A stretch of DNA of 49,310 bases from positions 1 through 49,310 of the forward strand of contig SLDT01000008.1 of NCBI GenBank assembly GCA_007125125.1, given 5' to 3'. How positions within the stretch are numbered: position 1 is the first letter of the stretch; every line of letters begins with the position of its first letter. Origin of the DNA: Gemmatimonadota bacterium (GTDB lineage Bacteria; Gemmatimonadota; Gemmatimonadetes; Longimicrobiales; Gaopeijiaceae). Shown piece after piece: positions 1-49,310 of this stretch. Below the pieces are notes generated by a model. That model did not search any database. It saw only the letters and a program-made list of their open reading frames with translations, and was not told where the DNA came from. Made by a program: the position numbers and the translations under genes.

Positions 1-2
1 CG

Positions 3-935
3 ACGGAAGAAGGCACCCCGGGCACCGCCGGGGGTGCCGCCGGAGGCCGCAACCCTCTCCCCTTCCCCTTCCCCGGGATGCCCGGGGGCGCCGGGGCGGC
101 GGGGCTGGCCGGTGCAGCAGGCCTCGCCGCCGCCGCGGGGGCCTCGCCCGAGCCGCGGCACGTGGCGTGGGCGCGGAGCCTCCTCGAGGGGCTCCCCGAC
201 GAGCTTCGCACGGAGATCCGGACCCCGGCTGGCGCCCTCGCGACGACCCTCGGGCTCCTCCTGAACGAGGGTGCGGCGCGCGACCCCCAGCTCGCGGCGA
301 TCGAGGAGGCCCTCGGAGCCGAGGCCGCCCGGCGTGCGGACGACCTCGGTCGAAGAGTGGCGGCGCTCGGCCCGCAGGCCCGGCTCCCCCTGCTCGAGCT
401 TGCCCTCCCCGCGCTCCGGGAGCTCGAGGCCGACGGCCTCGCCGCACTCCGCCGCCTCGTCCCTGCCCTGATCCGCGAGGATGGCGAGGTGCGCACCTTC
501 GACTTCGCCCTCTACCACGTCCTGCGCCGGAACGTCTTCGAGGCGGGGGGCGACCGCCGCCCCGGAGGCCAGCTCTCGGCCTCGCGGCTCCGCGACGACG
601 TCCGGCTCCTCGTCTCGGCGGTCGCACGGGCCGGCTCGGGGGGCGACGAGGGTGCGCGCGAAGCGTTCGCCGCCGCACTCGCGGTACTCGCCGCCGAAGA
701 CGGCTTCGGGGAGGCGGTCCGCGGCTGGCAGCTCGCCGACCCCTCGGCGATCGGCCTCGGCCGGGTCGACGAGGCACTCGAGCGAGTCGAGCGCGCCCCA
801 CCTCTCGTGCGCCGGGCGATCCTGAGGGCGGGCGAGGCCTCCGTGCTCGCCGACGGGGTCGTCGAGGCGGGCGAGGTCGAGATGCTGAGGGCCGTGGCCG
901 AGGCCCTCGATGCCCCCATGCCACCCATGACCTGA
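3..935 (+). CDS. C-terminal part of a probable M48-type metallopeptidase with TerB-like tail (5' truncated)
   Basis: The reading frame is open from the first bases of the window, so the start and any N-terminal domain lie upstream. The visible 310 residues begin with a Gly/Ala/Pro-rich linker. A helical region follows, with a segment of the type L-I-R-E-D-G-E-V-R-T-F-D-F-A-L around residues 155-170. From family knowledge, that acid-rich helical pattern resembles the TerB-like tail that follows the membrane-bound M48 (HtpX/Ste24-like) protease domain in many bacteria. The HExxH zinc motif is not in view, so the protease assignment is inference. It is followed after 7 bp by a membrane-protein gene and looks like the upstream member of the operon running to 5218. 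It could instead be a stand-alone TerB-like or unknown helical protein. Confidence 0.5.
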   Translation, partial: TEEGTPGTAGGAAGGRNPLPFPFPGMPGGAGAAGLAGAAGLAAAAGASPEPRHVAWARSLLEGLPDELRTEIRTPAGALATTLGLLLNEGAARDPQLAAIEEALGAEAARRADDLGRRVAALGPQARLPLLELALPALRELEADGLAALRRLVPALIREDGEVRTFDFALYHVLRRNVFEAGGDRRPGGQLSASRLRDDVRLLVSAVARAGSGGDEGAREAFAAALAVLAAEDGFGEAVRGWQLADPSAIGLGRVDEALERVERAPPLVRRAILRAGEASVLADGVVEAGEVEMLRAVAEALDAPMPPMT

Positions 936-942
936 CCGCACG

Positions 943-1803
943 ATGTTCGGCCTCGAGGAAGACGAGACGCTGATCCTCTTTCTCTCGGCGGGGCTTGCAC
1001 TCGCCGGGGTCGTCTGGCACTACCTCGGGCAGCTCCACGCCCTGAGCTTCCGGCGAAACCCCGCCCCGGGAGTCATCCGGGTCGCCGTGTTCGTCGCGAT
1101 GGCCTGGATCGCCTTCGTCCTCTGGCGATACGCCGACCCCTCGGTCACGGGCCCCTACGTCTTCTTCTACCTCGTGATGGGGTTTGCGGCCGTGAAGGTG
1201 GCCGGGCAGGGAACGGCGGCGAAGTTCGGCGCCCGCACCCGCGTCGACGTGGGGGAGCGCCGGAACCTTGCGATGGCGGTCCTGATCGGCGCCTTCATCG
1301 TCTCGAGCGGCCTCATCTTCGGCGGAAGCCTCTGGGGCGAGGCCGACCCCGCGGGCGACGGCGAGGGCGGATGGTGGATCCCCCTCGGGTTCTTTCTCCT
1401 CGGGTGGGGGTGCCTCGCGGCCCTCTTTGCCCTCTTTCTCCTGCGCGAGGACGAGGGTTTCATGGCCCGCCTGCGCCGGGAGCGGGAGATGGATGACGCG
1501 GTTGCGGCTGCCTTCTTCCTGGTGTCATCCGCGATCATCCTGACCGATGCGGTGGCAGGCGACTTCTGGGGATGGGGCCACGGGCTCTTCACCTTCGGGA
1601 CCCTGGCGGGGATGCTCGTCGCGCACGAGGCCTTCGCCTCGCTCGTGCGGGTCCCGCGGGCGGCCTCCTCGGGCGGGCTTGGAGGGGACGCGCCTGCCTC
1701 GAAAGATCGGGTGCCCTGGGAGTGGCTCGTCTACCTCGGGCTCGCGGCCTTTGCCTGGGGAGTGAACCGTTGGCTAGACTTCGTCTTCGGGGTCCGAGGA
1801 TGA
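943..1803 (+). CDS. Polytopic membrane protein, DUF350/UPF0719-like
   Basis: This 286-residue protein has about seven or eight hydrophobic segments. Two similar stretches, near residues 105-130 and 180-205, each start with a short charged patch and a small-residue helix rich in Ala, Ser and Gly. That internal duplication resembles the YjfL/DUF350 (UPF0719) fold. The resemblance is by eye only. The neighbour supports it: in E. coli yjfL sits in the same operon as yjfC, a glutathionylspermidine-synthase-like ATP-grasp gene, and here an ATP-grasp of that class follows with a 4-bp ATGA overlap. The likely place is the inner membrane. The substrate or role is unknown; a membrane-stress or small-molecule channel function is speculation. 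Confidence 0.5.
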   Translation: MFGLEEDETLILFLSAGLALAGVVWHYLGQLHALSFRRNPAPGVIRVAVFVAMAWIAFVLWRYADPSVTGPYVFFYLVMGFAAVKVAGQGTAAKFGARTRVDVGERRNLAMAVLIGAFIVSSGLIFGGSLWGEADPAGDGEGGWWIPLGFFLLGWGCLAALFALFLLREDEGFMARLRREREMDDAVAAAFFLVSSAIILTDAVAGDFWGWGHGLFTFGTLAGMLVAHEAFASLVRVPRAASSGGLGGDAPASKDRVPWEWLVYLGLAAFAWGVNRWLDFVFGVRG

Positions 1804-2993
1804 TCGCGGCTCGGCCCTGGGGGCTCGAGCCCGCCGAGGAGGACGAGCTCTTCCGCGCGCTCCGCTTCACCTACCACAAGTGGGACACCTTTGCCTGCGG
1901 GAACCGGCTGGTGCTGACGGAGTCGCTCGTGGTCGACGAGGCGCTCCACCGGGAGATCGTGGAGGCGGTCGAGGGGCTCCACGGGGCGCTGGCCCGCTGG
2001 GAAGGGCGCATCGCGCGAGATGCGGCGGCGCTCGAGCGGCTCGCGATCCCGCCCCTCCTGCACCCCCTGATCGCGGCCGACGAGAGTCCGCCGCTGCAGT
2101 GCGCCCGCTACGACCTCTTTCCGACGCCGGACGGGCGGCTCATGGTCTCGGAGTTCAACGAGGACGTCCCGGGCGGGTTCAACGAGGCGCACGGGATCCC
2201 GGAACTCATGGGCGATCCCGGTGCGGGGTTCCGATGGGAGGCGGGGCTCAGGGAGCGCTTCCTCCCGGCCTTTTCGGAGGTGGGGCCGGTGGCGCTGCTC
2301 TATGCGACGGCGTACTCGGAAGACCTGCAGCACATGCTGATCCTCGAGTGGTGGCTGCGCGAGGCGGGGCACCGGACGGTGCTGGGGTCGCCCGCGCACC
2401 TGGGGGGGTGGCGGCGTCCGAAGGTGCTGGGTGAGCCGATCGAGGCGGCCTTTCGCTTCTATCCGGGGGAGTGGATGGCGCGGCTCCCGAACCTCGGCGC
2501 CTGGCGGCGGCATGGGGCGCGGCTCCCGATGATGAACCCGATCCGGCACCTGATCCGGCAGAGCAAGCTGGTGTTCTCGCTCTGGCGGGATGACGAGGGG
2601 GTCCCGGACGAAGACCGGGCTCTGATCGAGCGGCACTGTCCGCGGACGGCGCCCTTCTCGGAGGAGTGGGTCGAGGCGCTGAGGGCCGAGCCGGAGCGCT
2701 GGGTGCTGAAGGAGGCCTTCGGGCGCATGGGGGACTCGGTGGTGATGGGGAACCTGGTGACACCGAAGGAGTGGGAGGCGACGCTGGCCGAGGCGCGGAA
2801 GCGGCCGGGCGCGTGGCTCGTGCAGGAACGGTTCGAGGTGGCTCCGGTCCCCTTCGAGGGGGGCGCGATGTACCCGGCGCTCGGGGCCTACGTGGTCAAT
2901 GGTCGCTTCGCGGGCTACTACAGCCGGGTGGCGCCGCGTCCTCTCATCACGCACGAGGCCTATCATGTGGCGACGCTGGTCCGAGCGGCTTGA
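1800..2993 (+). CDS. Glutathionylspermidine-synthase-like ATP-grasp amide ligase
   Basis: The 397-residue product has the plan of the GSP-synthase ATP-grasp family. It has an N-terminal pre-ATP-grasp region, and around residues 105-130 a stretch containing Y-D-L-F, then S-E-F-N-E-D-V-P-G-G-F-N-E, which corresponds to the metal- and ATP-binding E-x-N-x-D-x-P-G type motif. A later W-V-L-K-E-A-F-G-R-M-G-D segment carries the nucleotide-binding lysine. The end reads I-T-H-E-A-Y-H-V-A-T-L, typical for this group. Family members form an amide bond between a carboxylate and an amine using ATP, but the E. coli YjfC-type branch has no proven substrate. The start is the ATG in the ATGA overlap with the membrane-protein gene; a longer in-frame reading upstream is a shadow of that gene. 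The next gene starts inside this one. Confidence 0.82.
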   Translation: MIAARPWGLEPAEEDELFRALRFTYHKWDTFACGNRLVLTESLVVDEALHREIVEAVEGLHGALARWEGRIARDAAALERLAIPPLLHPLIAADESPPLQCARYDLFPTPDGRLMVSEFNEDVPGGFNEAHGIPELMGDPGAGFRWEAGLRERFLPAFSEVGPVALLYATAYSEDLQHMLILEWWLREAGHRTVLGSPAHLGGWRRPKVLGEPIEAAFRFYPGEWMARLPNLGAWRRHGARLPMMNPIRHLIRQSKLVFSLWRDDEGVPDEDRALIERHCPRTAPFSEEWVEALRAEPERWVLKEAFGRMGDSVVMGNLVTPKEWEATLAEARKRPGAWLVQERFEVAPVPFEGGAMYPALGAYVVNGRFAGYYSRVAPRPLITHEAYHVATLVRAA

Positions 2994-3885
2994 GTGGCTG
3001 GGGGCCCTGAGGCTCGGGCTCCCGACCTTCACGAAGGGGTGGCCGGTGGGGGAGCCCAATGCATCCGATGCAGAGGGGGGCCTCGGGTGGAAGAACTTCG
3101 CCTCGCCCGAACCCCTGTACCGGGCATGGGGCCCGCATCCGGAGGGGCCATGGGTGCCCTTCCACTGCGTGCCCCTCTTTGCGGCGCTCGACCGGACGAA
3201 GCCGGAGTGGATCGGGCCGCGGGGGCGGGTGCGGGTGCCCGAGCCGCTCTGGGGGAGCGGGGAGCCCTTCCCCCCGGCACCGAGGTGGCTCCGGCCGGGG
3301 ACGATGACGATCCTGGATGCGCCGGGGCGGCGGAGTGTGGAGGCCGCGGCATGGCTCGTGGTGTCGGGCGGGTGTCAGCCGGTGTGCACCTTCGACAACT
3401 GGCCGCACGAGAAGGGGGTGCTGAGGGTGGCCGATGTGCTGGCCGAGCTCCTTCACTGGGCTTCGGTCGTCTTCGCGGCGCGGGCGCGGCTCGAGGCGGA
3501 TGCCCCTCCGCTCTGGATCTGCGACAGTCGCCGCCTGGGCACGCGGACGGGACGGCCGGGAGAGTTCGACAACCGGTACTTCCTGGACGACTCGATTCTG
3601 CCGGGGCCGGGATTTCTGGCACGGAACGGGGTTGAACGGGTGGTCTACCTCCATGCGGAGGTGGCGAGCCCCCCGGTGTCGGACCTGGAGAACTACTTCG
3701 GGGACCTGCTGACGGCGGGGATCCCGGTGTTGCATCTTGGGCTGCCGGCGGGACCGGAGGCCAAGCCCGCAGTGCTGGTGGGCGATGCGCTCAGACGCCG
3801 GCGGCCCCCGAAGGGCTTCCGGCGGAGCGCGGCAGGGGGGTTCGGGACGACCGTTCCGGAGCCATCTTCAGGGAGCGGCGGATAG
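2965..3885 (+). CDS. Conserved-looking protein of unknown function, partner of the ATP-grasp ligase
   Basis: I do not recognise a named domain in this 306-residue protein. It is soluble, Trp- and Pro-rich, and has motif-like patches that look catalytic or ligand-binding: a C-x3-C-T-F-D-N-W-P-H segment near residue 135, C-D-S-R-R-L-G near 190, and F-D-N-R-Y-F-L-D-D near 205. The chosen ATG at 2965 overlaps the end of the ATP-grasp gene by 29 bp, which implies translational coupling. Reading from the alternative upstream start at 2899 would only lengthen that overlap. The tight coupling suggests it acts on the same substrate or product as the ligase, for example as a second subunit or processing enzyme; that is inference. 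Confidence 0.65.
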   Translation: MWRRWSERLEWLGALRLGLPTFTKGWPVGEPNASDAEGGLGWKNFASPEPLYRAWGPHPEGPWVPFHCVPLFAALDRTKPEWIGPRGRVRVPEPLWGSGEPFPPAPRWLRPGTMTILDAPGRRSVEAAAWLVVSGGCQPVCTFDNWPHEKGVLRVADVLAELLHWASVVFAARARLEADAPPLWICDSRRLGTRTGRPGEFDNRYFLDDSILPGPGFLARNGVERVVYLHAEVASPPVSDLENYFGDLLTAGIPVLHLGLPAGPEAKPAVLVGDALRRRRPPKGFRRSAAGGFGTTVPEPSSGSGG

Positions 3886-3968
3886 GAGGTCGGTATGGAG
3901 GAGCATGAACGGGGGGGCTTCCGGGTGCGGGGGGTGTGGGCGGGCCGGATTCGGGTGCCGGGGGTGCC

Positions 3969-4379
3969 ATGGACACGGATGCTCGCGAGCTGCTCGACGA
4001 CCCGCGGGCGATCACCCGGCCGGACCCCGCGCTCAACACCTACTACCTGATCTCCTCGCTCGCCGGGCTGATCTTCTTCCCGTTCATCTATGTGCCGCTC
4101 CTCCTGCGATACCGGACCCTTCGGTACCGGTTCGATGAGGCCGGAGTCGCCATGTCATGGGGACAGTTCAACCAGCGCGAGATCTACCTGACCTACCGCC
4201 GCATCCAGGACATCGAGGTGCGGCGAGGCCTTCTGCAGCGGTGGCTCGGGCTTGCGAACCTGCAGCTTCAGACGTCGTCGGGGGGTTCGGGTGCCGGGGG
4301 TGGGGGCGGCGCGGACGAGGCGCTCGCGCTCCTCCGGGAGATCCGCGACGAACTCCGGCTCCTGCGGGAGGCACGGTGA
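3969..4379 (+). CDS. Bacterial PH-domain (bPH2-type) membrane-associated protein, short
   Basis: The product is 136 residues from the ATG at 3969. Residues about 25-48 form one hydrophobic segment. After it comes a bPH2-like pattern: Y-R-F-D-E-A-G-V, then Y-R-R-I-Q-D-I-E-V-R-R-G-L-L-Q-R-W-L-G-L, which matches the R-I-Q-x-V-x-x-x-x-G-x-x-x-R-x-x-G core of YdbS-like proteins. A Gly-rich linker leads to an amphipathic tail with L-L-R-E-I-R-D-E, which the next protein also carries. The start is uncertain. A good Shine-Dalgarno (AGGAGGT at 3884-3890) precedes an ATG at 3895 in another frame, and a run of seven G at 3911-3917 could shift that start into this frame. The stop overlaps the next ATG. 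Confidence 0.7.
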   Translation: MDTDARELLDDPRAITRPDPALNTYYLISSLAGLIFFPFIYVPLLLRYRTLRYRFDEAGVAMSWGQFNQREIYLTYRRIQDIEVRRGLLQRWLGLANLQLQTSSGGSGAGGGGGADEALALLREIRDELRLLREAR

Positions 4380-5218
4380 TGGCGCCCGACGCACCCCCGA
4401 CCCGTGGTCCGGCGCCCGACCAGCCCGCCACCCGCGGATCGAGGGCCGGCTGGGTGGTGCTTCGTCGGGTGATGAAGGTGCCGGAGGATCCTCCTCAGCT
4501 ACCGCCCGGAAGGCACGAGTGGACCCGGAGCTTCCGGCCTTCCGACTCCTGGATGCGCTACCTCGTCGGGAAGCACCTCGTCGGGTGGGCAGCAGCGGCC
4601 TTGTTCGGGCTCGTATTCGTCGGATTCATCGCGTCAGCCTTCGTGGGTGACGGGGGGTCTCCGGTCGTGGCGGCGGTGATCATCGGGGCCATCGTCTCGA
4701 TCGCTGTGATCCTCTTCGCCTTCGGGCTCATGGCGATCCCGATCCGATTCGACACGACCTGGTACGTGATGACGGATCGGGCGCTTCGGCTCCGCTCAGG
4801 GGTGTGGACGATCCGCGAGACGACCGTGACCTTCGAGAACGTCCAGAATGTGCGGGTGAGACGAGGGCCGATCCAGCGGCTGCTCGGGATCGGTGACGTG
4901 ACCGTGGAGACCGCCGCGGTCGGATACAGCGACCCGAACCAGGGGATCACGCAGGCGAGCAGCGCGGTGATTGTCGGCGTCGACGACCCGAGCGGAATCC
5001 GCGACCGGATCGTCGATCGGATGCGGATGTCCCGTTCAGCCGGTCTCGGGGACGACCCGGACCCCGAACGCAGGAGGGGCCGTCGCGCCGGCGAGAGTCC
5101 GGGGGCGGGCGGCTCGGAGCCCTTCGGAACGCGTGTTTCCGCCGGCGGCGGGAGCTGGAGCCCGGAGCACCTCCAGCTCCTGCGCGAAATCCGCGACGAG
5201 GTGCAGGCGTTGCGTTGA
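4379..5218 (+). CDS. Bacterial PH-domain (bPH2/YdbS-like) membrane protein
   Basis: The 279-residue product has a disordered N-terminus, two hydrophobic helices around residues 65-85 and 95-120, and then a bPH2 domain. The domain's key stretch contains Y-V-M-T-D-R-A-L-R-L-R-S-G, then F-E-N-V-Q-N-V-R-V-R-R-G-P-I-Q-R-L-L-G-I-G-D-V. Such YdbS-type domains sit at the inner membrane; in Bacillus YdbS/YdbT they are linked to envelope stress. After a charged linker the protein ends in an amphipathic helix with L-L-R-E-I-R-D-E, the same motif as in the preceding gene. The ATG shares one base with the upstream stop (TGATG), so the pair is translationally coupled. An internal ATG at 4472 is an alternative start. 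Confidence 0.8.
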   Translation: MAPDAPPTRGPAPDQPATRGSRAGWVVLRRVMKVPEDPPQLPPGRHEWTRSFRPSDSWMRYLVGKHLVGWAAAALFGLVFVGFIASAFVGDGGSPVVAAVIIGAIVSIAVILFAFGLMAIPIRFDTTWYVMTDRALRLRSGVWTIRETTVTFENVQNVRVRRGPIQRLLGIGDVTVETAAVGYSDPNQGITQASSAVIVGVDDPSGIRDRIVDRMRMSRSAGLGDDPDPERRRGRRAGESPGAGGSEPFGTRVSAGGGSWSPEHLQLLREIRDEVQALR

Positions 5219-5225
5219 GGTGCTT

Positions 5226-5242
5226 GCGGGGGAGCGCCCCGC
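5226..5242. terminator. Short GC hairpin between convergent genes
   Basis: A 6-bp perfect stem (GCGGGG/CCCCGC, loop GAGCG) fills most of the 31-bp gap between the convergent PH-domain and gyrB genes. There is no T-run on either side, so it is at best a weak bidirectional terminator. Confidence 0.3.
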
Positions 5243-5249
5243 GGCGGCG

Positions 5250-7298
<2,049 letters not shown>

Positions 7299-7643
7299 TC
7301 ACCCGCCGGGGACTCGTCCGGGCCCACCCTCGTCACCCTCGGAGAGGCGGAAGACGATTCGCTCGATCCTGCCCTTGCGTCGCCCCGCGTTCAGGCGAGC
7401 GAGAAGGTCACGACGCATCATGCTCAGCTCGGTCAGCCAGGCACTCGAGCGCACCTCCACAAAGAGCACACCGCGCGCGGCCGCTACTGCCCGCGCCACC
7501 CCGGCGATTCGCTCGCCCACGAGATCGTCCCACTCCTCCACGACGGACTGCGCCTCGACCTCCTCCTCGAGTCCATGTTCACGGAGGAAGGCAGCCAGCT
7601 CGTCCCCGAGCCGCGAGGGATCCCCGTCCTTCACGGCCCCCAC
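7299..7643 (-). CDS. dciA: DUF721 protein, DciA-like helicase-loading factor
   Basis: The 114-residue product matches the DUF721 (DciA) pattern: an N-terminal helical part with V-V-E-E-W-D-D-L-V-G-E-R-I around residues 35-47, then a beta-rich part with L-F-V-E-V-R-S-S-A-W-L-T-E-L-S and R-R-D-L-L-A-R-L-N. In other bacteria DciA loads the replicative helicase DnaB. The GTG start at 7643 overlaps the recF stop by 13 bp, so translation is probably coupled. The short C-terminal tail after the KH-like core is Gly-rich and probably disordered. Its place between recF and gyrB is common in bacteria that lack DnaC/DnaI. Confidence 0.85.
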   Translation of the reverse strand: MGAVKDGDPSRLGDELAAFLREHGLEEEVEAQSVVEEWDDLVGERIAGVARAVAAARGVLFVEVRSSAWLTELSMMRRDLLARLNAGRRKGRIERIVFRLSEGDEGGPGRVPGG

Positions 7644-8770
7644 TCTCCCATTTGGATCACCCCGTCGCGGATGCTCCAGCGCGGGAGCCGGTCACCGCGC
7701 AGGCGAATGTCCGAGGCGCGCGGAGCCGTCAGGATCACCTGTCCCACCGCCGTCCGCTCCAGGAGCTCGAGGACCCGCTCCGAGCGGGCCTCGTCGAGTT
7801 CCGCGAACACGTCGTCCATGAGAAGGATCGGGGCGCGTCCCCTTTGCTCCTCGAGCGTCCGTGCCTCGAGGAGGCGAAGGGCCAGGGCGACGCTTCGCCT
7901 CTGGCCCCCGGATCCGTAGCTCCTGACATCCCTCAGGCGTCCCCCATTGGGCACCCGCATCCGGAACTCGTCCCGATGCGGCCCGACCACGGTCGTCTGC
8001 ATGCGTCGCTCCTGGTCGACCGAGCTCCGCAACGCCGAGCGCAGCGACTCGTCGAAGGTCTCGGCATCATCCGGGCGAGCGTCGGTGGGGAGAGCCGGGA
8101 GGTAGACCAACTCGGCGGGCTCTCCCCCCGAGATCTCCGCGTGGAGCGAAGCGAAGGCCTCCCCCACCCCGGCGATCCAGGCGCGACGGGACGCGAACAC
8201 CCGCGCCCCTTCTCTGACGAGGGGCTCGTCCCAGGCCGCGATGGCAGCAGCCCCTCCCTCGCGCAGTGCCGCATTTCGCTGGCCGAGGACGCGCCGGTAG
8301 CGCTGGAGCGCCCCGAGGTAACCCGGCTCGTTCAGGGATAGCACGATGTCGAGGAAGCGGCGTCTCTCATGCGGCCCGTCGTTCACGAGCGCAAGGTCGG
8401 CCGGTGTGAAGAGGACCGCGCCAAGGTGCCCGACGGCATCGGCAAGCCGCTCCGGCTCGACCCCGTCGAGGGTCACTCTCTTTCGTGCGCCCTCCCGTTG
8501 CCAGGCGGCGGCGAGGGTACGCTCCTCCCCGCCCCCGGTCGCCCCTCGCACCACTCCCTCGACCCGGAAGAAGGCCTCGCCGAAGCGCACGAGTTCCGCA
8601 TCGCGGACCCCCCGGAAAGAACGAAAGAGCTCGAGGTAGTGGATCGCCTCGAGGAGGTTCGTCTTGCCCTGTGCGTTCGGGCCCACGAGCGCAATCCCCT
8701 CGGGGGGCAGCTCGAGCCGGACGTCGGCGAGGTTCCTGAACCCCTGGAGCCGGAGGCGGGCGAGGTGCAT
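7631..8770 (-). CDS. recF: DNA replication and repair protein RecF
   Basis: RecF is an SMC-like ATPase that helps RecOR load RecA at gaps. The 379 residues from ATG 8770 begin L-R-L-Q-G-F-R-N-L, as in the family. Walker A is G-P-N-A-Q-G-K-T-N near residue 30, the ABC signature is S-G-G-Q-R-R-S-V-A-L near 300, and Walker B is L-L-M-D-D-V-F-A-E-L-D near 330. An in-frame extension upstream to 8899 would overlap the crotonase gene and lacks family similarity, so the ATG directly before H-L-A-R-L is preferred. The gene is 28 bp downstream of a crotonase and overlaps dciA. dnaA and dnaN, frequent recF neighbours, are not adjacent here. Confidence 0.96.
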   Translation of the reverse strand: MHLARLRLQGFRNLADVRLELPPEGIALVGPNAQGKTNLLEAIHYLELFRSFRGVRDAELVRFGEAFFRVEGVVRGATGGGEERTLAAAWQREGARKRVTLDGVEPERLADAVGHLGAVLFTPADLALVNDGPHERRRFLDIVLSLNEPGYLGALQRYRRVLGQRNAALREGGAAAIAAWDEPLVREGARVFASRRAWIAGVGEAFASLHAEISGGEPAELVYLPALPTDARPDDAETFDESLRSALRSSVDQERRMQTTVVGPHRDEFRMRVPNGGRLRDVRSYGSGGQRRSVALALRLLEARTLEEQRGRAPILLMDDVFAELDEARSERVLELLERTAVGQVILTAPRASDIRLRGDRLPRWSIRDGVIQMGEWGP

Positions 8771-8798
8771 CGGAGGGGAGCAGGTCGGGACGCCGGGA

Positions 8799-9590
8799 TC
8801 ACTTCCCCCGGAAGGTGGGCCGGCGCTTCTCGAGGAAGGCCTGCATCCCCTCGCGCATGTCGTCCGTCGAGGCGAGGATTCCGAAGAGGGCGGCCTCATG
8901 GCGCAATGCCTCCTCGGTCGAGCTGTCGAGCGCCTGGTAGATCGCCTCCATGGCGAGGCTGACCGCGACGGGGCCGTTGCGCGTGATTGCCCTCATGAAG
9001 CCGCGCGCCCGCTCCGCGAGCTCCTCGCGGGGCACGACCTCGCTGACGAGGCCGAGGGATTGCGCCGTCGCCGCATCGAACTTGCGTCCGGTCAGGGTGA
9101 GCTCGATCGCCCGCCCGAGCCCGACGAGGCGCGCCAGCCGGACCGTGCCGCCATAGCCGGGGACGATCCCGAGCCCCACTTCCGGAAGACCGAAGACCGC
9201 GTTCTCCGAAGCGATCCGGAGGTGGCATGCGAGCGCGAGCTCACACCCGCCTCCGAGAGCGAAGCCCCCCACTGCGGCGAGGACCGGCCGAGGGAAGGTC
9301 TCGATGGCCCGCATGACCTCCTGCCCCTGCCGGCTCACCGCGACCCCGGAGGTGGGAGTCATCTTTGCGAGCACCCCGATATCGGCCCCGGCCACGAAGG
9401 CCTTCTCGCCCGCACCGGTCAGGATGACGCCCCGGAGGGTCTCGTCGTGCCGAAGGGCCTCGAAGGCTCGCCCGAGTTCGTCGATGACTTCCGGGTTCAG
9501 GGCATTGAGCTTTTCCTGTCGGTCGATCGTGACGGTGGCGATGCCGTCGTCGTCGGCGGGGTCGATGCGGACAAGGGTCTGATCGGTCAT
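8799..9590 (-). CDS. Enoyl-CoA hydratase/isomerase (crotonase family)
   Basis: This family hydrates trans-2-enoyl-CoA to 3-hydroxyacyl-CoA. The 263 residues are the normal length. Visible motifs are A-F-V-A-G-A-D-I near residue 65 (oxyanion hole and CoA binding), G-G-G-C-E-L-A-L-A-C around 112 with the first catalytic Glu, and F-G-L-P-E-V-G-L-G-I-V-P-G-Y-G-G-T around 135 with the second Glu. Both glutamates are present, so real hydratase activity is plausible. The C-terminal F-L-E-K-R-R-P-x-F-x-G-K is typical. It could work with the thiolase and 3-hydroxyacyl-CoA dehydrogenase at 17.2-19.4 kb, but it is not in their operon. It is the first gene of the minus-strand run into recF. Confidence 0.92.
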   Translation of the reverse strand: MTDQTLVRIDPADDDGIATVTIDRQEKLNALNPEVIDELGRAFEALRHDETLRGVILTGAGEKAFVAGADIGVLAKMTPTSGVAVSRQGQEVMRAIETFPRPVLAAVGGFALGGGCELALACHLRIASENAVFGLPEVGLGIVPGYGGTVRLARLVGLGRAIELTLTGRKFDAATAQSLGLVSEVVPREELAERARGFMRAITRNGPVAVSLAMEAIYQALDSSTEEALRHEAALFGILASTDDMREGMQAFLEKRRPTFRGK

Positions 9591-9842
9591 GGCGCTCGTC
9601 AGGCTTCGAGGTTTACTGGCGAAGGGTCCCGCCGCGCCGCTCCGGGGGCGGGCGGGCCCGGGTTAGAACTGCTCCTGGGACCATGAAGTCTACCGGTCAC
9701 CCGGTGTGCTGCCAACAGGGCGCGGGGTCAGGGGCCGATCCACGCTTGGCGCGGTCCCCGAGGGGCATGGCCCGCAGGAGCCTCAGTGTGTACCTTGAGG
9801 GTTCGGATCCATTGAAACCATTGCGCATGGAGACACCCTGAC

Positions 9843-10286
9843 ATGAGCCGTTCCCTGAACAAGGTGATGCTGATCGGCAACCTCGGTTCCGATCCGGAGG
9901 TTCGAACCACCCCCTCGGGCACGAAGGTGGCGAAGCTCTCGCTGGCGACGAACCGGAGCTTTCAGGACCGGACCGGTCAGAACCAGGAGAAGACGGAGTG
10001 GCACCGCCTCACCTTCTTCGGGCGCCTCGCCGACATCGTGGAGCAGTACGTGACCAAGGGAGATCGGCTCTACGTGGAGGGCCGCCTCGAGTACTCCCAG
10101 ACGCAGGACGAGCAGGGGAACACCCGCTACTGGACGGACATCGTCGTGAACGAAATGGTCATGCTCGGGCAGGGTGGGGGTGTTCCGGGAGGAGGAAACG
10201 ACTTCGGACCCTCGTCGGGCCGCCAGGGGTCGGCCCCCTCCCGGGGGTCGAGCATCGCCGATTCGGACGACGACCTGCCCTTCTGA
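9843..10286 (+). CDS. ssb: Single-stranded DNA-binding protein
   Basis: The 147-residue product starts S-R-S-L-N-K-V-M-L-I-G-N-L-G-S-D-P-E, the conserved OB-fold opening. It then shows the T-E-W-H-R-L-T-F-F-G-R-L-A strand and G-D-R-L-Y-V-E-G-R-L-E-Y. A Gly/Ser-rich linker follows, and the protein ends D-S-D-D-D-L-P-F, the acidic tip that recruits replication and repair proteins. It binds ssDNA as a tetramer. The gene stands alone, divergent from the crotonase across a 252-bp gap, rather than between rpsF and rpsR. Confidence 0.97.
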   Translation: MSRSLNKVMLIGNLGSDPEVRTTPSGTKVAKLSLATNRSFQDRTGQNQEKTEWHRLTFFGRLADIVEQYVTKGDRLYVEGRLEYSQTQDEQGNTRYWTDIVVNEMVMLGQGGGVPGGGNDFGPSSGRQGSAPSRGSSIADSDDDLPF

Positions 10287-10287
10287 G

Positions 10288-10336
10288 CCCCGGAGGGCAC
10301 CCGCAGGTGTGCAGCGTCGGGCGCACCCTCCGCGGG
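10288..10336 (+). terminator. Imperfect GC-rich hairpin after ssb
   Basis: Just after the ssb stop, CCCCGGAGGGC at 10288-10298 can pair imperfectly with CACCCTCCGCGGG at 10324-10336. No T-tract follows. It would lie between ssb and the opposing gene at 10374. Confidence 0.3.
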
Positions 10337-10373
10337 AATCAGGCGCCGCTTTCCTTCGTCCTCGAGGCGCTGC

Positions 10374-10748
10374 TCACGCCCCGACGTCCGGGGCCGGATC
10401 GGAGGATCGGTTCGGCCCCGGCTCGGTGCGCCACAGGCCAAGCATCTCTTCTTCGAACCGTGCCGGGTCCTCCTCGTAGGCGACGACCCAGGTCCTGAAG
10501 GGCGGAAGTCCCAGCTTCTCGTAGATCCGGGCCGTCGCGAGGCGCACGACTTCCTCGTACGAGAAGCTCTCGCTCGGCGCCGGTGTGTGGACGGCATTCT
10601 GGGCAAGGACGTACATCTCGTCCGGGGTCAGGCGCATGAGCACCTCGGCAACCCTGGCCGAACAGTAGTCCAAGTATTTTGCCCGCAAGACTGCATCCCG
10701 CGCTCCACCGGATCCGGCGTCAGATCGGGTTCGTCCGGGTTCGCTCAC
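10374..10748 (-). CDS. Small LPPFExW-family helical protein (unknown function)
   Basis: This 124-residue protein from GTG 10748 has no domain I can name. The core (residues 20-105) is helical. It opens with L-R-x-K-Y-x-x-Y, followed by an L-x-x-L-T-P-D-E segment near 38-44, and then an A-T-A-R-I-Y-E-K-L-G-L-P-P-F-R-T-W stretch at 71-87 leading to a Y-E-E-D-P-A-R-F helix. The same ordered pattern recurs in the proteins at 11445-12107 and 13251-13934, so these three form a local paralogous family. The ends are charged and probably disordered. It lies downstream of, and in the same direction as, the ribbon-helix-helix candidate. Function unknown; no catalytic motif is visible. Confidence 0.6.
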   Translation of the reverse strand: MSEPGRTRSDAGSGGARDAVLRAKYLDYCSARVAEVLMRLTPDEMYVLAQNAVHTPAPSESFSYEEVVRLATARIYEKLGLPPFRTWVVAYEEDPARFEEEMLGLWRTEPGPNRSSDPAPDVGA

Positions 10749-10853
10749 GTCTCCCCTCCGGCCAACGTGGTTGAGGGGATCGCCCGGATCCCCTCACCTA
10801 AACATTTGGCGCCGAAGGCAGAGCCGTCAAGGGCCGGGCTCCCGCGGGGACGC

Positions 10854-11081
10854 TCAGAGCATCAGGGACGGTCCCTCTCCGGTTCCGTTCGAGGGAGCGA
10901 GCGCTCCGCCGTTTTCGCGCAACTGTCGGTAGATCGAGCGCCGGGTGAGCCCGTACATCACGATTCGACTGAGGAATTCGGGATCACTCTCCTGCACAGC
11001 TTCGACCTCTTCGGCGAGCTCGCGCGGCAGGCGTACACGGAGTTGGACGGAGCGGGTTTCCCAGAGTTCGGATGCAGGCAA
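10854..11081 (-). CDS. Ribbon-helix-helix-like small protein, possible regulator
   Basis: The 75 residues from TTG 11081 include a segment V-Q-L-R-V-R-L-P-R-E-L-A-E-E-V, which fits the beta strand and first helix of a ribbon-helix-helix DNA-binding fold. A second helix follows, with S-D-P-E-F-L-S-R-I-V-M-Y-G-L-T-R-R-S-I-Y. The frame stays open to 11297, but that upstream part reads through an AT-rich stretch and a promoter, so I place the start after the promoter. TTG is the only plausible start codon between the promoter and the fold, and it has no clear Shine-Dalgarno. If real, it may regulate the surrounding LPPFExW genes. It could also be a short helical protein without DNA binding. Confidence 0.45.
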   Translation of the reverse strand: MPASELWETRSVQLRVRLPRELAEEVEAVQESDPEFLSRIVMYGLTRRSIYRQLRENGGALAPSNGTGEGPSLML

Positions 11082-11444
11082 GGTGGTGGGTGGCTGTGCG
11101 TGAGTGTCGGCTTGGGGAGTCCGGCGCGCCCCGGGTTCCGAAGAACACCCGGCGAACCGGCCCCCGTTGTATTCGGACTTGGATGATACGGCCGCTTTTT
11201 TTTTCGCGCAAGGGCACCCCGCCGATCTCCGCCAAACACGCCAATCAAGGCAAGTGACTGTGCCGCAAATACTTGCGCTATCGCTGGAAAAGGACAATTC
11301 AGCTGTTCCGGCGAATCACGTCTTTTGGTTTTTTTGAAATTCTCAATCGGCAATCGCAGTACTGGCTTGCCTTATTGGATCAGAGTTTCGCCGAAGCCGC
11401 ATTGTCCTCGTCACCGTTTTTTTACAAAACCGGCGAGGCTCGCT
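11082..11444. other. AT-rich trough with poly-T tracts, no gene
   Basis: This 363-bp stretch has clearly lower GC than its surroundings; about 11280-11440 is near 45% by eye. It holds three T-runs: T9 at 11196-11204, T7 at 11329-11335 and T7 at 11417-11423. The last sits in the imperfect palindrome CCGTTTTTTTACAAAACCGG just downstream of the 11445 stop. A strong minus-strand promoter lies at 11183-11211. I see no convincing coding region; longer frames through it lack family features. It may be regulatory, a DNA-bending site, or a remnant of transferred DNA. Confidence 0.5.
11183..11211 (-). promoter_or_regulatory. Sigma-70-type promoter
   Basis: On the minus strand a -35 box TTGCGC (11211-11206) is followed by a 17-bp spacer containing nine A, then a -10 box TATCAT (11188-11183) that matches the consensus at five of six positions. 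It points toward the ribbon-helix-helix candidate (start 11081) and the 124-residue gene beyond it, leaving a leader of roughly 95 nt. Confidence 0.55.
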
Positions 11445-12107
11445 TCAGGGTGCGACGGACCGGAAGAAGGCCTCGAGCGTGGCTGGCTGGAAGTCCCGGA
11501 AGCGGTCCCGGAACTCCTCGGGGCGTGCACCCCGGAAGATCTCCGTCGTGCGATACTCGAGCCCGTCGCTTCTCGACATGAAGCAGAGAAAACCCCGCCA
11601 CTCCCGGTCCCTGCAGAAGAGCTGGAGGCCGACCGTCCAGTCCGGACCCAGGGTGCGAACGTCCACGAGCACGGGCTCTTCGCGGGCCGGAAAAGCCTCC
11701 ACGCCGAGAGCCTCGAGGAAGGGGCGTCGGTCGCGGAGGTAGTGATGCACCCAGACCTCCCAGGGAGGAAGGGGGAGGACTCCCCGGACGAATTCCACGG
11801 CGAGGGCGAGAGGATCCACAACGGGTGCGTGGTCAACCTCCGTCGTCGCATGGCCCCCGGCTGTCTCCGGACCGGGAGCCGACGTCCCGGGAGGCACGGT
11901 GGGCTGCTCTGCCCGGTGAAGGGCACGTGCCTCCGCATACACCGCCCTGAGGCCCTCCTTGGGGATCAGGGTGAGAAGCTGTCGAGCCTCGTGATCACAA
12001 TAGCGCTCATAGAGGCCCCGGAGCCCCTCGAGTCCCGGCGCCCGACTCCGGCTCGCCGACGAGGAGAACCCGGCCTCCGCCCCTGGCTCGGCACTGGGCG
12101 TGAGCAT
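11445..12107 (-). CDS. LPPFExW-family protein with helical module then beta module (unknown function)
   Basis: The 220-residue product has two modules. The helical one (about 27-137) runs L-R-x-L-Y-x-x-Y-C near 29-37, L-L-T-L-I-P-K-E near 44-51, a Pro/Ala-rich insert at 68-95, then L-P-L-P-P-W-E-V-W at 111-119 and a Y-L-R-D helix. The second (about 143-218) is beta-rich with W-R-G-F-L-C-F at 170-176 and R-T-T-E-I-F at 186-191. Both modules reappear in reverse order in the protein at 13251-13934. No signal peptide, membrane segment or known motif is seen. The ATG overlaps the stop of the 12107-12973 gene by one base (TGATG), so the two are translationally coupled. Function unknown. Confidence 0.65.
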   Translation of the reverse strand: MLTPSAEPGAEAGFSSSASRSRAPGLEGLRGLYERYCDHEARQLLTLIPKEGLRAVYAEARALHRAEQPTVPPGTSAPGPETAGGHATTEVDHAPVVDPLALAVEFVRGVLPLPPWEVWVHHYLRDRRPFLEALGVEAFPAREEPVLVDVRTLGPDWTVGLQLFCRDREWRGFLCFMSRSDGLEYRTTEIFRGARPEEFRDRFRDFQPATLEAFFRSVAP

Positions 12108-12973
12108 CAGTGCACGCGCCCCGAGCTTCCGCGCCCCGACCCGGAGAGGGGCTGGAGGCGAGGCAGCGGCCGGTCTCGGAGCTGCGCCAGAGAGTCCCTC
12201 TCTCCAAAGGCGTCGAGGTGTTCCCTTACCGCCCGGTACCGGGCCGGCTCATAGCGAGCCAGGAGGTGCAGGAACCCCCGACGCGCCTTCGCCATCAGAC
12301 TCCGGGCCTCGCCAACGCTGCGAGGGGTCGGGAGCGGGATGTGGTAGGACTGGATCCCCGTCGCGTCTGCGCTCCGTCCCCCGAGAAGATCTCCGGAAAA
12401 GGCATCGCGAAGTGCCGACTCGAGCGCTGGGTTGCGGCCCCCGACTGCGGTGCGAGCCACGAGCGTCGTCGAGCCGTAGTCCAGGTGAAGGCGCACGACG
12501 CTCCCTGGAATGGCGAGCCGGAGCGCGGTAGACTCGTGCAGGTCGAGGTCACGCACGAGGTCTCGGAATCCGATCCGAAGGTGGTGGGGCCGCGTCACCT
12601 CGTTGAATCCATGCCGGTCGAGGGCACGGAGTGCGAGGGAGAAGGAGTAGCGGCGAAGGCTCTCCGGGCTCTCCCGCAGTCCCTCGCGCAGGGTGCTCAG
12701 TGTCGAAGAAAACACCCAGCCCAGGATGACGAGGGGCCCCTCGAAGCTCACCTGGCGAGCCCGTGCGCTGCCAAGGTCGAGCACCTCGGGCCGAAGCAGG
12801 TCGTCACTGCGCAGCACGACTCCGAGGCCGATGTCGTCGATCGGCCCGCCGAGTTCGGCGGAGGCGGCGTCATTCCGGTAGGGAACGATCGCCCTCTCGA
12901 GCGAGATCTCGCAAATTCCCGTGATGAGTGGCTCGGCCTCGGGGCGGTGACCCGTCCCGGTCGATGGGATCAT
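12107..12973 (-). CDS. Hypothetical protein, operon partner of an LPPFExW protein
   Basis: I do not recognise this 288-residue protein. It starts at ATG 12973, after which I-P-S-T-G-T-G-H-R leads into T-G-I-C-E-I-S-L-E-R. The frame is open another 90 bp upstream, but that part is Arg/Pro-rich and unlikely. The middle (about 150-205) alternates strands and helices, with G-S-V-V-R-L-H-L-D-Y-G-S near 175. The C-terminal third is helical and basic. No transmembrane helix or signal is evident. It is coupled to the downstream LPPFExW gene by a one-base stop/start overlap and is divergent from another LPPFExW gene across 277 bp, so the three probably act together. That functional link is inference. 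Confidence 0.6.
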   Translation of the reverse strand: MIPSTGTGHRPEAEPLITGICEISLERAIVPYRNDAASAELGGPIDDIGLGVVLRSDDLLRPEVLDLGSARARQVSFEGPLVILGWVFSSTLSTLREGLRESPESLRRYSFSLALRALDRHGFNEVTRPHHLRIGFRDLVRDLDLHESTALRLAIPGSVVRLHLDYGSTTLVARTAVGGRNPALESALRDAFSGDLLGGRSADATGIQSYHIPLPTPRSVGEARSLMAKARRGFLHLLARYEPARYRAVREHLDAFGERDSLAQLRDRPLPRLQPLSGSGRGSSGRVH

Positions 12974-13250
12974 TCCGACGCCTCCGTCAGTTCCTGGGTG
13001 CGCGGCCGTCTTCCGAGCAGGAAGGCACGGTCCCCGGAAGAAGCTCCGGGGGGATCCCACCATAACCCCCGGCGGCGAAACCCCGCAAGAGAAAACCGCG
13101 CTGTTCGGTACCGAGGCCTGCGATCCCGGCCGACGCGCTTGCTCCGCTCCGCCGGTCCGGACATCTTCTCCTTGTCGGGGTCGTCACCGACACCCCGTAG
13201 CGCCATGCCCCGGGCATCGGGGCCTCTCGTCACTCTCATCCGGAGTTGCA

Positions 13251-13934
13251 GTGTCGTCGGACGGACTCCATCGCCGATCCGTCGGGTTCCTCGACCGCGA
13301 CGGAACGAGCTGGTCCTGCTTCCTCGTGACCTTTCAGTGCGGAAGCCACGGGCAGTGGAAGGGTTACTTCGCCTTCCGGCCCGCGAACGGGGGCCCCGAA
13401 GAAGAGGAGATCCGCACCGCCGACATCTTCCTCGAGGCGAGCGAGGCCGAGATCGACCGGAAGGCGAGAGGGCTGGGCCGGCCACTTCTTTCGGGCCTCC
13501 TCTCGTCGGCCATGCACCTTCGCGAACGGGAAGAGCGCGACCCGCCGCGGCTTCGGGCCTGGTTTCGGGACATGCTCCGCGACAACTCCCGGGAGCTGGC
13601 CGGCCGGTGGGAGCCCGGAATGGAGGCAGGTGAGGGCCGCACCCTCGCGGAGCTCCGCTCGATCTACGCATCCTACCGGCTCGACCAGGTTGCGCACCTC
13701 ATCAGTCTCCTGCACCCCGAAGACTTTCAGGACCTCGTGTCCCGGATCCTCGACGGCCAGAGCTTCGACTTCGGCGCGCGCGACCGGCTTCAGTTCGCGA
13801 TGATGGTCGTGGAGCACATCGAGGGGCTCCTCCCCCTCCCGCCCTTCGAACTCTGGGCGCAGGACTACCTCGCGAATGAAGAGGCCTACCGCCTCTACAC
13901 GCATGCACTCCATCGCGAGGGCAACCTCACCTGA
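13251..13934 (+). CDS. LPPFExW-family protein with beta module then helical module (unknown function)
   Basis: This 227-residue protein starts at GTG 13251, with CGGAG as a ribosome-binding site 5 bases before it. Residues about 8-92 form a beta-rich module with W-S-C-F-L-V-T-F near 21-28, W-K-G-Y-F-A-F at 36-42 and R-T-A-D-I-F at 55-60. Residues about 130-222 form the helical module: L-R-S-I-Y-x-x-Y near 135-142, L-I-S-L-L-H-P-E-D near 150-158, and L-L-P-L-P-P-F-E-L-W at 193-202 followed by Q-D-Y-L. The same two modules occur in the opposite order in the protein at 11445-12107. No catalytic signature or membrane segment is visible. The gene is divergent from that operon and ends in a strong terminator. 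Confidence 0.7.
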   Translation: MSSDGLHRRSVGFLDRDGTSWSCFLVTFQCGSHGQWKGYFAFRPANGGPEEEEIRTADIFLEASEAEIDRKARGLGRPLLSGLLSSAMHLREREERDPPRLRAWFRDMLRDNSRELAGRWEPGMEAGEGRTLAELRSIYASYRLDQVAHLISLLHPEDFQDLVSRILDGQSFDFGARDRLQFAMMVVEHIEGLLPLPPFELWAQDYLANEEAYRLYTHALHREGNLT

Positions 13935-13936
13935 GC

Positions 13937-13968
13937 GGCGGGGGCCCGTCGCCCGGGCCCCCGCCTTC
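13937..13968. terminator. Bidirectional hairpin terminator
   Basis: A perfect 12-bp inverted repeat (GGCGGGGGCCCG at 13937-13948, CGGGCCCCCGCC at 13954-13965) with loop TCGCC lies 3 bp after the stop of the plus-strand gene and 9 bp before the end of the opposing lipoprotein gene. The flanking T content is low (TTCCG). Confidence 0.6.
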
Positions 13969-13976
13969 CGAACTCG

Positions 13977-16577
13977 TCAGGGCAGCGCCGGCGCGTCGAC
14001 CCGGACGTTGTCGAGAGCTGCGCTGTAGAAGTTGGCGAGATCGATCAGGGCGAAGCGGAGCCGCACGGTCTGCCCTGCGAAGGCACTCAGGTCATGGGAC
14101 ACCGGGATGAACCCGTTCGTATTGACGGGCGTGGGGCCATCCACGGTCTGGTAGACCGTCGCGAGAACCCCGGGCCCGACATCAAGCAGCGGCCCCGTCG
14201 GATCGACGAGGTCGACCCGGAAGTGCTGGTTCGGGAGAGCGAGGTTGAGGGGGTCCGTCGGGTGCACGATCTCGGAGCTGTGCCAGTTCCGAAGCGCCAG
14301 GTCGAACCTCAGGACGCCACCCGAAGCGGGAACGGTGATGTCCTGGTAGAGCACCGCGAGCGTGGGACCGTTCTGGTCCACGACCACGTAGAAGTCCCCG
14401 TCGGTCGGGCCCGGATTGTCCGTGGACATCGGCCAGTCGAATTGGGAGAGGGGCAGGTCGCTCCCGTCGTTGAGGAACCAGTTCCCGGATCCCTCAACGT
14501 AGGTGCTCCACCCCGGAATCGTCGAACTCCCGTTCGCTGCGTCGATCTCGAAGGAGCCGTTCTGCAGGCCCCCCGGAGTCACGATGACGACAGCGCCGCC
14601 CTCGGCTGCACCGGAGGCGGCCCGGACCACGGTCTCGCCCTCGGCGACCCCCGTGACCCCTCCGTCGAGATCGACGCTGGCCACCGGCGTGTCGTCCGAA
14701 CTCCAGGCAACGGACGCCCCCGTGATTGCGCTTCCGAGCGCGTCGCGGACCTCGGCCGAGAGTGCGCCAGTCGCGCCTTCGAAGAGCTCGAGGGTGTCGG
14801 GGACAACGATCACGGTGTGCGACACCTGCTGCACCTCGAGTCCGAGACTCGTCGACAGGGCGCCAAGGCTCGCGACCAGGTTGTCGATCCCGTTCGTCAG
14901 GGCCGTCACCCGGCCGCGTGTGGCGGCGGCATTCGATACCTCGAGGATCGCCCCGTTCTCGAAGGACCAGGTGACCGTGTCACCGGTCGCATTCCCGAAG
15001 ATGTCTTCGACCATCGCTTCGTAGTCTCTCGTCTGGCCCAGGGAGTGGAAGTCCGTCGGTGCAGGGAGAATTCGAATCGACGCCGGTACCCCGGCCCGGG
15101 CCTCGGCCTGGACCTGCAGCGAGAGTCCTGCCGCCGTGGCGACGAGGGTCTGGGCTCCTGCGGCAGGTCCGAGACGCCAACGTACTTCGGCCCGTCCCTC
15201 CGCGTCGGTCGGCTCGGCGGCCCCGGCGACGACCTCGCCTCCGTCGGGTGTGGTCCAGCTCACCGGGAGGTCGGGGATCGGGAAGCCGGACGCGTCGAGG
15301 AGCTGAACCCGAATCGCTCCAGAAAGCTCGCTCCCAGCCGTAGCGGCCTGTCCGTCCCCGTTCAGGAGGTTGAGCTGACCCGCCGCGCCGGCGACGACGG
15401 CCACCGGAATCTCCTCGGAGAACCCGGCCGCCTCGGCGATCACCACCGCCGAACCCACCGAGAGGGCACGAACCCTGGCATCCCCCTCGATCGCCACAAC
15501 GCCGTCATCGCCAACCGAGAGTTCGACGACGATCCCGGGAACCCGAGCACCGAGCGCGTCGCGCACGACCACATCGACCCCAGCTGTTTCTCCCGGCACG
15601 AGGCTGATCTGGGCCGGAGCGACCTGGATCCGGTCGGGCACCTGCGCGACCGTCACCGTCGCCGAGCCACTTGCCCCTCCGGCCGAAGCGACGGCAAGTG
15701 CCGTTCCGTTTGACCGCGCCCACGCCCGCCCTTGGGCGTCGACCCGCACGACCGCGGTGTCACTCGAACTCCAGCTCACCGGGAGGTGGTCGACGAGCTC
15801 ACCCCGGAAGTCACGGACCTCAACCTCGAGCTGCACCTGCTCCGTGATCGAGGCGAACGGCACTTCCGAGGGCGTGACCGTGACCGTCTCCACGAGCGGA
15901 CGGACGGACAGTTCCAGGGTGTCGGCGCGCGTCCCGGCCGCCGCGATGATCCGTGCGGTTCCCTCGCCTTGCCCCAAGACCTCTCCCGAGGCCGAGACTG
16001 TCGCGACAGAGGGGTCGAGCGACCCCCAGAACCACCCGGCTGGGGCCCCCCCGGCCCCTTGCACGCCCAGGGCCCATGCCTCGCCGATTCCGAGCTGAGC
16101 CGGCGCACCACTCACACTCACGCCCGAGAGATCAAGGTTCGACAGAGGACCCGGGTAGAGAGTCAGCGAGACCGACACCTCGGAACCGGGCTCGAGGGTT
16201 GCGCCCGCGACCCGACCCGACCAGAGCACGGGTCGCTCCTCTCCCACCTGCCCCCGCACCAGGACCTCGACCGCACCGACCTCGATGGGCTCCGACCCGA
16301 CCGCAACCTGGATTGGTCCGAAGACGAAGGGAAAGGTCTGAGTGAAGAGGACCGTGCGCGAATGGATCTCTGCCCCCTCGGGGTCGATCACCCTCAGATC
16401 GACGGAGGCTGCAGACATCGGGGGCTCCGTGCCATGAGCTTCGGCCTGGGCCGATACGCTCAGGAGCATTGCCTCTTCCGGCACGACCTCGAGCGGGTCG
16501 CTTCCGGACTCGGAGCAGGCGGCAACCCCAACGAAGAGGGCAAGGATCGGGACCATCCATCGGGTGATTCTGAACAT
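13977..16577 (-). CDS. Large surface lipoprotein with bacterial Ig-like repeats and C-terminal beta-sandwich
   Basis: The 866-residue product begins with a lipoprotein signal: charged M-F-R-I-T-R-W, a hydrophobic stretch, then G-V-A-A-C at about 18-22. The frame extends upstream to 16739, but the ATG at 16577 is the one that gives the signal peptide. Several Ig-like (Big_2/Big_1-type) repeats follow, each with patterns such as V-S-W-S-S-S-D-T-A-V or V-A-W-S-S-D-D-T-P-V and a closing G-x-A-x-V-x-A. The region around 440-600 resembles the invasin/Big_1 type. The last 190 residues look like a jelly-roll or galactose-binding-like domain starting N-G-S-F-E-I and ending with L-D-N-V-R-V. It is probably anchored in the outer membrane and exposed, perhaps in adhesion or carbohydrate binding; the ligand is unknown. 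Confidence 0.8.
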   Translation of the reverse strand: MFRITRWMVPILALFVGVAACSESGSDPLEVVPEEAMLLSVSAQAEAHGTEPPMSAASVDLRVIDPEGAEIHSRTVLFTQTFPFVFGPIQVAVGSEPIEVGAVEVLVRGQVGEERPVLWSGRVAGATLEPGSEVSVSLTLYPGPLSNLDLSGVSVSGAPAQLGIGEAWALGVQGAGGAPAGWFWGSLDPSVATVSASGEVLGQGEGTARIIAAAGTRADTLELSVRPLVETVTVTPSEVPFASITEQVQLEVEVRDFRGELVDHLPVSWSSSDTAVVRVDAQGRAWARSNGTALAVASAGGASGSATVTVAQVPDRIQVAPAQISLVPGETAGVDVVVRDALGARVPGIVVELSVGDDGVVAIEGDARVRALSVGSAVVIAEAAGFSEEIPVAVVAGAAGQLNLLNGDGQAATAGSELSGAIRVQLLDASGFPIPDLPVSWTTPDGGEVVAGAAEPTDAEGRAEVRWRLGPAAGAQTLVATAAGLSLQVQAEARAGVPASIRILPAPTDFHSLGQTRDYEAMVEDIFGNATGDTVTWSFENGAILEVSNAAATRGRVTALTNGIDNLVASLGALSTSLGLEVQQVSHTVIVVPDTLELFEGATGALSAEVRDALGSAITGASVAWSSDDTPVASVDLDGGVTGVAEGETVVRAASGAAEGGAVVIVTPGGLQNGSFEIDAANGSSTIPGWSTYVEGSGNWFLNDGSDLPLSQFDWPMSTDNPGPTDGDFYVVVDQNGPTLAVLYQDITVPASGGVLRFDLALRNWHSSEIVHPTDPLNLALPNQHFRVDLVDPTGPLLDVGPGVLATVYQTVDGPTPVNTNGFIPVSHDLSAFAGQTVRLRFALIDLANFYSAALDNVRVDAPALP

Positions 16578-16953
16578 GGCAGTGAAGCGGATCGAGGAGC
16601 GAGTCGGGCCGAAGGCACTGTGGCACGGAAGAAGCCGGCACGGTACGGAGGCCTGCACCAGCCCCGGCCACTCGCAAGCAACATGCCCGCACGAAGCGCG
16701 ACTGTTCACTCCGATTGGCACAAGCCTGCCAGACCCCAACTCTCGCTTCCTTCGCGTACCACCGCCCTCGTCGGTTCCACTCCGGCCCCCTCTCGATACA
16801 GCCGGGCTGCCGCCTGCTCACAGGACCCTCGCCCCCGTGTTCCGCCCCGTGTCCATGCAATTCGCAAGACCACGCCGACAACTTGAACTGGCGCCCTGAC
16901 CCTGCTATCTTGCGGAGATTGTCACCCGTTTTCCGTACTACCGCATTGGGAGC
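16578..16953. other. Divergent intergenic region upstream of rpsU and the Ig lipoprotein
   Basis: This 376-bp gap between two divergent genes contains the rpsU promoter at 16883-16911. I see no further gene; the frames through it are Arg/Pro-rich shadows. A promoter for the minus-strand lipoprotein must also lie here, but I could not pick a clear pair of boxes. Confidence 0.5.
16883..16911 (+). promoter_or_regulatory. Sigma-70-type promoter of rpsU
   Basis: TTGAAC (16883-16888), a 17-bp spacer and TATCTT (16906-16911) form a good -35/-10 pair. It lies about 43 bp upstream of the GTG start of rpsU. Confidence 0.55.
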
Positions 16954-17166
16954 GTGATTGCTTTGGAAGTGATCGTCCAGGAAGGTGAAAACCTCGAGCG
17001 TGCGCTGAGGAAGTTCAAGAGAAAGGTGCAGCGGTCCGGGCTCTACTCCGAGCTGCGCAAGCGCCGTTTCTATGAGAAGCCCAGCGCTCAGCGCAAGAGG
17101 AAGCGCGAGGCGGCCATCCGCCGCGAGCGCCGCCGCCAGCGTCGGGACTCGCGCCCGCGCATCTGA
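16954..17166 (+). CDS. rpsU: Small ribosomal subunit protein bS21
   Basis: The 70-residue, strongly basic protein starts at GTG 16954 and reads [20 protein letters not shown], the characteristic bS21 opening. It is followed by R[17 protein letters not shown] and an Arg/Lys-rich tail. bS21 binds the 30S platform near the anti-Shine-Dalgarno region and affects initiation. The gene stands alone with its own promoter and a strong terminator, without dnaG/rpoD neighbours. Confidence 0.95.
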
Positions 17167-17184
17167 CGGCAGGGACGAACGACC

Positions 17185-17227
17185 GAGGCCCCGGGCCGGG
17201 ATTCACTCCCGACCCGGGGCCTCTTCC
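17185..17227. terminator. Strong bidirectional terminator
   Basis: Two 17-bp arms (17185-17201 and 17207-17223) pair with a single mismatch around the loop TTCAC, then TTCC follows. It sits between the convergent rpsU and 3-hydroxyacyl-CoA dehydrogenase genes and probably ends both transcripts. Confidence 0.75.
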
Positions 17228-17251
17228 ATTCCCCGGTCTTCTCCCCCGCCC

Positions 17252-18130
17252 TCACACGGGCAAGGGGACCGGCCTCTCGCCCGAGTAGTCGTAGAACCCC
17301 TTTCCGGCCTTGCGCCCGTAACGCCCCATGGCAACCATCCGACGCAGGAGCGGTGGAGCCGCGTAACGGGATTCCCGGTACTCGTCGAACATGATGTCGG
17401 CGATCCTGAGTGTCGTGTCGTTCCCGACGAAGTCACAGAGGGTGAATGGGCCCATCGGATAGCCACAGCCGAGCACCATTCCCTTGTCGATGTCCTCGAT
17501 CGAGGCGACACCCCGCTCGAGTTGCCGGATCGCGTCGAGCATGTAGGGCACGAGCAGGAGGTTCACGACGAAGCCCGAGCGGTCTCCCGCCGTGATCGGC
17601 TCCTTCCCGAGCGCACGCGCAAAGGCTTGCGAGCGCTCCCAGGTCTCGTCCGAGGTCGCGATCGTGCGCACCACCTCCACGAGCTTCATGACGGGCACCG
17701 GATTGAAGAAGTGCAGGCCGACCACGCGGTCCGGACGCTCGACCGCCGCCGCCATCTCGCTCACCGTGAGCGACGATGTGTTCGTCGCAAAGATCGTGTG
17801 ATCCGGGCAAAGGCCATCGAGGGTGCCGAAGAGCTCGTTCTTGACCGCGAGCTCCTCGATAACCGCTTCGATCACGATGTCCCGATCGGCGAGGGCCTCG
17901 ATCTCGGTCGTGAAGCGAACGCGCCCCAGAACCTCGTCCCGGTCCTCGGCCGTGATCTTTTCGCGCTTGAGAGCGCGAGCGAGCGAGCCCTCGATCCGGC
18001 CACGCCCTGCCTCGACCGCCCTCTCGTCGACCTCCCGGACGAGTACGTCGAAGCCTCCCTTCGCCGCGACCTCCGCGATGCCGCTTCCCATGAGGCCACA
18101 TCCGGCCACACCCACCTTCTGGATCTTCAC
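17252..18130 (-). CDS. 3-hydroxybutyryl-CoA (3-hydroxyacyl-CoA) dehydrogenase
   Basis: It oxidises 3-hydroxyacyl-CoA to 3-ketoacyl-CoA with NAD(P), or the reverse. The 292 residues from GTG 18130 are the usual length for the short Hbd/PaaH form. The Rossmann start G-V-A-G-C-G-L-M-G-S-G-I is at residues 7-18. T-N-T-S-S-L near 120 and H-F-F-N-P-V-P near 143 carry the catalytic Ser and His. The all-helical dimerisation domain shows S-G-F-V-V-N near 190 and ends with G-R-Y-G-R-K-A-G-K-G-F-Y-D-Y. It is 36 bp downstream of a thiolase on the same strand, a standard pairing for beta-oxidation or for a short-chain acyl-CoA route. Confidence 0.93.
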   Translation of the reverse strand: MKIQKVGVAGCGLMGSGIAEVAAKGGFDVLVREVDERAVEAGRGRIEGSLARALKREKITAEDRDEVLGRVRFTTEIEALADRDIVIEAVIEELAVKNELFGTLDGLCPDHTIFATNTSSLTVSEMAAAVERPDRVVGLHFFNPVPVMKLVEVVRTIATSDETWERSQAFARALGKEPITAGDRSGFVVNLLLVPYMLDAIRQLERGVASIEDIDKGMVLGCGYPMGPFTLCDFVGNDTTLRIADIMFDEYRESRYAAPPLLRRMVAMGRYGRKAGKGFYDYSGERPVPLPV

Positions 18131-18166
18131 CCTTTTCTGCTCCTTCGTTTCGAGATTGTCCCGGGT

Positions 18167-19375
18167 TCAGTCGCCGAACGCTTCGACGATCACTGCTCCT
18201 CCCTGCCCTCCGCCAATACAGGCCGACCCGAGGCCGTAACGACCGCCCCGCCGCCGCAACTCGTGGAGGAGGTGAATCGTGATCCGCGCACCGGAGGCTG
18301 CGAGCGGGTGCGTGAGGGCGATCGCGCCGCCATTCACATTCGTACGCTCCGGATCGAGGCCCAGCTCCTTCTCGACCGCCTGGTACTGGGGTGCGAAGGC
18401 CTCGTTCACCTCGACCAGGTCCATCGCGGCGAGTTCGAGGCCGGCGCGCTCGAGTGCCCGTCTTGCCGCCGGGGCCGGACCGATTCCCATCACCCTGGGC
18501 TCCACGCCGACGTAGGCCCAGGAGACGAGGCGTCCGATCGGACGGAGCCCGCGCTCCTCGGCCCACGCAGCGCGCGCGATCACCGCCGAGGCCGAGCCGT
18601 CGCCAATCCCGGAGGCATTCCCCGCTGTCACGAGCCCGTCCTTGCGAAAGTAGGGACGGAGGCCGGCAAGTGCCTCTGCCGTGGTCTCCGGTCGCAGGTG
18701 CTCGTCACGCTCGAAGAGGGTCTCGCCGCGCCGCGTGCGGATGGGCACGGGAGCGATCTCGGCTTCGAAGCGCCCCTCTTCCCAGGCCTGGTGCGCGCGC
18801 TGCTGGCTCCGAAGTGCGACGGCGTCGGCCTCCTCGCGGGTCACTCCGTAGCGGTCCGCGAGCTCCTCGGCAGTCTGAGCCATCGTGAGGTCACAGCGGG
18901 TGTCCAGGAGCGACTCCCAGAGAAGGTCCTCGAACTGGCTCCCCGCCGGTCCGAGTCGAAGGGAGCCCCACCGAGCACCGCGCACGACGTGGGGTGCCTG
19001 GCTCATCGACTCGGTCCCTCCGCAGAGCACCACGTCGGCGTGGCCGAGTAGGATCTCCTGCGCACCTTGCGTGATCGCCTGGAAGCCCGAGCCACAGAGT
19101 CGATTCACGGTCACGGCGGGCACCTCTTCCGGGAGTCCCGCGCCGAGGCCTACATGCCGGGCCAGGTAGATCGCGTCGGACGAGGTTTGCAGAGCATTCC
19201 CGTAGACCACATGGCCGACGTCGGCTGCCTCGACCCCGGCGGCCTCGAGGGCAGATCCGGCCGAGGCGACGGCGAGTTCAGTGGCCGAGAAGTTCTTGAG
19301 CGTTCCTCCGAAGGTACCGAAGGGGGTGCGTCTTCCACTCAGGAAGATGATGTCATCCGATGGGCTGTGCGTCAT
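18167..19375 (-). CDS. Acetyl-CoA C-acyltransferase (thiolase)
   Basis: This thiolase condenses or cleaves acyl-CoA units. The 402 residues fit the family. The nucleophile lies in N-R-L-C-G-S-G-F-Q (Cys94), and the second Cys in G-S-A-C-I-G-G-G-Q-G near the C-terminus. The catalytic His segment reads G-G-A-I-A-L-T-H-P-L-A-A-S-G-A-R, where most thiolases have G-H-P-L-G-A-S-G; the His itself is kept. M-S-Q-A-P-H near 125 is also typical. The ATG at 19375 is well placed. With the dehydrogenase downstream it forms a two-gene fatty-acid or polyhydroxyalkanoate-type module. The preferred chain length cannot be read from the sequence. Confidence 0.92.
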   Translation of the reverse strand: MTHSPSDDIIFLSGRRTPFGTFGGTLKNFSATELAVASAGSALEAAGVEAADVGHVVYGNALQTSSDAIYLARHVGLGAGLPEEVPAVTVNRLCGSGFQAITQGAQEILLGHADVVLCGGTESMSQAPHVVRGARWGSLRLGPAGSQFEDLLWESLLDTRCDLTMAQTAEELADRYGVTREEADAVALRSQQRAHQAWEEGRFEAEIAPVPIRTRRGETLFERDEHLRPETTAEALAGLRPYFRKDGLVTAGNASGIGDGSASAVIARAAWAEERGLRPIGRLVSWAYVGVEPRVMGIGPAPAARRALERAGLELAAMDLVEVNEAFAPQYQAVEKELGLDPERTNVNGGAIALTHPLAASGARITIHLLHELRRRGGRYGLGSACIGGGQGGAVIVEAFGD

Positions 19376-19450
19376 TCGAGACTCTCATCGCAGGGGTGCA
19401 TTGAATTCGATCGAAGGCGGCGTGCAGGATCGCGGACCCGCCACGCCTCC

Positions 19451-20518
19451 CTACCCTCCCGCCTCCCTGAGGTGCGGCAGGAACATCTGCTTGTTGTGTG
19501 ACCGCGCATACGCCTCACTCGCATCGATGGTGCCGGCCATCAGATGGTCCATGATGTGCTGGTCCAGGAGCTGCATGCCATCCTTCTTCCCCGTCTGGAT
19601 GAGCGAGGGAATCTGGTGGATCTTGTTCTCTCGGATCAGGTTCGTGAGCGCGGACGTCCCCACCATGATCTCGAGTGCGGCGACCCGCCCGCGTCCCTCC
19701 TTCTTCCGCATGAGGACCTGCGAGACCACCCCCTTCAGCGACTCGGCGAGCATGGAGCGGATCTGCGCCTGCTGATCGGCGGGAAACACGTCGATGATGC
19801 GGTCGACCGTCTTCGGGGCCGAGTTCGTGTGGAGCGTCCCGAAAACGAGATGGCCCGTCTCGGCCGCCGTGATCCCGAGTTCGATCGTTTCCCGGTCACG
19901 CATCTCGCCCACGAGGATCACGTCCGGGTCTTCGCGCAGTGCAGCTCGCAACGCGGCCGCGAAGGAGCGCGTGTTCGTCCCGATCTCGCGCTGGTTCACG
20001 AGGCACTTCTTGTTCGGGTGCGTGAACTCGATCGGATCTTCGATCGTGAGAATGTGGTCGTGTCGGGTCTCGTTGATCAGGTCGATGAGCGCTGCAAGGG
20101 TCGTGGACTTCCCCGATCCCGTCGGGCCCGTCACGAGGACCAGCCCCTTCGAGAGACGCGCAAAGCCGCGCACGGCCTCGGGCAGGTCGAGCTGGTCGGC
20201 CGTCAGGACCTCGGCGGGGATCGTTCGAAAGACGGCCCCCGGTCCCTTGCGCTGCTGGAAGACGTTCACCCGGAAGCGCGACACCCCCGGGATCTCGTAG
20301 GCGAAGTCGAGGTCCAGCGTCTCGTCGAACTGGGCCCGCCAGTCGTCCCGCATGATCTCGTGCAGGAGCATCTCGAGGTCCCGTGCCGAGAGCTCGCGGA
20401 AGGGAAAGGGCTGCAACTGTCCATCGCGACGCATGAGGGGCGGGGCGCCGGTGGAGAGGTGAAGGTCGGAGCCACCATGATCGGCGAGCGCCTTCAGAAA
20501 CTGGTCGATCTTGGCCAT
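19451..20518 (-). CDS. pilT: Type IV pilus retraction ATPase PilT
   Basis: PilT is the hexameric motor that drives pilus disassembly and twitching. The 355 residues from ATG 20518 have the expected order: an N-terminal PAS-like part with D-L-H-L-S-T-G-A-P-P near 18-27, Walker A G-P-T-G-S-G-K-S-T near 135, the Asp box I-E-D-P-I-E-F near 162, Walker B D-V-I-L-V-G-E-M-R-D near 200 and the His box G-H-L-V-F-G-T-L-H-T-N-S near 222. A-x-x-L-x-G-V-V-S-Q near 265 fits the PilT-specific segment. An in-frame upstream extension to 20605 is unlikely. A protein with a GspE N-terminal domain is encoded 43 bp upstream. No pilin or PilB is in view. Confidence 0.95.
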   Translation of the reverse strand: MAKIDQFLKALADHGGSDLHLSTGAPPLMRRDGQLQPFPFRELSARDLEMLLHEIMRDDWRAQFDETLDLDFAYEIPGVSRFRVNVFQQRKGPGAVFRTIPAEVLTADQLDLPEAVRGFARLSKGLVLVTGPTGSGKSTTLAALIDLINETRHDHILTIEDPIEFTHPNKKCLVNQREIGTNTRSFAAALRAALREDPDVILVGEMRDRETIELGITAAETGHLVFGTLHTNSAPKTVDRIIDVFPADQQAQIRSMLAESLKGVVSQVLMRKKEGRGRVAALEIMVGTSALTNLIRENKIHQIPSLIQTGKKDGMQLLDQHIMDHLMAGTIDASEAYARSHNKQMFLPHLREAGG

Positions 20519-20561
20519 TCCCAGCGTCCTGGTTCGAGTCCAGAGGGGGTGCGCGGTCGCA

Positions 20562-21836
20562 TCACCCTTCGACCGGTTCGAGAGTCCAGCTCCAGGCACC
20601 CCCACCCCGGTCTCGGAGGTCGAGGAGCCAGTTCACTCCGGAGGGAAGGAGCGCCGCCGACAGCTCATCGGGGGTACCCACATACACGAAGACATCGACG
20701 GCCAGCTCGCGGAGCCCCCCCCAGAAGCGAGTCTGGTCCGGAGTCAGGTCCACCGTCAGCGCGTCGAAACGGAAGTCCCCGAGTTCTTCCAGCCTTCGCT
20801 CCCCCGAGCCGTCCGGAGTCTCGAGGGGGAGGGTGAGCACCCCGGGGGTGTCGCCCGTGTCCCAGTTCCCGGTCAGGTGCAGCGACCGATATCCGGTCGG
20901 AAGGAGCAACCCCGGAAGGTGCGGCAGGAGGTCCCGGACGGTGCCGGAAGGCTGCCCGGTCAGGGCGAGCACGATTCGTGTCTGTTCGACCAGGAGCCGC
21001 AGCTCATCCAGAAGGTCCTGAGGCACGGTCGGCAGCAGCCGCTCCGACTCGGAGGGTGCCTTCGGCGTGAAGAGGATCTCGCGCCCCTCTCCGGTCACGA
21101 GAGCACGCACCTCGATCAGGGTCGGGGCAGATCGAACCGTCTGGATCGTCGCGACCCACGCAACCTCTCCATGCCTCGGCAGGCGCTCGACCGGCGGAGG
21201 AACCAGGATCTCGTTCAGGGCGTCCTCCCACCCGGCCTGCATTCGGTAGCGATGGCGGCGCTCGCCCGACTCCCACCACCCGATGGCACGCTCCTCCCGC
21301 ACCGACACCCCCCAACGCTCCGAAGAAGCCTTCATCGCCCCCTCGACCAAGGCTTCGAAGGAGAGCGCCTCGCCCGAGGCGAGTCCCTCTCGACTCCGGG
21401 CCCAGCGTGAGTAGACACCCCGAATCGCCTCCCGAATCGTGTGGGTGCTCGCGAGCGCAAGATCGACGTCGAACCCGGTGCGCCGAGAGAGCTCCTCGGC
21501 CGGCATCGTGTTCAGGGGCGAGTCCACGACAAGTGTGAGCCGATCTCCAGTCCGAGTAAGGGGCAAGGCCATGTGACGGAGTGCCCAGTCGGCCCGCACG
21601 AGCAGGGCGGCCTCCGGATCGACCGATTCCGCGTGTGGATAGACGTAGGGGAGGTCGAATTGCGAGGCGAGGGTCCAGTCGACCTCCTGCTGGCTCACGA
21701 TGCCCAGCGCCACCAGAGCCTCCCCGAAGAATCCACCGTGGGCGGCCTGGTGCCCGAGGGCTCGATCCACGTCGTCCTGCGTGACCCGACCGATCTCCTG
21801 AAGAATGTCGCCGAGGTTTCTTCGCTCAGTCGTCAT
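20562..21836 (-). CDS. GspE/PilB N-terminal (MshEN-type) domain protein lacking the ATPase domain
   Basis: The 424-residue protein opens with R-R-N-L-G-D-I-L-Q-E-I-G-R-V-T-Q-D-D-V-D-R-A-L. A second L-G-E/F-G-E-A-L-V-A-L-G-I-V-S-Q-Q-E-V repeat and the Y-V-Y-P-x-x-E-S-V-D-P segment follow, together the plan of the T2SS/T4P ATPase N-terminal domain, which in the MshEN form binds c-di-GMP. After about residue 150 no Walker A or B is present; the rest is a mixed domain with many Trp, Glu and Arg. It may be a regulator or assembly factor for the pilus system encoded by pilT downstream. A diguanylate cyclase occurs at 34.7 kb, but a link to it is inference. The start overlaps the leuB stop by 11 bp. 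Confidence 0.75.
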   Translation of the reverse strand: MTTERRNLGDILQEIGRVTQDDVDRALGHQAAHGGFFGEALVALGIVSQQEVDWTLASQFDLPYVYPHAESVDPEAALLVRADWALRHMALPLTRTGDRLTLVVDSPLNTMPAEELSRRTGFDVDLALASTHTIREAIRGVYSRWARSREGLASGEALSFEALVEGAMKASSERWGVSVREERAIGWWESGERRHRYRMQAGWEDALNEILVPPPVERLPRHGEVAWVATIQTVRSAPTLIEVRALVTGEGREILFTPKAPSESERLLPTVPQDLLDELRLLVEQTRIVLALTGQPSGTVRDLLPHLPGLLLPTGYRSLHLTGNWDTGDTPGVLTLPLETPDGSGERRLEELGDFRFDALTVDLTPDQTRFWGGLRELAVDVFVYVGTPDELSAALLPSGVNWLLDLRDRGGGAWSWTLEPVEG

Positions 21837-22914
21837 TCGGTTCCACTCCGGCTGACATGCGCATGGCAACCCGACCGGCAATCCACCGGCCGACCTCGCT
21901 CGTCGTCGCCTCCCCCCCAAGGTCCGGAGTGCCGAGCCCGGCTTGGAGCGCTTCGGCCACCACCCCGTTCACGAGACCGGCCAGGTCGGGCCGTCCCAGG
22001 TGGTCCATCAGAAGGGCCGTGCAGAGGATCGCTGCGATCGGATTGGCCCGACCGCTCCCGGCGATGTCCGGAGCCGAGCCGTGCACGGGCTCGAAGAGGG
22101 CACGCCCCGTCTCCGGATTCACGTTCGCCGACGCAGCAAGGCCCAGACCGCCAGTGAGTGCCGCGGCGAGGTCGCTCAGGATGTCCCCGAAGAGGTTCGA
22201 GGTGACGACCACGTCGTGATGAGCCGGGCGCCGCACGAGGTCCATGACCATTGCGTCGACATACATGGTCTCGGTTCGCACCTCCGGGTACGTCGACGCA
22301 ACCTCGTGGAAGGTCCGTCGCCAGAGGGCACCTCCATGGGGCATCGCATTCGCCTTGTCCACGAGCGTCACCCGCTTCCGGCCACCCTCGTGCGCGAACT
22401 CGAAGGCCGCCCGGACGATCCGCTCGACCCCGTGCCGTGTGTTCACGTCTTCCTCGATCGCGATCTCCTGGTCCGTCCCCCCACGCAGCGTGCCACCGGC
22501 GCCCGTGTAGACCCCCTCCGTGTTCTCGCGGAAGATGTGCAGGTCCATCGCACGGCCGTCGGGATGGTGAAGGGGCGAGAGACGAGGATGCCGGACCCGG
22601 CATGGACGGTAGTTCACGTACAGGTCCATCCGGAACCTCAGGCCCAGAAGGATATCTCGCGCATGCTCGTTCCCCGGCACCCGCGGGTCCCCAAGCGCCC
22701 CGAGGAGAATCGCGTCGAAGTCGTCGGACAGGCGCCGAAACTCCTCCTCCGTGATCGACCGCCCGGTAGCGAGGAATCGGTCGGCACCGAGATCGAGCGT
22801 CTCCAGCTCGAGCGTCAGCTCCGGATCCCGCGCCAGGATCTCCAGGACCCTCGTCGCCTCGGCCACGACCTCGGGTCCGACACCATCGCCGGGAATCAGT
22901 GCTAAGCGTGCCAT
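21826..22914 (-). CDS. leuB: 3-isopropylmalate dehydrogenase (LeuB-type)
   Basis: LeuB oxidatively decarboxylates 3-isopropylmalate with NAD in leucine synthesis. The 362 residues from ATG 22914 start L-A-L-I-P-G-D-G-V-G-P-E-V. Other family positions are R-E-N-T-E-G-V-Y-T-G near 135, D-K-A-N-A-M near 190, D-A-M-V-M-D-L-V near 225, N-L-F-G-D-I-L-S-D near 243 and H-G-S-A-P-D-I-A-G near 280. The G-L-x-x-R-x-x-L/M-D region and V-N-T-R-x-G-V-E-R-I-V resemble actinobacterial LeuB. Tartrate or isocitrate dehydrogenase are less likely alternatives. leuC, leuD and leuA are not adjacent; the gene is embedded between envelope and pilus genes. An upstream in-frame extension to 22980 is improbable. Confidence 0.75.
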   Translation of the reverse strand: MARLALIPGDGVGPEVVAEATRVLEILARDPELTLELETLDLGADRFLATGRSITEEEFRRLSDDFDAILLGALGDPRVPGNEHARDILLGLRFRMDLYVNYRPCRVRHPRLSPLHHPDGRAMDLHIFRENTEGVYTGAGGTLRGGTDQEIAIEEDVNTRHGVERIVRAAFEFAHEGGRKRVTLVDKANAMPHGGALWRRTFHEVASTYPEVRTETMYVDAMVMDLVRRPAHHDVVVTSNLFGDILSDLAAALTGGLGLAASANVNPETGRALFEPVHGSAPDIAGSGRANPIAAILCTALLMDHLGRPDLAGLVNGVVAEALQAGLGTPDLGGEATTSEVGRWIAGRVAMRMSAGVEPNDD

Positions 22915-23002
22915 CGGAAAGGTACCGGGTTCGAGGGAAGTCGAAAGCTCAGCGGCGGAGCCAAGTATAGGACCCGGCACCTCACCGCGCCACGCTCCGA
23001 AC

Positions 23003-23476
23003 TCATCGCCCCCCCACCCGAATTGATCCCTCGACAGGTGGTCCCGAACCCTCGATCAGGAAGGGGTACAGGCCCTCCGGGGCGTCGACAAAGGTCAGCA
23101 CGAGTCTGGCATCGCGCTCCACGAGGGGTGGGAACTCCGCCTGTCCCGATCTCAGGAGGAAGGTGCGCTCGTCGGCGCCGAGCTGTCCGGCATCGAAACG
23201 GAGCCGGTGCACCCTTCCATCCATGACCCTGAACTGGACGAGGTGCCCTGCCTCGACCTGCGTGTGCGCGGGAAGCACGCGGGTTCGATCGCCACGACCA
23301 CTCAGGAGCACGGTGTGGATCGGGGTCTCGGGCGGCAGCCCGAATTCGACAGCCAGCTCCGGATCGGTCGGGGGAGGTGGTGGCTCGACACATCCGTGAA
23401 GAACCAGCGCGCCCCCCCCTGCCACAACGCATGCGACGACGCGGAACGGGCTGCTTCGCCTACGCCGCTTCGACAC
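23003..23476 (-). CDS. Cupredoxin-like lipoprotein apparently lacking copper ligands
   Basis: The 157-residue product from GTG 23476 starts with a basic N-terminus (S-K-R-R-R-R), a hydrophobic stretch and a lipobox L-H-G-C near residue 29. The rest has a cupredoxin-like rhythm: V-E-A-G-H-L-V-Q-F-R-V-M-D near 75, V-H-R-L-R-F with a possible first ligand His, and a final L-Y-P-F-L-I-E-G-S-G-P-P-V-E-G-S-I-R-V. In plastocyanin-like proteins that last part would carry C-x-x-H-x-x-M ligands; here I, S and V stand in those places. It probably sits in the membrane facing the periplasm as a structural domain. The start lies 17 bp inside the zinc-ribbon gene, so the two are coupled. An alternative is a non-cupredoxin beta-sandwich lipoprotein. 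Confidence 0.6.
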   Translation of the reverse strand: MSKRRRRSSPFRVVACVVAGGGALVLHGCVEPPPPPTDPELAVEFGLPPETPIHTVLLSGRGDRTRVLPAHTQVEAGHLVQFRVMDGRVHRLRFDAGQLGADERTFLLRSGQAEFPPLVERDARLVLTFVDAPEGLYPFLIEGSGPPVEGSIRVGGR

Positions 23477-24239
23477 CGCAGGCGATGCAGAACCGCCAGT
23501 CGCGCTCCAGGACCTCGCCGCAGTCCCCACACGGTTTGACGAAGACGTTCGTGCCACAGAAGGGGCAGAAGCGAAGGTTCTCCCTTGCCGGGAGGTCGGC
23601 CGCGCAATCCGGGCAGGCCTGCGGCACATTGGCGAGCGGATCTTCGCCCGGGGCGTCAGCTTGCCCCCCGACCAGGTTCGCCCCGACTCGAGGGTCTTCG
23701 ACTGCAGCCCGGGGGACCTCCGCATCGCTCCCGCCACCGTCAGGGCCAGCCTTCGTGCTCCTGCTCGTGCCGGTCCTGCCCCCTCCGGAGGCAATCTCGG
23801 GCGGGCTGAACTCGTCCTCGTCCAGCCCCTCGAGTTCGAGTTCGGGTGATTCACCCTGACTCCGGGCCGTTGCTCCCCTCGCGCTCACGGGCTCGAGGTC
23901 GATCCGCTCCGGGTTCAGGTGAACTCCCACCGCCGCGTACTCACGGTAGAGCCCCGTATTCGGGTTCGGTGAGCGCAACTCGAGACGAATCCGCTCGCGT
24001 GCAGTGTCGGACTCGAGCACGAGGAACTCCCCCTCTCCCCCCAGAAGTCGGAGGAGAGCATCCTCGTAGTCCCCATTGATCTCGACGCCCAGCCGGTCGC
24101 GATGCGTGCGGTAGGGAATGAGCGACTGGTAGATCTCGGCGACGGTGAAGGAGTCCTTCTCGTAGGTCGGCTTCGTCTCTCGAATCTCCTCCAGGAGGAC
24201 CTGGAAGAAGCGGTCGAGCGAGGGGGTCGAAGTACGCAT
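23460..24239 (-). CDS. Protein with C-terminal double zinc ribbon
   Basis: The 259 residues have an N-terminal helical and mixed domain of about 120 residues, then an acidic, low-complexity linker (about 125-205). The C-terminus is a pair of zinc ribbons, with C-P-D-C and C-P-F-C near 212-236 and C-G-D-C and C-I-A-C near 240-256. Such DZANK-type ribbons mediate protein or nucleic-acid contacts. The N-terminal domain, with S-F-T-V-A-E-I-Y-Q-S-L-I-P-Y-R and D-Y-E-D-A-L-L-R-L-L-G-G, is not one I can name, though it seems conserved-type. It is 26 bp downstream of a TPR gene and overlaps the lipoprotein gene. No membrane helix is seen, so it is probably cytoplasmic. Confidence 0.65.
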   Translation of the reverse strand: MRTSTPSLDRFFQVLLEEIRETKPTYEKDSFTVAEIYQSLIPYRTHRDRLGVEINGDYEDALLRLLGGEGEFLVLESDTARERIRLELRSPNPNTGLYREYAAVGVHLNPERIDLEPVSARGATARSQGESPELELEGLDEDEFSPPEIASGGGRTGTSRSTKAGPDGGGSDAEVPRAAVEDPRVGANLVGGQADAPGEDPLANVPQACPDCAADLPARENLRFCPFCGTNVFVKPCGDCGEVLERDWRFCIACGVEAA

Positions 24240-24265
24240 GGCAAACCGGATGGGAGGTCGAAGGA

Positions 24266-25396
24266 TCAGGAAGGTTCCCGGGTCGCATCGCCGTCCAGAT
24301 CGCCCTGGACGAGTTGCAGGAGCCCCGCGCCGACGGCACCCCGAAGGAGGCTGACGGCGTCGTGCATCGGCACAACGACCCCGTACCGCTCATGCCAGTC
24401 CTCGGCAAGCCGCCGCATGAAGTGAGTTACGGGCTCGTGGGAGAACCCGGCGGCGTCCCGCATCTGGCGCAGGATCTCGGGGCAGGTGCCTCGGAAGACC
24501 GCCCCCGACTGGGCCCGCAGGGAGATTCTGCGCCCCTCCTCCGCGGCCCGAAAGAGTTCGAGCTGCTCGCTATCCCGGCCCGGAGAGACCTCGTGACCGG
24601 AGAAGCGTGCCTCGACCTCGAGGAGAAGTCGCTCCACCGGGTCGTCCTGCGGCGCCTCCAGAGTCGCGAGGTGGCTCCTCCAGGGCAGGAGTCGAGGATC
24701 ATCCCGGTCCCAGCCCTGGACCGAGCGCTTCAGCTCGATCAGGCGCCAGGTGGCGACGGAATCCCAGTGATCGGGAAGGGGCACGCGCTCGAATTCGCGC
24801 AAGGCACCGCTCCAGTCGCCGCGCTCATACAGAATGTGTCCGAGGTAGAGACGGGCGTCGTGATGATCCGGATCGATCCGGAGCACGCGGCGGAGGTGAC
24901 GGGAAGCCCCCACCTCGTCCCCCATCTGATGCAGGGTGTAGCCAATGGAAGCGATCGCCTCTGCGCTATCGGGATGGGCCGCCACAAGTCGGGTGAAGGT
25001 CTCGAGCGCTTCGCGATGAAGCCCCTCGCGGAAGAGGGCGCGCCCGATCGTGAGCATGAGCTCGACATCGTCGTCGAAGCCCATCGACCGAACAGCTCGG
25101 AAGAGACGGAGTGCCTCGGCCTGGTCGCCGAGACGAAGCAGAATCTCTCCCATCCCGACCAGGGCCTCCTCGTGCGCCGGATCGAGGACGAGGGCCCTGT
25201 GGAAGGCGGCCCGGGCCCATGCGAACTCCTCTCGGGCAAGCCTCGCATAGCCGAGGCCGACCAGAAGTTCGACCGCGCTGGGGTAGAGCGTGAGGCCCTC
25301 CTTCAGCATGTGGAGAGCCGCGTCATAGTCACCTTCCGTGTAAAGAAGGTGCGCCTGTTCGTCGTATTCCTCTGAGCTCCAGAAGTGGTCGGGCAT
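24266..25396 (-). CDS. Tetratricopeptide-repeat protein
   Basis: The 376-residue product from ATG 25396 has about six TPR units in residues 10-215. Each shows the A-x-x-x-Y/L-x-x-G-x-x-x-x-A-L-x-x-F pattern, for example L-L-Y-T-E-G-D-Y-D-A-A-L, A-R-E-E-F-A-W-A-R-A-A-F-H-R-A and H-I-L-Y-E-R-G-D-W-S-G-A-L. The last 150 residues are a separate helical region ending in an acidic tail (G-D-L-D-G-D). There is no signal peptide, so it is likely a cytoplasmic scaffold. It is the first gene of the minus-strand run that continues through the zinc-ribbon, lipoprotein, leuB and pilus genes. The partner is unknown. Confidence 0.85.
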   Translation of the reverse strand: MPDHFWSSEEYDEQAHLLYTEGDYDAALHMLKEGLTLYPSAVELLVGLGYARLAREEFAWARAAFHRALVLDPAHEEALVGMGEILLRLGDQAEALRLFRAVRSMGFDDDVELMLTIGRALFREGLHREALETFTRLVAAHPDSAEAIASIGYTLHQMGDEVGASRHLRRVLRIDPDHHDARLYLGHILYERGDWSGALREFERVPLPDHWDSVATWRLIELKRSVQGWDRDDPRLLPWRSHLATLEAPQDDPVERLLLEVEARFSGHEVSPGRDSEQLELFRAAEEGRRISLRAQSGAVFRGTCPEILRQMRDAAGFSHEPVTHFMRRLAEDWHERYGVVVPMHDAVSLLRGAVGAGLLQLVQGDLDGDATREPS

Positions 25397-25514
25397 GCGC
25401 GCTGTGTTCCCCCGGGGGGCGGTGACGACGGGCCTGAGCAGAAACGGGAGTCCTGCCGAAAAGAATCTATGGTGCGGTCGGCTTCGAGACCAGCCTGCGG
25501 GCTCGGATTCCTCG

Positions 25515-25552
25515 CACGAAAAGGGGGAGCCCCTACCGGGACTCCCCCTTCG
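25515..25552 (-). terminator. Intrinsic terminator
   Basis: On the minus strand, AAGGGGGAGTCCC pairs with GGGCTCCCCCTT with one bulged base and is followed by TTTTCG. It lies about 35-70 bp past the stop of the 25583-25915 gene and before the TPR gene, so the two are probably separate transcripts. Confidence 0.65.
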
Positions 25553-25582
25553 GATCAGCCCCGGCAGCCGGAGCGTCTCGGA

Positions 25583-25915
25583 TCAGGAGGCCGCGCCGAC
25601 AGGCTCCCGGTCGTTTCCGGCCGCTTCCGGAGCCTCGTCGTCGGAGCCGGTGGCCTCGGCAGCCTCCTCGGTCGGCTGCGTGGCCCCCCCGGTGCGACCG
25701 TGCTGGATCGCGGGCGCACAGAACCGCATGCCGAGCTGGAAGAGCTCCTGCAGGTCGGCGTCGTTCAGGTCAGGGTAGCGCTCGGCCAGGTATTCCATCG
25801 TCTCTTCCATCCAGTGCCGCTGGTCGTCCTCGGCAGCACCGATGACCCCACAGCGGTTGATGTGGCTGAAGAGCTCGTCTCTTGCCCGGTCCTTGAGCTT
25901 GGCCTTGTTCGTCAT
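25583..25915 (-). CDS. Small conserved-looking protein of unknown function
   Basis: The 110 residues from ATG 25915 have a compact helical core (1-75). It contains K-A-K-L-K-D-R-A-R-D-E-L-F-S-H-I-N-R-C-G-V, then W-M-E-E-T-M-E-Y-L-A-E-R-Y-P-D-L and L-x-x-L-x-x-L-G-M-R-F-C-A-P-A-I. The acidic, Ala-rich tail after residue 75 is probably disordered. Two Cys, in N-R-C-G-V and R-F-C-A-P, are spaced so that they might pair or bind a metal, but no full motif exists. I do not recognise the family; the dense core suggests a real, conserved protein. It has its own candidate promoter at 26034-26062 and a terminator, so it looks monocistronic and possibly well expressed. Confidence 0.7.
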   Translation of the reverse strand: MTNKAKLKDRARDELFSHINRCGVIGAAEDDQRHWMEETMEYLAERYPDLNDADLQELFQLGMRFCAPAIQHGRTGGATQPTEEAAEATGSDDEAPEAAGNDREPVGAAS

Positions 25916-26033
25916 CGCTTCTCCGTGTATTGGACCTCGCCCTCCGGCTGGGCCGCCGGTCCCTGATCGCGGACGGGGGGCCGCCGGGTGAGGCGGGGTG
26001 CGTTTGAAATAATCGTCTTTGCCACAGCATGAA

Positions 26034-26062
26034 AAGGTAACGAATCGCCGACCTGAGATCAA
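26034..26062 (-). promoter_or_regulatory. Candidate promoter of the 110-residue gene
   Basis: On the minus strand, TTGATC (26062-26057), a 17-bp spacer and TACCTT (26039-26034) form a moderate -35/-10 pair about 120 bp before the ATG at 25915. The -10 matches the consensus at only the three most conserved positions. Confidence 0.35.
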
Positions 26063-26076
26063 ATCCGACGGTGGCC

Positions 26077-26106
26077 TTTACCCCTTCCCCCCCGCGGCGG
26101 TACTGT
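26077..26106 (+). promoter_or_regulatory. Candidate promoter of the DUF6941/GT9 pair
   Basis: TTTACC (26077-26082), an 18-bp GC-rich spacer and TACTGT (26101-26106) form a weak -35/-10 pair about 58 bp before the chosen ATG at 26164. Confidence 0.3.
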
Positions 26107-26163
26107 AAGGTGCCGCCGTGAAGCGGAGTGTCCCTGCTCGCAACACCGAACCCGCGCCCGCCG

Positions 26164-26607
26164 ATGCACGTACAGCTCGCCCTCGTCTGCGACGACGCCC
26201 GAATGGGCCCCGACGGAAAGATGGACATCCACGGGGTCTTCAACGACCTCATGGCCCCCGGCTTCCCCGCGCGCCAGGACCGGATGGTTCTCGTGACCAC
26301 GATCGAGTGGGACCGCTCCGACGAGGGGCGCCACACCTTCAAGGTCGACCTCGTCGGGCCCGACGGACGTCCCTCCGTGACCGTCGACGGGCACACGGAG
26401 GTCGACCGGCGCCCGGCCGACCGGCCCCCTCCCCGGACCCGCCTCATCCTCCCCCTCGAGGAGGTCGTCTTTCCGCAGGCGGGGCGCTACTCCTTCGAGA
26501 TCCGGGTCAAGGGGCGCAAGCTCCGGGGTCCGTCGATCTTTGTCATGGAGGGCGAGCCGCTGCCGGAGGCGAGCGGCCCAGCCGTCCCCGTCGAGGGAGC
26601 GCCCTGA
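26164..26607 (+). CDS. DUF6941-family protein
   Basis: The 147-residue product starts M-H-V-Q-L-A-L-V-C-D-D-A-R and continues with G-K-M-D-I-H-G-V-F-N-D-L-M-A-P-G-F-P-A, the typical opening of the small beta-rich proteins now called DUF6941. Two later strands contain H-T-F-K-V-D-L-V-G-P-D-G and Y-S-F-E-I-R-V-K-G-R. The biochemical role of the family is not established. I prefer ATG 26164 because family members begin right before this strand; a GTG at 26128 would add twelve residues. It is followed after 14 bp by a GT9 gene in the same direction. Confidence 0.7.
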   Translation: MHVQLALVCDDARMGPDGKMDIHGVFNDLMAPGFPARQDRMVLVTTIEWDRSDEGRHTFKVDLVGPDGRPSVTVDGHTEVDRRPADRPPPRTRLILPLEEVVFPQAGRYSFEIRVKGRKLRGPSIFVMEGEPLPEASGPAVPVEGAP

Positions 26608-26621
26608 GCCGGGGTCGGCCC

Positions 26622-27716
26622 GTGCGACGCCCCCCGCCCCCCCATTTCAGCCAGGAGGCCGCTCCGGACGAGCTCTGCATCGTTCGCCTGAGCGCGCTCG
26701 GCGACGTCACGATGACGACGCCCCTCGCGATGGCGATTCGGCGGCACTGGCCCCGCACCCGTATCGCCTGGGTCGTCCAGCCCCTTCCCGGACGCCTCCT
26801 CGAGGGCTCGCCCGCGGTCGACGAGCTCATCCCCTTCGAGCGCCTCCGGGGTCGGGCCGCAATCGCCGAGTACGCAGGCTTCCGGCGCCGGATGAAGCCA
26901 CGCGCCTTCGACCTCCTCCTCTGTCCGCAGAAGGCGCTCAAGGCGGGGATCCTGACGGGCCTCCTGAACGCGCCCGTCAAGGTGGGCTTCGACCGGGCGC
27001 GCTCCTCCGACCTCCACGGCTTCTTCACCACGCACGCAATTCCAGCGAGCCCCCGGAGACACAAGGTCGACGAGACCCTCGAGTTCGCCCATGCCCTCGG
27101 GATCCCTGCCGGCCCGGTCGAGTGGGGGCTCCGCACGACCTCCGAGGAACGGAGCCGGGCCGAGGAGTTCCTCGCCGGGCCCGAGCCCCTCGTGTGTGGC
27201 ATCGTGGTCGGCACCTCCCACCCCGGCAAGAACTGGCCGGCCGAGAGGTGGATCCACGTCGTGGACGCCCTCGCGGAGCAACACGGGGCGAGAGTTGTCC
27301 TGCTCGGGGGCCCCTCCCGTGAGGAAGGCGCCATCGCAGCCTCCATCCTAGAGGGTGCCCGCAACCGCCCGACCTGCGCCCTCGGGAACGACCTCCGGCA
27401 CCTGATGGCTCTCCTCGAGGGGTGCGACCTCGTGCTCTCGCCCGACACGGGGCCGCTGCACATCGCGGTCGCCCTCGGCACCCCGGTCGTCGGCCTGTAC
27501 GGTCGCACGAACCCGAACCTGCACGGCCCCTGGGGGCCCAGCCGCCCCTTCGTCGCAGACGGCTTCGAGCGCGCCCCGGGCGAAGCGTACGGGAATCTTG
27601 ACCGTTACCGGGACGAAGGAATGTCCCGGATCACCCCCGAGATGGTCCTTCTGCGGGTCGGCGAACTCCTCAGGGTCCGCGGAGAGGCCGGCCCGGCGTC
27701 AGCGATCGGAGGTTGA
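26622..27716 (+). CDS. Glycosyltransferase family 9 (heptosyltransferase-like)
   Basis: GT9 enzymes transfer heptose or related sugars to the LPS core from nucleotide-activated donors. The 364 residues from GTG 26622 show the two-domain GT-B plan. The N-terminal part has I-V-R-L-S-A-L-G-D-V-T-M-T-T-P near 20-34 and R-I-A-W-V-V near 48. The C-terminal part has V-V-G-T-S-H-P-G-K-N-W-P-A-E-R-W near 190, L-L-G-G-P near 225 and the donor-binding S-P-D-T-G-P-L-H-I-A-V-A-L-G-T-P-V-V-G-L-Y-G near 272. It is convergent with the GT2-DUF3108 gene, and their 3' ends overlap by 47 bp. With the nearby MsbA and acyltransferase it supports an LPS-bearing envelope. The exact sugar is not known. Confidence 0.9.
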   Translation: MRRPPPPHFSQEAAPDELCIVRLSALGDVTMTTPLAMAIRRHWPRTRIAWVVQPLPGRLLEGSPAVDELIPFERLRGRAAIAEYAGFRRRMKPRAFDLLLCPQKALKAGILTGLLNAPVKVGFDRARSSDLHGFFTTHAIPASPRRHKVDETLEFAHALGIPAGPVEWGLRTTSEERSRAEEFLAGPEPLVCGIVVGTSHPGKNWPAERWIHVVDALAEQHGARVVLLGGPSREEGAIAASILEGARNRPTCALGNDLRHLMALLEGCDLVLSPDTGPLHIAVALGTPVVGLYGRTNPNLHGPWGPSRPFVADGFERAPGEAYGNLDRYRDEGMSRITPEMVLLRVGELLRVRGEAGPASAIGG

Positions 27717-29178
27717 GGGTCAGCGACCCGACGACCGGCACTCGGGAGCGGAGCTGCACCATGACCCTTCGCTCATCGTCGGAAAAGTGTATCTCGGCCT
27801 CCCCGCCCTCGGCAAAGAGGCCGCGCGTCTGGATCACCGGGCGGACCACGATCGTGTTGAAGGTACCCGCGGGAACCTCGACCCGGTCACGCCGCACGAC
27901 CTGGATCACCACCGGGTTGCCATCGGGGCGGAAGTATCGGTCGAGCGTGTAGGTCTCCCCGACAACGAGGGGAAGCGTGCGAGCGAAGTAGAGAAAGGAG
28001 AGGTCGTCGAGGGGCGCATCGGTCTCAAGTTCACCGCTCTCTGCCACGTCGGCCCGCTCCCACCGCAGCTCTTCCGGGAAGAACTCGAAGTGACGAAACC
28101 GCCGGTAGCGCACCTCGTGCTGGCTCTGGACGAAGCGACGTGACGAGAGCGACGCCACGTCGATCCACGACTGGTAGTGGTTGTTGACCCGCGCGAGCGG
28201 GACTCCGCCCGAGATCCCCATGGAGACGTGGTAGGTCCGATGCCCGCGCACGGTGTCGACGGCCTCGACCGCGAGGTGCCCCTCGCCGACCGAGACTCGC
28301 CCGAGCCGTACCTGGTACTCCGCCCGCTCGCCCGGACCGAAGGGAACCGGGGCCGGGACTGCGGCGCCCCCCACCGCACGCTCCACCTGTTCAGCAGCGG
28401 CTGGCCCGGCTCCGGACCCTGCCGTCATGAGGAGCGCGAGCACGGCGGCGAGCGCCTTCCAGCGCAGTCGCCGAAGGGGCAGCAGCCGCCTGAGCTCTCG
28501 CCAGAGCTCGAAGCGGGAGTTCCTCCCCGGAGGCCGGTCCCTCATTCGGTAGGGCGTCTCGGCCACCCGTCGCGCATGAGGCGCGGTGGCAGCCAGGAGT
28601 TCGAGGTTTGCCGCCCATCCGTCCGTCGTCAGGAGGTCTCCATTCCCTTCACCCCCACGCATGGCCTTTCGGACCACCACCAGCCGATAGGCCCTCAGAC
28701 TCGAGAGCGGATCGGAGACCGGCGCTTCTCGCGCGGCCTTCCCGAGGACGAACCCCGCCATCCAGCGCCCCATGCGATGCTGACGCTCGAGCGAGGTGGG
28801 ATCGAGGGTGCCTGTCACGAGGTCGGCCCCACCCTCGATTGCCTTCACGAGCGGCTCGATGACCGAGGGGTCTTCCGTGAAATCTCCCTGGAGCGTGACG
28901 GCAACGTCCCGCTTGGGGTACTTCGTCCGTTCCGCCGCCGTCTCGAGGAGTCGGGCCGTCGCGGCCCCCTGTCCGAGCCGCTTCGGGGCCCGCTCGACAT
29001 CGAGCGGAAGGAAAGGAGCATATTGCTCGAGAACCTCCGGCGTCCCATCGCTCGAGGCATCGTCCAGGACGAGAATCCGATAGTCCCTTCCGAACTCGGC
29101 CATGACCTTTCGGATCTTCCAGAGGAGCAGACCGATCGTGCGCTCCTCGTTGTGTACCGGAATCGTGATGTAGATCAA
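27670..29178 (-). CDS. GT2 glycosyltransferase fused through a membrane segment to a DUF3108 domain
   Basis: The 502 residues from TTG 29178 form an uninterrupted frame with two unrelated parts. Residues 1-235 are a GT-A family 2 domain: I-P-V-H-N-E-E-R-T near 6-14, D-D-A-S-S-D-G-T at 39-46, Q-G-D-F at 97-100 and later S-D-P-L-S-S-L-R. Residues about 240-262 are hydrophobic and look like a signal anchor ending A-A-A-E-Q. Residues 265-502 fit DUF3108: Y-Q-V-R-L-G-R-V-S-V-G-E-G near 285, Y-x-x-S-W-I-D near 330 and V-E-V-P-A-G-T-F-N-T-I-V-V near 440. The expected topology is a cytoplasmic GT2 and a periplasmic DUF3108. Separate translation of the second part from an internal start cannot be excluded. 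It follows the acyltransferase gene after 62 bp. Confidence 0.75.
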   Translation of the reverse strand: MIYITIPVHNEERTIGLLLWKIRKVMAEFGRDYRILVLDDASSDGTPEVLEQYAPFLPLDVERAPKRLGQGAATARLLETAAERTKYPKRDVAVTLQGDFTEDPSVIEPLVKAIEGGADLVTGTLDPTSLERQHRMGRWMAGFVLGKAAREAPVSDPLSSLRAYRLVVVRKAMRGGEGNGDLLTTDGWAANLELLAATAPHARRVAETPYRMRDRPPGRNSRFELWRELRRLLPLRRLRWKALAAVLALLMTAGSGAGPAAAEQVERAVGGAAVPAPVPFGPGERAEYQVRLGRVSVGEGHLAVEAVDTVRGHRTYHVSMGISGGVPLARVNNHYQSWIDVASLSSRRFVQSQHEVRYRRFRHFEFFPEELRWERADVAESGELETDAPLDDLSFLYFARTLPLVVGETYTLDRYFRPDGNPVVIQVVRRDRVEVPAGTFNTIVVRPVIQTRGLFAEGGEAEIHFSDDERRVMVQLRSRVPVVGSLTLNLRSLTPGRPLRGP

Positions 29179-29240
29179 GGGAATCCCTGCCTGGAGGCGT
29201 CGGTCGGATCCACGGGCACCCCCCGGGAATCCGAATCGTC

Positions 29241-30197
29241 TTACCGCTGGTTCGCGGCCCCGGTTCCTGCTCGCGGCCCCTTCCATCGCCGATGGGGCCA
29301 GAAGTACTGCTCCGGAGCCCGCCGGATTCCCTCTTCGAGTGCACGGTGGAAGGCAGCCATGAGTCCCGCCTCGTCCGTGGGGCTCCCGACGTCCAGGGGC
29401 TCGAAGCGAATCCGGTACCGCGCCCGCCGCCACCCCGGGATCCGGTACACCTCGGCCAGGAGCATCGGGGCGCCCGTCCGGGTCGCGAAGACGGCAGGCC
29501 CGCGCGCTGTCCGTGCCGGCTCCCCGAAGAAGGGAACCTCGAGGTCGGAGCGGGCCGCATGCTGGTCGGCGAGAAGGGCGACGGCCCGCCCCTCGCGCAG
29601 CGATCGGAGCACCCCCCGCGCCGCCTCGTGGCGGTAGATCACACGGACGCCGAAGGTCTCCCGCATCCGCTGGATTCGTTCGTTGAACGCCGGGTTTCTC
29701 TGCCGCTGAACGACGGCATCAAGGGGGATACCCCATGCGGCGGTGGCGCCCCCCCCGATCTCCCAGTTCCCGAGGTGACCGGTCACGAGGATGGCCCCGC
29801 GCCCTCTCGCGAGAGCGGCCTCGACGAGCTCGAGCCCGACGACCTCGACCCGCTCACGAAGCTCCTCGGGTCCGGCCCGGGAAAGTCGGAGGCTCGCGAT
29901 CCCCTCCCTCCCGATATGCGGAAAGACCCGCGCGGCCACCTTCCGACGCCAGGCCGGCGTGGCCTCGGGGAAGGCCCGCGCGAGGTTCTCGTCGATGACC
30001 CCGCGCCGGATCCGGAACAGGGAGCCGGCGACCCAGCCGAGTCCCCACCCGGCCCCGAGGGCGAGGGGCTCCGGGACGAGGCGAAGTCCGCTCACGATCG
30101 CTCCGAGAAGGAGGTCCTGGAGGCGGTGGGCGAGCCGGACCGGTCGGTCGTCGGTCCCTTGTCGTCCCCTCTGGCTCGCTCCCTGCCCCGTCTTCAC
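29241..30197 (-). CDS. Lipid A biosynthesis acyltransferase (LpxL/HtrB-like)
   Basis: These enzymes add secondary acyl chains to lipid A precursors at the inner membrane. The 318 residues from GTG 30197 have one N-terminal hydrophobic segment (about 30-60), then I-D-E-N-L-A-R-A-F-P-E near 68. The catalytic H-L-G-N-W-E (H-x4-E form) lies near 140, followed by V-V-Q-R-Q-R-N-P near 162, L-A-D-Q-H near 207 and a F-F-G-E-P-A-R-T-A-R-G-P near 221. The C-terminal W-P-H-R-R-W-K segment is typical. The start overlaps the MsbA stop (GTGA), so the exporter and acyltransferase are coupled. Which acyl chain is added cannot be told. Confidence 0.88.
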   Translation of the reverse strand: MKTGQGASQRGRQGTDDRPVRLAHRLQDLLLGAIVSGLRLVPEPLALGAGWGLGWVAGSLFRIRRGVIDENLARAFPEATPAWRRKVAARVFPHIGREGIASLRLSRAGPEELRERVEVVGLELVEAALARGRGAILVTGHLGNWEIGGGATAAWGIPLDAVVQRQRNPAFNERIQRMRETFGVRVIYRHEAARGVLRSLREGRAVALLADQHAARSDLEVPFFGEPARTARGPAVFATRTGAPMLLAEVYRIPGWRRARYRIRFEPLDVGSPTDEAGLMAAFHRALEEGIRRAPEQYFWPHRRWKGPRAGTGAANQR

Positions 30198-32050
30198 TCC
30201 GGCTCCGGCGCGAACTGGAGCTCGTGGAGGTATCGGTAGAGCCCGCCCTCGGCGAGGAGCTCCGCGTGGCGGCCGCGCTGCACGATGCGCCCTTCCTTCA
30301 TGACGAGGATCTGCTCGGCCTGCTGCACGGTCGAGAGCCGGTGTGCGATCACGAAGACGGTGCGGCCACGCAGGAGGCGCCCCATTGCCTCCTGGATGAG
30401 CCGCTCCGACTCGGAGTCGAGCGCCGAGGTGGCTTCGTCGAAGATGAGAATGGGCGGGTCTCGCAGAATCGCGCGCGCGATTGCGATGCGCTGGCGCTGC
30501 CCCCCGGAGAGCTGGGTCCCCCGCTCCCCGACGACGGTGTCGTAGCCCCGGTGAAGCTCGCGGATGAAGACATCCGCATGGGCGGCCTCGGCGGCGGCGC
30601 GGAGGGCCTCCTCGGAAACCTCCTCCATTCCGTAGGCGATGTTCGCGCGCACGGTGTCATGGAAGAGAACGGTGTCCTGCGAGACGATCCCGAGGCACTC
30701 GCGGAGCGAGGTGATTCCGAATTCGCGGATGTCCGTCCCGTCGATTTCGATGCCCCCACCGGTACACTCGTAGAAGCGCCCGAGGAGATCGACGAGGGTC
30801 GTCTTTCCCGCCCCGCTCGGGCCGACGAGAGCGGTCACGGTCCCCGCCGGCGCCGTGAAGTCGATTCCGCGCAGGACGGGCTCCCCCTCGCGGTAATGGA
30901 AGGAGACGTCTCGGTACCGGATCTCGCGCTCGATCCCGGGGAAGGTGCGGGCGCCGGGGCGGTCCCGGATCTCGACGGGGGCATCGAGGAACTCGAAGAC
31001 ACGCTCCGCGGCGACCAGGCCGGGCTGGATGATCGCCGGGAGCTTGCCCAGGTACTTGACCGGGGAGTAGAGCTTCATGGAGAGGGCCAGGAAACCGATG
31101 AACTCCTCGCCGGTGAGCTCGCCACCGGTGAGCACGAGGCGGGTCCCGTACCATAGGATCACGACGGTTCCGAGCGCGCCCACCATCTCGGTGATCGGGT
31201 GCGAGAGGGCGCGGAACCTCTCGGTTCGGATGAAGGCCTTGAAGTAGCTCCAGGTGAGGGCCCGGAAGCGCTTCCGCTCGTGCCCCTCGGCGGCCGAGGC
31301 CTTCACGAGTCGGATCCCGGAGAGGGTCTCCTGGATGTGGCTGTTCACCTCCCCGGCCAGGTTCAGGATCGTCCGGTCACCCCGGCGTACCCGGCGCAGG
31401 AGGGGCCCCCAGATGAGAAAGACCCCGGGGAGCACGAGGAAGGCGGCAAGGGTGAGCTTCCACGAGATGAGGAGCATGAGTGCCACGGCCGCGATGAGCT
31501 CGAAAACCGAGGAGATGATGCGGGCGAGCTCCTTCGTGACGAGGGTCCGCAGCTGCTCGACGTCGTGGGTGAGGCGCGAGATGATCTGCCCGACCCGGGT
31601 GCGCCCGAAGAAGACGAGGTCGAGGTCGACGAGGTGGTCGTAGACCCGGTTGCGCAGGTCGCGGGTGACGGCCTGCTCGACCCAGGCGACGAGGTAGTTC
31701 CGGAAGAAGTCGAAGACATTCTTCACGAGGAAGACGACGAGCAGGAAGAGGATGATCCCCTGCATGGCCTCGGCAGGGGGGGCTCCGAGGTCGACGAAGC
31801 GCCCGAGGGTCTGCTCCATGAGGGCGCCGATGAGGTCGCCCTCGTCCGCGGTCCCGCCCCCGTCGTCGGCGGAGCCCGGGGTGCCTTCTTCCGTGTCGGT
31901 GCGCGCGAAGAGGGTGCGCAGGAAGGGGATGAGGAGCGCGAGAGAAAAGGCGTCGAGTGCCGCGTAGATCGAGGTGGCGAGGACGGCCAGAAAGAAGACC
32001 CCGAGGTAGGGCCGAAGGTACCCCAGGATTCGCAGGTAGCGGCTCACCAT
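30194..32050 (-). CDS. msbA: Lipid A/lipid export ABC transporter, MsbA-type
   Basis: This 618-residue half-transporter has the MsbA fold. Six transmembrane helices lie in residues about 10-350, with a long Gly/Asp-rich loop near 55-80. The nucleotide-binding domain has Walker A G-P-S-G-A-G-K-T-T near 400, Q-loop I-V-S-Q-D near 445, signature L-S-G-G-Q-R-Q-R-I-A near 503, Walker B I-L-I-F-D-E-A-T-S-A-L-D near 525 and the H-loop A-H-R-L-S-T near 560. By context (the lipid A acyltransferase downstream with overlapping codons) the substrate is probably lipid A or core LPS; another lipid or peptide remains possible. The upstream gene is the PorX-like regulator, 37 bp away. Confidence 0.85.
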   Translation of the reverse strand: MVSRYLRILGYLRPYLGVFFLAVLATSIYAALDAFSLALLIPFLRTLFARTDTEEGTPGSADDGGGTADEGDLIGALMEQTLGRFVDLGAPPAEAMQGIILFLLVVFLVKNVFDFFRNYLVAWVEQAVTRDLRNRVYDHLVDLDLVFFGRTRVGQIISRLTHDVEQLRTLVTKELARIISSVFELIAAVALMLLISWKLTLAAFLVLPGVFLIWGPLLRRVRRGDRTILNLAGEVNSHIQETLSGIRLVKASAAEGHERKRFRALTWSYFKAFIRTERFRALSHPITEMVGALGTVVILWYGTRLVLTGGELTGEEFIGFLALSMKLYSPVKYLGKLPAIIQPGLVAAERVFEFLDAPVEIRDRPGARTFPGIEREIRYRDVSFHYREGEPVLRGIDFTAPAGTVTALVGPSGAGKTTLVDLLGRFYECTGGGIEIDGTDIREFGITSLRECLGIVSQDTVLFHDTVRANIAYGMEEVSEEALRAAAEAAHADVFIRELHRGYDTVVGERGTQLSGGQRQRIAIARAILRDPPILIFDEATSALDSESERLIQEAMGRLLRGRTVFVIAHRLSTVQQAEQILVMKEGRIVQRGRHAELLAEGGLYRYLHELQFAPEPE

Positions 32051-32087
32051 GGGACGACGCCGGTTCGGGGGTGGTGCGCGTGCGGGC

Positions 32088-33656
32088 TCAACCGGGGCGG
32101 GGCCGGAGAACGGAGACCGGCACGATCATCTCTTCCGGGGTGATGCCCCCATGGAGGAAGGCCCCTCTGTAGCGCCCCTGGTACTCGCGCAGCTTCGTTG
32201 GATAGACCATGAAGTGGTCCTCGAGGGTCAGGAGGTAGTTCATGCCGAGCTTTCCCTCGGGGAGGCGGAGGTCCGCAGCGTCCGAGGTCGCAAAGACGGT
32301 CGAGGAGTCCTCGGCGCGCAGGTCCTGGCCGAACTTGTAGCGAAGGTTCTGGGTGGCATCCCGACGCGCGAAGACCGTTGTGGGCCGGTGGCACTGGATG
32401 GAGCCATGGTCCGTGGTGATGACGATGGGCATCCCCTGCGCCCCGGCCTCGCGGATGATCCGGAAGAGGACGGAGCGCTCGAACCAGGAGCGGCTGAGGT
32501 CCCGCAGGGCCACCTCGTCACGCGCCATCTCGAGGAAGACTCGGGACTCGGAGCGGGAGTGGATGAGGAGGTCCATGAAGTTGAAGACGAGGGCGATGAC
32601 GCCGGCGCCCTGCTTCGCAGCCGAATTTACCCGTGCGCGGAGCTGCTCCCCCTCCTGGTCCGAGAAGACCTTGTCGTAGTGGATCGAGACCTGCCGGCCG
32701 GTGAGGCGGCGGAGCTGCGCGTCGAGGAGCTTGTCCTCGAAGTTGTTCAGGCTCCCCTCGCTGTCGAAGCCTCCCCACCAGTCGGGATGGTCGCGGGCGA
32801 TCCGGTCGGGGAACTGCCCGGCAAAGATGGCATTGCGCGAGTAGGGGGTTGCCGTGGGAAGGATCGAATAGTGGAGTGTCTCCTCGATCTCGAAGTCGGG
32901 GGCGAGGAGGGGGAGCATGGTGCGCCACTGGTCCAGGCGCATGCAGTCGAGCACCACGAAGAGCACGGGATCGTCGCCCAGGAGCGGGACCACGAAAAGC
33001 TCGACGAGGTCGGTCGAGAGGGCGGGAGCGCGGTCGCTGCCCCGCATCCAGCGAGGGTATACACGGCTCACCCAGTGACCGAAATCCCGCCGCAGGTCGT
33101 CCATGAGTGAGTTCACGGAGTCGAGCAGACCCCGTTCGCCTGCGGCGCGAAGTCGGATGTGCCAGTCGACGAGTTCGCTGTAGAGCGCAGCCCAGTCACC
33201 CGGGTCCTCGGCCTCGCCGCGCATGCGTGACAGCATGCCGAAGCGCGCTGCGAAGTCCTGCGCCACCTGCTGTTGACGAATCGAGGACCCCTCGAGGATC
33301 CGGGTGACGACGGAGAGCACCTGGAGGGGGCTCGTAGGCTTGACGAGGTAATCGTCGACACGGCGCCCGATCGCCTCGGTCATCGTGCGATCCTCCTCGG
33401 ACTTCGTGACCATCACGACGTGGGCGTGGGGGTCGCCTCGGCGGATCTCCTCGAGGACCTCGAGGCCGCGTCGCCCGGGCATCTGTTCGTCGAGGAGCAC
33501 GAGGTCGTAGGGGGACTCCTCCAAGAGGGCGAGCGCGTCATCGCCATTCGCGATGGCATCGACGTGGTAGCCCCGCTGCTGGAGGAAGAGCAGGTGGGGA
33601 CGCAGAAGGTCGATCTCGTCGTCGACCCAGAGGATCCGCTTCGCAGTTCTGGACAT
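32088..33656 (-). CDS. porX: PorX-like response regulator with PglZ phosphoesterase domain
   Basis: The 522 residues from ATG 33656 start with a CheY-like receiver: R-I-L-W-V-D-D-E near 7-14, phospho-acceptor Asp56 in V-L-L-D-E-Q-M-P-G, and Lys106 in Y-L-V-K-P. A helical linker (about 120-210) leads to a PglZ domain of the alkaline phosphatase superfamily with V-V-L-D-C-M-R-L-D-Q-W near 238, T-A-T-P-Y-S-R-N-A near 272 and I-T-T-D-H-G-S near 425. In Bacteroidota PorX regulates type IX secretion and hydrolyses nucleotide phosphodiesters. No cognate PorY kinase or T9SS gene is in view. It lies between tonB and msbA on the same strand. A longer start at 33677 is less likely. Confidence 0.85.
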   Translation of the reverse strand: MSRTAKRILWVDDEIDLLRPHLLFLQQRGYHVDAIANGDDALALLEESPYDLVLLDEQMPGRRGLEVLEEIRRGDPHAHVVMVTKSEEDRTMTEAIGRRVDDYLVKPTSPLQVLSVVTRILEGSSIRQQQVAQDFAARFGMLSRMRGEAEDPGDWAALYSELVDWHIRLRAAGERGLLDSVNSLMDDLRRDFGHWVSRVYPRWMRGSDRAPALSTDLVELFVVPLLGDDPVLFVVLDCMRLDQWRTMLPLLAPDFEIEETLHYSILPTATPYSRNAIFAGQFPDRIARDHPDWWGGFDSEGSLNNFEDKLLDAQLRRLTGRQVSIHYDKVFSDQEGEQLRARVNSAAKQGAGVIALVFNFMDLLIHSRSESRVFLEMARDEVALRDLSRSWFERSVLFRIIREAGAQGMPIVITTDHGSIQCHRPTTVFARRDATQNLRYKFGQDLRAEDSSTVFATSDAADLRLPEGKLGMNYLLTLEDHFMVYPTKLREYQGRYRGAFLHGGITPEEMIVPVSVLRPRPG

Positions 33657-33692
33657 GTCCGGAAAGTACCGGATCACCTCCCGCAGGCAAAG

Positions 33693-33721
33693 CGTCCCAA
33701 GGGACGAAGGCCCTTCGGGCC
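33693..33721 (-). terminator. Two adjacent small hairpins between tonB and the porX-like gene
   Basis: GGCCC-TTC-GGGCC (33709-33721) and CGTCCC-AA-GGGACG (33693-33706) lie in the 66-bp gap just past the tonB-type stop codon. On the minus strand they are followed by CTTTGCC, not a proper T-run, so this may be only a partial or attenuating terminator. Confidence 0.35.
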
Positions 33722-33722
33722 G

Positions 33723-34454
33723 CTACTCGTCCTGCATCGAGATCGTGTAGGGGAACCAGGCTGCCACCGGCGAGCCGTCCTGCTGGGCGGGCCGGAAGAC
33801 CCATTCGCCGGCCTCTCGGATGATCTGCTCGTTGAAGCGCCGGTCGGAGGTGGGAGGCTGGAGTCGGGTCGAGTCCGGCACGACCCTTCCCTGCTCGTTC
33901 ACGAAGACCCACACCTCGATCTGCTGCCCACGCAGTCCCCGGTTCGTCGGAGGAATGATCATCCCTCGCGGTGAGGGAGGGACGAGGCGGAATCGGCCCT
34001 CGTCGACGGTCCCGGCGTCGCCCCGGCCGGTCTGCCCGGGAAGGCCGGTCAGGGCGGTGTCGTCGGGGTCCGTTCCGGTGGTCGCCCCCTGACCGGGGAT
34101 CGGGATGTCCGGAGGGGTGATCTCGACGTCCGGAAGGGCATCGGGCTCGATCTCGACCTCGACCGGATCGGGGGGGTCCAGGGTCACGACCGGGACCGGC
34201 GGCGGCTGCGCCTCATCGGGGGGTGCCGAACTGAGCGAGACCGCCTGCATCGCGCCCTCGGCCGCGCGATCGTCGAGCGCTCTCGGTCCGGCCGCGGAGA
34301 ACGGGGACTCGGGCCCCCAGGACGAGGGCCAGAGAAGGAAGAGGAGGAGGTGAAGCCCGAGCGAGATCACGAAAGCGGAGCGCCAGATCTGGCCCTCGCG
34401 CTTTCGCCGTTCGAGGTTTGTCTCCCTCTCCTTCGGCTCGGGCTGGGTGTCCAC
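33723..34454 (-). CDS. TonB-family energy transducer
   Basis: The 243 residues from GTG 34454 have the TonB plan. There is a short charged cytoplasmic N-terminus and a signal-anchor helix near 26-42 with S-L-G-L-H-L-L-L-F, whose Ser-x3-His pattern is used for coupling to ExbBD. A Pro/Glu/Asp-rich periplasmic linker (about 80-150) follows. The C-terminal domain (about 165-243) contains R-G-L-R-G-Q-Q-I-E-V-W-V-F-V-N-E-Q-G-R-V and a final W-F-P-Y-T-I. It carries proton-motive energy to outer-membrane receptors. No exbB or exbD is nearby. It is the first gene of a minus-strand run into the PorX-like regulator. Confidence 0.8.
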   Translation of the reverse strand: MDTQPEPKERETNLERRKREGQIWRSAFVISLGLHLLLFLLWPSSWGPESPFSAAGPRALDDRAAEGAMQAVSLSSAPPDEAQPPPVPVVTLDPPDPVEVEIEPDALPDVEITPPDIPIPGQGATTGTDPDDTALTGLPGQTGRGDAGTVDEGRFRLVPPSPRGMIIPPTNRGLRGQQIEVWVFVNEQGRVVPDSTRLQPPTSDRRFNEQIIREAGEWVFRPAQQDGSPVAAWFPYTISMQDE

Positions 34455-34743
34455 CTCTTTCTCCCTGGGGTGGTGGGAACTCGGAGCCGGGCCTCAAGGC
34501 ACCGGGTCCTTCTTGTACGACCGGACGGCCCCCGTTGTTTCATCGAGGCCATGGCGGCCTGAGGCGTCGTTGGGGCCGGGCGGGGGGAAGCAGGAGAGGG
34601 CCAGGGGCGAGCGGAAGCGCGAGAATGGCGCAAGGCCTCAGGACGGGGCAGTGCCCGGAGCCCTGCAGGAAGCCGGAAGCCCGGCGGCAAATGGGGCCGC
34701 CCCCCCTCGACGCAGCCGAGGTCTCGTGCCATGTTGGCTCGCA

Positions 34744-35985
34744 ATGGCGATCCATGACCAGCGGCTTCGGCGTGTCACCCGTCTCCTAGAGCGACTCCCG
34801 ACCGAGCGCCCACCACCGGAACTCAGGGCTCCCCTGCAGGCGCGTCTCGACGAGCATGCGGCCCGGTACGTCTACCCCGTCACGGGCTTCCTCTTCCTCT
34901 TCAACGCCCTTCTCGTTCCCGTCAACCTCTTCTGGCCGGGGATGGGGGAGGGGCGCGAGGTCATCGCCGCGATCGCCCTTGGCTCGACTGCCCTCTTCGG
35001 CATCCTCTGGCTCGTCGTGCGGCGCACAGGGGTTCGTCCGGCCGCCGCCCACCCCGTCCTCCTTGCGATGGCCCTCGTGCCCCTGGGGGGATCACTCACA
35101 CAGCTCTGGATCAGCGGCGATCCGATCCACACGACCAATGTGATGCTCGTCGTCCTGGCCTCCGGGGCACTCTTCCTGCAGCTGCGCTGGTTCGCCTGGG
35201 TCCTGATCCTCGCAGTTTACGGATGGGTCTGTGTGGCCCTCCTCGTCGCGGACGCGGCCGACCCCTGGCTTCATTTCGGAATCGGGATGATCCTGGCCTC
35301 GGGCGCGGCGGTCACGGTGTATGTCCTGCACCGGGAGGGGCTCAAGGGGCTCGAACTCCTGAACCTGCGCCTCTCCGACCTCGCCTCGCTCGACGGGCTG
35401 ACCGGGATCGCGAATCGCCGGGCCTTCGACGCGCGCCTCGACAGCGAGTGGGCGGCACACCGCGCCGAGGGCGGGTCCCTCAGCCTCCTGATCTGCGACC
35501 TCGACTACTTCAAGAACCTCAACGACACCCGGGGTCACGGCGCAGGGGACGTCGCACTCCGGCAGACGGCGGGTGTGCTCCGGGCAACTGCCCGCAGCGA
35601 GGAGGACCTGCCCGCTCGGCTCGGAGGCGAGGAGTTCTCGATTCTCCTTCCCCGCACGACCGCGGAGCACGCCATGCTCGTCGCCGAGCGGGTCCGAAAG
35701 GGGCTCTGTGCGCTGAACATCCCGAACCCCGGGATTGGCCCCGACGAGATTATGACGATGAGCGTGGGGGTGGCCACCCTCTTGCCGGAGGAGGGCGGCT
35801 TCCCCGTGCGGCTTCTCACCCTCGCGGACGAAGCGCTCTACGAGGCCAAGCGCAGCGGCCGCAACCGGTCCGTCAGCAGATCCGGCCCGAACACAGCCCC
35901 GGGAGCGAGTGTGGGCCCGGGCCCGGGCAAAGGCCCGGACCCGAGCTCAGGCACCGTTAGAAGAACCGGTACGGGGGTGACGTGA
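34744..35985 (+). CDS. Membrane-bound diguanylate cyclase (GGDEF)
   Basis: This protein makes the second messenger c-di-GMP from GTP. The 413 residues from ATG 34744 have about six transmembrane helices (40-205), then a short coiled linker, then the GGDEF domain: D-G-L-T-G-I-A-N-R-R-A-F-D near 222-234, L-L-I-C-D-L-D-Y-F-K near 255 and the active site R-L-G-G-E-E-F near 300. The product-inhibition site five residues before GGEEF reads S-E-E-D where R-x-x-D is expected, so feedback control is probably lost. A Pro/Gly-rich tail follows. A GTG at 34726 is an alternative start. Its 3' end overlaps the oxidase subunit I gene by 29 bp, convergently. Confidence 0.9.
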   Translation: MAIHDQRLRRVTRLLERLPTERPPPELRAPLQARLDEHAARYVYPVTGFLFLFNALLVPVNLFWPGMGEGREVIAAIALGSTALFGILWLVVRRTGVRPAAAHPVLLAMALVPLGGSLTQLWISGDPIHTTNVMLVVLASGALFLQLRWFAWVLILAVYGWVCVALLVADAADPWLHFGIGMILASGAAVTVYVLHREGLKGLELLNLRLSDLASLDGLTGIANRRAFDARLDSEWAAHRAEGGSLSLLICDLDYFKNLNDTRGHGAGDVALRQTAGVLRATARSEEDLPARLGGEEFSILLPRTTAEHAMLVAERVRKGLCALNIPNPGIGPDEIMTMSVGVATLLPEEGGFPVRLLTLADEALYEAKRSGRNRSVSRSGPNTAPGASVGPGPGKGPDPSSGTVRRTGTGVT

Positions 35986-37624
35986 AGTTCCCCGGGAGGT
36001 ACTCCACGAGGAAGGGTCCGTAGGCGATCAGGATCAGGACGACCGCGGCCACGAACCACCAGCGGAGCCGATCCAGGTTGAGCTCCCAGCCGGAGCTGGC
36101 CGGGGCGATGTGGGTCTCGGTGAAGGGGACGTCCTGCTTGCCCTCGATCTTCTTGCCGAAGAGGATCGTCGCGATGAGGACCGCGAAGAAGAGTACACCG
36201 CCGATGAACATCAGGGTGCCTCCCAGCCCGGTCAGCATCCCGGCGAGCTCCCAGGAGGGCTTCGAGTAGGGCGCCTCCATGAGCAGAGTGCGACGAGGCA
36301 TGCCGTCCAGGCCGCCGGAAATGAGCCCGCGTGCCATGACGAGGACCCCGATGAAGTAGATCCACGACTGGAGCACCGCCATTCCCCGACCCACGAGCTC
36401 ACGCCTCGTCAGGTAGGGAATGAGCCAGTAGGCGATCCCCATGAACGACATGGTGACGGCCGACCCCACGGTCATGTGGAAGTGGCCGGGGATCCAGGCC
36501 GTGTTGTGGATCGCCTGGTTCAGGTTGTACGAGGCGTTGATGAGCCCGGTGGCCCCTCCCAGTGTGAAGCTGAGCATCGCCAGGATCTGCGCGACCAGGG
36601 CAGGGTTGCGCCAGTCGAGCTTGGCGAACCAGCCGAGGAGCCCGCGGCCCCCGCGCGCCCTTCCTCCGATCTCGAGCGCATACATGATCGAGAAGGCAGT
36701 GACGAGCGAGGGAAAGAAGACGCCGAAGGTCAGGGTCGCATGGATCGCCTTCATGCCCTGGCTGATCCCCGGATCCGTGTACTGGTGATGGAATCCGGTT
36801 GGAATCGACAGGAGCAGGAACATGATGAAGACGACACGCGTGAGCGGGTCGCTGAAGAGCTTGCCCCCGGCCTGGCGCGGGATCATGACGTACCAGGAGA
36901 CGTATGCCGGGAGGAGCCAGAAGTAGACGATGGGGTGAGCCGAGAACCAGAAGAGGGTCCGGCTCAGGAGGGGATCCGAGTACGCGATCAGCCCGAGCGA
37001 CCAGGGAAGGAGCAGTCCGACCACGGAGACCGCGATCCCGATCGAGGCCAGACTCCACATCGCGTAGGTCGCGACGGAGACGAAGGCCATGAGGGGGATT
37101 CGGGCCCCGGGGTTGTCCCGCCTCCACCCTCGTACCCCCAGGAAGAGGGCCACTGCCGTGATCCAGGTGCTCACGACGAGGAGCGCGAGCCCGAGGTAGT
37201 AGCTCCAGTGCGCCTGCAGGGGCGGGTAGAAGGTGTAGAGGACGCTGGCCTGCCCCGTGGCCATGGCATAGCCGGCCAGGAGCGTCCCGAGCACCATCGT
37301 CACGAAGACGGCCCAGAGGAGCCCTCCGCTCAGGGGGCGGGCCAGTGCACGCGATGTGCACAGGGCGAGGAACCCGTTCGTGAAGGCGAAGGTGAATACG
37401 ATCGCGTTCACCACGCCATGGACGGTGAGTCCCTGGTAGTACGTGCGCATCCCGGGAAAGTACTTCAGGATGTCGATGTTCGCGTAGTTCAGGGCCTGCC
37501 CGAGCCCATTGATGATCCCGATCGCGAGTGCGGCGAAGCCGAGGTAGACCATCCAGAGGATGACGCGGCGCTGGCTCTCGGGGAGTTCGAAGCCCTCCGG
37601 GCTCGCTACGACTGGAGCGCTCAT
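35957..37624 (-). CDS. Cytochrome c oxidase subunit I, ba3-type (B-family)
   Basis: This is the catalytic subunit of a heme-copper oxidase that reduces O2 to water and pumps protons. The 555 residues have about 13 transmembrane helices. A heme ligand lies in V-H-G-V-V-N near 70. The CuB site carries H-P-I-V-Y-F-W-L-L-P-A-Y near 232 with the His-Tyr pair, followed by H-H-Q near 283 and H-F-H-M near 385. The length and these patterns resemble the ba3-type oxidases of Thermus; the D- and K-channel residues of A-type enzymes are not apparent. The ATG overlaps the subunit II stop (ATGA), so both are translationally coupled. Confidence 0.92.
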   Translation of the reverse strand: MSAPVVASPEGFELPESQRRVILWMVYLGFAALAIGIINGLGQALNYANIDILKYFPGMRTYYQGLTVHGVVNAIVFTFAFTNGFLALCTSRALARPLSGGLLWAVFVTMVLGTLLAGYAMATGQASVLYTFYPPLQAHWSYYLGLALLVVSTWITAVALFLGVRGWRRDNPGARIPLMAFVSVATYAMWSLASIGIAVSVVGLLLPWSLGLIAYSDPLLSRTLFWFSAHPIVYFWLLPAYVSWYVMIPRQAGGKLFSDPLTRVVFIMFLLLSIPTGFHHQYTDPGISQGMKAIHATLTFGVFFPSLVTAFSIMYALEIGGRARGGRGLLGWFAKLDWRNPALVAQILAMLSFTLGGATGLINASYNLNQAIHNTAWIPGHFHMTVGSAVTMSFMGIAYWLIPYLTRRELVGRGMAVLQSWIYFIGVLVMARGLISGGLDGMPRRTLLMEAPYSKPSWELAGMLTGLGGTLMFIGGVLFFAVLIATILFGKKIEGKQDVPFTETHIAPASSGWELNLDRLRWWFVAAVVLILIAYGPFLVEYLPGNFTSPPYRFF

Positions 37625-38106
37625 TCGACGATCACCGTGGCGTACATGAGATGATGGCCGGCGCCGCAGTACTCATGGCAGATGATGAGGTGCTCGCCGG
37701 GCTCCGTGAAGGTGTATGTGGCGCGCCCGATCTGGCCGGGAATCATCATGAGGTTGACCCGGGTCCCCTCGATGTGGAACCCGTGGATCACGTCCGTGGC
37801 CGTCGTGATGAAGGTGACCTCGGCACCAGCGGGAATCCTGATCTCGCGCGGCTGGAAGGCCCAGGCCATGCCGAGGAAGACCGCCTCGTAGCGCCCCGGC
37901 TCGATCTGCTTAAGGCCGGGCTCGTCGAAGGGAGGCGTCTCGCGCACCATCGTGGGATTGATCTCCCCGTCACGCCCCGGCAGGTGCATCCCCATCGCGT
38001 AGGCCGAGTAGAAGAGGGCAAGGAGAAAGACCAGGAGCATGGCCGCTGCGAGGGAAAGAAAGACTTTCTCGACCTTCTCCGGGCTGAGCGGATGTTCCTT
38101 GCTCAT
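37621..38106 (-). CDS. Cytochrome c oxidase subunit II (CuA), ba3-type
   Basis: Subunit II takes electrons from cytochrome c through the binuclear CuA centre. The 161 residues from ATG 38106, which has a GGAGGTG ribosome-binding site 5 bases upstream, show one transmembrane helix near 15-38 and then a cupredoxin domain. The CuA ligands are visible: H in V-I-H-G-F-H-I-E near 118 and the C-H-E-Y-C-G-A-G-H-H-L-M cluster near 142-153, with two Cys, His and Met in the right spacing. It is short, with a single helix, as in ba3-type enzymes. The upstream small subunit-like gene ends 4 bp before this start. Confidence 0.92.
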   Translation of the reverse strand: MSKEHPLSPEKVEKVFLSLAAAMLLVFLLALFYSAYAMGMHLPGRDGEINPTMVRETPPFDEPGLKQIEPGRYEAVFLGMAWAFQPREIRIPAGAEVTFITTATDVIHGFHIEGTRVNLMMIPGQIGRATYTFTEPGEHLIICHEYCGAGHHLMYATVIVE

Positions 38107-38110
38107 CGCT

Positions 38111-38254
38111 TCACCTCCCGATGAACTGGAAGAAGACACCGAGCCACATGCCGGCGATGAGCATGAGGAAGAGCATCATCAGGAAGAGTGTCCCGGTGGG
38201 CGGCGGGAGTTCGTCGATCTGCGGCTGCTCGGGTGTGGTTGGGTCCTGGTTCAC
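38111..38254 (-). CDS. Small single-helix membrane protein, subunit IIa-like of ba3 oxidase
   Basis: The 47-residue product starts at GTG 38254 with a polar Pro/Gln-rich N-terminus. It then has one hydrophobic helix, G-T-L-F-L-M-M-L-F-L-M-L near 21-32, and ends G-V-F-F-Q-F-I-G-R. In Thermus ba3 oxidase a single-helix IIa subunit sits beside subunits I and II; position and size fit this. Its stop overlaps the ribosome-binding site of the subunit II gene, so the two are likely made together. Confidence 0.6.
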   Translation of the reverse strand: MNQDPTTPEQPQIDELPPPTGTLFLMMLFLMLIAGMWLGVFFQFIGR

Positions 38255-38312
38255 GTCAGGTCCGGGTTGGAAGGCTGGCAGGAGCCGAAGGCGGCAGGGA
38301 ACGGTCGCGTGG

Positions 38313-38534
38313 TCAGTCGGGCGGGAAGGCCTTGAGCACCCAGCGCGCCATGATCCAGAGGAGTCCGGCAAAGACCCCGAGAAGGGCAAGCGCGAGGAGG
38401 AATTCTCCCCCCTCGACCGGCTTCCCGGCGAGGAAGTCGCTCAGGGTGTGCCAGATCACGAGGGCCATCCCACCACCGAGCAACAGGAAGAGCAGCAGGA
38501 CCGCTCCGAGGCGGCTGGCGGAGAGCTGTGACAT
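38313..38534 (-). CDS. Small two-helix membrane protein at the head of the oxidase operon
   Basis: The 73 residues from ATG 38534 have two hydrophobic helices, about 8-30 and 45-65, with a charged loop containing A-G-K-P-V-E-G-G-E between them. I do not recognise a family. It is 58 bp before the IIa-like gene and in the same direction, so it may be an accessory or assembly subunit of the oxidase. It is divergent from heme O synthase across 258 bp. A longer start at 38609 is unlikely. Confidence 0.5.
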   Translation of the reverse strand: MSQLSASRLGAVLLLFLLLGGGMALVIWHTLSDFLAGKPVEGGEFLLALALLGVFAGLLWIMARWVLKAFPPD

Positions 38535-38792
38535 CGAGAGGCAACTCCGGGGTGCGGTTTGGGTCGTTGCGAGCTTGATTCGGCGCGAGGCAAGCGGGCC
38601 TGCTCTCACCCCGCAGCCAATCTGCCAAGCGCCCCGGCCGGCCGCAAGTCATGTCGGCAACTCCACCCCGCACACGGGCGGGACTCGCAACCGGCACCAC
38701 CCTTCCTCGCCTTGCGCCCCCCCTTTGCCGGAACCAACTTTCGGGAGTTCCGAGCCGCGCCCTCTTCCCCGTTCCCCGCCCGAGCCCTCCTG

Positions 38793-39698
38793 ATGTCGAC
38801 CGGTCTCAAGGTGGAAGGGTCTTCCCTGCCCGCCGTCTCCCGCGTCCGCTCCTACTACGAGTTGACGAAGCCCGGGATCGCGGGGTTCGTCATGATCACC
38901 GCGGGGGTCTCCTATTACGTGGGGGCCGCCGGAGACGCCGCGCTCGCCCCGGTCCTCCACACCCTGGGAGGCACCCTCCTCGCGACCGGCGGGGCCCTGG
39001 CGCTCAACCAGTACCTCGAGCGCGAGGTCGACCTCCGGATGAAGCGGACCCGCCTCCGCCCCCTCCCCTCCGGCCGACTGGCCCCGGTCGAGGCGCTCCT
39101 CTTCGGGGTCGCGCTCGTGGTCCTCGGGTGCACGTGGCTCTGGGCCACCGTGGGGTGGCTCCCCGCGGCGCTCACCCTCTTCTCGGCGATCGCGTACAAC
39201 TTCATCTACACACCGATGAAGTCCCGCTCCTACCTGGCCACTCTCACTGGTGCGATCCCGGGCGCGATGCCCGCCCTCATCGGGTGGAGCGCTGCCACCG
39301 GCGCCGTGACCCTCGGGGGCCTCGTCCTCTTCGGGATCGCCTTCCTCTGGCAGCTCCCGCACGTCCTGGCGCTGGCCTGGCTCCTGAGAGAAGACTACCT
39401 CCGCGCCGGCTTCCTCCTCACGCCACCCGCCGACCCCGGCGGCCGGGTGATTGCCCGGCAGATGAACGTCTACACGGCGGTACTCGTTCCGGCCTCCCTC
39501 CTCCCGACGCTGATCGGGCTGACCGGTTGGGTCTACTTCGGCGGGGCACTCCTCCTCGGGCTCGGGCTCCTCGCCTGGACGGTGCAGGCAGGCCGCACGA
39601 TGGATCGAAGCGGGGTGCGCCGTGTCTTCCTCGGGTCGCTCGCCTATCAGCCCCTTCTGCTCGGGCTCATGCTCATCGACACCCTTCCCCACTCCTGA
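38793..39698 (+). CDS. ctaB: Heme O synthase (protoheme IX farnesyltransferase)
   Basis: CtaB/CyoE attaches a farnesyl group to heme b to make heme O, needed by heme-copper oxidases. The 301 residues form about nine transmembrane helices of the UbiA fold. The prenyl-diphosphate site reads N-Q-Y-L-E-R-E-V-D-L-R-M-K-R-T-R-L-R-P-L near 75-95, with the second cluster Y-T-P-M-K-S-R-S near 142. E-L-T-K-P-G-I near 25 is typical. ATG 38793 is preferred over longer frames, which run through the divergent promoter region. It is divergent from the oxidase genes it serves; no heme A synthase is in view. Confidence 0.93.
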   Translation: MSTGLKVEGSSLPAVSRVRSYYELTKPGIAGFVMITAGVSYYVGAAGDAALAPVLHTLGGTLLATGGALALNQYLEREVDLRMKRTRLRPLPSGRLAPVEALLFGVALVVLGCTWLWATVGWLPAALTLFSAIAYNFIYTPMKSRSYLATLTGAIPGAMPALIGWSAATGAVTLGGLVLFGIAFLWQLPHVLALAWLLREDYLRAGFLLTPPADPGGRVIARQMNVYTAVLVPASLLPTLIGLTGWVYFGGALLLGLGLLAWTVQAGRTMDRSGVRRVFLGSLAYQPLLLGLMLIDTLPHS

Positions 39699-39711
39699 AT
39701 GGAGAACGCCC

Positions 39712-40869
39712 ATGCGACGCTCACGGAACGTCGTCCCGATGCCACTCCTCCTCGCCTTCGTCCTGGCACCGGTCATGGCTGAGGCGCAGGCCGGGGACGA
39801 TCGCCCGCGCGCACGGGACCTCGGGATCGAGATCGGAATCTTCACCCCGGGGCCCCACAACGCGATTACGGATGTGCCCGGGGTGCTCGTCGGGCAGACC
39901 ACCGTGATCGAGGGCGAGGGGGTCCGCACGGGGGTCACCGCGATCCTCCCGCACGGGGGCGACCTCTTCCGCGATCGGGTCCCGGCCGCGATCCATGTCG
40001 GCAACGGGTTCGGAAAGCTCGTCGGCACCACGCAGGTTCACGAGCTCGGCGAGCTCGAGACCCCGATCCTCTTCACCTGCACGCTCTGCGTCTGGCAGGC
40101 CGCCGACGCCATGGTCGACTGGCTCCTGGCCCGCCCCGGGATGGGGGGAGTACGTTCGATCAACCCCGTCGTCGGCGAGACGAACGATGGCGGCCTGAAC
40201 GACATCCGCGCCCGTCCGATCCGCCCCGAGCATGTCGTCTCGGCCCTCGAGGGCGCCTCGGACGGTCCCGTGGCCGAAGGCTCCGTCGGCGCCGGCACCG
40301 GCACGCGATCCTTCGGGTGGAAGGGCGGTATCGGCACCGCATCGAGGATCCTCCCCTCCTCCCTCGGGGGCTACCATGTCGGGGTGCTCGTGCAGTCGAA
40401 CTTCGGGGGGCTCCTGACCGTCGACGGGGTGCGTGTCGGCGAGGCGCTCGGACGCTACTCCTTCCGGGGCGACGTCGAGTCCGACGAGGGTGACGGCTCG
40501 ATCATGATCGTAATCGCGACCGACGCCCCCCTCTCGGACCGGAACCTCGAGCGGCTTGCCTCGCGCGCGATGATGGGGCTCGCGCGCACCGGGTCCTTCG
40601 CGGGGAACGGCTCCGGCGACTACATCATCGCCTTCTCGACCGCCGAGGGGGTGCGCCGCGTCTCCGGCCAGGCGGTCCCGACCGTCGAGGACCTCCCGAA
40701 CGCCCGGACCTCCGCCCTCTTCCAGGCCGTCGTCGAGTCAACCGAGGAGGCCGTGATCAACTCGATCCTGAAGGCCACGACCGTCACCGGGGTCGGAGGC
40801 TCGACCGCCGAGGCGATCTCGATCGAGGACGTGACGCGACTTCTGCGGGAGGCGGGCCGGATTCCCTGA
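39712..40869 (+). CDS. S58 (DmpA/P1-type) peptidase with signal peptide
   Basis: P1/DmpA peptidases are N-terminal nucleophile enzymes that act on small N-terminal residues or beta-peptides after self-cleavage. The 385 residues begin with a signal peptide (M-R-R-S-R-N, a hydrophobic stretch, A-E-A-Q-A), so the enzyme is exported. Family landmarks include G-P-x-N-A-I-T-D-V-P-G-V near 48-58, V-V-G-E-T-N-D-G near 155, and G-G-Y-H-V-G-V-L-V-Q-S-N-F-G near 220, where the DmpA self-cleavage and nucleophile region would lie. The last part has G-D-Y-I-I-A-F-S-T-A near 303. ATG 39712 has GGAG 8 bases upstream. It follows ctaB after 13 bp but has no functional link to it. Confidence 0.85.
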   Translation: MRRSRNVVPMPLLLAFVLAPVMAEAQAGDDRPRARDLGIEIGIFTPGPHNAITDVPGVLVGQTTVIEGEGVRTGVTAILPHGGDLFRDRVPAAIHVGNGFGKLVGTTQVHELGELETPILFTCTLCVWQAADAMVDWLLARPGMGGVRSINPVVGETNDGGLNDIRARPIRPEHVVSALEGASDGPVAEGSVGAGTGTRSFGWKGGIGTASRILPSSLGGYHVGVLVQSNFGGLLTVDGVRVGEALGRYSFRGDVESDEGDGSIMIVIATDAPLSDRNLERLASRAMMGLARTGSFAGNGSGDYIIAFSTAEGVRRVSGQAVPTVEDLPNARTSALFQAVVESTEEAVINSILKATTVTGVGGSTAEAISIEDVTRLLREAGRIP

Positions 40870-40898
40870 GGGGAGGGCTCCACCTCGTCAACAGCCCT

Positions 40899-41417
40899 CT
40901 ACCGCCACTCCCCCGCCCAGCGGTCGTAGCGGATGACGGTCGCACCGCCAGCCTGCAGGAGCTCGAGTCCCTCGGGCCGGCGGTATGCCTCGCGGTAGAA
41001 GACCCAACGCACCTTGGCCTGGATCGCGAGCTTTGCGCACATCGGGCAGGGGGAGGCCGTGACGAACATCACCTTGTCGGGGAGGGAACCCGGGGCCTTC
41101 ACGAGGGCGTTCATCTCGGAGTGGATGCACCCGCAGGCACCCGGCGTGCCGGTGTCGCACCGGTTCGGAAAGCCGCGCGCGTTCCCATTGTACCCGATCC
41201 CGACGACGTTCTCGAGCTCCCGGTCCGTGATCACCGTCCCGACGGAGAGTCGCGCGCAGCTGCTCCGCTTGGCGAGTTCCTCGGCCATCCGCATGTAGAC
41301 TTCGAAGAGGGGAGGCCGCTCGGGTCGCCACGCGAGGACGGCCTCGGCGCTCACCCCCTCGACGAGATTCCGGGGGTGGGTGTTCGCCTCGACCAGGTCC
41401 TTGTGGAGGGTCGGCAT
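40899..41417 (-). CDS. Deoxycytidylate (dCMP) deaminase
   Basis: dCMP deaminase makes dUMP for thymidylate synthesis. The 172 residues have the zinc-dependent cytidine-deaminase fold. C-I-H-S-E-M-N-A-L near 96-104 contributes His and the catalytic Glu, and S-P-C-P-M-C-A-K near 121-128 contributes two Cys. G-Y-N-G-N-A-R-G-F-P-N near 74 and the extra Cys in G-A-C-G-C-I-H match the dCMP (ComEB-like) subgroup rather than tRNA or cytosine deaminases. It lies 16 bp downstream of typA on the same strand. Confidence 0.88.
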   Translation of the reverse strand: MPTLHKDLVEANTHPRNLVEGVSAEAVLAWRPERPPLFEVYMRMAEELAKRSSCARLSVGTVITDRELENVVGIGYNGNARGFPNRCDTGTPGACGCIHSEMNALVKAPGSLPDKVMFVTASPCPMCAKLAIQAKVRWVFYREAYRRPEGLELLQAGGATVIRYDRWAGEWR

Positions 41418-41433
41418 CGCGCGGGGACCGGGG

Positions 41434-43275
41434 CTACTGGGCGGCTGCCAGCGCCTTCTGCGCCTTCCGCCGACGGTTCGCGTCGAGCTCCTTCTTGCGG
41501 AGCCGGATCGCGTCGGGCGTCACCTCGATGAGCTCGTCGTCACCAATGAACTCGAGGGCGAGTTCGAGGGTGAGGCGGCGCGGAGGCTCGAGCTTCACAT
41601 TCTCGTCGGCCCCGGCCGCACGCATGTTCGTGAGCTTCTTTCCTCGGCATACGTTCACGTCGAGGTCGCCGGGACGGATGTGCTCCCCGACGATCATCCC
41701 GGTATACACCTGCTGCTGGGGCTCGATGAACATCGTGCCCCGGTCCTGGAGGTTGAAGAGGGCATAGGCCAGCGCCTCGCCCTCCCGGTCGGCCACGAGG
41801 ACCCCGCGCCGCCGCCCCTGGATCGGGCCCGCGTGGGGCGCATACTCGAGGAAGTGGTGGTTCAGGATTCCCTCGCCCCGCGTGTCCGTCATGAACTCGG
41901 AGCGGTAGCCGAAGAGCCCCCGCGCCGGGATCCGGAAGCGGAGCCGGGTGCTCCCCGAGCCCGAGGCGCGCATGTCCTGCAGCTCGCCGCGGCGGGGGCC
42001 GAGGCGCTCCATCACGGTCCCGACCATGCCGTCAGGGACATCGATCAGAACCTCCTCGAAGGGCTCGAGCCGGGTCCCGTCCTGCGCACGCTTCTCGAGC
42101 ACGCGCGGGCGAGAGACCTGGAACTCGTAGCCCTCGCGCCGCATCGTCTCCATCAGGATCGTGAGGTGGAGCTCGCCGCGCCCCGCAACCTGGAAGGTGT
42201 CGGTCTGGTCCGTCTCCTCGACCCGGAGCGCGACATTTCGCTCGAGCTCGCGGTGGAGGCGCTCCCGCACCTGCCGCGTGGTGACGAAGCTCCCCGCCTG
42301 CCCTGCGAAGGGGGAGTTGTTCACGGTGAAGTCGACCGCGAGGGTCGGCTCCTCGACCTGGATCCCGCGCAGCCGCTCCCGGTGCTCCGGCGCGGTCAGC
42401 GTCTGGCCGATCTCGACCCCCTCGATTCCCGAGAGGGCAACGATGTCGCCCGCACCCGCCTCCGCGATCTCAGTTCGCTCGAGCCCCTGCATCGAGAAGA
42501 GCTTCGAGATCCGGGAGCGGCTCGCGAGCCCTTCCGGCACCTCTCCCGCCTCGCCGAAGGGAAGAAGGGCGACCGTATCCCCCACCCGAAGTCGTCCGCG
42601 CTCGATGCGACCAATCGCGATCCGGCCGACGTAGCTCGAGTGGTCGAGGGTCGAGACGAGCATCTGGAAGGGTGCGTCGGGATCCCCGGAGGGGGCAGGC
42701 ACGTGCTCCAGGATCGCCTCGAAGAGGGGGGCGAGCGACTCGCCCTTCTCGTCGGGGGAAGTGGCGGCCCAGCCGTCGAGCCCGGAGGCGTATAGGAAGG
42801 GCGCGTCGAGCTGGTCGTCCGAGGCCTCGAGCTCCATGAAGAGTTCGAGTACCTCGTCATGGACCTCTTCGGGGCGCGCAGCCGGCCGATCGACCTTGTT
42901 CACGACCACGACGGGCATGTGCCCGAGCTCCAGCGCCTTACGGGTCACGAAACGGGTCTGGGGCATCGGCCCCTCAACCGCGTCGACGAGGAGGAGTACC
43001 CCGTCGACCATTCGGAGAATTCGCTCGACCTCGCCTCCGAAGTCGGCGTGGCCGGGCGTGTCGACGAGGTTGATCTTCGTGTCGCCCCACTGCACCGAGG
43101 CGTTCTTGGAGAGGATCGTGATCCCCCGCTCCCGCTCGAGCGGATTGGAATCCATGACCCGCTCCTCGACCTGCTGGTTGTCGCGGAAGACCCCGGCCTG
43201 CCGGAGCATCTTGTCCACGAGGGTCGTCTTGCCGTGATCGACGTGGGCGATGATCGCAATATTTCGAATCTGCAT
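41434..43275 (-). CDS. typA: Ribosome-associated GTPase TypA/BipA
   Basis: TypA/BipA is an EF-G-like GTPase that binds 70S ribosomes and helps 50S assembly under stress. The 613 residues have G1 A-H-V-D-H-G-K-T-T-L near 10-19, switch R-G-I-T-I near 50, G3 D-T-P-G-H-A-D-F-G near 73, and G4 V-V-N-K-V-D near 127. After the EF-G-like domains comes the family-specific C-terminal domain, with R-G-E-G-I-L-N-H-H-F near 420 and M-R-A-A-G-A-D-E-N near 550. ATG 43275 gives the usual Q-I-R-N-I-A-I-I start. A hairpin followed by T7 in the 5' leader (43311-43353) might act on expression. Confidence 0.96.
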   Translation of the reverse strand: MQIRNIAIIAHVDHGKTTLVDKMLRQAGVFRDNQQVEERVMDSNPLERERGITILSKNASVQWGDTKINLVDTPGHADFGGEVERILRMVDGVLLLVDAVEGPMPQTRFVTRKALELGHMPVVVVNKVDRPAARPEEVHDEVLELFMELEASDDQLDAPFLYASGLDGWAATSPDEKGESLAPLFEAILEHVPAPSGDPDAPFQMLVSTLDHSSYVGRIAIGRIERGRLRVGDTVALLPFGEAGEVPEGLASRSRISKLFSMQGLERTEIAEAGAGDIVALSGIEGVEIGQTLTAPEHRERLRGIQVEEPTLAVDFTVNNSPFAGQAGSFVTTRQVRERLHRELERNVALRVEETDQTDTFQVAGRGELHLTILMETMRREGYEFQVSRPRVLEKRAQDGTRLEPFEEVLIDVPDGMVGTVMERLGPRRGELQDMRASGSGSTRLRFRIPARGLFGYRSEFMTDTRGEGILNHHFLEYAPHAGPIQGRRRGVLVADREGEALAYALFNLQDRGTMFIEPQQQVYTGMIVGEHIRPGDLDVNVCRGKKLTNMRAAGADENVKLEPPRRLTLELALEFIGDDELIEVTPDAIRLRKKELDANRRRKAQKALAAAQ

Positions 43276-43310
43276 TGTACAGCCGGTGGTTCGAACCTGA
43301 TGGAGGGCAC

Positions 43311-43353
43311 AAAAAAACGAGCCCGCCGGGAAGTGGGGATCGGGTCAGAGCTC
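43311..43353 (-). promoter_or_regulatory. Terminator-like hairpin in the typA leader
   Basis: On the minus strand an imperfect stem formed by GAG-CCCG and CGGG-CTC, with a six-base bulge (43353-43319), is followed by seven T (43317-43311). The T-run ends 36 bases before the typA ATG. It could be an attenuator or the end of another transcript. Confidence 0.3.
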
Positions 43354-43413
43354 AGAGAGCCTGCCCCGATGTGGGGTTTCCGGACGGCCTCGGATGTCAA
43401 GGTTAACCCATCC

Positions 43414-43442
43414 TTGCACCACTGTCCAGTCCCCGCGATACT
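43414..43442 (+). promoter_or_regulatory. Promoter of the ArsR-amidohydrolase pair
   Basis: TTGCAC (43414-43419), a 17-bp spacer and GATACT (43437-43442) give a good -35/-10 pair about 53 bp before the TTG start at 43495. An ArsR-type protein usually controls its own promoter, so an operator may overlap it; I see no clear palindrome. Confidence 0.5.
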
Positions 43443-43494
43443 CCTTCATTGTTCCCGCAAAGACTTCCTACACTGGAAGGGAGGAAGGATCCGC

Positions 43495-43827
43495 TTGAGT
43501 GAAGTCCCAATGTCGCCCGAACTTCGGGCCCTCGTCGCCGAGCGCTTCAGGGCCCTGGCCGAGCCGACCCGACTCATGATCCTCGACCTCCTCCGGCAGG
43601 GAGGAGAGTACGCCGTGGGGGAAGTGGCCGAAGCTACGGGCCTCCAGACGGCCAACGTCTCGCGGCACCTCCAGCTCCTGCACCAGGCCGGCTTCGTCTC
43701 CAGGCGCAAGGAAGGCCTCTACGTGCACTACGCCCTCTCCGACGAGCGAGTGGACGAACTTTGCGACATCATGTGCGGCAAGCTCGCAGAGGAGCTCGAG
43801 GAGCGCCGCCGGGTGGTCGGCTCTTGA
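43495..43827 (+). CDS. ArsR-family winged-helix transcriptional regulator
   Basis: The 110 residues have the ArsR fold: A-L-A-E-P-T-R-L-M-I-L-D-L-L near 23-36, then the recognition region V-A-E-A-T-G-L-Q-T-A-N-V-S-R-H-L-Q-L-L near 48-66, and the wing R-R-K-E-G-L-Y-V-H-Y-A-L near 77. The usual metal-binding E-L-C-V-C-D-L motif is absent. Two Cys occur as E-L-C-D-I-M-C-G near the C-terminus, where some family members sense thiols or metals. TTG 43495 has GGAAGG about 6 bases upstream; ATG 43510 is the alternative. The stop overlaps the start of the amidohydrolase (TTGA), so it probably regulates that gene. Confidence 0.85.
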   Translation: MSEVPMSPELRALVAERFRALAEPTRLMILDLLRQGGEYAVGEVAEATGLQTANVSRHLQLLHQAGFVSRRKEGLYVHYALSDERVDELCDIMCGKLAEELEERRRVVGS

Positions 43828-45257
43828 GGGCCACCGCCGGGTGGGCGTGTGTGGCCCTCATCGCCTTCCTCCCGGGGTGCGAGGACGCGGGGTCCCGGGG
43901 GTGGACGTTCATCGAGGGGGGGAGCCTTGTCGATGTGGAGGCCGGCACGCTCGCGGCGAATCCCGGGATCTGGATCGCGCCGCATGGGCGGATCCACGCG
44001 GTGGGCGAGGTGGGGGGTCCGCCCCCGGAGCGGATCGGCGCCGACACGGTCCGGCTCGAGGACGGCCACACGATTCTCCCCGGGCTCGTCGATGTCCATG
44101 CCCACTACAACATGGACCTGACCGGCGACGGACGGGTCGAGGAGACGCAGTGGAACCCGCTCGTCTTCCTGGCCAACGGGGTCACGACAACCTGGCCCGG
44201 AGGGGAGTACCGCCCCGAGCTCATCCTCGAGCTGCGCGACCGGATCGAGGCGGGGACCTGGGTGGGGCCACGGGTGATCCCGAGCGGACCCTACTACGGC
44301 ACGACCCGTCCCGGCTGGGACCCGAACATGACCCCCGAGGAGGTACGCGCCGACGTGGACCATTGGGTCGAGCGGGGAGTCCTCCACTTCAAGGCGAAGG
44401 GGGCGTCCCCCGAGCACCTCGAGGCGCTCATCGAACGGGTGCATGAGCATGGGGGCACCGTGGCGGGGCATCTGGACTCGGGGGCGCGGGGCACGACGAA
44501 CTCGGCTGATGCGATCGCGATGGGGATCGACCGGGTCGAGCACATCCTCGGGGGGCCCGCGCTCGACCGCGATCAGCCCGCCTACCCGGTCTGGAACCGG
44601 GTCGACACGGCGAGTGCCGCCTTCCGCGAGACGGTCCGGCTCTTCCTCGACAATGAGGTCTTCTTCGACGCCACGATGACGGCGCCGGTCTACCTCACCG
44701 AACTGGAAGAAGGCTTCGACGACTGGGCGGGGGAGCGTGCCTTCTTCACACCCTGGGTCCAGGAGCGGGTGGCCGAGCGGGAACGACGCCGCAACGCACT
44801 CATGTCCGACCTCTATCAGGCGATGCAGCGGACGACCCTCGCCTTCTACAACGCGGGGGGCGGCCACCTCATCACGATGGGCACGGACCTCCCGAGCCGG
44901 GGCGAGTTCCTGGCGGGGTTCGGAGCGCACCGGGAGCTGCACACGATGGTGCTCGCGGGGATCCCCCCGATCGACGCGCTGCGGGCGGGAACGATCAATG
45001 GGGCGCGGGCGCTCGGGATGGAGGCCGACATCGGCTCGATCGCCCCGGGGAAGTGGGCCGACCTCTTCGTCGTCCGGGGAAACCCCCTCGACGAGATCCG
45101 CAACACGCGCAATGTCGAGCTCGTCATGCGCGAGGGGCTGCGCCATGACCCGGCCGCCCTTCTCGACCGGGCGCGGGGCCGGATCGGCCCCGCGGGCCCG
45201 GACGAACGGGAGGCCTGGTACCTGTGGGAGCCCCCGGGGAGCGGCTCAACTCCATAG
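43824..45257 (+). CDS. Amidohydrolase-family lipoprotein
   Basis: The 477 residues from TTG 43824 begin with a lipoprotein signal: R-A-T-A-G-W, hydrophobic residues and L-P-G-C. The metal-dependent hydrolase barrel shows the ligands in order: H-A-H in V-D-V-H-A-H-Y near 94, a probable carboxylated Lys in H-F-K-A-K near 192, His in V-A-G-H-L near 215, His in V-E-H-I-L near 240 and Asp in M-G-T-D-L-P near 355. The C-terminal strand G-K-W-A-D-L-F-V-V-R-G-N-P-L is typical of imidazolonepropionase- or prolidase-like members. All ligands are kept, so it is probably an active hydrolase outside the cytoplasm. The substrate is unknown. Its start codon overlaps the ArsR stop. Confidence 0.83.
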   Translation: MRATAGWACVALIAFLPGCEDAGSRGWTFIEGGSLVDVEAGTLAANPGIWIAPHGRIHAVGEVGGPPPERIGADTVRLEDGHTILPGLVDVHAHYNMDLTGDGRVEETQWNPLVFLANGVTTTWPGGEYRPELILELRDRIEAGTWVGPRVIPSGPYYGTTRPGWDPNMTPEEVRADVDHWVERGVLHFKAKGASPEHLEALIERVHEHGGTVAGHLDSGARGTTNSADAIAMGIDRVEHILGGPALDRDQPAYPVWNRVDTASAAFRETVRLFLDNEVFFDATMTAPVYLTELEEGFDDWAGERAFFTPWVQERVAERERRRNALMSDLYQAMQRTTLAFYNAGGGHLITMGTDLPSRGEFLAGFGAHRELHTMVLAGIPPIDALRAGTINGARALGMEADIGSIAPGKWADLFVVRGNPLDEIRNTRNVELVMREGLRHDPAALLDRARGRIGPAGPDEREAWYLWEPPGSGSTP

Positions 45258-45266
45258 CCTTCCCCG

Positions 45267-46031
45267 TCAGTCGTCGGGGAAGGGGGTCGTGCGGGCCTGC
45301 CAGCGAAGGCGGGTCACACCGGGCTCGAGGCTGAGCCGGCTCGCGATGCGCTCGACTCCGGTATCGTCGCGCCCGGGGACGAGGAGCCCGGCCCTGACGC
45401 GCAGCTCGCCCCTCTCGAGGTCTTCCGACCAAAGCTCCTGGAGCCTGATCCGCTCCTTTCTGGCCATCTCGACCAGGAGCCCCCTCACGGCCGGTTCGTC
45501 CGCCGCCCGACAGGTGACGCTGAGCCGGTAGGCGGTCTCCGTCTCGCGCCCGGACGAAGGGGACCGGTCGATGAGACGGCCGATGGGTCGAAGTCCCACG
45601 TTCGCCACGACGACGGCGACCGCCCCGACCACGCCCTCGCCGATGAACCCCGTCCCCACGAGGGCCCCCACCGCGGCTGCGCACCAGATCGTTGCGGCCG
45701 TGTTCAGCCCCCGGATGTTCGCCCCCTCGCGCAGGATGACCCCCGCCCCGAGGAATCCGATCCCGGACACGACCTGCGAGGCGACGCGGGTCGGGCTCAG
45801 CTCATCGGGGGTGAGGGCGCCGATCGTGACGAAGATCGCAGCGCCAGCGGCCACGAGTGCGTTTGTTCTCAGGCCCGCGGTGCGCTGTCGCCACTGCCGC
45901 TCGATCCCAATCATGGCCCCAAGGCAGAGCGCGAGGAGCACCCTCCCCCCGGTCTCGAGGGGGAGGGCATTGCCGAGCTCCCGGAGCCCCTCGCCCGAGG
46001 CGAGGGCGAAGGCGTCGATGAGGCAGGTCAT
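45267..46031 (-). CDS. MgtC/SapB-family membrane protein
   Basis: The 254 residues have an N-terminal membrane domain of about five helices with the MgtC hallmarks: G-A-M-I-G-I-E-R-Q-W near 38-47, R-T-N-A-L-V-A-A-G near 55, I-G-F-L-G-A-G-V-I near 92 and G-L-N-T-A-A-T-I-W-C near 108. A cytoplasmic ACT-like domain follows (about 165-254). MgtC proteins help growth at low Mg2+ and modulate membrane energetics; they are not transporters themselves. It follows mgtE by 33 bp in the same direction. Confidence 0.9.
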   Translation of the reverse strand: MTCLIDAFALASGEGLRELGNALPLETGGRVLLALCLGAMIGIERQWRQRTAGLRTNALVAAGAAIFVTIGALTPDELSPTRVASQVVSGIGFLGAGVILREGANIRGLNTAATIWCAAAVGALVGTGFIGEGVVGAVAVVVANVGLRPIGRLIDRSPSSGRETETAYRLSVTCRAADEPAVRGLLVEMARKERIRLQELWSEDLERGELRVRAGLLVPGRDDTGVERIASRLSLEPGVTRLRWQARTTPFPDD

Positions 46032-46064
46032 GGTCCGCGTCTCCGGTCGGGGGGACGAGGCCGG

Positions 46065-47411
46065 TCATGTCCCGACCCCGATGAGCCAGGTCGCGATCGA
46101 GAAGTAGATCAGGACCCCCGCGATGTCGGCGAGCGAGGTGATGAGAGGTGCCGAGGCGGTGGCCGGATCGAGCCGGAACCGGGTGAGCAGAAAGGGGAGC
46201 GACATTCCGATCAGGCTCCCGACGATCACGACGAGCGTCATCGTGAGCGACACGACGACGAGGACCTCGGGTGCGCGGAAGCTCGCGATGAGCGCCACCC
46301 CGGCGGCCATCGTCACCCCGAGGAGGAGCGCTACGAAGACCTCCTTGCCGAGGAGTCGGAACCAGTCCTTCATGCGCACGTCCCCGGTCGCGAGGGCGCG
46401 CACCATGAGGGTGGCCGACTGCGAGCCGGCATTCCCCCCGGAGTCGATCAGGAGAGGGAGGAAGAAGGCGAGGGAGATCGTCGCCGCGAGGGTGTCCTCG
46501 AAGAACTCGATCCCAGCCCCGGAGAAGATGTTCATGAAGACGAGCACGAGGAGCCACCCCACCCGCGCCCGCCAGAGGAGCGCCACCCCGGCATCGCGGA
46601 GCGACGACCTCAGGAGCCCGATCGGGGCCATCTTGTGGAAGTCCTCCGTGACCTCCTCCTCCGCGACGTCCATCACGTCATCGGCGGTCACGATCCCAAG
46701 GAGGACCTCGCGCTCGTCCACGACCGGGAGCACGTTCAGGTCGTAGCGCGCCATCACGCGCACCGCCTCCTCCCGGTCGTCGGTCGCCTGCAGCCGGACC
46801 ACCGGCCCCCGCACGAGCGAGTCGATCGGGACCTCGGGCTCGGACATGAGGAGGAGCCGGAGCCCGATCACGTCCTCGAGCTCGCCCGACGAGCCCGTCA
46901 CGTAGATCACGCTCACCGTCTCGTAGTCCTCGCCCCGGCTCCGGATGTGCTCGAGGGCCTGGCCCACCGTCCACTCCCGGCGCACCATGACGTAGTCCGG
47001 GGTCATGAGGCGGCCCACGCTCTCTTCCGGGTAGCCGAGGAGGGTGCGGGCCTCCGCCAGCTCGTCGGAGGGAAGCACGTTCAGGAGCCGCTGGACCACC
47101 GGCCCCGGGAGCTCGGCCAGGAGCTGCGTGCGATCGTCCGGGTCCAGCCCGAGGAGCACCGAGCGGGCCTCCTCGTCCGTGAAGTCGGCCAGGAGGTCGT
47201 CCCGCGCCGGCCCCCGGAGGTGCGAGAACACCTCCTCGGCGTAGGCCCGGGGAAGCGCCCGGAAGAGCAGGATGCGCTGCGTTCCAGGAGTCTCGACCAG
47301 GAGGTCGGCCACCTCGGCTGCCGGCCACTCCGTCACCCGCTCGCGAATCTCGTCCCAGCGCCGCTCCTCGACGAGGGCGCGTGCCTCGTTCTTCATCATC
47401 TCGAAGGTCAT
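46065..47411 (-). CDS. mgtE: Magnesium transporter MgtE
   Basis: MgtE is a dimeric Mg2+ channel gated by its cytoplasmic domain. The 448 residues have the N domain (helical, about 1-130), two CBS repeats (about 135-260) with V-I-Y-V-T and V-L-P-V-V-D-E-R-E, a long plug helix near 265-280, and five transmembrane helices. The pore segment D-S-G-G-N-A-G-S-Q-S-A-T near 325 and the Asp in S-L-A-D-I-A-G near 428 match the ion path. ATG 47411 is preceded by AAAGGAGATG. It is 32 bp after the beta-barrel candidate gene. Confidence 0.95.
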   Translation of the reverse strand: MTFEMMKNEARALVEERRWDEIRERVTEWPAAEVADLLVETPGTQRILLFRALPRAYAEEVFSHLRGPARDDLLADFTDEEARSVLLGLDPDDRTQLLAELPGPVVQRLLNVLPSDELAEARTLLGYPEESVGRLMTPDYVMVRREWTVGQALEHIRSRGEDYETVSVIYVTGSSGELEDVIGLRLLLMSEPEVPIDSLVRGPVVRLQATDDREEAVRVMARYDLNVLPVVDEREVLLGIVTADDVMDVAEEEVTEDFHKMAPIGLLRSSLRDAGVALLWRARVGWLLVLVFMNIFSGAGIEFFEDTLAATISLAFFLPLLIDSGGNAGSQSATLMVRALATGDVRMKDWFRLLGKEVFVALLLGVTMAAGVALIASFRAPEVLVVVSLTMTLVVIVGSLIGMSLPFLLTRFRLDPATASAPLITSLADIAGVLIYFSIATWLIGVGT

Positions 47412-47443
47412 CGGTTCATCTCCTTTTCAATGGGAGGAGGGGC

Positions 47444-48205
47444 TCAACGAAAGGGAGCAGGCGTCCAGGCGATCCCCACCTGCAGGCCGGGGTCGTCGTC
47501 GCGGTCGGAGAGGTGGAGCCCCCAGCTCAGGTCCACGAAGAGAAGGTCCGGGACGAGGGCCAGGGTGAACCCGACCTGGGCCTCCGTCCCCTCGCCCTCG
47601 AGGGCCAGGAGCTCCCCGATGAGGGCGACTCGCTCGGTCAGGCCCAGGTCTGCGCGGACCCCGCCGAGGAGTCCGCTGTGGTCGTGCGCGTGGTCGCCGT
47701 GGAGCTCGCGCTCGTGGAACCAGCCCGCATTCGCATGGAGGCTGAGGGGGAGGGGCGCCCCCTCGATGTGGAGGGTGAGGGGAACGATCGCGAAGAACTC
47801 GCTCGGGGAGCTGCGCCGAACCCCCTCGGCCTCCTCGAAGGGGAAGGCGGCGCCGACGGCCAGCCCCCACCCCCAGGACTCGACATCGGCGTCACGGAAG
47901 AGGAGCTTCGCCTCGAGCTGGCCATGAAGCTCCCGCTTGCCCGTGCCGCGGTCGAAGTGGGCGAGCCCCCCCGTCACCTCGACGGGACCGAGGAGGGTGC
48001 AGGCGGGGAGGAGCCAGGCACCCGGCTCGCCCGCCCAGCTTTCGAGCTGGCAGCCCCCGCGGGGGGTGATCGCCGCGTCGTCGACCGCCCACTGCTGCGC
48101 CCCGAGGGGGGCGAGGGTGCCGAGTCCGAGGAGGATGACAAGGGTAAGGACCGGTCCCGGGGAGGGACGTACAGGGCTACGTACTGCATAGTACACAACG
48201 GACAT
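47444..48205 (-). CDS. Exported beta-barrel candidate with His-rich loop
   Basis: The 253 residues from ATG 48205 start with a long signal peptide, hydrophobic at about 18-34 and ending L-G-A-Q-Q. The rest consists of alternating short strands and turns with many Gly, Trp, Phe and Leu, and the C-terminal residue pattern of an outer-membrane barrel (about 10-12 strands, ending A-P-F-R). One loop reads H-E-R-E-L-H-G-D-H-A-H-D-H, a His/Asp cluster that could bind a divalent metal. It heads the operon with mgtE and mgtC, so a role in metal-ion uptake or sensing across the outer membrane is plausible but inferred. No family name can be given. Confidence 0.6.
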   Translation of the reverse strand: MSVVYYAVRSPVRPSPGPVLTLVILLGLGTLAPLGAQQWAVDDAAITPRGGCQLESWAGEPGAWLLPACTLLGPVEVTGGLAHFDRGTGKRELHGQLEAKLLFRDADVESWGWGLAVGAAFPFEEAEGVRRSSPSEFFAIVPLTLHIEGAPLPLSLHANAGWFHERELHGDHAHDHSGLLGGVRADLGLTERVALIGELLALEGEGTEAQVGFTLALVPDLLFVDLSWGLHLSDRDDDPGLQVGIAWTPAPFR

Positions 48206-48565
48206 GACAGGCCTCCGGCTGTGGTTTGCCCCGTGGACGACGGATCGCGGTGCAGGCCGGCCTCGGAGGACCGCGCACGACGGTACCCGTCCCCGTTCAG
48301 CGGGGCGGGTTCAGGATTTGATCGGGGGAATGGAGGCCGTGAAGGAGGGCGGGTCCGATGGACCCGTTCCGGCCTCGATCAGCCGCGGGTCCGCAGGCCC
48401 GTGCCGGCCCGGGCGAGTGCCCGGAAACCATCCACGACCTCCCTCCAACGTCGACTTTCTGGGTCGCTCATCGCCTTCTCGCTGGTTGGGGTCGTGGGTC
48501 GGGAGAGCCGGAAAGCCCGGCGTCTCCAGAAATGGCTCTTGAGAGCCGGATCGAACCTCGCACCC
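48206..48565. other. Intergenic leader region upstream of the mgtE operon
   Basis: This 360-bp stretch between two minus-strand genes carries no clear gene. A short minus-strand frame (48379-48471, 30 residues, Arg-rich with one Trp) starts at an ATG with a GAGAAGG nearby but too close (2 bases); I would not call it. A perfect 7-bp hairpin (CGGGTCC/GGACCCG, 48350-48366) lies in the leader, and a second hairpin at 48534-48547. I could not fit it to the M-box or yybP-ykoY riboswitch patterns by eye. Confidence 0.4.
48534..48547 (-). terminator. Hairpin after the partial membrane-protein gene
   Basis: GGCTCT-TG-AGAGCC forms a perfect 6-bp stem about 20 bp past the stop at 48566. On the minus strand it is followed by ATTTCT, a weak T-rich tail. 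Confidence 0.35.
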
Positions 48566-49310
48566 TCAGCGGTTGGCGTCAACCCTGCCGGGGTCGGCGG
48601 TCGGGGCCCGGCGACGCGCCCCCGACCCCGTGATCGCATGGAGGCAGCCGGCCGCACAGCCGGCCCAGACGAGAAGAGAGAGCGTCCCGGCTGGGGAGGG
48701 CTCACCCCGGAAGACGGGAAGGAGGTACGTCGCTCGAAGCACCTCGTCGCGCTCGAGGGCACCCCCCGCGACGAGGGCGATCGCCGCCCCGATGAGGAGG
48801 GCGGCGGCGGGTACGATGACGATGGCCGCGAGAACGCCCGGGAGGGGACGGTCGGTGAGCGCCGCGATGCAGGCGCCGAGGAGGAGCCCGACGGTCACGA
48901 GGAGGAGTGCATTCAGGAAGGGCAGGGCCGAGACCGGCCCCCCGAACGCCCGGAATGCCGCGAGGGCCAGGGCGCTCGCCCCGACGATCGGCACCCCGAG
49001 GGCGGCCACGCGGGTGACGACCTGCCGCCGCCGCGAGGTCGGGTGCGCCCCGAGTCCGGCGAACCCGCGGGGCGAGAGACGCAGGTGATCGGAGCCCACG
49101 AGGAAGAGAGCGAGGAGGAAGGCCCAGAGCTGGATGACCCGGACCGGCTCCTGGCCGAGGGTCCGGAGGTGGCCGCTCAGGTCGAACACCCGTGCCTCCC
49201 CGGTCCAGACCACGGCGAAGAATCCCGCCAGGACGAGGTTGCCCAGGAGGTCCCCCACCCTGAAGGAGTCCGGGAGGGTCCGAAGCTCGGCCCGGACCCC
49301 TCCGACGGCA
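48566..49310 (-). CDS. Polytopic membrane protein, cut by the window edge
   Basis: The frame continues past the right edge: the codons upstream of the GTG at 49258 keep a protein-like pattern (A-E-L-R-T-L-P-D-S-F-R), so the true start lies outside. The visible 247 residues have five or six hydrophobic segments and charged loops, ending in a short Arg/Pro-rich tail. There is no Walker motif or clear family signature; it could be an ABC-type permease or exporter subunit or another membrane protein. It runs in the same direction as the mgtE operon, but 360 bp and a hairpin separate them. Confidence 0.55.
   Translation of the reverse strand, partial: AVGGVRAELRTLPDSFRVGDLLGNLVLAGFFAVVWTGEARVFDLSGHLRTLGQEPVRVIQLWAFLLALFLVGSDHLRLSPRGFAGLGAHPTSRRRQVVTRVAALGVPIVGASALALAAFRAFGGPVSALPFLNALLLVTVGLLLGACIAALTDRPLPGVLAAIVIVPAAALLIGAAIALVAGGALERDEVLRATYLLPVFRGEPSPAGTLSLLVWAGCAAGCLHAITGSGARRRAPTADPGRVDANR

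What the first reader, a model, noticed from the sequence alone, without database searches (positions are those of the whole stretch)
943..5218. ATP-grasp amide ligase operon with an unknown partner and PH-domain proteins
A DUF350-like membrane protein, a glutathionylspermidine-synthase-like ligase, an unrecognised 306-residue protein with Cys and Asp/Asn-rich motifs, and two PH proteins follow each other with overlaps of 1-29 bp or a short gap. The first pair recalls E. coli yjfL/yjfC. The third member, starting inside the ligase gene, may complete an undescribed peptide- or polyamine-modification system at the membrane.
Basis: partly seen in the sequence, partly recalled or inferred. Interest (0 to 1): 0.62.

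Follow-up and report, generated by a model that had tools for sequence, protein, structure and literature searches.

The report
Shared protein tail beside amide ligases
Next to a bacterial enzyme of a kind that joins peptides to polyamines lies a protein of unknown family whose loose end carries a short tail, and the same kind of tail sits on otherwise unrelated proteins beside such enzymes in many bacteria, which suggests that the tail is what the enzyme modifies.

Summary
The five genes are real and lie as described. The first three (DUF350-like membrane protein, GSP_synth-type ATP-grasp ligase, 306-residue protein) form a conserved cassette in Gemmatimonadota, Planctomycetota and the Myxococcota group. 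The two PH-domain genes do not belong to it. The 306 protein belongs to a family with no Pfam, NCBIfam or PDB match. In 282 Myxococcota-group genomes, 28 of the 31 with this family also hold the ligase (3.5 expected).

The new observation is the 306 protein's C-terminus: a disordered Gly/Ser-rich tail with a GGFG-type motif that almost always ends in Gly or Ser, the best conserved stretch in close relatives. Unrelated proteins beside such ligases carry the same kind of tail: E. coli YgiB and YjfM (DUF1190) beside YgiC and YjfC, and small proteins in Bacillus, Arthrobacter, cyanobacteria, Planctomycetota and Gemmatimonadota. Ligases without a tail partner are mostly other subtypes, including the glutathione enzyme Gss.

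Best reading: the tail is the ligase's protein substrate, and its C-terminal carboxylate is amidated, probably by a polyamine. Recognition is well supported by comparison; the chemistry is inferred and untested. Searches of the held literature did not find this described.

The parts
943..1803 (+). DUF350-like multi-pass membrane protein (286 aa), first gene of the cassette
   Evidence: DUF350 18.6 bits, below cut-off 26; homologues above cut-off; confident helical model
1800..2993 (+). GSP_synth-type circularly permuted ATP-grasp amide ligase (397 aa), relative of E. coli YgiC/YjfC and of the Gss synthetase domain
   Evidence: best PDB sequence match YjfC 7uk6; core residues R103 D105 E118 N120 E174 D175 K256 K304 R376 kept
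2965..3885 (+). 306-aa partner protein: alpha/beta domain (about residues 111-262), variable linker, conserved C-terminal tail
   Evidence: (model pLDDT 88.4)
3817..3882 (+). C-terminal tail (residues 285-306), proposed ligase substrate; GGFG at residues 291-294 (bases 3835-3846), terminal Gly-Gly
   Evidence: mean pairwise identity tail 0.69, alpha/beta domain 0.51, linker 0.24 in 12 relatives; only ORF of 179 in the window with such an end

Best explanation
The cassette is a protein-modifying relative of the E. coli YjfL-YjfM-YjfC and YgiB-YgiC pairs. The ATP-grasp ligase binds the flexible C-terminal tail of its neighbour (here the 306-aa protein; in Proteobacteria DUF1190 lipoproteins) through the G-x-aromatic-G motif. 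With ATP it activates the terminal Gly (or Ser) carboxylate and joins it to an amine, most likely spermidine or another polyamine, giving a protein with a positively charged C-terminal cap. The DUF350-like membrane protein is probably the membrane-side partner or receptor of the modified protein. Shown here: conservation, linkage, co-occurrence, sharing of the tail by unrelated bodies, and retention of the ligase's core residues. Inferred: that the tail is a substrate and not only a docking signal, the identity of the amine, and the membrane role.
For: (1) Tail conservation: in 12 relatives the tail is more conserved (0.69 mean pairwise identity) than the folded domain (0.51) or the linker (0.24), although it is predicted flexible (pLDDT 54-70). 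(2) Family-wide: 58 members with a stop-bounded C-terminus, collected by domain or protein match and not by tail, end in Gly (46) or Ser (10); 47 of 58 carry the strict motif in the last 45 residues, 53 of 58 a looser one. In 46 E. coli control genes 7 end in G/S and 0 have the motif. (3) Different bodies, same tail: E. coli YgiB and YjfM and neighbours in Vibrio, Rhizobium, Sulfitobacter, Pseudomonas, Arthrobacter, Acinetobacter, Asticcacaulis, Trichormus and Bacillus; bodies of the 306 family, DUF1190 (YgiB, YjfM) and the small proteins of L053-L061 do not connect by BLAST. (4) Automated test: tail in 27 of 91 ligase-adjacent ORFs against 5 of 372 other ORFs in the same loci, Fisher p 2e-16. 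(5) Of 60 surveyed ligase loci, 48 hold a 306-family or small tail protein locally; 3 more have the 306 gene elsewhere in the genome, with its tail. (6) Co-occurrence 28 of 31 genomes, 3.5 expected, p 5e-31. (7) Partner presence follows ligase subtype: aromatic residue at the position of Gss T446 in 51 of 51 with a partner, 1 of 9 without; bifunctional Gss (known substrate glutathione) and L081 have none. (8) Catalytic core kept, acidic pair E174/D175 kept, glutathione-side positions changed (roles of these residues recalled).
Against: No biochemical evidence. Terminal residues are not always Gly (Ser in 10 of 58; His in L068 and Phe in L107). L107 is a family member without the tail; L083 has a partner-type ligase with no partner found in the fetched locus. 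The motif is loose in the long forms. The tail could be a docking site while the true substrate is a free peptide or metabolite. Tail class and ligase clade coincide, so covariation of the substrate-side residues is confounded by descent. The position-446 rule was noticed after the fact. The domain's invariant Asp/Arg/Asn set suggests the partner may itself be an enzyme or binding protein.
Confidence: 0.5

Rival explanations
1. The tail is a docking or recruitment signal: the ligase binds it to sit beside its partner, but ligates a free peptide or small molecule to a polyamine, as Gss does with glutathione.
For: NCBI annotates YgiC and YjfC as peptide--spermidine ligases; the 306 domain has its own invariant R190/D202/R204/D240 set and may be an enzyme that makes or uses the product.
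Against: The terminal residue itself is restrained to Gly/Ser (56 of 58) and the last residues are conserved, which docking alone does not need; bodies change while the end stays.
Confidence: 0.25
2. The ligase adds an amino acid or peptide, not a polyamine, to the tail's C-terminus, in the manner of RimK or tubulin tyrosine ligase.
For: ATP-grasp ligases that extend protein C-termini are known (recalled); the position of Gss D610 varies among these ligases.
Against: The acidic pair at Gss 391/392, recalled as amine-side residues, is kept in most ligases with a partner and is E174/D175 here; the nearest characterised relatives are annotated as spermidine ligases.
Confidence: 0.15
3. The tails are RGG-like nucleic-acid or surface-binding ends, and their linkage to the ligase reflects co-regulation in an envelope-stress operon.
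For: RGGFG is a familiar RGG-box element (papers seen in the listing); related ligase operons can carry PspA genes (passage of PMC11237479).
Against: The motif is usually single and followed by a short end at the very C-terminus; many members lack Arg before it; the family and the ligase co-occur even where the genes are unlinked in the genome.
Confidence: 0.07
4. The neighbourhood is an ordinary gene row without a functional pair; the tail is low-complexity drift.
For: Gly/Ser-rich ends are common in high-GC genomes (general knowledge).
Against: 5 of 372 non-adjacent ORFs in the same loci pass the tail test against 27 of 91 adjacent ones; the window itself has 1 of 179 ORFs with such an end, the 306 gene; cassette kept across phyla.
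Confidence: 0.03

Closest known systems
E. coli YjfL-YjfM-YjfC (DUF350, DUF1190, peptide--spermidine ligase)
   Same: DUF350 membrane protein, GSP_synth-type ligase and a protein with a G-G-aromatic-G tail ending in Gly-Gly
   Different: Third protein is a DUF1190 protein, not the 306 family; gene order and accompanying genes (yjfI, pspA-like yjfJ, yjfK) differ; here the DUF350-like protein is about twice as long
E. coli YgiB-YgiC
   Same: Ligase beside a tailed protein (RGGFG ... MGG end)
   Different: No DUF350 gene beside it in the fetched stretch; DUF1190 body
E. coli Gss, glutathionylspermidine synthetase/amidase
   Same: Same ligase fold family and core residues
   Different: Fused amidase, glutathione as peptide, no tailed neighbour; glutathione-side positions differ
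PspA-associated operons with ATP-grasp, DUF350, DUF1190, DUF2491 (PMC11237479, one passage seen)
   Same: Ligase and DUF350 in an envelope-linked operon
   Different: No PspA-type protein among the six window proteins scanned; the passage does not mention a shared tail
SUMO-spermidine conjugation (PMC12270671, abstract and passages seen)
   Same: Spermidine joined to a protein's C-terminal Gly carboxylate
   Different: Done by E1/E2 enzymes in eukaryotes, not by an ATP-grasp ligase

Membership tests
GSP_synth (PF03738) ligases | Profile match above the curated cut-off | tested here: met
   56.6 bits against 29.3
GSP_synth (PF03738) ligases | Catalytic core residues of the ATP-grasp synthetase | tested here: met
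   R103 D105 E118 N120 K256 K304 R376 aligned with Gss R316 D318 E330 N332 K498 K533 R598 (roles recalled)
Bifunctional Gss | N-terminal amidase fused to the synthetase | tested here: not met
   397-aa protein with ligase match only
YgiC/YjfC-type peptide--spermidine ligase | Ligation of spermidine to a peptide | not testable with these tools
   Needs an enzyme assay
YgiC/YjfC-type peptide--spermidine ligase | Same clade of ligases | tested here: not met
   The window's ligase falls in a separate clade with the 306-linked ligases; YgiC and YjfC in the other main clade
DUF350 (PF03994) | Profile match above cut-off | tested here: inconclusive
   Window protein 18.6 bits, cut-off 26; cassette homologues L013, L014, L062, L072, L094, L103 pass
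DUF1190 (PF06693) | Profile match of the partner protein | tested here: not met
   No match for the 306-aa protein or any of the 41 aligned family members; YgiB and YjfM match
PEP-CTERM sorting signal | Hydrophobic helix after the PEP motif, then basic end | tested here: not met
   Only six residues (SSGSGG) follow PEP; no hydrophobic stretch
Known fold for the 306 domain | Clear match to a solved structure | tested here: inconclusive
   Foldseek best E 0.044, VIA-align Z at most 4.2

The most novel reading that the evidence does not exclude
A widespread, undescribed bacterial protein modification: ATP-grasp ligases of the YgiC/YjfC type amidate the terminal Gly/Ser of a portable C-terminal tail (G-x-aromatic-G ... 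Gly-COOH) carried by otherwise unrelated partner proteins, capping them with a polyamine; the tail is a protein-substrate code that also identifies the unknown physiological substrates of E. coli YgiC and YjfC as YgiB and YjfM.
Probability: 0.4. Interest if true: 0.9.

Novelty: new variant of a known kind. Interest (0 to 1): 0.74.

Why it matters
YgiC and YjfC are annotated as peptide--spermidine ligases, but I found no natural peptide named for them in the held papers searched. A shared tail on the neighbouring proteins gives a concrete candidate substrate in E. coli K-12, testable with single-gene deletion strains and mass spectrometry. If right, it adds a C-terminal protein modification by polyamines in bacteria, gives a function to DUF1190, and names a protein family that no Pfam or NCBIfam model covers.

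Tried and rejected
PH proteins as part of the system: rejected, no match beside the cassette in the other loci. Chance ORF: rejected. Known domain for the 306 protein: none by Pfam or NCBIfam on the 41 aligned members beyond scattered weak rows, none by sequence against PDB; structure comparison gave only generic alpha/beta rows (PTS IIB and ferrochelatase-like rows, Z about 4), so no fold is claimed. DUF350-like model: no clear structural match. Gene fusion as evidence: in L142 ligase and 306 domains lie in one frame, but the ligase part is incomplete and the contig ends there, so it is not used. Greedy gene calling misses many partners in GC-rich DNA; hand reading and profile search were used besides. 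Whole-genome test for other tailed proteins in the window's genome: not answered. Literature on the tail: nine searches showed no mention in their listings; Pederick 2023, Sui 2012 and the 2009 amidoligase paper were asked for and are not held, so absence from print is not shown.
Full report
What is there. The window is a 49,310-base contig of a 3.5-Mb genome; its nearest cassette relatives are Gemmatimonadota (titles). Pfam gives GSP_synth for the ligase and bPH_2 for the two PH proteins; the membrane protein is DUF350-like but under the cut-off, and the 306-aa protein has no family.

The cassette. In the window's relatives the 306 gene is rare: the call's tally is 3 of 39 genomes counting the window's own and 2 of 298 in a phylum sample counting its own. 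A scan of genome contigs with an alignment of three 306 proteins gave 12 loci: Gemmatimonadota, Planctomycetes, Deltaproteobacteria, Bradymonadales and one short Trueperaceae contig. In 12 of 12 ligase sequence lies directly upstream (L016 aligns only over its last 63 residues), and in 10 of 12 the DUF350-like gene is also found; no PH gene was found in any of them. Three of the Gemmatimonadota contigs are the same as, or near-copies of, those found in the genome searches, so the 12 are not all additional to those.

The tail. Reading the C-termini showed the same end in all 12 complete members, the window's included (L019 is cut by its contig): after a variable linker comes RS-x-x-GGFG-x-x-hydrophobic-P-E/D-P-S-S ... 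G. Mean pairwise identity over 12 sequences is 0.69 in the tail, 0.51 in the alpha/beta domain and 0.24 in the linker. The AlphaFold2 model is confident for the body (mean pLDDT 88.4) and low for the tail. In a 41-sequence alignment of the wider family, tail glycines G292 and G294 are among the twelve invariant or nearly invariant columns.

The tail is not tied to one protein. E. coli YgiB and YjfM, DUF1190 proteins beside YgiC and YjfC, end in RGGFG ... MGG and RGGYG ... WGG. Of ten plasmid records with annotated ligase neighbours, chosen by me from 40 listed of 158 for variety, nine have such an end on an adjacent gene; the tenth, Azospirillum L120, has none and its ligase has lost core residues. 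Two unannotated plasmid loci (L124, L125) show one too. BLAST of bodies without tails puts the 306 family, DUF1190 and the small proteins in separate groups.

Survey. PF03738 searches gave 6 further Gemmatimonadota loci in 150 genomes, 24 places in 343 Planctomycetota-group genomes and 34 places in 282 Myxococcota-group genomes. I dropped the places already held (the window's own, G306, G307, G308) and merged two pieces of one gene, leaving 60 loci. A profile of the 306 domain finds a family member in 39 of 60, 7 of them on the opposite strand; 9 of 60 hold a small tailed protein (8 beside the ligase, L053 one ORF away); 12 hold neither. In 3 of those 12 (L089, L091, L103) the genome has a 306 gene on another contig, with its tail. 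So 51 of 60 have a partner somewhere in the genome. The small proteins were picked by their tails, so they do not count as a test; the 306 members were picked by domain or protein match and do.

Numbers on the tail. Of 58 306-family C-termini (two more frames that run off a contig were dropped), 46 end in Gly, 10 in Ser, one in His (L068, motif present) and one in Phe (L107, no tail); 47 have the strict motif and 53 a looser one; the five without it are L070, L071, L076, L077 and L107. Of all 80 tailed neighbours and family members listed, 78 end in G/S. In 46 genes of an E. coli control stretch, 7 end in G/S and none has the motif. An automatic comparison inside the 60 surveyed loci and ten cassette loci gives 27 of 91 adjacent ORFs against 5 of 372 others. 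In the window, 1 of 179 ORFs of at least 100 aa has such an end, the 306 gene.

Co-occurrence. With the domain profile, 31 of 282 Myxococcota-group genomes have the family; 28 of them are among the 32 with the ligase, 3.5 expected, hypergeometric p 5e-31. The profile was built from ligase-linked members, which favours finding such members. The three genomes without a ligase hit have the 306 gene at a contig end. Four genomes have a PF03738 hit without the family (G680, G835, G851, G882).

Ligase. The best sequence match in PDB is YjfC (7uk6). Core residues are kept in nearly all of 79 near-full ligases, and the acidic pair at Gss 391/392 is E174/D175 here; the glutathione-side positions S335, S337 and T441 of Gss are changed (residue roles recalled). 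The position of Gss T446 is Trp or Tyr in 51 of 51 ligases with a partner and in 1 of 9 without (a rule noticed after the fact). Those without include L081, a bifunctional Gss type, and a clade of six with other signatures. The midpoint-rooted tree has two main groups: one with YgiC, YjfC and Gss, one with the 306-linked ligases; tailed partners occur in both, with unrelated bodies.

Mechanism. GSP-type ligases activate a peptide's terminal carboxylate with ATP and join it to an amine (established for Gss, recalled). A partner whose loose end is a conserved short peptide with a free terminal Gly or Ser fits this chemistry as a protein-borne peptide substrate. The polyamine is inferred from the nearest annotated relatives and the kept acidic pair. 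Some long forms appear by eye to have twin-arginine or lipoprotein-like starts, and DUF1190 proteins are described as lipoproteins (PMC11237479, passage), so the cap may end up outside the cytoplasm; this was not tested.

Literature. A passage of PMC11237479 describes ligase, DUF350 and DUF1190 operons without mentioning tails. PMC12568646 and PMC10948618 cite Pederick 2023 (passages), which I could not read. PMC12270671 reports SUMO-spermidine conjugates at the C-terminal Gly (abstract and passages), a chemical precedent. PMC12506659 (passages) notes that YgiC lacks Gss activity. Nine searches showed no description of the tail.

Noticed in passing
window 3-935 (+), L005 and L006 upstream of the cassette: An ORF that matches the C-terminal part of an M48-type peptidase ORF with a TerB-like end precedes the cassette in the window and in two relatives; in L006 a LemA-like ORF precedes it (family names M48 and LemA recalled; TerB weak match).
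   Followed up: partly
window 3895-4050 (+): A 51-codon ORF with a good Shine-Dalgarno sequence (GGAGG) starts just after the 306 gene and overlaps the start of PH gene 1; the PH start at 3969 lacks an obvious one.
   Followed up: no
window 4320-4376 and 5165-5215: Both PH proteins end in a similar LLREIRDE segment, although only the PH domain is a known family.
   Followed up: no
L005 6453-7691, L006 7149-8228: In two relatives a gene on the other strand facing the end of the cassette encodes a protein with a CRNC...CPSCGQRK zinc-ribbon-like motif and hydrophobic stretches, in place of the PH genes.
   Followed up: no
L142 2-2668 (-): Ligase and 306 domain lie in one open frame with part of the ligase missing; fusion, decay or assembly error.
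   Followed up: partly
L117 2368-2874: Arthrobacter plasmid gene annotated as tRNA-dihydrouridine synthase is a 168-aa tailed protein with no Pfam match; the name looks wrong.
   Followed up: partly
L008: A 3.4-kb contig labelled Trueperaceae carries the cassette and groups with Gemmatimonadota ligases; likely a binning error.
   Followed up: no

Follow-up and report, generated by a model that had tools for sequence, protein, structure and literature searches.

Two undescribed protein modules, H and beta, and a putative ribbon–helix–helix-type regulator in a conserved chromosomal locus of Gemmatimonadota

Ribbon–helix–helix (RHH) autoregulators of the Arc/MetJ/NikR type are proteins of about 60–75 residues with a short strand followed by two helices; they are encoded by the first gene of a small operon and use an inverted-repeat operator whose two half-sites, of 6 bp each, lie about 15 bp apart. 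The operator spacing of NikR is close to the two-half-site spacing that is seen in the locus described here. This locus, from a Gemmatimonadota bacterium, shares the above features through a small protein, R. However, R has no significant profile match, its partner gene, A, comes from a new domain family, and its candidate operator is nearly unique in the genome. Toxin–antitoxin operons with RHH antitoxins are likewise similar in gene order and probable autoregulation, whereas the genes analysed here are core, single-copy and vertically inherited, with no toxin family among them. No literature on the A-R-B-D/C locus was found.

The window, i.e., the whole stretch of 49,310 nucleotides that was analysed, contains the following features of the locus:

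10374–10748, minus strand: gene A, 124 aa; single helical module H at about residues 19–107 (10428–10694)
10854–11081, minus strand: gene R, 75 aa from a TTG start; small RHH-like protein
11183–11188, minus strand: predicted −10 hexamer TATCAT of the R-A promoter
11206–11211, minus strand: predicted −35 hexamer TTGCGC, 17 bp from the −10 hexamer
11250–11276: candidate operator, 27-bp dyad GCAAGTATTTG-CGGCA-CAGTCACTTGC (read on the minus strand)
11445–12107, minus strand: gene B, 220 aa; H at about 27–136 (11700–12029), beta at 141–220 (11448–11687)
12107–13063, minus strand: gene D, 318 aa; predicted domain at residues 158–271 (12251–12592)
12110–12115, minus strand: C-terminal Val-His of D
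13251–13934, plus strand: gene C, 227 aa; beta at about 4–92 (13260–13526), H at about 128–222 (13632–13916)

Read from the side of the convergent ssb gene, A, R, B and D lie on the minus strand and C is divergent on the plus strand. The initial annotation had proposed a cluster of A, B and C; all three open reading frames are present at the coordinates above (A and B on the minus strand, C on the plus strand), with a GC content by codon position that looks coding, and the cluster is real, although the 318-residue gene D between B and C had been missed. The flanks hold ssb, an enoyl-CoA hydratase-like gene, recF, dciA and gyrB (by Pfam, except for the hydratase, by sequence only). Just beyond C and convergent with it, a large protein with Big_1/Big_2 Ig-like repeats is encoded at 13977–16739.

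Together with these flanking genes, from ssb to gyrB, the cluster is syntenic in most relatives and is an old, vertically inherited core gene set. The term island, used for it previously, is therefore apt as a positional description only, since the locus is syntenic core chromosome rather than a mobile island. Among 395 genomes of the phylum, beta modules occur in 211, R in 136 (in a single copy in nearly all of them) and D in 83, and the C profile matches C or other H or beta proteins in 117. R-A was found in six of the families that we number f1–f9 and infer to be Longimicrobiales and relatives, namely f1, f2, f3, f7 and f9, plus one f4 genome. The order in the window's family is mostly A-R-B-D / C, and that in f2 is A-R / C, where B is missing and D usually so. 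Outside the window's family, D occurs in one genome only, and C, D and B are gone from many genomes that retain R-A. The search outside the phylum covered C in one genome-contig scan and in phage and plasmid records; C was absent from the 50,697 phage and 72,556 plasmid records. One contig labelled Gammaproteobacteria (L080) carries R-D-C, with a C protein 66% identical to that of the window, and is probably a misbinned Gemmatimonadota contig.

The helical domain that had been proposed to be common to A, B and C is borne out by profile–profile comparison with orthologues. These came from 58 related genomes, 46 of which match C, from later searches, and from 15 named genome contigs that, apart from L080, carry the label Gemmatimonadetes/Gemmatimonadales. 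The proposed ordered motif is found in all three proteins, as L21-R22-A-K-Y25-L-D-Y28 followed by LPPFRTW in A, LRGLYERY with LPLPPWEVW in B, and LRSIYASY with LPLPPFELW in C; however, A has Arg rather than Glu after LPPF, and C has LxxLxxPE instead of the claimed LxxLxPxE. Single-sequence BLASTP gave E = 8e-7 for B–C, a weak similarity for A–B (E = 0.007) and no relevant match for A–C. The homology of the H module of A would thus be in doubt from pairwise BLASTP alone, but becomes decisive once orthologues are added. The H modules of A and B scored 76 (probability 98.4%; maximum of column-shuffled controls 16), those of A and C 67 (97.8%; 19) and those of B and C 103 (99.3%; 16), with 40 column-shuffled controls per pair, while unrelated module pairs, used as negative controls, scored at background. 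The H pairs thus stand at 67–103 against shuffled maxima of 16–19, well above background. A single alignment of all fragments was left out, as MAFFT set the beta helices of B on the H helices of C. In a tree, the H proteins form three groups, A, B and C (support 98, 98 and 74, respectively), B and C lie together on one side of a branch with support 98, and A follows the families. The H half of an AlphaFold model of C is uncertain (pLDDT about 55–87, pTM 0.46).

No named family had been recognized for this domain from the sequence, and the searches agree: H has no match among the families of Pfam, NCBIfam, PADLOC or the PDB. Neither the single proteins A, B, C, D and R nor their aligned families had a significant Pfam match; NCBIfam and PADLOC scans of single proteins gave nothing for A, B or C; and PDB sequence profiles compared with modules H and beta gave chance matches only, none of them credible. 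As judged from these profile comparisons, H is an undescribed helical domain that is homologous in A, B and C.

The earlier description of a shared H domain is correct, although it missed a second module, beta, that is common to B (141–220) and C (about 4–92), with a profile score of 77 against a shuffled maximum of 20.5. The order of the two modules is swapped, B being H-beta and C being beta-H, which may reflect one permutation or two fusions; the beta tree has few columns. Elsewhere, beta occurs as stand-alone genes beside a gene for a MazE/AbrB-like protein (f1 and f2, the genome of the window among them), as a separate gene behind R-A in f7 (R-A-beta), as a gene that overlaps a stand-alone HisKA gene by one base in f4, and as a gene following an RsbRD_N gene in f6. 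Beta thus has regulatory neighbours in four unrelated settings, which favours a role in signalling or as an adaptor; these neighbours vary between families, however, so that guilt by association is a loose argument here. In several f4 genomes the protein overlapped by beta has 62–66 residues and consists of the HisKA (histidine kinase dimerisation/phosphoacceptor) domain alone, without an ATPase domain (beta–HisKA pairs at L173:4936-5408, L177:4868-5388 and L171:5088-5743). Beside another beta gene, two small proteins of 81 and 78 residues (L122:7754-7996 and 8104-8337) have a similar W...F...R pattern and no Pfam match; they are perhaps distant beta relatives.

Beta shows a weak structural likeness to the WGR domain. 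The beta half of the C model superposes by Foldseek on a phage WGR-domain protein (probability 0.98, rmsd 2.9 over 69 columns, E 0.21), although nothing reached E 0.001 or better when the model was compared with the PDB and viral models. However, the WGR profile (PF05406) has no match in beta proteins, which carry Trp-x-Gly rather than Trp-Gly-Arg.

In D, which has no Pfam match, an AlphaFold model (mean pLDDT 78, mostly above 80 over residues 80–290) contains a predicted alpha-beta3-alpha-beta2-alpha arrangement at residues 158–271, mostly with pLDDT above 80. This is the element order of the YbjN/type-III-secretion chaperone topology (PMC3575483), and D is predicted to hold a YbjN/type-III-chaperone-like domain. 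Unlike these proteins, D carries an additional N-terminal half and ends in an invariant His, mostly as Val/Ile-His, and it shows no sequence match to them and weak structural scores: SchA, ExsC and YbjN were among the Foldseek matches at E 0.13–0.44, with nothing at E 0.001 or better, and all fell below the TM of 0.5 taken to mark similarity (best TMt 0.43). All 36 distinct D orthologues compared end in His, which with one exception comes after Val or Ile; a disordered, variable linker precedes this end. We rejected the idea that the Val/Ile-His is an artefact of the B start site, because the codons vary and the residues are kept where no B follows. D was also considered as a further copy of H or beta and rejected, since true pairs score far higher; the D_C–C_H pair (23.7 against a shuffled maximum of 22.1) was the only one slightly above its maximum. 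The stop codon of D overlaps the start codon of B (TGATG) in the window and several other loci, and B or a B remnant never occurs without D (37/37 loci with B or a remnant), whereas D occurs without B. In one genome, G122 (loci L132 and L159), D and a shortened B have moved jointly to a site about 0.6 Mb from R-A.

The initial annotation had also mentioned a possible regulator in the cluster, an idea supported by the properties of R, which is RHH-like and has a conserved dyad upstream. Its TTG start (11081) is common to four relatives (L074, L075, L077 and L081), and its alignment shows the strand-helix-helix pattern of RHH proteins. However, R matches no RHH profile significantly; one of 23 R members touches Pfam Arc, and that match is weak (E = 0.11). 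The presumed DNA-reading strand varies by family, being Q-x-N-x-R in f1 and N-x-A-x-D in f7. A adjoins R on the same strand, about 100 bp away, in 70 of 71 R loci, the exception being L080, which stops at the contig edge. The R-A pair of f9 (L149, L150, L151 and L165) lies directly downstream of the Ku-LigD end-joining genes on the same strand; Pfam confirmed the identity of Ku and LigD in L150.

The regions upstream of R have k-mer counts far above those of shuffled sequence, and 43 of 66 carry CTTGC near the −35 position. Alignment on CTTGC revealed a promoter-like pair, which in the window is TTGCGC-17 bp-TATCAT, and an inverted repeat, GTAASTYGTTG-N5-CAACRASTTAC, about 40–65 bp above the promoter. 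Its half-sites, GTAAST-N14..17-ASTTAC (10 or more of 12 positions), were found in 47 of the 66 regions against 3.8 expected, a count that is inflated because the dyad was derived from the loci in which it was counted. This derivation has no bearing, however, on the controls, on the clustering in position or on the rarity of the dyad across the genome. Most half-site matches cluster about −210 from R, and the regions in front of A, B, C and D do not exceed background. Eight of nine f1 genomes hold only 1–3 dyad sites genome-wide (3 or fewer mismatches), including one at R in all eight; the other sites are scattered, none being shared between genomes, and a backward control pattern found no sites in these f1 genomes. 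The copy in the window, at 11250–11276, is the sole match to the degenerate pattern there and is itself degenerate, being missed at the 3-mismatch stringency. A putative inverted-repeat operator, as would be expected of an RHH protein, is thus present in sequence at the R promoter. Such a candidate operator upstream of R is well supported, although the dyad could belong to a regulator other than R.

The reading we prefer, at a little less than an even chance, is that R binds DNA and that the H, beta and D proteins are its partners in a lineage-specific, autoregulated module; the R-A pairing, the single-copy R, the operator and the regulatory neighbours of beta were counted in its favour. Counted against it were the lack of a significant RHH profile match for R, the variation of its presumed DNA-reading strand, the derivation of the dyad from the loci in which it was counted, the gap of about 100 bp between R and A, the varied neighbours of beta and the weak Foldseek matches of D. 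R would bind the 27-bp dyad about 40–65 bp upstream of its own sigma-70-like promoter and control the R-A operon, repressing or tuning its own expression. A, with one H module, would be the constant partner of R, and H would most likely be a helical domain for protein–protein interaction, one that contacts R or further H proteins and modifies binding to DNA. Beta would be a second partner on the input side, passing on a signal, either as a separate gene behind A in one taxonomic order or fused to further H copies as C and B in the order of the window's bacterium; in the window's family, B and C would act as partners through H. The presence of D wherever B occurs, their TGATG overlap and their joint move in G122 suggest D as a partner of B, which it may stabilise or gate.

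The chief rival is a chromosome-maintenance complex, in which R, the H proteins, beta and D would act on replication, repair or segregation with SSB and the neighbouring products. It owes this rank to changing but repeated neighbours (ssb, recF, dciA and gyrB in f1, Ku-LigD in f9, LigD/FtsZ as well as a position between LexA and ParA in f3), to the weak WGR-like fold match of the beta half of C, and to a precedent, the YbjN-like DR1245 of Deinococcus, which binds the SSB-like DdrB (PMC3575483). However, ssb is convergent and not co-transcribed, each family has different neighbours, with none of that kind in f7, and the structure matches are below significance with no WGR profile match; we consider this rival unlikely. 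We give a similarly low probability to the proposal that H, beta and D are housekeeping structural or metabolic assembly factors merely sharing a locus with the R-A operon. C and D-B are indeed transcribed apart from R-A or separated from it by about 360 bp of intergenic sequence, and their loss from genomes keeping R-A would fit; against this, A is tied to B and C by H itself, and beta ties the latter two to the f7 operon R-A-beta. Less probable again is a domesticated or active toxin–antitoxin system, with R as an RHH antitoxin repressing the operon, A as the toxin and B-C-D as derived accessory genes. Such a system would look like this, a small RHH-like gene followed directly by another small gene and served by its own operator, and it would account for the order of R and A and for autoregulation. 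It would not account for a core distribution that is vertical and single-copy: R-A is syntenic and near-universal in the family rather than patchy, mobile or multi-copy, A follows the families in the tree, C is absent from the phage and plasmid records, and there is no toxin–antitoxin or PADLOC match.

Returning to the autoregulated module, we put at about even the chance that H and beta are working parts of a Gemmatimonadota-specific regulatory system, under a dedicated regulator of the RHH type whose operator occurs almost nowhere but at its own promoter, and with modules that also occur as separate genes and as H-beta and beta-H fusions. H and beta are two unnamed domain families from a little-studied phylum, and their evolutionary record is clear; their split, H-beta and beta-H states form a natural case of domain-order change. 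A precise test is provided by one 27-bp DNA element and one 75-residue protein. Should R not bind the dyad, annotation would still gain a set of new core protein families from the locus. If R does bind it, and A, B, C or D change the binding, a class-wide control system would become open to experiment.
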